Under the pieces are notes generated by a model, which was given only the letters and a program-made list of their open reading frames with translations, was not told the origin of the DNA and did no database searches. The position numbers and the translations under genes were made by a program. This document shows, piece by piece, positions 1 through 28,109 of a stretch of DNA of 28,109 bases. The first letter of the stretch is position 1. Each line of letters opens with the position of its first letter. Origin of the DNA: a virus; IMG/VR virus record IMGVR_UViG_3300026097_000077, positions 1 through 28,109 of that record; one strand, 5' to 3'.

Positions 1-2
1 GC

Positions 3-494
3 GGCTTCAAGGGTGAGATCCCTGCCAACAGCCCGCTGCTGCAGCAGACCACACGTTCTGGTTCCAAAGAACTTCTGCCCAGCGGTAACGAACTGGTGAA
101 GTCGGACCAGCACTTCTGCTTGGTCGTAGAAGAGGACGGCTCCTACCAGCCTGTGGTCATCGACATGAAGTCCACGCAGCTGAAGGTGTCGCGCCGTTGG
201 AAGACGCAGATCTCTATGAAGAAGGTCAAGCACCCAGCGACAGGCAAGCTGTTCACACCCCCTGTCTTTGCCACCACATGGCGTTTGTATTCTGTCGAAG
301 AATCCAATGACCAAGGTTCGTGGAGCAATTGGCAAGTTGAGGGTCTTGGTATTGTTGAGGACCGTGACCTAATGATGGAAGCGAAGGCCTTCCGCGAGAG
401 CATCGCGGCGGGTGAGGTTAAGGCTGCTCCGGAAGAGGGGTCATCTGCCACTGCCTCCTCCTCTTCTCAGAACGAGGACGACATCCCGTTCTAA
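3..494 (+). CDS. probable ssDNA-binding protein (5' end cut by window edge)
   Basis: The frame is open from base 3, so this gene begins before the window; the GTG at 96 is probably internal. About 163 residues are visible. The body is mixed beta-type sequence with a conserved-looking patch (MKSTQLKVSRRW), then a low-complexity linker rich in Ala, Glu and Ser, then the acidic C-terminal tip NEDDIPF. A disordered linker ending in Asp-Asp-Ile-Pro-Phe is the hallmark of bacterial and phage SSBs, where the tip docks partner replication proteins. The next gene is a primase, and a helicase and a polymerase follow, which fits coating of single strands at the fork. A strong terminator follows at 506-537. 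The OB fold itself cannot be proven by eye, so the SSB call rests on the tail, size and context. It could be another phage replication accessory protein with an SSB-like tail. Confidence 0.65.
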   Translation, partial: GFKGEIPANSPLLQQTTRSGSKELLPSGNELVKSDQHFCLVVEEDGSYQPVVIDMKSTQLKVSRRWKTQISMKKVKHPATGKLFTPPVFATTWRLYSVEESNDQGSWSNWQVEGLGIVEDRDLMMEAKAFRESIAAGEVKAAPEEGSSATASSSSQNEDDIPF

Positions 495-505
495 GCAGCC
501 CAACT

Positions 506-537
506 GGGAGGGGGTCCTTACACCTCCTCCCTTTTTT
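506..537 (+). terminator. rho-independent terminator after the SSB-like gene
   Basis: A 10-bp stem (506-515 GGGAGGGGGT with 522-531 ACCTCCTCCC, all pairs Watson-Crick except one G-U) has a six-base loop CCTTAC and is followed at once by six T (532-537). This is a textbook intrinsic terminator. It lies 12 bases past the SSB-like stop codon and ends 19 bases before the primase start. The downstream replication genes therefore need readthrough, antitermination or a promoter that I cannot see. Confidence 0.9.
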
Positions 538-556
538 CCTCAACTAGGAGCCATCC

Positions 557-2089
557 ATGTCATTAGCAGACAGACTGCTGGCTGCCTTCGAGGGATCGAA
601 GGCGGGCTATGGCGAGACGACCGTTGGCCGGATTGGGCGCAAGGGCAAAGCCGAAGCAAAGAGTTTTATCCGCCGTGGTCAGATGACTGCGGACATGGTT
701 CAAGATCACATTGACGGGAAGCAGGGCGTCGGCTCGATCCCGATTAACACAGACAACAAGTGCCGCTTTGGTGCATTGGACATCGACGTTTATGACTTGG
801 ACCACAACGAGCTACAAAAGAAGATCCAGCGGCTGAAGCTGCCGCTGTTCCATTGCCGTACCAAGTCGGGCGGCGCACACCTGTATTTGTTTTTGGACGG
901 CTGGTACGAGGCGGCGACGATCCGCGAGTACCTGACCGAGATGTCGATCGCCCTTGGGTTCTCCGGTTGCGAGATCTTCCCCAAACAAGACACATTGTTG
1001 TCTGAGCGCGGAGACTTGGGCAACTTTATTAACATGCCTTACTTCGAGGCGGAGTTGACGACGCGTTACTGCTACAACAAGCAGGGCGAGGCGATGGAGC
1101 TCGAGGAGTTCTTGGATGCTGTAGACGCTGGCAGAGTTGGGCTGGCTACGCTGGATTCTTTGGATCTGTCTGGATCGAAGGAGCACTTCACCGACGGCCC
1201 ACCTTGCCTCCGCATCTTGGTAGCGACAGGCACGGTTGGTGACATGCGCAACAACACGCTGTTGCAGATGGGTGTCTATGCCAAGCTGAAGCACCCGGAC
1301 TCGTGGGAGCAGGTGGTCGAAGAGTACAACCGCACGTTCATGTCCCCGATGCTGGACTCGAAGGAGGTGCTCGGGATCATCAAGCAGCTGCAGAAGAAAG
1401 ACTACTTCTACACCTGCAACATCGAGCCGTTCTGCTCTGTCTGTGACAAGGACCTGTGCCGCAGCAAGAAGTTTGGTGTGGGCGGTGACAGCGAGGACAA
1501 GGCCCAGGTCGGCGGTCTGACAGTCGTTCTCTCCGAGCCGCGCCTGTACTTCATGGTGGTCAACGGGAAGCGTGTCGAGTTGAACGTGGACCAGATGCAC
1601 AACCAGTCGTTATGGCAGAAGGCCTGTCTCGCGCAGATAAGCTTCATGCCCGCCACTATGAAGCAGCAGGACTGGACATCGTTGATCAACCGCATGCTGT
1701 CCGAGGCGACCTACCAAGACGTGCCAAGAGAACTAACAATTACCGGCCAGTTTGAGGACCTGCTCAAAAGCTACTGCAACGGCAGCGCGCAAGCGTACGA
1801 CCCTGCGGAACTACAGACAGGTAAGCCGTGGCATGATGGTGGAAAGGTCAAGTTCAAGATGGACGGCCTCTCCAACTTCCTGCGGAACCGCAGCCACCCG
1901 TGGGCGGACAACCGCGCCAAGATTCAAGAAGAGATCAAGCGGCTTAATGGAGACCACGCCCAGCAGAGGTACAAGGACGCCAACGCGAAAAACGGGTGGA
2001 GCAAAGTAAGAGTCTGGTGGGTGCCCACCTTCGAGGAAGAAAGCATAGACCTACCGGTCGAGGAGATAGACAATGACATCCCGTTTTAA
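557..2089 (+). CDS. archaeo-eukaryotic-type (AEP/prim-pol) primase with SSB-like C-terminal tip
   Basis: A 510-aa protein that probably makes primers for the phage polymerase. The catalytic AEP core is visible: motif I at residues 71-80 (FGALDIDVYD, metal-binding D75 and D77), motif II at 104-110 (SGGAHLY, with H108), and a conserved GNFINMPYF stretch near 155-163 typical of TOTE/phage AEP enzymes. A cysteine cluster C287-x5-C293-x2-C296-x4-C301 followed by KKFGVGG looks like a zinc-binding segment. Residues 310-500 are a less familiar C-terminal domain. The protein ends in EEIDNDIPF, an SSB-type acidic tip like that of the preceding gene. The start is set by AGGAG at 546-550, six bases before the ATG. 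The last 17 nt overlap the HTH gene. Primase-only or primase-polymerase activity cannot be told apart here. Confidence 0.85.
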   Translation: MSLADRLLAAFEGSKAGYGETTVGRIGRKGKAEAKSFIRRGQMTADMVQDHIDGKQGVGSIPINTDNKCRFGALDIDVYDLDHNELQKKIQRLKLPLFHCRTKSGGAHLYLFLDGWYEAATIREYLTEMSIALGFSGCEIFPKQDTLLSERGDLGNFINMPYFEAELTTRYCYNKQGEAMELEEFLDAVDAGRVGLATLDSLDLSGSKEHFTDGPPCLRILVATGTVGDMRNNTLLQMGVYAKLKHPDSWEQVVEEYNRTFMSPMLDSKEVLGIIKQLQKKDYFYTCNIEPFCSVCDKDLCRSKKFGVGGDSEDKAQVGGLTVVLSEPRLYFMVVNGKRVELNVDQMHNQSLWQKACLAQISFMPATMKQQDWTSLINRMLSEATYQDVPRELTITGQFEDLLKSYCNGSAQAYDPAELQTGKPWHDGGKVKFKMDGLSNFLRNRSHPWADNRAKIQEEIKRLNGDHAQQRYKDANAKNGWSKVRVWWVPTFEEESIDLPVEEIDNDIPF

Positions 2090-2273
2090 TGATTTGAAGC
2101 TGATGACTGTGCGGGAACTCTCTGAGTATCTCGATGTCACCCCCGCTGCGATCTACAAGTGGATCAAGGAGGGGTCGATGCCCACACCCATCAGGCTCGG
2201 AGGTCCGAGGTCCACGCTGCGATGGCGGAAGTCTGTGATCGAAGAGTGGCTTGAGGAGAACAGCAGTGATTGA
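2073..2273 (+). CDS. small AlpA/excisionase-like helix-turn-helix protein
   Basis: A 66-aa protein that is almost entirely one winged HTH of the MerR/AlpA/HTH_17 type. Residues 10-30 (LMTVRELSEYLDVTPAAIYKW) hold the helix-turn-helix, the segment to about 50 (GSMPTPIRLGGPRSTLRWRK) is the wing, and the end (VIEEWLEEN) is the closing helix. Family members bind DNA as transcription regulators, excisionases or recombination directionality factors. The start lies inside the primase end: the bases coding the primase NDIPF tip also code MTSRF here in the +1 frame. AGGAG at 2061-2065 sits seven bases before the ATG. The gene overlaps the helicase start by eight bases. Its target is unknown; a regulator of the replication operon, an origin-binding helper or an excisionase are all possible, and no integrase is seen. 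Confidence 0.75.
   Translation: MTSRFNDLKLMTVRELSEYLDVTPAAIYKWIKEGSMPTPIRLGGPRSTLRWRKSVIEEWLEENSSD
2254..2258 (+). promoter_or_regulatory. ribosome binding site deciding the helicase start
   Basis: AGGAG lies seven bases before GTG at 2266. The alternative TTG at 2251 would lie upstream of this site and has no good site of its own, so GTG 2266 is preferred. Confidence 0.7.
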
Positions 2274-3801
2274 GAATAGCACACAGGTCTTTGGCCCACC
2301 GGGCTGTGGTAAGACAGAGTTTCTCATGGGCGTGATCGATGACGCATTGAACGACGGCGTCCAGCCTGAGGAGATTGCGTTTGTTTCGTTCTCTCGAAAG
2401 TCCATCGAGGAGGCACGGGATCGTACGATGAAGCGGTTTCAGGTTGGCCCCAAGCAGCTGGTCAACTTCCGCACGCTGCACTCTACGGGGTACTCGGAAC
2501 TGGGCGTGACCAAGGACATGGTCATGTCGAACGCAGACTACCGGGAACTGGGCCGCATGCTTGGCGAGGAGTTTGTTATCAACACCCAGCCCGAGGATGG
2601 GATCGTCATCCCGTCGGACCTGCGCCGCGGCAGCCGCTACATTCGGATCATCGACCGTGCACGCTACCGCATGATTGATCTGAAGCAAGAGTGGCGAGAG
2701 CATGAGACTTACGACCTGAGCCTGTTCAAGGCGGAACAGATCTCGGCACAGATTGCGGAGTACAAAAGCAAGGTCAACAAGATCGACTTTGTGGACATGA
2801 TCTACCAGTACATCGAGGTGGCTGAACCCAAGCGCCTCAAGCGCCTGATCGTTGACGAGGCACAGGACCTCACCCCACTGCAGTGGATGATGGTTGCCAA
2901 GATGGCGGAGCATGCCGACGAGGTGTGGCTGGCTGGTGACGACGACCAAGCGATCCACCGGTGGACAGGCGTGGACGTCAAGCAGTTCATCCGCATGTCA
3001 GAAAAACGCATAGTTTTGGACCAGTCGTACCGGCTGCCCCGCAAGATCTTCGAGGTCGGAGAGCGGATTGTTAGAAGGATCAAGGACCGAGTACCGAAGG
3101 TGTACAAGCCGACGGACGAAGAGGGCAATGTGCTCTGGCACTACACGCTGGACTCGATACCCTTGGACCGTGGTTCGTGGACCATCATGGCTCGGACCAA
3201 TGGCTTCGTTACAGAGCTGGCCAAAGCGGTGCGTGAGATGGGGTACTACTACTCGATCAAGGGGCAGGCACCGATTACCAAGGAGCAGGCTCGGGCGATT
3301 CAAACGTGGCGTGCGCTGGCACGAGGCGAGCAGGTGGAGTTGTACCTGATCAGGGAACTGTACGAGGTGGTGCCAAAGCAGGGGGACAATGCTGTCGTGA
3401 AGCGTGGGTCTGCCAAACTGCTGGACGCTGCCGATCCGGCGGGCACTCTGTCGATGCAGGATCTCGAGAGCGAATTTGGTATGATATCACAAAAGGATTT
3501 GTTTGAATACAAGAGCCCGTTCCAGGTCCTGAACCTGGGCGATGAGATGCGCCTGTATCTGGAGCACATCGAGGCGTCGGGCGAGGACATCACCAAGACA
3601 CCACGCATCAAGCTGTCTACATTCCACGCCATGAAGGGCGGGGAGGACGACAACTGCGTTGTGTATCTGGGATCAACACGGGCTTGCAGCGAGAGCCAGT
3701 TCCCAGACGACGAGCACCGCGCCTTCTACGTTGGCGTGACACGGGCAAAGAAGACGCTCCACCTTTTGGAGAGTCGCAAACAATACAGGTACAGCATATG
3801 A
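2266..3801 (+). CDS. UvrD/PcrA-type superfamily 1 DNA helicase
   Basis: A 511-aa ATP-dependent helicase with the full SF1A motif set (counted from GTG 2266): Walker A at 9-17 (FGPPGCGKT), motif Ia near 39-51 (FVSFSRKS), Ib at 68-73 (FRTLHS), Walker B at 194-201 (LIVDEAQD), motif III at 222-230 (LAGDDDQAI), motif IV at 251-259 (LDQSYRLPR), motif V at 451-462 (STFHAMKGGEDD) and motif VI at 487-498 (FYVGVTRAKKTL). It is shorter than bacterial UvrD (about 720 aa), with reduced 1B/2B subdomains, as is common in phage versions. SF1A enzymes generally move 3'-5' on single-stranded DNA. Its place between the primase and the polymerase suggests it is the fork helicase or a repair/recombination helper of this phage. 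It overlaps the HTH gene by eight bases and the next gene by ATGA. Confidence 0.92.
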   Translation: MIENSTQVFGPPGCGKTEFLMGVIDDALNDGVQPEEIAFVSFSRKSIEEARDRTMKRFQVGPKQLVNFRTLHSTGYSELGVTKDMVMSNADYRELGRMLGEEFVINTQPEDGIVIPSDLRRGSRYIRIIDRARYRMIDLKQEWREHETYDLSLFKAEQISAQIAEYKSKVNKIDFVDMIYQYIEVAEPKRLKRLIVDEAQDLTPLQWMMVAKMAEHADEVWLAGDDDQAIHRWTGVDVKQFIRMSEKRIVLDQSYRLPRKIFEVGERIVRRIKDRVPKVYKPTDEEGNVLWHYTLDSIPLDRGSWTIMARTNGFVTELAKAVREMGYYYSIKGQAPITKEQARAIQTWRALARGEQVELYLIRELYEVVPKQGDNAVVKRGSAKLLDAADPAGTLSMQDLESEFGMISQKDLFEYKSPFQVLNLGDEMRLYLEHIEASGEDITKTPRIKLSTFHAMKGGEDDNCVVYLGSTRACSESQFPDDEHRAFYVGVTRAKKTLHLLESRKQYRYSI

Positions 3802-4112
3802 CACGTCCATCTAAGAAAACGCAAAAACGGCGCACTCTGGAAAAGCTGATACTCAACACCATGAATCAGTATGAGACCGGCACAACCTTCGATGATCTAG
3901 CGGAGGGGGTAGCGGACATGATGATGAATACAATTTTCCTAGAGGCAGACAACGGAGAATTGTTTTGGGATCAATACTACTCATTGATCAGTAAGAACAA
4001 ACTCCTGACCAAGAAAAACGCTTACCTGACAGGGAAATACAAACGGGTGAGGGAGGTCAACAAACGCCTGCAGGAACGGTGCCTTGAAATGAGAGATAGG
4101 ATCAACGCATGA
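3798..4112 (+). CDS. small charged protein of unknown function with C-terminal coiled coil
   Basis: A 104-aa protein I do not recognise. The start at 3798 forms an ATGA overlap with the helicase stop; an in-frame extension back to 3684 would run through helicase code and is rejected. The N-terminus is very basic (TRPSKKTQKRR), the middle is acidic and mildly hydrophobic, and residues about 62-104 (from SLISKNKLL to the end) look like one long charged helix or coiled coil. The codons are more A+T-rich than in its neighbours. Its position inside the replication operon suggests a small accessory DNA-binding or replisome-linking protein, but that is inference only. Confidence 0.7.
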   Translation: MTRPSKKTQKRRTLEKLILNTMNQYETGTTFDDLAEGVADMMMNTIFLEADNGELFWDQYYSLISKNKLLTKKNAYLTGKYKRVREVNKRLQERCLEMRDRINA

Positions 4113-4381
4113 CAAAAGACGAAATCATTGAGACGGCCAGAGCACTGATCTCAGGGCAGCGGGCAGTGGACTACGGTGACGCGAAGGACAACTTCGATCG
4201 GATCGCCGCGGGCTGGAACATCATCGTTGAGAACCTCGACGGCCCTGTCACAGCAAAGCACGTTGCGCTGATGATGGACTGGGTGAAGACAGCGCGACTG
4301 CTGGAAACGATTGACCATGAGGATTCATGGATCGACAAATGTGGATACTCTGCCTTGGGTGGCAGCTTCGAGAAGGACTGA
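4109..4381 (+). CDS. DUF6378-like phage protein
   Basis: A 90-aa helical protein. The pattern DYGDAKDNFDRIAAGWN, then VTAKHVALMMDWVKTARL, then an Asp-rich stretch before a C-terminal GYSALGG, matches my memory of the DUF6378 family found in many phages and prophages. Its function is not established. The small all-alpha form with paired acidic residues recalls MazG-like nucleotide pyrophosphohydrolases, but I cannot show that relation here. AGGA at 4098-4101 is seven bases before the ATG, and the start overlaps the previous stop as ATGA. It lies directly before the DNA polymerase and shares one base with it, so nucleotide-pool or replication work is plausible. Confidence 0.65.
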   Translation: MTKDEIIETARALISGQRAVDYGDAKDNFDRIAAGWNIIVENLDGPVTAKHVALMMDWVKTARLLETIDHEDSWIDKCGYSALGGSFEKD

Positions 4382-6321
4382 TGACCATGGCACGAGATCG
4401 TAAAGACAAGAGCACAATCGCATTCTTCGAACGCATGGACCTTGGCGAAAAGCTTGTGCCGGACTGGAACATCCCACCAAGCTACCCCGACCTAACCTGC
4501 TACCCGCAGATTGCGATCGACCTTGAGACTTGCGATCCGCACATCACAACGCTCGGGCCTGGCTGGGCACGCAACGACGGGTTCATCGTTGGCATTGCTA
4601 TCGCTGCGGGGGATCAGTCTTGGTACTTCCCGATCCGCCACGAGAACGGCCACAACCTCGATCCAAAGATGACGATGAAGTGGCTGCGCAAACAGATGGC
4701 CACACCAGACATCGACAAGCTGATGCACAACGCTACCTACGATCTGGGCTGGCTCCTTGCAGAAGGGGTCGAGGTCCAAGGTCGAATTATCGATACGATG
4801 GTTACCGGCGCTATCGTGGACGAGAACCGGTTTTCATACAGCCTGAACAATCTCGGGCGTGACTACATCGACATGCGCAAGGACGAGAAGATGCTGCGCG
4901 CTGCAGCAAAGGACTGGGGCATCGATCCAAAGGCAGACATGTGGCGGCTGCCGCCGTCGTACGTTGGAGCGTACGCCGAGCAGGATGCGTTCATGACCAT
5001 GAAGCTGTGGGACCGGCTCAAGACAGAGATCTCTGAGCAGGACCTGACACACATCTTTAACCTCGAGACATCGCTCATCCCCGGCATGGTAGAGATGCGA
5101 ATGCGCGGCGTGCGTGTGGACATCGACAAGGCCGACATTGCCAAGAAGGGTCTAAGGATCAAGGTCCAAGAACTGAAGGACGAGATCAAACGTAAGACAG
5201 GGGTGGACATCGAACCTTGGGCGGCTGCGTCTGTACAGAAAGTCTTCGAGGCTCTGAACCTGCAGTACCCCAAGACCGATGCCGGTGCGCCTTCGTTCAC
5301 CAAGCAGTATCTTGCGGCCCACCCGCACGAAGTGTGCCAGATGATTGTCCGGCTGCGTGAGTTCGACAAGGCGGACAGCACGTTTATCGACAGCATCCTG
5401 CGGCACGAGCACAAGGGTCGGATCCACACAGAATTTCACCAGCTGCGCTCCGATGACGGCGGCACTGTGACCGGGCGCTTCTCTTCTTCGAACCCCAACC
5501 TCCAGCAGATTCCTGCTCGGGACCCGGACATCAAGAAGCTGATCCGCGGCCTGTTCATTCCAGAGGAAGGACAGATGTGGGGGTCGTTTGACTACTCGTC
5601 TCAGGAGCCGCGCCTGCTGGTGCACTTTGCAGCCTGCATGCCTGACCGCATGCGCAGCCCTGTGGTTGATACGATTGTGGACGAGTACCACAAGGGTGAC
5701 GTTGACCTGCACCAGATGGTGGCCGACATCGCTGGCATCACCAGAAAGCAAGCTAAGGTTGTAAACCTCGGCATCATGTACGGCATGGGTGTAGGCAAGC
5801 TGGCCGCGCAGCTGGGCGTATCGGACCAAGAGGCCAAGAGCATCATCGAAGAACACCGCGAGAAGGTGCCGTTCGTTAAGCAGCTGGCCACGACAGCCAG
5901 CCAACGGGCCGAGGAGAACGGACAGATCCGCACGATCCTCGGACGCCTGTGCCGGTTCCACCTGTGGGAGCCCACAACCTTTGGATACAACAAGCCGCTG
6001 CCGCTTGAGAAGGCAAAGGAAGAGTACGGCTCTGTTGGCAACAATCTGAAAAGAGCGTTTACTTACAAGGCGCTAAACAAGTTGATCCAAGGTTCTGCCG
6101 CAGATCAAACGAAAAAAGCTATGGCGGATTGTTTTAACGCGGGTCTCGTTCCTTTGCTGACGGTGCACGATGAGCTATGCTTTTCGGTAGAGGACGAGGG
6201 GCAGGCGGCGCAGATCAAAGAGATCATGGAGACCGGCCTCCCTCTCAAGGTGCCCTCTAAAGTTGATGACGATATCCCAGCCCTACGGGGGCTGCCAAAC
6301 AATTGGGGAGAGGTCGAATGA
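4381..6321 (+). CDS. family A DNA polymerase with 3'-5' exonuclease
   Basis: A 646-aa replicative polymerase. The proofreading exonuclease shows Exo I (D47, E49 in IAIDLET), Exo II (D121 in HNATYDLGW) and Exo III (Y198 and D202 in YAEQD). The polymerase domain has motif A D404 (FDYSSQEPR), motif B R455-K459-L463-Y467 (RKQAKVVNLGIMYG) and motif C H596-D597-E598 (VHDE). There is no 5'-3' exonuclease domain, so the plan is that of T7-like phage enzymes. The residue equivalent to E. coli Pol I F762 is Leu463. The start at 4381 shares a base with the previous stop (TGATG). ATG 4387, nine bases after AAGGA at 4373-4377, is equally possible and would remove two residues. An in-frame ATG at 4327 inside the previous gene is rejected. 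No DnaJ-type cysteine repeats sit between the domains. Confidence 0.96.
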   Translation: MTMARDRKDKSTIAFFERMDLGEKLVPDWNIPPSYPDLTCYPQIAIDLETCDPHITTLGPGWARNDGFIVGIAIAAGDQSWYFPIRHENGHNLDPKMTMKWLRKQMATPDIDKLMHNATYDLGWLLAEGVEVQGRIIDTMVTGAIVDENRFSYSLNNLGRDYIDMRKDEKMLRAAAKDWGIDPKADMWRLPPSYVGAYAEQDAFMTMKLWDRLKTEISEQDLTHIFNLETSLIPGMVEMRMRGVRVDIDKADIAKKGLRIKVQELKDEIKRKTGVDIEPWAAASVQKVFEALNLQYPKTDAGAPSFTKQYLAAHPHEVCQMIVRLREFDKADSTFIDSILRHEHKGRIHTEFHQLRSDDGGTVTGRFSSSNPNLQQIPARDPDIKKLIRGLFIPEEGQMWGSFDYSSQEPRLLVHFAACMPDRMRSPVVDTIVDEYHKGDVDLHQMVADIAGITRKQAKVVNLGIMYGMGVGKLAAQLGVSDQEAKSIIEEHREKVPFVKQLATTASQRAEENGQIRTILGRLCRFHLWEPTTFGYNKPLPLEKAKEEYGSVGNNLKRAFTYKALNKLIQGSAADQTKKAMADCFNAGLVPLLTVHDELCFSVEDEGQAAQIKEIMETGLPLKVPSKVDDDIPALRGLPNNWGEVE

Positions 6322-6527
6322 CACCTGAACAAAAGCTCAAAACCCTTGGGTTCAAGGACATGCACGATGATCAGATCGATGCATTGATGCAGCTTGTTGA
6401 AGCCGCATTGAACCTAGCGGGTGCGGTGGGTGACGCCGAGTTTGAAGAAATGCACAGCATCGCAGAGGACGCTGTGATCATGTTTGGAGGTGTCGGCATC
6501 GACGTCAAGTTTAACGCAAGCTATTGA
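6318..6527 (+). CDS. small acidic protein of unknown function
   Basis: A 69-aa protein, last of the + strand operon. The start at 6318 overlaps the polymerase stop as ATGA and has a purine-rich site GGGGAGAGG just upstream. It is acidic and mostly helical, with no Cys and no clear motif; the sequence opens MTPEQKLKTLGFKDMHDDQ, and residues about 23-45 (IDALMQLVEAALNLAGAVG) could form an amphipathic helix. Its end overlaps the end of the convergent 1360-aa gene by seven bases. No function can be assigned. Tight coupling to the polymerase suggests a small replication accessory protein. Confidence 0.6.
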   Translation: MTPEQKLKTLGFKDMHDDQIDALMQLVEAALNLAGAVGDAEFEEMHSIAEDAVIMFGGVGIDVKFNASY

Positions 6528-9500
6528 CCGGAGAGCCTCTGTGCAATTTCAGCATTACGTGCTTGAGAGATCGGATCAGAACCTAACAACGAAGGTGACG
6601 GAGGTGCATTTCTTGCCGGTGCGGGCGTCGACTGTGGGGTCGCGCGTACTGGCATTGAACCAGTAGTGGGGGCGGCTGGAGCCGCCTCCTGTACTGAATC
6701 AGGTACTCCAAACATTTGACCGGACTCAGAAACGGGTGCTCCAAGCAGCTCTTCTGTATAGTCCTGCGGCACTAGATCCTGACGGTTAAAGCTGCGCTCA
6801 ATATCTTTCAGTTCCCGCACAGGCAGACGCTTCAAGACACGCTCTTGGGTCCGGCCTTCTCGCAAGATTGTTTTCACACGGTCGTCTGAGATGCCCAGCG
6901 GGTCAAACTTCCCACGCATAATTCTGTTGACTTCTTTTCGACCAAGGCGCGACACCTCTGTCAGCTGCTTGCGGATCTCACGATCGGACAAACCGAGGCG
7001 ACGAGCGGATTCGACAAGATCAAACAGCTGGGCTTGGCCGCGCAACAGCTGTTCGTTAGCCCGCGTGTACGCCTCCAGTACATCCGCCTCTGTCGTATCG
7101 TTGGCGTTTGCCACTTGGCTAAACACCGATGTAGCATCGCGGCGGGCTTGGTTGTACTCAAAGCCCTTGAAGCTAAAGGTTTCATCCAGACGAGCCTGCA
7201 TAGGACGGAGGCCCGTGACCAAAGCTGCGCCTTCTTCGAAGATGTCGTAAGGCTGGCCCGTTGCGCTTGGCGTCCCAGTGATGGCGCGCGACACACGACC
7301 GGGCACAATCTTCCCGCGGCGCTCTTGAACAAAGAGTTCTGCTGCACCTGGGATGTACGCACCGGCAACGTGCGTGAACGCCTTTGAGGCCTTCTCTCCA
7401 GCCGGTGTGTTCTGCGTAAAGATAGGCGCACCCGTGGAAGTCCGACCACCACGCACCGTAACGTCTGCTAGGCGCTCACCCACAAGGCTTTCGCTTGCAA
7501 ACGGTTCGAACAGCTTTGTTGCACTGGCAACTGCGGCAGAGCGGAGCTGTTCTGCCTCAGAGGCCCCGACGGAACCTTTCTCGCTGTAGATCTGCAACGC
7601 CGCACGAGCTGGTGCCAAGGCAAAGTCGTATGGCATCATGTAGCTCAGGTCGATGTACTCGACGTTTGCGTCCCCAGCAGCAGAGATGGGCACGAGCTGG
7701 TGACCCTTCATGTACTGCGGAGCCTGTTTGTTCAAGTCTTCGATCGATGGACGCCCGTCTTCGCCGTCCCACCCAAGGGTGCGAGCGGCAGCCGCCTGAA
7801 CGCCCGTTGGCACGGCGACAGCTGAGGCCATGTACCCAGAAAGACGTTGCGCGCCGATGGCACGGATTTGCCGCTCGAGCTGTGCGGCCTGCTGGGGCGT
7901 AAGCGTACCAGCTTCCACAAGGTTACGAGCGGAGAAGCCCATCTCACGCAAGCCTTGGTCAAGGATGTTCGTGGTGTTGCGGATAACCTCTGCAGGGAAA
8001 GCAACAAAGTTACCAACAACAGGGATGCGGCGCACCATCTTTACCGCTTCAGGAACGCGGCTGTATGTCGGCTGGGTGTTCTTAACGATGTCACCGGCGA
8101 GCGTATCTAGGTAGCTGGCCTTCCCGCTAAGTTCCGAGGTCCGAGAACCGATGCCCGACCGTACGAGCTGATCGGAGATGTTGTCCAAGGCGTCAGGTGC
8201 AAGGCCCGCTTTGCGGAAAGCGTTCGCATACTTTGCGCGCTCCGCGTTCCAGTTAACCAGCTTCCAATATGTGTCGGAGTCTGAGTACAAATTCTCCAGA
8301 GCTTTGGCAAATGGGATGCGCTCTTTCAAAGCGTTGACGCCAGCCTTTGTTTTACCCGCCACCTTCATGTCTGCACCTTCACGGAGCAGGTTGCGGAACT
8401 CTTCTACCGCAAGGTTCTGATCTCGGAGGCCAAGAACACCAGTGATCTCAAACAGATCACGGAACTCAGCATCGCCCAAGTTGGCAGCCTTGCCTGCTGT
8501 CAGCCGGAGCGAGTCGCCAAAGGGCATGCCTCGCATGAGGTTGCCGTTTGCCATTGTAAGGAAGCCACCGGAGATGAAGTTACGCACCTGTGTGATGGGG
8601 CTGTAAACTGTCTTCGCGGCCTGCGCCGCACCCTTTGCCTGCAAGGACAAAGCCAAGGCCTCGTTCAGGAAACCTTGCGTCATCTGCTGCGGGCTGGTGA
8701 TAGCAGAGAATATCTCTGGTGCTACATAGGCACCGGTAAGTGGGCCGTAGGACCCACCGAATACGGTCTTGTCGTTTGGTTCCCCAAGCCGGACGTAGCC
8801 CTTAGACTCCATCAGCTCTTGGCCGACGCGATCTGCGTCTTGGCCATACACAACTAGGGGAACAGCGCGGCCTTGGCTTTGGTTGAGCATCTGCGCAGCT
8901 TCAGCGCCGGTCTTGCCGTACTGCTGCAACGTGCTGTTGTAGAGCTTGTTGCCCGCGGAGAGGCGCGCCATGTCATCTACTGTACGCAGGAACGCTTGCT
9001 TTGGATCTTTGATCTCACCAAGAAGTTCACGGAGCGAGGGGGATTTGTCCAAGAGTTTGCTGCGCTCGGTCAGCAGCCCTTCCGCAATGTTGTACAGAGG
9101 CTTGCCGCCGATCTGCTTTTGGCCCTCTTTAACCTTTGTGCTGCGAAGACCCAGCAATGCGTCATCTGTCAGGCCGGTGTCTACAGCATCAAGACCCAAC
9201 AGCTTTTTGACTTCCTGCTCCGCAGCGGCACGAACCTGATCCACCGGACGCACGTCCAACAAATCACCGCGGCGCACAGCTGCGCGGTCCATGCCCTCAA
9301 GAGCATTTTGCACATCGTCGACGGCAGTCTTAAACAGTGGCGATTTAGTAACACCAGCGTCCAAGGTCCAAGTTTCGGGGTTCTCGAACTTTTTATACAG
9401 GCGGCGGATGTACCCGCCCATGTTGTTTTCAAACGTATCAAGGATCTGCTTCTTAGCTTCTGGATCCAGGTCGCTCTCTGCAATGTCGTCTGCAATCGTG

Positions 9501-10603
9501 CGGGACATGGTGGTGATCTGATCACGCATCTGTGACGCAGGCTGGACAATGTCCGCGCCATAGCTGGCCAACGCATTGTCGTTGCCTTGCAAGAACAAGA
9601 ACAAATCGTCGTACAGTTTATCGTAGCCCGCGCGCCCCGCACCTCGGAGCTGCCCAATCACACCAGGGCCCAGTTTCTTGGCAGCCTTTTCAAACGCAAC
9701 CAAGTTCTTTTCAGCCTGTGTGCGAGCGGTATCTGTCATGCCTTCTGCGGTCTCTACGCCAAAGCGGAGATCCTGCGGAGTCAAACCTGCGGAGGTGAAG
9801 TACTTTTGAGCCCCTGGAATACGGGCCAACTGCTCGCCAATCTTTTCCATGCCGGTCACAAGTGTGCGCGCGGTTGCCGGAACACCGGGGATCTGTGAGA
9901 TACCCTGCGCTGTAAGACGGACAGCAGGAAATAGTGTTTCAAAGGCGGCACCAAAGGCAGTGCCCTCTGTACCAACTCGGAGTTTATTGCGCAGGCGGCG
10001 GAAGGCCTCGTCACGCCCTGTCAGGCCGGTGTCCTCTTCGGTCATTAGAATATCAGGGAGGGCGTCGAACGAATCAGACAGAGTACCCATACCCTCGGGA
10101 GACACAAACATGTCTGACACACCAGCTGCAAGGGTCGTGGTCCCCGCAAGGCGAACCCGCGAACCGACAGCCGCCTTACCTACACGGCTTTGACCAAAGG
10201 CTTGCGCAGCACGGCCCAAACGACCAGCCTCGCCAACCGTCTTGGCACCTTTTGCAGCCTGCCCTGCACGCCCCAACCAACCGGCGATTGGAATAAACGC
10301 CAAACCGAAGTTGGTGATCCCTTCGGCAGCCTTACCAACCCCTGTTTCAGGATCAAGGCCCATGCCTGTCTTTGCACCCTCGAAGAAATCAGTGGTCGCC
10401 TGCGATGTGTCGGTATCAAACAAGGTGTCGATGCCGATCGCACCGAGTTCCGCGATCCCTTGACCAAGGCCCACGGCCCCCGCACCCATACCACGCGCAA
10501 TGTCGCTGGCGATTGTGCGGTCGCTTTCTTCTTCCTGAGGCGTAACAGGCTCTCCAAACAACTGGTTTTGTTCTGCCGGTTCCCCAAAGAGTTCTTCAGC
10601 CAT
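6521..10603 (-). CDS. very large virion protein, probably internal/ejected
   Basis: A 1360-aa protein and the last gene of the structural operon. It opens with a short duplicated motif (LFGEP at residues 5-9 and again at 15-19), followed by Gly/Ala-rich hydrophobic segments (about residues 30-60 and 110-125). The rest is long, largely helical and charged, ending in a Pro/Ala-rich tail and RNAEIAQRLSGQ. I see no lysozyme, protease or nuclease motif. Size, helical content, Gly-rich hydrophobic stretches and position at the end of a podovirus structural operon fit an internal core or ejection protein that enters the host with DNA, comparable in role to T7 gp16 or P22 gp16/gp20. A polyvalent-protein type (LPD) assignment is also possible. 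GGAGG lies shortly before the ATG; the gap to the upstream gene is 13 bp. Confidence 0.7.
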   Translation of the reverse strand: MAEELFGEPAEQNQLFGEPVTPQEEESDRTIASDIARGMGAGAVGLGQGIAELGAIGIDTLFDTDTSQATTDFFEGAKTGMGLDPETGVGKAAEGITNFGLAFIPIAGWLGRAGQAAKGAKTVGEAGRLGRAAQAFGQSRVGKAAVGSRVRLAGTTTLAAGVSDMFVSPEGMGTLSDSFDALPDILMTEEDTGLTGRDEAFRRLRNKLRVGTEGTAFGAAFETLFPAVRLTAQGISQIPGVPATARTLVTGMEKIGEQLARIPGAQKYFTSAGLTPQDLRFGVETAEGMTDTARTQAEKNLVAFEKAAKKLGPGVIGQLRGAGRAGYDKLYDDLFLFLQGNDNALASYGADIVQPASQMRDQITTMSRTIADDIAESDLDPEAKKQILDTFENNMGGYIRRLYKKFENPETWTLDAGVTKSPLFKTAVDDVQNALEGMDRAAVRRGDLLDVRPVDQVRAAAEQEVKKLLGLDAVDTGLTDDALLGLRSTKVKEGQKQIGGKPLYNIAEGLLTERSKLLDKSPSLRELLGEIKDPKQAFLRTVDDMARLSAGNKLYNSTLQQYGKTGAEAAQMLNQSQGRAVPLVVYGQDADRVGQELMESKGYVRLGEPNDKTVFGGSYGPLTGAYVAPEIFSAITSPQQMTQGFLNEALALSLQAKGAAQAAKTVYSPITQVRNFISGGFLTMANGNLMRGMPFGDSLRLTAGKAANLGDAEFRDLFEITGVLGLRDQNLAVEEFRNLLREGADMKVAGKTKAGVNALKERIPFAKALENLYSDSDTYWKLVNWNAERAKYANAFRKAGLAPDALDNISDQLVRSGIGSRTSELSGKASYLDTLAGDIVKNTQPTYSRVPEAVKMVRRIPVVGNFVAFPAEVIRNTTNILDQGLREMGFSARNLVEAGTLTPQQAAQLERQIRAIGAQRLSGYMASAVAVPTGVQAAAARTLGWDGEDGRPSIEDLNKQAPQYMKGHQLVPISAAGDANVEYIDLSYMMPYDFALAPARAALQIYSEKGSVGASEAEQLRSAAVASATKLFEPFASESLVGERLADVTVRGGRTSTGAPIFTQNTPAGEKASKAFTHVAGAYIPGAAELFVQERRGKIVPGRVSRAITGTPSATGQPYDIFEEGAALVTGLRPMQARLDETFSFKGFEYNQARRDATSVFSQVANANDTTEADVLEAYTRANEQLLRGQAQLFDLVESARRLGLSDREIRKQLTEVSRLGRKEVNRIMRGKFDPLGISDDRVKTILREGRTQERVLKRLPVRELKDIERSFNRQDLVPQDYTEELLGAPVSESGQMFGVPDSVQEAAPAAPTTGSMPVRATPQSTPAPARNAPPSPSLLGSDPISQARNAEIAQRLSGQ

Positions 10604-10616
10604 CTAAGCCTCCAGC

Positions 10617-12422
10617 TTACTGAGCAGGCTTACGACGCTGCTGCCCGTTTTGTATAAAGGTAGCACCGGGAGCTAAAGAATCATACTCTTCTTGTGTGCT
10701 TATTGTCGGAATGGTGGAAGTAACTGCGTCCATAGAAATCTGCGAAGAACCCGGGGCAGCGGCTTTAGCAGCAGTCTTAGCAGCTTTCGCCGCTTGGGTA
10801 ACATCGCCGGTCTCCTCCAAGATCTGGTTGTACGTTGCCGTATACGTTGCGTTGTACAGGCGATCCTGTGGAGAGAAGGTTGCGCCGCCAGCGTTTCGGA
10901 TTTGAGCAATGCGCTCTGCACTTGCCAGACGTTTCGCAAGATCTGTTTCGTCAGCCGCCATTTCCATAGCCGCCAAACGAAGCTCGCGTTCTTGGGCTTC
11001 TTCCGCCGCTTCAGCTTTCTGAATGCCCTGCATACCGGTCAGTGCACCTTGGGCGATGTTTGTCAGAGCGTCAGGGCTTTGTCCTGCGGCGATCGCAAGA
11101 CCAATCATGGCTAAATTAGCCATGGCCTTCTGGCGAGTGTCTTCGTCAGCGTCCTCACCCATCACGCCTTGAAGACGCTCCATAGCCTGAGCGTACGACG
11201 TGTCAAAATCAGCGGTCATCTCAGGGGCAGGGGTGTCAACAGCTTGCTCGATAGCTTCCTCGACCTTTTCAGGTGTTACGACCTCTGCCTCTTCCGAGGC
11301 TGGAGCGGTTTCCACATCCACCTCTGCGTCAGGCACAGGAGCGCGGTCCACGGTTCCACCTTCTTCCGCCGCTGGCGCTGGTGCCGGAGCGTCCGCAAGG
11401 CGACCAAAGCCTCGGGCAGCCTTTTGATCGTCCCGCAAATCAGCCTCTTCCGGAGCGTTAAAGCGACTTGCCGCTTGGTCATAGGCTTCTTGGTTGCGCG
11501 CTGTAAAATCAAGGATCGCCTCACCAGCGCCTTGATCGGCCAGCGCCACGCCGCGCCCAGCGAGATCAATTAGTTTGTTACCGGCGGTTCCCGTCAATGC
11601 GTACGCGTCAGAAACCATATCAAGGGTGGGTCGCGCAAGATCGTAGGCTGCGCCGGGAGCCGCCTCAAGAACATCGCTTGTGCCCTGCATCAAAGACTCA
11701 ACGCCTTGAGCTGCTCCAAGACGGGTCCTTGCTGTTTCTACCGCTCCGGGAGAAGATGCGGGATCGTCGATGATAGCTTGCAGTTCGTCGATTGTTTGCC
11801 CACCAAAGCCTGTAATGTTGACTTCTTCTCCAGGGCGGAAACCTGGACGTCTGGAAAGAGCTTCTTCGACACTCATCCGCTGGAACCTCAAGTCGTCAGG
11901 CGTGTCTGTTTGCGGCATGTTTGGCGGAGTGCGCAGCACTGAGATGTCGGCTGGGGCAGGACTGATTGGTGCCGGTGCGGTTGGTGCCGGTCCAACAGAA
12001 GGCGCGGCAGGCATGCGGTCCGACACACCAATCCCAACGCCGCGGTCACGCATGTCCGTGGCAAAGCTTGGGTTTACCCGCATCGCAAGGGCCTCTTCCG
12101 AGATCGCCGGATCGCGTTCAGGGAACGCGTTCAGTCGGCGCTGTACGGCGAGTGTTTCTTCTGGGCTGGCCGCGGCTTGGGTCCGGGCATCGAGGACCAC
12201 GCCGTTAGGCAGCATGACAAAGGTGCGGTTACCAATGCGCGTGGCACGGCCATCACGGATGGGATCCATTTCCATTTGTTCCAAGCCAGTCACACGACCG
12301 CCCTGCTGATACTTAGCCACTGTCTGCGACAGCTCAGGAGACGACGCAACAATGCCGCCCATGCCGCGGAGCGTGTTCCGTGCATCACGGGACTGAAAGA
12401 GTTTGCGAGACATCGGATTCAT
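10617..12422 (-). CDS. Ala-rich internal virion-type protein (601 aa)
   Basis: The N-terminal part contains GGIVASSPELSQTVAKYQQGGRV, a pattern I know from structural-module proteins of marine phages. The middle is Pro/Ala/Glu-rich low complexity (residues about 340-400), typical of a flexible linker. A helical block (about 410-500) includes MIGLAIAAGQSPDALTNIAQ and a long Ala/Glu helix, and the end is Ala-rich. No catalytic motif is visible. The start ATG at 12422 has AAAGGA seven bases upstream; the next in-frame ATG (MSRKLF, three codons on) is less well placed. It lies between two other large low-complexity proteins, which suggests an internal or ejected virion protein or a scaffold-like role. 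I cannot tell which. Confidence 0.7.
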   Translation of the reverse strand: MNPMSRKLFQSRDARNTLRGMGGIVASSPELSQTVAKYQQGGRVTGLEQMEMDPIRDGRATRIGNRTFVMLPNGVVLDARTQAAASPEETLAVQRRLNAFPERDPAISEEALAMRVNPSFATDMRDRGVGIGVSDRMPAAPSVGPAPTAPAPISPAPADISVLRTPPNMPQTDTPDDLRFQRMSVEEALSRRPGFRPGEEVNITGFGGQTIDELQAIIDDPASSPGAVETARTRLGAAQGVESLMQGTSDVLEAAPGAAYDLARPTLDMVSDAYALTGTAGNKLIDLAGRGVALADQGAGEAILDFTARNQEAYDQAASRFNAPEEADLRDDQKAARGFGRLADAPAPAPAAEEGGTVDRAPVPDAEVDVETAPASEEAEVVTPEKVEEAIEQAVDTPAPEMTADFDTSYAQAMERLQGVMGEDADEDTRQKAMANLAMIGLAIAAGQSPDALTNIAQGALTGMQGIQKAEAAEEAQERELRLAAMEMAADETDLAKRLASAERIAQIRNAGGATFSPQDRLYNATYTATYNQILEETGDVTQAAKAAKTAAKAAAPGSSQISMDAVTSTIPTISTQEEYDSLAPGATFIQNGQQRRKPAQ

Positions 12423-12435
12423 GGTCGTTCCTTTA

Positions 12436-15400
12436 TTATGACGTCATGCCCTGAAAGCCTTGGTAAATCGCAGGTATTGCTAGTGCGCCACCAATGACCT
12501 GAGACCCAATGCTTGGACCAGGCTGCGACATTGTAGAAGCCTGTCCAGAAGGTGCGCCAGTAACAATATCAGAATAGTATGCCAGCTGCTGGTACGGCTG
12601 CATAGCTTGAGCGTACTGGTTTTGGTACGCTGTGTCGTAACCCGCTTGGATCTGGCGCTGCTGCTGCCCGCCGATGCCGAGCATCGTGTTGATGTCCTGC
12701 AGACCCATCTGCTGCTGCGCTTGCCCTTGGCCCAAGAACTGCTGACCAAGTCCAGCAATGCCTTGGCTTAGGCCAGCTGCTTGCTGCTGCGCGCCCAAGC
12801 CCGCTTGGATACCAGCCAAGCCCAAGTTTGCACCCTGCAGACCAAGGTCTCCAGCCGCCTGCGCACCCTGCATTTGCATTTGTGCGCCAGACATACCCAT
12901 TTGACCCGCGGACTGTGCACCCTGCATGCCGATCTGTGCTTGCGATTGCGCCAGTTCCGCTTGACGAGAGGCCGCTGCTTGGCGTTGTTGTTCGGCAGAC
13001 ATGCCGATCTGAGCGCCTTGTGCAGCGAAGTTGCCCGCCAGCTCTTGAGCTGACAGACCCGTCTGGGCAGCAAGCTGTTCGACGTTCATTCCGGTTTGTG
13101 CCAAGGCCTGTGCGTTTGCCGCTTGGAACTGCGCTTGGTTCATACCAAGGTCCGCGGCGCGAGAAGCAGCATCCGCAGCCATCTGTTCCGTAGACAGGTT
13201 AAGTTGTCCAGCCTGCGCTGCAAAGTTGCCCGCCAGTTCTTGAGCTGACAGACCCGTCTGGGCAGCAAGCTGCTCGATGTTAAGGCCTGTTTGAGCCACG
13301 GCTTGAGCGTTGGCAGATGCGAGCTGCTCGCCTGAAAGGCCAAGTTGTGCGCCCTGAAGCGCGCTGGACTGTGCCAGTTCCTCTGCCGATAGACCCAACT
13401 GACCTGCGGCTTGAGCCGCGGAAGCCGCTGACCCAGCACCCATTTGGCCGAGTTGCCCTGTGAGCTGTGAAGCCTGCTGCTGACGCGCCAGTGCTTGTTC
13501 GAAGGCCTGCTGCGATCTTTCTGCGGCACTCTCAAATCCAGCGGCACGCATCTGGGCAGCCGTACGTCCCTGCTGCTCCAAAATGTTACGCTGCAGCTCT
13601 GACTCCGCAACCGCCTGGCGAGACCCGCCAAAGGCTCCCGCTTGCACAGCCTCAGCTTCAAGCTGACGCTCTTGCAGCTCGCCCTGTCTGGCGATGTCGG
13701 CAAGAGCCTGTTGCACAGCTGCGTCTTCGTACTGGCTCATAAAGCCCCGTGCCGAAGATGGATCGTACATTGCTGACGACCCCGCCAGACCGGCGATACC
13801 CTGTTCTGCAGCAGTTTGCCCAAAACGAGAAGCGGCTTGAAGTGCGCTCTGGGCTTCCGCGGTGGATAAACGGGCGCGATCCGCTGCAATATCTGCACCA
13901 GCCTGCCCGATAGAAGCAATGCCTCTAGCGCCTCCAGTGGCTTGCGCCATCTGTTCCGCCAAAGGAGCCTGCAAAGCGCGTGCGTTCTGAGCGGCGCTTT
14001 CCGCTACAATTCTTGCGCCTTCCCCGGCCCCGTAAAGAGCGTCGGCTGTTTCAGCGGCAGACGCCCGTGCACGTTCGGCTGCCTCTGCAAGGTCCGCGCG
14101 ACCTGTGGCTGCGGCCTCGGCAGCCAATGCGTTTGCTTCGGCAAGCTGCGCCTCAAGGCGTGCTTCGACACGCTCGCCTCCGGCCCGCGCTGCGTCGGCT
14201 ACGCCCAGTGCACCTTGCGCTGCGGCATCCAACCGCCCCTGTGCCCCTTGAGCAATCTGACCCAAGCGAGCGGAGGAAGCCATGAGCTCGTCCGCAGCGA
14301 GGCGGGTAGCAGGGTCCGAGGACCGCGCTGCTTGGAGAATGCGTTGTTCTGCTTCTTGGGCGGACCTCGCACCTTGGGCTGCAAAGCTTTGCAGATCTTG
14401 CGCTGCTTGGCTCAACGCCGCTTGGCCACCGGCTATTTGTCCGGGGACCTGACCGGCCAGATCGCGTGTCGCGTCTAACGCGCGCCCTGTGCCAAAGATA
14501 CCTTGGCTTGTAGCCGTTCTAGCTTGATCCAAATAGGGCTGATAGCCGCCGATGCCTTCGCGCGCCATCTGAAAGGCTTGCAGTTGCGTCGGCGTAAACC
14601 CTGCCAACTGCTGCTCAGGAAGGTCCGTAGGCTGAGTGATCAACCCGCGCGCCAAGTCGAGAACACCGGGAACTTCGTCGTCCGGGCCAGGTGTACCGAT
14701 CTCTCGACCACCGATCATTCCTGTTTCGCTAAACCCTGCAGGATTTCTTTCCTGCTCTGCTGCCCGTCTAGCAGCAGCGCGATCCTCCATATCCGCCAGT
14801 ACATTACCCATGTCAGAAAATGGAATACGGCGCTGCGGGCCTTCAATTTGAGTTTGGATCTCTTGAGCCGAACTCCGCACAGTTTGGAACTCAGGGTTTT
14901 GCTGTAAGCTTGCGTTGAGTTCTTGAAGCTGAGTAAACTCAGGCTGCGATTCAACGTAATCTTGGAGCTGCTGTGCAACAGCGGGAGAGTTTAATGCCTC
15001 TGGCCCACCTAAGTTAGTTATGTAATTCTGCTGTTTTTCCTGCAACGCACGCTCGGCAGCCGTTTGCTGCTCCGTGAACCCCGGAATAAAGTTGTCAGGG
15101 TTTGAGAGTTGTTGTTGCAGGCTGTCCAGCTGGCTTTGCTGAGACATCTGTTCAGCCAACGACGGGCCGGTCTCAGGCTGCGCGGTAACTACGCCTCGAC
15201 CAGCAACTGCGTTGCCAAGTACTTCTCCCATACCAGCAGGTGCCGTTTGAGTTGGCGCAGCTTGCGCAGCGGCGATCTGGTTCTGAAGGCTTTCGATTTG
15301 AGCTCTGACAAGACCTGGGTTCTGTGCCCTGTCCGGCCCATCCTGCTGCATCAGCTGATCGTACTGGCTCCGCAGCGCCGCCAACTGCGACTGCATCTCG

Positions 15401-15459
15401 CCAACCGGAGCCTGTTCAACAGGCTGTTGCGCAGGCGCGCCGCCGCCACCACCACACAT
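12436..15459 (-). CDS. large Ala/Gln-rich repeat virion protein (MCGGGGG start)
   Basis: A 1007-aa protein dominated by Ala, Gln, Gly and Glu with long predicted helices. It starts MCGGGGG, like its upstream neighbour. Residues about 300-600 are Ala-rich coiled coil. A motif block (AGAFGGSRQAVAESELQRN) is one I associate with internal proteins of marine phages. Residues about 690-880 hold degenerate repeats of the kind QTGLSAQELAGNFAAQ, including two near-identical copies 65 residues apart. The C-terminus has a Gly/Ala hydrophobic stretch (GSQVIGGALAIPAIYQGF) that could touch a membrane. The start shares bases with the previous stop (TAATG). An elongated internal core or ejection-channel protein is the best guess. 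A tape-measure-like role is less likely in a short-tailed layout. Confidence 0.75.
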   Translation of the reverse strand: MCGGGGGAPAQQPVEQAPVGEMQSQLAALRSQYDQLMQQDGPDRAQNPGLVRAQIESLQNQIAAAQAAPTQTAPAGMGEVLGNAVAGRGVVTAQPETGPSLAEQMSQQSQLDSLQQQLSNPDNFIPGFTEQQTAAERALQEKQQNYITNLGGPEALNSPAVAQQLQDYVESQPEFTQLQELNASLQQNPEFQTVRSSAQEIQTQIEGPQRRIPFSDMGNVLADMEDRAAARRAAEQERNPAGFSETGMIGGREIGTPGPDDEVPGVLDLARGLITQPTDLPEQQLAGFTPTQLQAFQMAREGIGGYQPYLDQARTATSQGIFGTGRALDATRDLAGQVPGQIAGGQAALSQAAQDLQSFAAQGARSAQEAEQRILQAARSSDPATRLAADELMASSARLGQIAQGAQGRLDAAAQGALGVADAARAGGERVEARLEAQLAEANALAAEAAATGRADLAEAAERARASAAETADALYGAGEGARIVAESAAQNARALQAPLAEQMAQATGGARGIASIGQAGADIAADRARLSTAEAQSALQAASRFGQTAAEQGIAGLAGSSAMYDPSSARGFMSQYEDAAVQQALADIARQGELQERQLEAEAVQAGAFGGSRQAVAESELQRNILEQQGRTAAQMRAAGFESAAERSQQAFEQALARQQQASQLTGQLGQMGAGSAASAAQAAGQLGLSAEELAQSSALQGAQLGLSGEQLASANAQAVAQTGLNIEQLAAQTGLSAQELAGNFAAQAGQLNLSTEQMAADAASRAADLGMNQAQFQAANAQALAQTGMNVEQLAAQTGLSAQELAGNFAAQGAQIGMSAEQQRQAAASRQAELAQSQAQIGMQGAQSAGQMGMSGAQMQMQGAQAAGDLGLQGANLGLAGIQAGLGAQQQAAGLSQGIAGLGQQFLGQGQAQQQMGLQDINTMLGIGGQQQRQIQAGYDTAYQNQYAQAMQPYQQLAYYSDIVTGAPSGQASTMSQPGPSIGSQVIGGALAIPAIYQGFQGMTS
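13028..13277 (-). repeat. 55-nt near-perfect direct repeat inside the 1007-aa gene
   Basis: Bases 13028-13082 and 13223-13277 match over 55 nt with two differences (C/T at the sixth codon region and near the end). The offset is 195 nt, exactly 65 codons, so the reading frame is kept. The copies code the segment from AAQTGLSAQELAG to NFA. Further, more degenerate copies of the 11-residue theme lie on both sides between about 12780 and 13480. Confidence 0.85.
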
Positions 15460-16007
15460 TACACACGACCCCCGCGCTCAAACCGCTGCATCATTTCATA
15501 CATCCGAGCAGCGCCCGCCTCACGGTCGCCGTTACCCGCGCCCTTTACAGCACGCTCTGTCATAACAAACTCACCGTCCGAAAGGGCTGCTTCCTGAACA
15601 GGTACGCCGTCTTGGTAAATCTTTGCAGGAATGTCGTCGCTCCGACCGGTCCCCGGACCTTCCACATAGCCGCCCATCGCAAAGCCCATCATCTGGTTTG
15701 CCATAGGGTTAGCCATCGTTTGCCCGTACTGTAGCTCTGGGCGACGAACCGCCATGGCCAACGTGGCCGCGGTCATCGGATCCGAAAGGTTTGGCATCTG
15801 GCCACCCATCATGGGCATCTGACCTTGGTTCAAGGACGCAAGACCTTGCTGCGGGGCAACCACGCCGCCGTAGGCATAATTTGAGCCCGTGTCCGAGTCG
15901 AACCCACCACGAGGGTTTGCGATAGTGCCACCGTAAAGATGCCGACGAAGCGCCGGGTCAAGCTCTGTCTTCTGGGTGACTTCCTGTGTTTTTCCGCCGC
16001 CACACAT
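15459..16007 (-). CDS. virion-type protein with GGRV end (MCGGGK start)
   Basis: A 182-aa protein starting MCGGGKTQEV, with a Met/Gly/Pro/Gln-rich middle and a more conserved-looking end: residues about 118-182 run from EGPGTGRSDDIPAKIY through EAALSDGEFVMTERAVKGAGNG to MQRFERGGRV. That C-terminal block, with GPGTG.SDDIPA and DGEFV, is a pattern I know from structural regions of many marine phages, where it stays without an assigned function. The start overlaps the upstream stop (TAATG), and its own stop overlaps the start of the 1007-aa gene in the same way. It is probably a small internal virion or assembly protein. Confidence 0.7.
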   Translation of the reverse strand: MCGGGKTQEVTQKTELDPALRRHLYGGTIANPRGGFDSDTGSNYAYGGVVAPQQGLASLNQGQMPMMGGQMPNLSDPMTAATLAMAVRRPELQYGQTMANPMANQMMGFAMGGYVEGPGTGRSDDIPAKIYQDGVPVQEAALSDGEFVMTERAVKGAGNGDREAGAARMYEMMQRFERGGRV

Positions 16008-16717
16008 TACACAAACCCTACCATGCCTTGGCTGCGAAGATAGTCACTCACAGCTGATTGTTGATTTGGTCCAAGACCCGCGGTCATTGCACCACTACTC
16101 ATTTGTTGGCCCATACCCGGAAGCGTGCCAAGGCCCATCGAGGCAGGCATCGTCGAAGGGATAGGCGCAGATGCGGGAGCCGTGCTGCTCGGACCTGGCA
16201 TCTGTGCCAACATCGGATTGTCCTGCATCCGTGAGGCCGGACGCTGCTGGATCTGAGGAGCGGCAGGCATAGGCGCAGCGGCGGGCTGTCCGCCCATCAA
16301 GCTCGATACCTGACCCGCTGTTTTCATCATCTGCCCTGGCGTCATCGCCGGAGCCGCGGCAGCAGGTGCAGCGGCTGCGCTTGCAGCAGTGTTAACGCCT
16401 GTCATCGCTGTAGCGGGGGCGGCAGCAGCCGGGGCCGCGGCAGTGGCCGCGTTAGCAGCACCTGCACCAGCCGTCCCAGCGCCAGCACCAAGAGCGCCAG
16501 CCGCACCAAAACCAACAGCATTAAGGGCCGCATCTCCAAGATCGCCGCCCGCCAAAAGTGTTCCGATTCCCGCACCAAGAGCCTTGGGTGCCGCCGCGGC
16601 CACAAGGCCTCCAGCTGCTCCACCAAGACCAAGGGCTCCAGCAATGCCGGTGCCAACTGTGGCCGGAAGGAGGGAACCAGCTAGGCTGCCGAGTAAGGGT
16701 GCTAACAAAGGGACCAT
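16007..16717 (-). CDS. Ala/Gly/Pro-rich internal virion-type protein
   Basis: A 236-aa protein whose first ~85 residues are a glycine-zipper-like hydrophobic region (MVPLLAPLLGSLAGSLLPA and onward, rich in GxxxG and AxxxG), followed by Ala/Pro-rich low complexity and a Met/Pro/Gln-rich end (SDYLRSQGMVGFV). Glycine-zipper segments can insert in membranes, so a role in DNA ejection through the cell envelope is plausible. I chose the start at 16717, where ATG overlaps the zinc-ribbon stop by one base and GGAG lies upstream. The longer frame to 16801 would overlap the zinc-ribbon gene by 85 bases and begins with unrelated sequence. Part of the signal is composition only, so the function is uncertain. 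Confidence 0.65.
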   Translation of the reverse strand: MVPLLAPLLGSLAGSLLPATVGTGIAGALGLGGAAGGLVAAAAPKALGAGIGTLLAGGDLGDAALNAVGFGAAGALGAGAGTAGAGAANAATAAAPAAAAPATAMTGVNTAASAAAAPAAAAPAMTPGQMMKTAGQVSSLMGGQPAAAPMPAAPQIQQRPASRMQDNPMLAQMPGPSSTAPASAPIPSTMPASMGLGTLPGMGQQMSSGAMTAGLGPNQQSAVSDYLRSQGMVGFV

Positions 16718-16923
16718 CAAGCTTCTCCGCGCACCGCTTCCGGTGCTGTAACTATGATTGTTGTACTGCGCCGCTCGGCCCCTGTCCATGGCTGTCCGCA
16801 ATCGGGACAGTTTCCATTCGGGTAGCTCAGAATCTCTTCAGGCGTATCAACCGCGTTACCGCAGTCCTTGCAGTGCACTGTATCAGAACTTGTGGACGGT
16901 TTCCACCCAATGATCTCAGACAT
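16717..16923 (-). CDS. small zinc-ribbon protein
   Basis: A 68-aa protein with two CxxC knuckles, C18-x2-C21 (CKDC) and C39-x2-C42 (CPDC), 17 residues apart: a classic zinc ribbon. The C-terminus (RRSTTIIVTAPEAV) may add beta strands. AAGGA lies upstream of the ATG in the gap after the 98-aa gene. It sits between a small structural-module protein and the first of the internal virion proteins, an odd place for a DNA- or RNA-binding type fold. It may be a structural zinc protein, a small regulator or a moron-like insert. Confidence 0.7.
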   Translation of the reverse strand: MSEIIGWKPSTSSDTVHCKDCGNAVDTPEEILSYPNGNCPDCGQPWTGAERRSTTIIVTAPEAVRGEA

Positions 16924-16933
16924 CTAACATTCC

Positions 16934-17230
16934 TTATGGTGTTGCCACAGTGACAGACCCAACAGCGCCCGTGGCACTCGATCCTTGCACATGTGGTGTG
17001 TTAAGTTCGGACACCTTCAAGTATCCGCCGTGATTAAATACGGTCCCAGGTTCGAGGCCCACGTCGTTAGTTTGCAGGTTCGTAAACACCGTAAATGTGT
17101 TCCGCCCCTCCCCGGGGTTCCGCTCGTTCTGCATGTATACGGACAAAGCCCGTACAATCTCCGCAAGGTACGATTGATCGTACGCTGCCGGAGGGACAGG
17201 CAAGAACGGAAGGGGTAGGTTGCGAGACAT
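16934..17230 (-). CDS. conserved small structural-module protein
   Basis: A 98-aa protein. The N-terminal two thirds (LPFLPVPPAAYDQSYLAEIVRALSVYMQNERNPG) recalls small proteins next to the DNA stabilisation gene in marine podoviruses. The last ~20 residues (QGSSATGAVGSVTVATP) are one copy of the GxVGSVTV repeat seen many times in the 212-aa protein at 22416-23054. The start overlaps the stop of the gp10-like gene as TAATG, so the two are translated together. It may be a minor tail-tip or decoration component; the function is unknown. Confidence 0.7.
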   Translation of the reverse strand: MSRNLPLPFLPVPPAAYDQSYLAEIVRALSVYMQNERNPGEGRNTFTVFTNLQTNDVGLEPGTVFNHGGYLKVSELNTPHVQGSSATGAVGSVTVATP

Positions 17231-19137
17231 TAGCGCCTCCCGTCAGGGCGTATGTCGATCCTTGGTGAGCCCAAGCGCCAAGTCGTACCCAACAGCTCAG
17301 ACGACAGCTTAAACGACAACTGCCGACCGCGGAGGCGGAAGTCCACCTGCTGCTTGTTGTTGTCGAAATAACTTACCGTCGAAGACTTGAGGTAGTTGCC
17401 GCCTGACACGTTGCGAACATTAAGTGTAACGTCGACGTAAGGGCTGTCGTTCGAGGAGTTCTCAAACGACACGTCAGGCAGTACGCGGCGAATCAAACTA
17501 AACTGCTCGCCGTCTCCAATGTCCAAGGGCGACGATTGGATAAACGACTCGATAGGCGTTGCAGGCGTCGTGCTGCCGTCATCCGATCCCACCTCGTGAG
17601 AGTACAGGTAACCGTCCAGACCAGCGCCGATCGGCGTGTCGTACACACCACGGTCAATCCAGCCCGCCCGCATAAGGTTGCCGTAGTACCAGAGGTTTTC
17701 AGCGTAGTTATAGATCACGTACCGGTCATTCACTACACTCGTCGAGGACGGATAGAACCACCACACCTCAGAGTGCGCCGAGTTCAACCCAGCTACGACC
17801 TTGGCCCTTTGGCTGACGTTAAAGTCGTCAAAGACATAGCCTCGTACAGAGCACGGAATGCGCTGAACAGCCCCGTTATAGACGTAGAACTCCTCGCGGC
17901 CCATCCAGAACACTTGGTCGTCCGTGGCCACAGCGGCCTCCTGACCAGCGAGCGTGATGTTCTCAGAGATCAAGTTGATCCCAAACGTAAACGGTGGCCC
18001 TAAGTACTGCATTGCATACAGCGACACGTCCGTAAAAACCAAGACCTGCTGGCGAGTTTCTACCGCAGCAACGATCTCGGATCCCGAATCAATGCGCAGA
18101 TCGCCCGCCGTGTTGGTAGCCGTCGGAGTCCAGTTCGCAATGTTTTCTTGGTCCGAGAACCGAATGAGCATCGGGTCTTGCACACCGGGATCTGTGATAG
18201 GGTCGCAACCAAAGGCAATAACGTGCCGGTCACGGTCCGAAACCAGGATCTGCTTTGCTACAGTGGGGGTGTCAGACGCTCCGCTAAGGGTGGACAACGG
18301 AACGGCGCGCTGGAAGTTACCGATCGTCGATGCGCTACGGTCCCAGTAGTACACGTCGCCGTCTCTGGGGTTAATAATCAGGTCTTCGCCAAAGTTGTCA
18401 TGTGACCAATGGCGCAGCGTAGCAGTGATCGTGGTCACTGATGCAGCGGAGCCCCATGCATTTCGGCCCCATGTACCAGCGCCCCATCCAGCGCCCGCAA
18501 CAACAACATCAGGTGCTGTGTTGAGCTGGTAGGCACCAACGACAGAGCTTCCGCCGTCGCCTGTATCAGAGCTATCGGCCGTCACATAGGTGGGGTCCAG
18601 CTGACCGTCAACAGTGATGTTACCGATCGCGGTCCCCGCTTCTCGGGCCTCGATCACATAGCTGTTCTCGTTGATTAGGCCGACGATCTGATACTCTTGG
18701 TTTAGAACATCCGCAGTAATGTTGCCGCCCAAGCTGACAGCGTCAGTAAATGCCACGAAGTCATTGACTGCCGCACCGTGCAGCGTGTCACTGACTGTGA
18801 TCTCATAGGAACCGTCAGTGGCTGAGAAAGTAACGTCACCAGCTGCAGTGGTTTCACGAAGAGGAGTGATGTCGTAGAGACCTTGCCCCTCTTCGATATA
18901 GTATTTCTGCCCAGTGCCGATACCCAGAAGACGCTCACCAATCAACGTGCGCCAAGGATGCATAGCACTGGCGTCACCTAAATAGGATCGTTGACTATAC
19001 TTCACCCAGCCCCCGATTTTCTCCGGGAAGCCTTTAGTAAAGCGTACCTTGTCACCGTCGTGCCAACCACCCTCGTTGGTGTAGTTGGTCACCTCACGGT
19101 TGATACCCGGGCGAAACTGGAACTTGGTCAGCGGCAT
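17230..19137 (-). CDS. P22 gp10-like packaged DNA stabilisation / tail hub protein
   Basis: A 635-aa beta-rich protein. The N-terminus (LTKFQFRPGINREVTNYTNEGGWHDGDKVRF, then EKIGGW) is a pattern I know from marine podovirus virion proteins. The middle resembles the P22 gp10 plan: an instrument-like segment asking whether a value is in range (QQVLVFTDVSLYAMQYLGPP), a mid-domain switch (ISENITLAGQEAAVATDDQVFWMG) and a C-terminal beta domain ending in FKLSSELLGTTWRLGSPRIDIRP. In P22, gp10 plugs the portal channel below gp4. The fit is in arrangement rather than close sequence, so the name is tentative. AAGGGAG lies upstream of the ATG. The gene sits between the tail chaperone and small structural genes, which fits a connector or tail-hub role. 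Confidence 0.6.
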   Translation of the reverse strand: MPLTKFQFRPGINREVTNYTNEGGWHDGDKVRFTKGFPEKIGGWVKYSQRSYLGDASAMHPWRTLIGERLLGIGTGQKYYIEEGQGLYDITPLRETTAAGDVTFSATDGSYEITVSDTLHGAAVNDFVAFTDAVSLGGNITADVLNQEYQIVGLINENSYVIEAREAGTAIGNITVDGQLDPTYVTADSSDTGDGGSSVVGAYQLNTAPDVVVAGAGWGAGTWGRNAWGSAASVTTITATLRHWSHDNFGEDLIINPRDGDVYYWDRSASTIGNFQRAVPLSTLSGASDTPTVAKQILVSDRDRHVIAFGCDPITDPGVQDPMLIRFSDQENIANWTPTATNTAGDLRIDSGSEIVAAVETRQQVLVFTDVSLYAMQYLGPPFTFGINLISENITLAGQEAAVATDDQVFWMGREEFYVYNGAVQRIPCSVRGYVFDDFNVSQRAKVVAGLNSAHSEVWWFYPSSTSVVNDRYVIYNYAENLWYYGNLMRAGWIDRGVYDTPIGAGLDGYLYSHEVGSDDGSTTPATPIESFIQSSPLDIGDGEQFSLIRRVLPDVSFENSSNDSPYVDVTLNVRNVSGGNYLKSSTVSYFDNNKQQVDFRLRGRQLSFKLSSELLGTTWRLGSPRIDIRPDGRR

Positions 19138-19148
19138 ATTGCGCTCCC

Positions 19149-19607
19149 TTATGGCTTAATTGGCCAATCAGCCTCTTCAAGATACGGGAAGTTTGCATGA
19201 TCCGTGATGTCACGCAAAGCCTGACGGTAGGTTGTCATGTCCGCGCTCATAGAAACGTCTGACAAGGCCATCCAGTCTGTGTCAGACAGCTTTGCGTCAC
19301 GTTGCTTGCGAACCTCTTTGGCTTTGGCGTTTGCAGCGTCTGCGATCTGATCGTCTGTCAACGCCACGACAGTCTTGGTCAGGACCCAAGCGCCATCATT
19401 CAGCACAGGCATATCGCTATGCTGCAACCGATGGGTCATCGGGTCGTATTCTGGTGCAGCCTCATAGCCGACAGGATACATCCCGAAAGCAGCCATCGTG
19501 GTTTCTGGTATCTGCTTTGGGAAGCTGGTCTTTGGGTTGTCACGCCGCAAGTCGCCAACCGTGTATGGATACTGGTCAACTTGACCGTTTGTGATTTTGA
19601 CGAACAT
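19149..19607 (-). CDS. phage tail assembly chaperone-like protein
   Basis: A 152-aa protein. The last 50 residues (QRDAKLSDTDWMALSD, then TYRQALRDITDHANFP and EADWPIKP) match the Phage_tail_APC/XkdW-like domain common in tail fibre assembly proteins. The first ~100 residues are a variable N-terminal domain (MFVKITNGQVDQYPYTVGDLRR). Such proteins help fold or attach tail fibres and are usually encoded just after the fibre gene. Here the gene directly follows the 533-aa propeller-like protein, which points to that protein as a client. AGGAG lies seven bases before the ATG. Confidence 0.75.
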   Translation of the reverse strand: MFVKITNGQVDQYPYTVGDLRRDNPKTSFPKQIPETTMAAFGMYPVGYEAAPEYDPMTHRLQHSDMPVLNDGAWVLTKTVVALTDDQIADAANAKAKEVRKQRDAKLSDTDWMALSDVSMSADMTTYRQALRDITDHANFPYLEEADWPIKP

Positions 19608-19628
19608 TGTAAATCTCCTGTCTGTTCG

Positions 19629-21230
19629 TTATTCTTGAGGGCCAAGGGTGTAGGAATAGATAGCGTCTGTAGTGCTGCCAGTAACAAACATTTGAGTTCC
19701 GTCTTCACGGAAAAACACACCCTCTGGATTTGGAAGCTGCGAAGATAGGTTGAAGGTCTGAGAGTGAGATGCGCTGGAAACATCCCAAGCAGTGCTTAGG
19801 TTGTATTCGTTTATGTCATCAGAAGTGGCTGATGTAACAAACATCTTAGTCCCATCTGTTTTAAAGAACACATCAGTCGGGTTAAGCGCTTGTGCAGATA
19901 CACTAAAATTCTGGACATAAGAAGCTGAAGTAATACTCCAAGCCGTACTGAGATTATATTCGTTAACATCGTCACCTGAAATACCCACTACATATAGCTT
20001 AGTGCCATCAGGGCTAATAAATAACCCCTCTGGATTTGTTTCCTGCCCAACAACAGAGAAAAGTCCACCATAAGTACCTGTCGAAATATCCCAAGCAGTA
20101 CTCATATTGTACTGACGAATCTCGTCGCTAGAGTAGTTTATCACATAATACCTTGTCCCGTCCGACTTGAAGAAAACGCCCGTGGGGTCTGCCAGAGTTA
20201 CAACCTCTTGCACTTTAGATAAAGTAGTTAAATCCCAAGGGGTGCCTAGATTATACTCTTCTAGGTCATCCCCAACTCTATCTGTGATGTAAAGTTTAGT
20301 ACCATCGGGCTTAAAGAATAAACTTTCGAGAGATGAAATTATTCCTGGTGGCTCGACACCACCTAAACTATAACCCTCTACTCGGTCATCGTTATACCCA
20401 ATGATGTAGAAAATTCTACCGTCAGGTCTAAGAAAAACCCCCTGAACTTCAGTCTCAATAGCTGCTACAGATAGAGTATTTATTTCAGTACCACTCGAAA
20501 TGTCCCAAGCTACGCTTAAATCATACTGTACGATTTCATCGACACCTACTTCCGCTTGAACCATAAACAACCTCTTACCATCATCGGTAAAAGATATGTT
20601 CTTAGCTTGATTTCCAGTAGATGAAACATCTAACTCTTGCAAGTAGGAAGCAGTTGATATATCCCAAGCTGTGCCTACGCTATATTGAAGTATAGCATCC
20701 GTTGCACTAACAACATACATTTCAGTGCCGTCTGGCTTAAAAAACAATCCGTCGCAAAACGAAGAGTTTCCAGAGATGTCCAACTGGCGAGTATACGTGG
20801 CGGACGAAACATCCCAAGCTGTGCTTAAAGTAAACTGTGATATAAAGTTACTAAACCCTGAAACATACATCTCAGTGCCATCAGGTTTAATGAAAAGAGT
20901 TTGCCCTGCTCCTACCTTGGAGGCCACGCTGAAACCCTGACTATATGTTGCGGATGATGGCTGCCATGCGGTACTTAAATCATACTCATAAACAGTGCTT
21001 GTAGCCGTACCAATGATGTACATTTTAAAACCGTCAGGTTTAAAAAACACTTGTCTAGGGGAGGTTTCCTGACTAGCCACACTAAAAGCAAAAGAAGAGC
21101 CAAGAGAGACTGCCGAAGACAGCGCTCCCGTTAGACTCTCAGGCGGGTCATAATAAGCATAAGACAAGTCCCAAGCGCCTTCGGGGCCAGTAGGGGCCGC
21201 GCCCATCATCAACTTTTTAAAGTTGCTCAT
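19629..21230 (-). CDS. ten-repeat propeller-like protein, candidate receptor-binding protein
   Basis: A 533-aa protein. After ~45 N-terminal residues it consists of about ten repeats of roughly 41-53 residues. The consensus is FFKPDGTKMYV, then a Asp-rich turn, then EYxLSTAWDISSASY and a short strand such as FSVAxQxxxP. The pattern suits four-stranded beta-propeller blades of the YncE/NHL/lactonase kind; ten blades could form one large or two smaller propellers. Repeat 4 is diverged, and repeat 5 lacks the STAWD block. The gene is clearly more A+T-rich than its neighbours. It lies between a tail fibre and a tail assembly chaperone, so a host-binding tail protein is likely. I see no catalytic motif, and a metabolic lactonase is less likely given its place. 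Confidence 0.7.
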   Translation of the reverse strand: MSNFKKLMMGAAPTGPEGAWDLSYAYYDPPESLTGALSSAVSLGSSFAFSVASQETSPRQVFFKPDGFKMYIIGTATSTVYEYDLSTAWQPSSATYSQGFSVASKVGAGQTLFIKPDGTEMYVSGFSNFISQFTLSTAWDVSSATYTRQLDISGNSSFCDGLFFKPDGTEMYVVSATDAILQYSVGTAWDISTASYLQELDVSSTGNQAKNISFTDDGKRLFMVQAEVGVDEIVQYDLSVAWDISSGTEINTLSVAAIETEVQGVFLRPDGRIFYIIGYNDDRVEGYSLGGVEPPGIISSLESLFFKPDGTKLYITDRVGDDLEEYNLGTPWDLTTLSKVQEVVTLADPTGVFFKSDGTRYYVINYSSDEIRQYNMSTAWDISTGTYGGLFSVVGQETNPEGLFISPDGTKLYVVGISGDDVNEYNLSTAWSITSASYVQNFSVSAQALNPTDVFFKTDGTKMFVTSATSDDINEYNLSTAWDVSSASHSQTFNLSSQLPNPEGVFFREDGTQMFVTGSTTDAIYSYTLGPQE

Positions 21231-21236
21231 GCCCTA

Positions 21237-22406
21237 TTACTCCATATCCTGTCCAGCCGTGAAGCCGTACCATGTCGTTCCCGCATCGTGCGTATAAAAC
21301 ACAAACTGATCCACAGCGTTTGCCGCGTCTGTAAGTGTGGGGGCTGTGCCACCGGGCCAATCCACTGCGCTTGGCCATGTAACCGTAAAGCCAGAGGCAG
21401 ATGCGTCCTGCACGATCTTCAACGAAAAGCCATAGGCTGTACCGCTCGCAGGAGGGTTACTGAAAGTAAACGTAGTGTTACCAGACAGAGTCTGCGAAAA
21501 CACGTTACCCGTTTCACAGTTTACAAAAGGAGTAGTGCCCGATAATACAATGAATGACTCATTGTAGCTTGTGGCTTTTATCTCCCCGGTAATACCCACA
21601 TCACCTGTGTACGAAGAAAGGTCAACATCTCCAGCAATCGCACCCCAAGCACCTGAAGAGTAAACCTCAACAAGATCGGTGTCCTCGTTGTAGCGCATCA
21701 TCCCATCCCCAGGAGTGCCGGGTCGTTGAGCCTCTGTTCCCGAAGGGATTAACAATGCGCTGGTTGATGAGGCCGTGGAAATAAAACTAGAGCCGTCACC
21801 TACCAGCCCGTGCGTGTCAGTTGGTGTGACGCCAACAAAGGCGGACAAGGCTGCCGAATAAGCCTGTACGTCTGCGCCAATTTCCAGCCCGAGATTGGTG
21901 CGTGCCGCAGCCGCTGTAGAGGCTCCTGTGCCACCATTGGTGACTGAAAGATCCTGCCCGCTCCAGTTGGCGTTGTTGACCAGAACCTGAAGGCTCGGGG
22001 TCAGATCCGAAACATTTGCTCCAGCCCCGCCGCCGTCAGCATAAATTATCGCTGTATAGCCATCCACCACAGTGACGTTTGTTCCGGACCCCTGTGTGAA
22101 AATAGCACTTTCACCAGAGTCGTTACGGACAAAGTAGATCTTCTGCTGGTCGTTAGGGTCAATGGTAATGGTGTTGGTCCCGCTGGGAGATCCGCCCAAA
22201 ACCAAAAGCTTGTACTGCCCTTCTGACAGCGACCCGTCAGACGTGGTAAGTGTATGGGTGGTGCCGGACAAGGTAACCGAGCCGACGCCGTTCGTCAGAC
22301 GGTCAACAATCTGAAAGTTTACGTTGGTAGTGTCGCCCCACGTACCCGACTGCTCACCTGTCGCGATAAGCTGAATACCTGAGTTTGCTGTATATGTACT
22401 CGCCAT
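21237..22406 (-). CDS. tail fibre protein (389 aa)
   Basis: A Gly/Ser/Thr-rich beta protein. The N-terminus (MASTYTANSGIQLIATGEQSG, then TWGDTTNVNFQIVDR) is common in tail fibre-type proteins of marine phages. The middle has NGGTGASTAAAARTNLGL, a motif frequent in phage tail fibres. The last ~103 residues, from VLSGTTP through GNTTFTF, TVTWPSAVDWPGG and GTTWYGF, are homologous to the end of the 740-aa fibre upstream. The gene is six bases from the propeller-like gene and nine from the repeat protein. It is likely a second host-contact fibre or an accessory fibre tip. AAGGA precedes the ATG. Confidence 0.8.
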   Translation of the reverse strand: MASTYTANSGIQLIATGEQSGTWGDTTNVNFQIVDRLTNGVGSVTLSGTTHTLTTSDGSLSEGQYKLLVLGGSPSGTNTITIDPNDQQKIYFVRNDSGESAIFTQGSGTNVTVVDGYTAIIYADGGGAGANVSDLTPSLQVLVNNANWSGQDLSVTNGGTGASTAAAARTNLGLEIGADVQAYSAALSAFVGVTPTDTHGLVGDGSSFISTASSTSALLIPSGTEAQRPGTPGDGMMRYNEDTDLVEVYSSGAWGAIAGDVDLSSYTGDVGITGEIKATSYNESFIVLSGTTPFVNCETGNVFSQTLSGNTTFTFSNPPASGTAYGFSLKIVQDASASGFTVTWPSAVDWPGGTAPTLTDAANAVDQFVFYTHDAGTTWYGFTAGQDME

Positions 22407-22415
22407 ATTCGTTCC

Positions 22416-23054
22416 TTATGCCGCTATCTCGGTCCAGACAGTGCCGGGGACAGGTTTTATTTCGCCCCAAACTAACACACGTCTCACCTCTCCGCTACCC
22501 TCAATACCCGTCGGGAAAACCGTGGCGGCAGCGGTAGTTGACACGGAACCTACTCGGCTAGACGCTTGAACCCCAATCACCAGCACGTTAACGCCTTGAC
22601 CCTCAACGACCGTAACAGAACCTACGGCGCCGGTGGACTCTAGCCCAGTGACAGGGACATCGGCACCCGCTTCTGCGATAGCCGTACCAACACTCGCGGT
22701 TGCGCTGACCCCAGAGACTGAGGTTACCGCATCTGCTGAAACTCCTGCAGTGCCGACTTGGCCGCCACCACTTGAGCCTGTAGCGATGACGGTGCTACCA
22801 CCAATGACTGAGGTCTGTCCAACACTCCCCGTACTCGCAACCCCGAGTGGAAGCACAACGGCAGTGCCGGTAACGCTGGAGACGGACCCTACGGAAGCTG
22901 TGGCAACCACCCCGAGTGGAAATACTCTGTTTACGTTTCGCGCAGTTACAGCGCCGACTTGGCCTTGCCCAGACACACCTGTGACAGAGACAGCAACGTC
23001 GACGACGCCGCTATCTGCGAAGGTGGTTTGAGCATATGAGGCGAAGCCAAACAT
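22416..23054 (-). CDS. GxVGSV-repeat structural protein
   Basis: A 212-aa protein that opens FGFASYAQTTFADSG and then carries about eight repeats of 22-24 residues with the consensus GVxATGxVGSVxV, ending in EVRRVLVWGEIKPVPGTVW. Each unit gives two short strands, suiting a beta-solenoid or a stack of hairpins. Similar repeat proteins are common in the tail regions of marine T4-like and T7-like phages, where their function is unassigned. It lies between two tail fibre genes, so it is probably part of the adsorption apparatus, such as a fibre stalk or decoration. AAGGAG lies upstream of the ATG. Confidence 0.75.
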   Translation of the reverse strand: MFGFASYAQTTFADSGVVDVAVSVTGVSGQGQVGAVTARNVNRVFPLGVVATASVGSVSSVTGTAVVLPLGVASTGSVGQTSVIGGSTVIATGSSGGGQVGTAGVSADAVTSVSGVSATASVGTAIAEAGADVPVTGLESTGAVGSVTVVEGQGVNVLVIGVQASSRVGSVSTTAAATVFPTGIEGSGEVRRVLVWGEIKPVPGTVWTEIAA

Positions 23055-23064
23055 TATCTACTCC

Positions 23065-25287
23065 TTACGCCGCGGCGGCTGAAGACAACACACCATACCA
23101 CGTTGTACCACCGTCACGCGACCAGAACACGTAAATGTTTGTCTCACCAGAAGCGGGTGCGTCCGGGGCGGAGCCACCTGCCCAGTCAACCGATGCGGGC
23201 CACGTTATAGTGTGGGTTCCACCTGCTGTGAGCTGAAGGATGAACCCGACAGAACGCCCCGAGGTGCAGGAGCCAAAGGTGAACGTAGTATTCCCCGAAG
23301 TTGTCAGGCTAAAGGCGCCTGCATTGTCCGCGTCCGGCGCAGGGGTTGTCCCCGACAAAGCGTCGTAGTCTTCTTGTAGGCTCTCAGCAAAAACAGTGCC
23401 CGAAAAGGATGGAGAGTCAGCAACATTAAGGGTAACTGAACCTGACGATCCACCTCCCGTTAAGTTCGTACCAGCCGTGACGCCCTCAATGTCGCCCGTT
23501 GCGCCTGTTGCTACTGCTGTAACTCGTCCGTAGGCATCTAGTGTAATAGTATCAATCTTAGTGCCGTTAGCAGTGGAGCCATACGTTCCTGAACCGGCAC
23601 CTGCGGCAGTAAGAGAAATAGTAGGGGCCCAACCCTCCCCTGCTGAACCTGAAACGGTGATACCTGTCCCACCAGTGGCGCCAGCTACATAGTTCCCTGT
23701 CGTATCCGTACCAAGAGCAACAGAGTTAGCCGCAATCGTGGTAGTGATGCTGACGTTGCCAGAACCATCAAAGTTGGTGTTACCTGTCACGTCACCGGAC
23801 AAGGCAATGTTGCGCGCCGTAGTCAGTGCCGCTGCAGAAGTCGCGGTAGAAGCGTTACCACTCAAAGCCGCAGTGATCGTACCAGCCGAGAAGTTTCCAG
23901 ACGCGTCACGAAATACAATTGTGCTTCCAGTGTTGGCGTTTGTAGCGTTGGAAGTAACGGTGAACGCTCCGCCTTCTGAGCTGGCAGAACCTGAAATCCC
24001 GTTGCCACTTGTTGCGCCACTCGCAACATAGTTCCCCGTAGTATCTGTACCAAGAGCAACCGAGTTTGCGTTGATGGTGGCCGTAAGCGTGGCGTTGCCC
24101 AAGTTCGTGAGCGTAGCAGAGCCGCTCAAGTCTCCACCCAATGTAATCGTTGGGTCTGAGGTAGCTGTCGTCGTAATGCTGACGTTGCCCGAGCCGTCAA
24201 AGCTGGTTGAACCAGTGACAGCGCCAGTCAGCGCAATGTTTCTAGCCGTTTGTAATGCAGAAGCGGTAGATGCGTTACCGGTGACATCACCCGTGACATC
24301 ACCTGTTAGGTCAGCTGTAACGGTGTTGAAAGTCACATCGGCACTTGTTCCGACGTCTTGACCGATCGCAATGTCGTTTGCGTTGACCGTCACACCCGTG
24401 CCGGCACCTGCAGCAAATGTCACGCCTGTAAGCGTAAGGCCGTCACCCGCAGAGTAAATCTGTGCCGAGGAGAACTGAACAAACGTGATGTCTGTCGTAC
24501 CAAAGGTGATCGTACCTTCTGTGTTCATGACGTAGGTTTCACCCGCGCCTGCCACACCCTCTTGCACGAAGAAGGCGTCGCCTTGTCCGAGAGAGTCAGG
24601 GTCAGAAGGAGCATAGCTGTCAGCGTCAGTCGCCCGGGTCAGAACCCAGTTCGTGCTGCCTGAACCTACATTGGTGACGGTGTAGACACCGTTTTGTGAG
24701 GCGTCGGTCTGCTCGTACACAAGAACACGATCATCCACGACCATCGTAATGCCGTCGATAACCAGAGCTTCTTGCGTCCCAGCATTAGTAAGCGTAGCAC
24801 CTACACCCGCCGTCCCGTTGTCGTAGGTGGCGTTGAGGTTGTTCTCTTTTTCAACGCGAACAGGAAGATGATAGTGGATGCCCGCAGCAGCAATAGAGTC
24901 CACGTACTGCTTAGTGGCAGCTTGAAGCGCGGCTGTCGGGTCTTGGTTCAAGACCACGTCGCCTGATGCGTCGAAGTACACAGCCTTATCAGCGGGCTGC
25001 GTTATGAATACATCCGCGCCATCACCCGAAAGGTTGATAGCAGAGCCTGAGTTCGAACTGTCTAGGACAGTTGTGCGTGCGAGTGTAGAAGAACCGGTTG
25101 CCCAGGTTCCAAGGCCTACCTCCCAAGCACCTGTGCTTGATTCCACAATCGCATAATACGTTGTGTCGCCGTCGGAGAGCGCGGCAGAAAAAGCTTGAAA
25201 GCCTGTTGCCGCGCCTGCAAGTGTTACGGTGCCCGTCCCAGTCGTCGTGGTGGACTCTTTGACTCGATCTTTGACAACAAGGGCCAT
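23065..25287 (-). CDS. long tail fibre protein (740 aa)
   Basis: The N-terminus (MALVVKDRVKESTTTTGTGTVTLAG and on) is the likely virion-anchoring domain, familiar from marine phages. Residues about 117-130 hold ALQAATKQYVDS, a fibre motif, followed by a globular beta domain (VEKENNLNATYDNGT to VQFSS). The shaft is Gly/Ser/Thr/Ala-rich with internal duplication (TARNIALxGxVTG, FDGSGNVSITTT and NSVALGTDTTGNYVA each occur twice). The last ~98 residues (from ALSGTTPAPD to GTTWYGV) are shared with the 389-aa fibre and may be the receptor-facing tip. AAGGAG is well placed before the ATG. It is the first large gene of the adsorption cassette. Confidence 0.85.
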   Translation of the reverse strand: MALVVKDRVKESTTTTGTGTVTLAGAATGFQAFSAALSDGDTTYYAIVESSTGAWEVGLGTWATGSSTLARTTVLDSSNSGSAINLSGDGADVFITQPADKAVYFDASGDVVLNQDPTAALQAATKQYVDSIAAAGIHYHLPVRVEKENNLNATYDNGTAGVGATLTNAGTQEALVIDGITMVVDDRVLVYEQTDASQNGVYTVTNVGSGSTNWVLTRATDADSYAPSDPDSLGQGDAFFVQEGVAGAGETYVMNTEGTITFGTTDITFVQFSSAQIYSAGDGLTLTGVTFAAGAGTGVTVNANDIAIGQDVGTSADVTFNTVTADLTGDVTGDVTGNASTASALQTARNIALTGAVTGSTSFDGSGNVSITTTATSDPTITLGGDLSGSATLTNLGNATLTATINANSVALGTDTTGNYVASGATSGNGISGSASSEGGAFTVTSNATNANTGSTIVFRDASGNFSAGTITAALSGNASTATSAAALTTARNIALSGDVTGNTNFDGSGNVSITTTIAANSVALGTDTTGNYVAGATGGTGITVSGSAGEGWAPTISLTAAGAGSGTYGSTANGTKIDTITLDAYGRVTAVATGATGDIEGVTAGTNLTGGGSSGSVTLNVADSPSFSGTVFAESLQEDYDALSGTTPAPDADNAGAFSLTTSGNTTFTFGSCTSGRSVGFILQLTAGGTHTITWPASVDWAGGSAPDAPASGETNIYVFWSRDGGTTWYGVLSSAAAA

Positions 25288-25309
25288 ACCGCGCTCTCCT
25301 TAAGGTAGC

Positions 25310-25759
25310 TTAAGCTATTCTGATGATGGCGTTTGACGCGTCCGCGGTAGGGAAGACAATCTGGAAGTCGCCCGATGTAGAGGTTTTGTCAGCGCCAAAG
25401 TCCAAGACCACCACAGAATTTGTCGTGCCGGTGCCAGTGCCTTCGGTCGTGTTATAGATCAACGCGCCACGAGCCGTGATTGTCGCTGATGTAAACGTCA
25501 GGTCAGCAAAGTCCGTGAACGCTGTCGTACCCGAGCTTGTCGGGTCAATACGTGTCAACTCGCCGCCGCCGGCTGCGTACGAACCGGAGTCACCAACCTC
25601 GTTGGTTGCGGTGTAGTCCGTAGTTGCTGCGGTAAACGAAGCGTTGTTGTCGTACAGGGCGAGCTTAAACGTGTCGCCGCCGCTGAGTGAGAAGTTATGT
25701 CCGCCCTCAAGAAGCTCTTTCTTGAATGACGTACACATAAAGTTTCCGGTAAAGCTCAT
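25310..25759 (-). CDS. small beta-rich structural protein
   Basis: A 149-aa protein (MSFTGNFMCTSFKKELLEGGHNF, then DTFKLALYDNNASF, then TNEVGDSGSYAAGGGELTR). I know this pattern as a conserved but unnamed protein in tail regions of many marine phages. It is Thr/Ser/Gly-rich with alternating hydrophobic residues, suiting a single beta-sandwich; FQIVFPTADASNAIIRIA closes the chain. The start overlaps the stop of the endonuclease gene as ATGA. It lies just before the long tail fibre, so it may be a minor tail or decoration protein. Confidence 0.75.
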   Translation of the reverse strand: MSFTGNFMCTSFKKELLEGGHNFSLSGGDTFKLALYDNNASFTAATTDYTATNEVGDSGSYAAGGGELTRIDPTSSGTTAFTDFADLTFTSATITARGALIYNTTEGTGTGTTNSVVVLDFGADKTSTSGDFQIVFPTADASNAIIRIA

Positions 25760-26223
25760 TGGCTTGATCCTTTCAGGTATTTGATAGCTGACTCTAACAC
25801 ACTTAGGTCGTCTTTGAGTAGACCTAGAGCGCGGTTACAGTTATTGCAAAGTAGACCTCGAACCGCGCCTGTTGTGTGGCAGTGATCTACAGCGAACGTC
25901 TTGGACCCCTTAGCAGAGGCCCCATCGTCTGTACCGCAGATAGCACATGTGAACCCCTGCTTTTCTAGCATAAGGTTATACTCGTCCACAGAAACCCCAT
26001 ACTTAACCCTAAGTTGGTAGGGCCTTACAATGCGCTGATACGTGTCATTGTTGTAGTTTTGCGTTTGTCGATGCACTCGACACGGCTTACAGTAAGACAT
26101 GGGGTGTCCTTTTCTCGGTCCCGATTTCCGGACCGTAAATTCGGACAACGGCTTTGTGGTATAGCAGCGAGCGCAATGCTTCTCACCCACTGCGTTCCAC
26201 TTTTGTGCCGCGTCAAACGCCAT
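25756..26223 (-). CDS. endonuclease VII-like HNH nuclease
   Basis: A 155-aa protein. The N-terminal part has two cysteine pairs (C17-x2-C20 and C45-x2-C48), suiting a zinc knuckle. The C-terminal part is the recombination endonuclease VII domain: KYGVSVDEYNLMLEKQG, then C93-x2-C96, the catalytic D113-H114-C-H116 in VDHCH, then GAVRGLLCNNCNRALG with C126 and C129. T4 endonuclease VII resolves branched DNA before packaging. Free-standing relatives also act as homing-type or packaging nucleases. It sits among structural genes, between a small conserved gene and a small structural gene, with the downstream start overlapping its stop. It could be a resolved intruder or a real Holliday junction resolvase. 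Confidence 0.88.
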   Translation of the reverse strand: MAFDAAQKWNAVGEKHCARCYTTKPLSEFTVRKSGPRKGHPMSYCKPCRVHRQTQNYNNDTYQRIVRPYQLRVKYGVSVDEYNLMLEKQGFTCAICGTDDGASAKGSKTFAVDHCHTTGAVRGLLCNNCNRALGLLKDDLSVLESAIKYLKGSSQ

Positions 26224-26224
26224 G

Positions 26225-26521
26225 TCAAAGTCTCCTTATAAGATCGGCCAGTTCGGGGTGCCCCGCATCATTGAGGGCATTATACACGGTTGTGCGATCG
26301 CTGCGAACAGATTGTTTTAGGTAATCTTCGACGACCTTTGCGACCTGCTTTTGAAAAGCATGCGCCTGCGCTCTAAGCGTGGGGTGAGCCGAGTCAGAGA
26401 CCGAGACGATCCGTTCTGCGGCTTGTTCTGCAAGCTCCTCGGGAGTAAACCCGCGGCTACTTGTGGTGCGCACCCCGACAAGAGGTATATCTTTGGGTAC
26501 GCTCAAAAAACCAGAGGTCAC
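26225..26521 (-). CDS. conserved small structural-module protein
   Basis: A 98-aa, largely helical protein. FTPEELAEQAAERIVSVSD, then AQAHAFQKQVAKVVEDYLKQ, then SDRTTVYNALNDAGHPELADLIRRL match a small conserved protein I know from tail or connector regions of marine phages, without an assigned function. The start overlaps the upstream gene by ATGA. Its 3' end carries the AAGGAG that serves the endonuclease gene. Its helical, charged make-up suggests an assembly or scaffolding helper. Confidence 0.7.
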   Translation of the reverse strand: MTSGFLSVPKDIPLVGVRTTSSRGFTPEELAEQAAERIVSVSDSAHPTLRAQAHAFQKQVAKVVEDYLKQSVRSDRTTVYNALNDAGHPELADLIRRL

Positions 26522-27168
26522 TGCTTTGGCCTCACTATCTTACCGCGACGGTACTCGTCCGTCACTTCTTTTGCTTCGCCAAGCAGCTTCAGTCCAGCGA
26601 TGGACTCTTGAAGGCGCGATGAATACATCTGCATGACATCCTGCTCACCTTTAAGGAAGATGTTTGCTTCAAGCAAGGCACCATACAGCAGAGCCATTTC
26701 TCCGTTAATACTGAGCCAGGTGGTTCCATCGTCACCCAGTGTGGTGATGCTGTCCGGACGATAGAAGTAGTGAAGCTCAGCCGTGTAGTCAGCATCGGGT
26801 GTCGGCGCCAACACGAGATGATCTACGTCGAACTGAGAGAAGTACACTGGCGCGCCTGTTGTGGTCGGGTCAGGGTTGTACTCCTGCACAAAGCTGGCAT
26901 CCTTAAATAGCAAGAAAAACTTGTCACCATCGCTGCCCGTAAGAGACAGAGAGAACGGTGCCAAAAAGTCCGTAGGAAGTGTGACATACTGAGCGTCAGA
27001 AAACACACTCGCTGTCGCGTTCTTTGTGAACAAGCTCAGCTGCACCTGTTTGAGGATGCGCTCTTCCGCCATGCGGATAAACAAAGGGATATTGTTGACG
27101 AAAGTCGTTTCGTCATATTCCGTATAGTCTTGGATGGCCTGCTTGAGTTGACCGTATGTAAAGCTCAT
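26518..27168 (-). CDS. head-tail adaptor-like structural protein
   Basis: A 216-aa protein. The N-terminus (FTYGQLKQAIQDYTEYDETTFVNNIPLFIRMAEERIL) is a helical pattern followed by beta sequence (YVTLPTDFLAPFSLSL, APVYFSQFDVDHLVLAPTPDADYTAELHYFYRP) and a helical end. This order of helix bundle, beta barrel and helix is that of tail tubular A or gp11-like adaptors, and this exact type is common in marine podoviruses. It probably forms a ring joining the portal to the tail. Together with the partial gene at 27471 it would give two adaptor-like proteins in a row. The start overlaps the previous stop (ATGA). Confidence 0.65.
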   Translation of the reverse strand: MSFTYGQLKQAIQDYTEYDETTFVNNIPLFIRMAEERILKQVQLSLFTKNATASVFSDAQYVTLPTDFLAPFSLSLTGSDGDKFFLLFKDASFVQEYNPDPTTTGAPVYFSQFDVDHLVLAPTPDADYTAELHYFYRPDSITTLGDDGTTWLSINGEMALLYGALLEANIFLKGEQDVMQMYSSRLQESIAGLKLLGEAKEVTDEYRRGKIVRPKQ

Positions 27169-27467
27169 GTTGTCACCACCGTAACTTGTCCTGTCTTACC
27201 TAACATACGAACGCGTTCAAGGCTAGGAGCTTCGACCGTTGGCACATCCACGTAGACTTGAAGCGCCTCGGGCTGATCAGGGCGGGGATTGCGTAGCGCC
27301 TGCGGATCCGGGCCTACCTTTGGAGGATAAAGCTGCGGGTGCTTCGCCTCATACTCGTCAGCCCCGACAAGCGCACCCGTCCACTCCTTGCGCATATCGC
27401 GCAGGCGGTAACGAAAGCCGGATCTGTCAGAGATCCCATATGCGTTTTTGTCGGAAGCAAAAGCCAT
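27165..27467 (-). CDS. conserved small structural-module protein
   Basis: A 100-aa protein (MAFASDKNAYGISDRSGFRYR, then DMRKEWTGALVGADEYEAKHPQLYPP). I know the pattern from structural regions of marine podoviruses, always close to the adaptor genes and without an assigned role. It is Pro-rich and basic in its first half, with GKTGQVTVVTT at the end, and has no catalytic motif. It lies three bases after one adaptor-like gene and overlaps the next, so it is likely a small connector component or an assembly factor. Confidence 0.7.
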   Translation of the reverse strand: MAFASDKNAYGISDRSGFRYRLRDMRKEWTGALVGADEYEAKHPQLYPPKVGPDPQALRNPRPDQPEALQVYVDVPTVEAPSLERVRMLGKTGQVTVVTT

Positions 27468-27470
27468 AGC

Positions 27471-28109
27471 TCAGACCCTCATGGAGCGAACACTTGGAAC
27501 AAGCTTCAACCCTACACGAGTCTCGTCCTCGTTCGCAGCGCGCTGGAACTCTTCCTCGTAGATCGACTTCATCATCTGCACGCGTTCTGGAGCCCGCTTA
27601 ACAGAGAGGTAGTAGGCCAAGCCCGCAACCATGCAGGGGTAAAACCGAAACGGGATCCCCGTGGTGTTGGTCAGGCTACCTACGTCCTCGATGCGCTGCA
27701 CGTAGTAGTACACCAGCTGGTCAGTGCTGTTCTCTGGTGTCTGCCAGAGATTGATCACAGGTGCGATCTGGCGATCGTAATAGAACTGAGACGGGCGGCC
27801 CTGGTCTGTTTTGTTCGGGAAGTCCAGGTAATCGCTACGGCTGATCCGAGCCATTTCATAGTCCGTGCCATCGCGGCGCAAGACCATGTCCAAGATGTCG
27901 ACGACATCTTCTGCAAGGGTGTACTGCGCCGTGCCTTGCGTCACAGTGGTTGTGCCAGTCGACACTGTCCACATGTTCAGGCCTCGATTGGCCCACTCTG
28001 CAAACATGATGTTCATGGACCGACGAGCCGTTTTGGCGTCGTAGCCCGTACGCATCTCAAGACCGATACGCTCATAGGCCTCTTCAATCGCTTCCGCGAC
28101 GTCGAGGTT
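27471..28109 (-). CDS. head-tail connector (T7 gp11 / P22 gp4-like) protein, 5' end cut by window edge
   Basis: The frame stays open 54 bases upstream of the ATG at 28055 to the window edge, reading NLDVAEAIEEAYERIGLE in phase, so the true start lies beyond the window. At least 212 residues are visible. The N-terminal helices (EAYERIGLE, KTARRSMNIMFAEWANRGLNMWTV), a central beta part (PSQFYYDRQIAPVINLWQTP) and the C-terminal helix (MMKSIYEEEFQRAANED) suit the short-tailed phage connector family represented by T7 gp11. The protein would bind below the portal. Its exact class is inferred from plan and context, since portal and capsid genes should lie beyond the right edge. Confidence 0.65.
   Translation of the reverse strand, partial: NLDVAEAIEEAYERIGLEMRTGYDAKTARRSMNIMFAEWANRGLNMWTVSTGTTTVTQGTAQYTLAEDVVDILDMVLRRDGTDYEMARISRSDYLDFPNKTDQGRPSQFYYDRQIAPVINLWQTPENSTDQLVYYYVQRIEDVGSLTNTTGIPFRFYPCMVAGLAYYLSVKRAPERVQMMKSIYEEEFQRAANEDETRVGLKLVPSVRSMRV

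Follow-up and report, generated by a model that had tools for sequence, protein, structure and literature searches.

Matching and covarying C-terminal tips on the primase and the SSB-like protein of a phage and its relatives

The archaeo-eukaryotic-type (AEP) primase of a virus record and the SSB-like protein encoded beside it end in almost the same short acidic tip. As judged from sequence comparison across relatives, the two tails change together lineage by lineage, beyond shared ancestry. Conservation supports the primase tip being a selected, docking-type tail that resembles the tail of the neighbouring SSB-like protein. It is rather likely that the matching tails are one shared docking tail, read by a single phage-encoded partner. 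The stretch analyzed, called the window hereafter, is the whole virus record of 28,109 bases; its left edge cuts through the first gene, and the record is probably a fragment.

The primase, the SSB-like protein and their gene cassette

The genes and segments considered are listed in Table 1. The usual order of the cassette in relatives is gp32-like, gp33-like, gp34-like (SSB-like), primase, helicase and polymerase.

Table 1. Features of the window, with the evidence for each
Feature	Coordinates	Strand	Evidence or remark
SSB-like protein, Pam3_Gp34 family	3..494	+	C-terminal 163 aa, start outside the window; PF23977 E=7.8e-34, phrog_2402 E=4.7e-33
SSB-like C-terminal tip DDIPF and stop	477..494	+	Sequence; last residue hydrophobic in 96% of 194 representative relatives
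AEP primase (archaeo-eukaryotic-type), 510 aa	557..2089	+	PF22548 AEP-TOTE E=1.5e-14; phrog_21866 'primase' E=1.7e-89
AEP catalytic domain, residues 40-168	674..1060	+	Pfam match; invariant D75, D77 (DxD), H108
Primase cysteine cluster C287, C296, C301	1415..1459	+	Invariant columns in two alignments
Primase disordered acidic tail, residues 491-510	2027..2086	+	Predicted structure, low pLDDT
Primase tip DNDIPF and stop	2069..2089	+	Sequence; conservation; codon-position diversity
Small HTH_17/AlpA-type DNA-binding protein	2073..2273	+	PF12728 E=3.3e-11; possible ATG within primase tip codons
UvrD-like SF1 helicase, candidate partner	2266..3801	+	PF00580 E=9.8e-26
Family A DNA polymerase with 3'-5' exonuclease (PolA)	4381..6321	+	PF00476 E=2e-59, PF01612 E=9.1e-14

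By family and fold the larger of the two proteins is an AEP primase, with primer synthesis as its putative activity. Its match to PF22548 scores 54.6 bits (cut-off 27), and the invariance of D75, D77 and H108 in the primase alignments means that the conserved acidic and histidine catalytic residues of AEP are present. The three cysteines of Table 1 form a probable zinc knuckle that would bind metal. The nearest solved fold is the CRISPR-associated Prim-Pol (CAPP) 7nqf. The AEP catalytic domain is shared with the CAPP structures 7nqd, 7nqf and 7p9j (Foldseek E 1.7e-10, TM on the target 0.68-0.73; profile E 6e-16) and with the PrimPol of cyanophage S-2L (6zp9). Identity to these proteins is about 20%, and the window primase has its own cysteine cluster, along with a C-terminal region and the acidic tail. 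The predicted model has a pLDDT of 86, with an ordered strand at residues 481-490; pLDDT falls to 58 and 50 in the last two blocks of ten residues, and the last 20 residues are disordered.

The SSB-like protein is seen without its N-terminus, over 163 of roughly 265 residues, the full length being judged from relatives. The visible part matches PF23977 with 118 bits (cut-off 27), the profile of Pam3_Gp34 (phrog_2402), a family listed as of function unknown. An AlphaFold2 model of a full-length relative (L002; pLDDT 87) has a beta-rich core and a disordered C-terminal tail, which has no confident placement (pLDDT below 50 for residues 255-262). On average, the last eight residues of the SSB-like proteins hold one more acidic than basic residue. 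A fold search of the PDB with the model gave no match at E≤0.001; its weak top matches include the OB-fold DNA-binding proteins RPA, MCM, SsbA and PrgE, with TM scores below 0.3. In a viral structure library mostly unnamed proteins were matched, one match being named SSB (E 7e-5, TM 0.29). A profile search of the PDB with the SSB-like alignment returned nothing useful. Position, tail and weak fold likeness are thus suggestive of a putative SSB with an OB-fold and single-stranded DNA binding. The label SSB, given to the protein in an earlier note on this DNA, agrees with the acidic disordered tail but goes further than a family without assigned function and a suggestive fold search allow.

Other C-termini of the cassette are also conserved. 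That of the gp33-like protein (DUF7307), encoded upstream of the SSB-like gene (L081:2604-3158 and homologues), is strongly basic, with basic residues outnumbering acidic ones by 2.5 on average among the last eight. In the UvrD-like helicase a run of basic residues is followed by a conserved C-terminal [FY]x[LI]. The pattern [FYW]x[LIVF] fits 137 of 187 representatives, and the helicase of the window ends RKQYRYSI. This end, which may be another docking tail, is missing in the HTVC023P clade, where the primase tip is also lost. The gp34-like gene of MW202510 lies at L082:3104-3886, where the depositors annotated an open reading frame of the opposite strand instead.

Conservation and coding of the tips

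The SSB-like gene closes with gacgacatcccgttctaa, read as DDIPF and stop, and the primase gene with gacaatgacatcccgttttaa, read as DNDIPF and stop. Both tips are found as the earlier note described them, and the final 15 bases of the two genes, stop codon included, indeed differ by one base. The likeness was to count as chance if related primases had the same core without an acidic DIPF end, or ended at a variable position; neither was seen in the clade of the window. Alignment of related primases, which the note had proposed, showed the acidic end [DEN][IV]PF in 104 of 104 loci at least 50% identical to the window. The stretch from a shared R[VC]W to the C-terminus always measures 26 residues, so that the tip keeps the same spacing from the last structured segment. 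Likewise, the primases of all 80 viral contigs spanning 98 to 55% identity end [DEN][IV]PF, and the complete SSB-like proteins of these contigs end IPF with one exception (ILF in L025). Among 6194 other open reading frames of at least 100 aa, the end [DE]x?[ILVA]PF occurs in four, each of them a second ssDNA-binding protein. The last three residues are identical to those of the SSB-like protein of the same genome in 38 of 194 primases, versus 0 of 2595 other open reading frames. Because of this conservation, the rarity of the end elsewhere and the within-genome matches, the primase tip is taken to be more than chance.

The tip of E. coli SSB is DDDIPF, and DnaG is among the partners that recognize the carboxylate of the terminal Phe of the bacterial SSB C-terminus (PMC5872125). 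The window and its clade resemble this bacterial tip (partners DnaG, PriA, chi, ExoI) in having acidic residues and IPF at the exact C-terminus, the last four letters being identical. They differ from it in that the tip is also found on the primase, and [IVL]PF is not kept across relatives, the distant ones having IV, II, SNY, SNF, SEF or PDL on both proteins. Of the primases 90%, and of the SSB-like proteins 96%, have a hydrophobic last residue, and the tails are net acidic.

Primases of the HTVC023P clade, which end TGKFRT, and those of Dinoroseobacter phage R5C and Pseudanabaena phage Pan1, which end DGEA, lack the tip, so the primase tail is not needed everywhere. In all three the SSB-like protein retains an end of the VPF/IPF type. 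The TGKFRT end is itself strongly conserved in the HTVC023P-like loci (L523-L602), and in HTVC023P (L089) the stretch coding for it runs into the beginning of the helicase gene. The sole match in a scan with the R5C primase was R5C itself. Vibrio phage K300 has a primase of another type, without the gp34 tip.

In most relatives, a possible ATG of the downstream HTH gene (aATGac) lies inside the codons of the primase tip. Nucleotide diversity in the last four primase codons is 0.074, 0.000 and 0.392 at codon positions 1, 2 and 3, respectively. The primase frame is therefore the constrained one, since its variable third positions are second positions of the overlapping frame. Moreover, the tip is retained in four loci (L003-L006) in which the ATG is missing. 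Codon positions and these loci rule out that the tip arose merely from overlap with the downstream start codon. Copying of DNA between the two gene ends is ruled out as well, because across the clade third-base identity at tip residues common to both ends is no higher inside one genome (0.291) than between different genomes (0.305). On this codon evidence, the near-identity of the two tips at the DNA level is accidental and the match is one of proteins.

Covariation of the two tails

Further scans and annotated phages provided 457 usable primase loci, reduced to 210 representatives at 90% identity, of which 194 have a complete SSB-like end. Within the clade of the window the tips (primase/SSB-like protein) are DIPF/DIPF. 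In the HTVC027P lineage they become ENIV/QDIV and DII/DII; elsewhere they are KSNY/KSNY, ESNY/ESNY and DNY/ANY in L243, L246 and L248; TNY/ANY in L137 and PNY/GNY in L290; ESNF/ESNF in L214 and GSF/TSF in L155; EPDL/EPEL and EPDL/ETEL in L449 and L454; and EAPF/EAPF in L496. KAEF/HSEF is also found among the covarying ends, and in L082 both proteins have an extra residue (PPPFV/DIPFA).

As shared ancestry alone could yield such a table, pairs were drawn without reusing any branch of the tree, and over 200 random draws the matches inside a genome were set against those obtained after swapping partners. The ratio of own-genome to swapped matches was 15:3, 19:4 and 24:8 for the last two, three and four residues, with median P values of 0.004, 0.002 and 0.0035 that are uncorrected for the depths tried; all 200 draws gave P<0.05. 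The signal was weaker for the last residue alone (9:3, median P 0.07) and, at three residues, when a substitution-matrix score replaced identity (P 0.26). The identical test was null for the C-termini of the helicase, PolA, and the gp33-like and gp32-like proteins. With the last residue classed as aromatic or aliphatic, a Pagel test preferred dependent evolution (LR 14.5, 4 df, P=0.006). Covariation is incomplete, with for example a primase ending EIM beside an SSB-like protein ending SHF. Only three tree-independent concordant aromatic/aliphatic switches were counted, and for this reason the partner cannot be found by covariation of alignment columns.

A forecast was set beforehand: where the primase ends K[SA]EF or RSEF, the gp34-like protein was expected to end alike. 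The phages concerned infect Acinetobacter, Salmonella, Providencia, Pseudomonas and Klebsiella, and their gp34-like genes lie several kb downstream of the primase gene. The gp34-like ends found were GGEF, HSEF, SDEY, ATEM, NNDM and SEDM, that is a clear match in three cases, a looser one in three, and IPF in none.

A probable shared docking tail and its candidate partners

Of nine Pelagibacter genomes, eight encode a host SSB ending DDDIPF or DDEIPF, and the ninth encodes one ending DDPPF. HTVC027P infects Candidatus Pelagibacter, and its primase and SSB-like protein both end IV; in the Pelagibacter phages of this lineage, the two proteins each end [DE]I[VI] or NIV. The phage pair thus follows itself and not the host, since host SSBs keep DD[DE]IPF where the pair has [DE]I[VI]. 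The primases of Acinetobacter, Salmonella, Klebsiella and Providencia phages end SEF or AEF, and their SSB-like proteins EF, EY, EM or DM. Phages of the Acinetobacter/Salmonella group, as well as Vibrio phage K300, encode a second small ssDNA-binding protein (phrog_18154, DUF736-like; L439:6173-6475, L440:5749-6090, L445, L447, L604:5906-6385). It ends DDDIPF, DDDLPF or DDGIPF, and the gp34-like protein of the same phage ends differently.

The mechanism proposed is as follows. Short acidic tails, predicted to be flexible and closed by a hydrophobic residue, terminate both the primase and the SSB-like protein; the two would have been selected to fit one socket on a phage-encoded replication protein. 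They would bind the same site, encoded by the phage; as the socket shifts between lineages, both tails would shift with it. The socket would most likely lie on the phage's own PolA-type polymerase, a tentative choice made by analogy. The tails may then bring in the polymerase or pass it on, with the SSB-like protein acting on the coated template and the primase at the fresh primer.

The preference for PolA comes from phage T7, whose gp2.5 (SSB) and gp4 (primase-helicase) have acidic tails that act on the family A polymerase gp5. The two T7 tails are interchangeable, a point that is given no weight as evidence here. The acidic tails of gp4 contact basic patches of gp5 (PMC12593628, PMC8472574), and the tail of gp2.5 is implicated in the interaction with the polymerase and the primase-helicase (PMC5686142). 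In common with the T7 replisome, the window phage combines an SSB-like and a priming protein, each with an acidic tail predicted to be flexible, with a polymerase of family A. Unlike T7, where priming and helicase activities are joined in gp4, the window has no primase fused to a ring helicase: the AEP primase and the UvrD-like SF1 helicase are encoded by separate genes. The SSB-like protein belongs to the Pam3_Gp34 family, and the two tips, at the level of sequence, match residue by residue and covary. A socket on PolA only cannot be general, because acidic, F-ending tails of the gp34 type also occur in phages with PolIII-type polymerases, such as the gp34-like proteins ending AEEF and AEQF in a Pbunavirus and a Myosmarvirus (L603, L606).

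The main rival to PolA is the SSB-like protein itself, whose own ssDNA-binding groove could be the socket, covered by its own tail in cis or in trans; the like tail of the primase would dock there, on the DNA-bound or free SSB-like protein. Such a groove accounts for the covariation with two proteins only and fits the gp34-type tails found beside other polymerases. It also has a parallel in T7, where, as reported in a paper citing Marintcheva 2008, the acidic tail of gp2.5 competes with ssDNA for its own cleft (PMC2965674). It is still considered unlikely, as AlphaFold2 leaves the tail of the relative without confident placement and the fold search gives no more than a hint of an OB-fold in the SSB-like protein. 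Docking of both tips on host SSB-binding proteins (PriA, chi, RecO, ExoI and others), the mimicry put forward in the earlier note, appears improbable. That the tip is a conserved docking-type tail holds, DIPF in the clade of the window has the same letters as the bacterial tip (PMC5872125), and for this clade taken alone a host partner is possible. As a general explanation, however, mimicry is unlikely from the sequences: the pairs of pelagiphages and other lineages carry tips unlike those of the host while host SSBs keep IPF, and in some phages DDDIPF sits on another protein, the primase/SSB-like pair having a code unlike it.

The two remaining explanations dispense with a common socket. The tails could be a generic C-terminal signal for stability or solubility, their likeness being due to shared ancestry and convergence to a loose pattern. 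Distant lineages are indeed loose, with an acid followed by any of F, Y, I, V, L or M, but both the end and the covariation are missing from control genes at these loci, and exact residues recur together, as in SNY/SNY, SNF/SNF and APF/APF, which makes this very improbable. Still further down the scale, with next to no credence, comes an origin of the primase tip from the overlapping HTH start codon or from DNA of the SSB-like gene end. The position of the ATG in most relatives would suit it; the codon positions, the retention of the tip without the ATG and the lack of DNA sharing speak against it, and the tips still match in other phages in which the two genes are far apart.

Returning to a shared docking tail with a phage-encoded socket, it is about evenly balanced whether these phages use a private, evolving docking code that diversifies with that one socket, the host-type DDDIPF protein representing, where present, a second and separate code. 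If so, one phage would contain two tail codes, DDDIPF for host partners and the other for the phage replisome. The tip of bacterial SSBs is read by many partners, which keeps it nearly invariant; the matched variation of the tip on two phage proteins would amount to a natural mutagenesis of a docking code. Acidic tails were already known from T7, and what the sequence comparison suggests as new is the tie, through covariation, of the Pam3_Gp34 tail to the primase tail. The coupling of priming to the polymerase in a phage with an AEP primase, and the separation of the phage code from that of the host, become testable. A protein end matching the genome's own gp34 tip may serve as a simple signal for annotation, and Pam3_Gp34, a family of unknown function, would gain a likely role in the replisome of hundreds of mostly marine phages.
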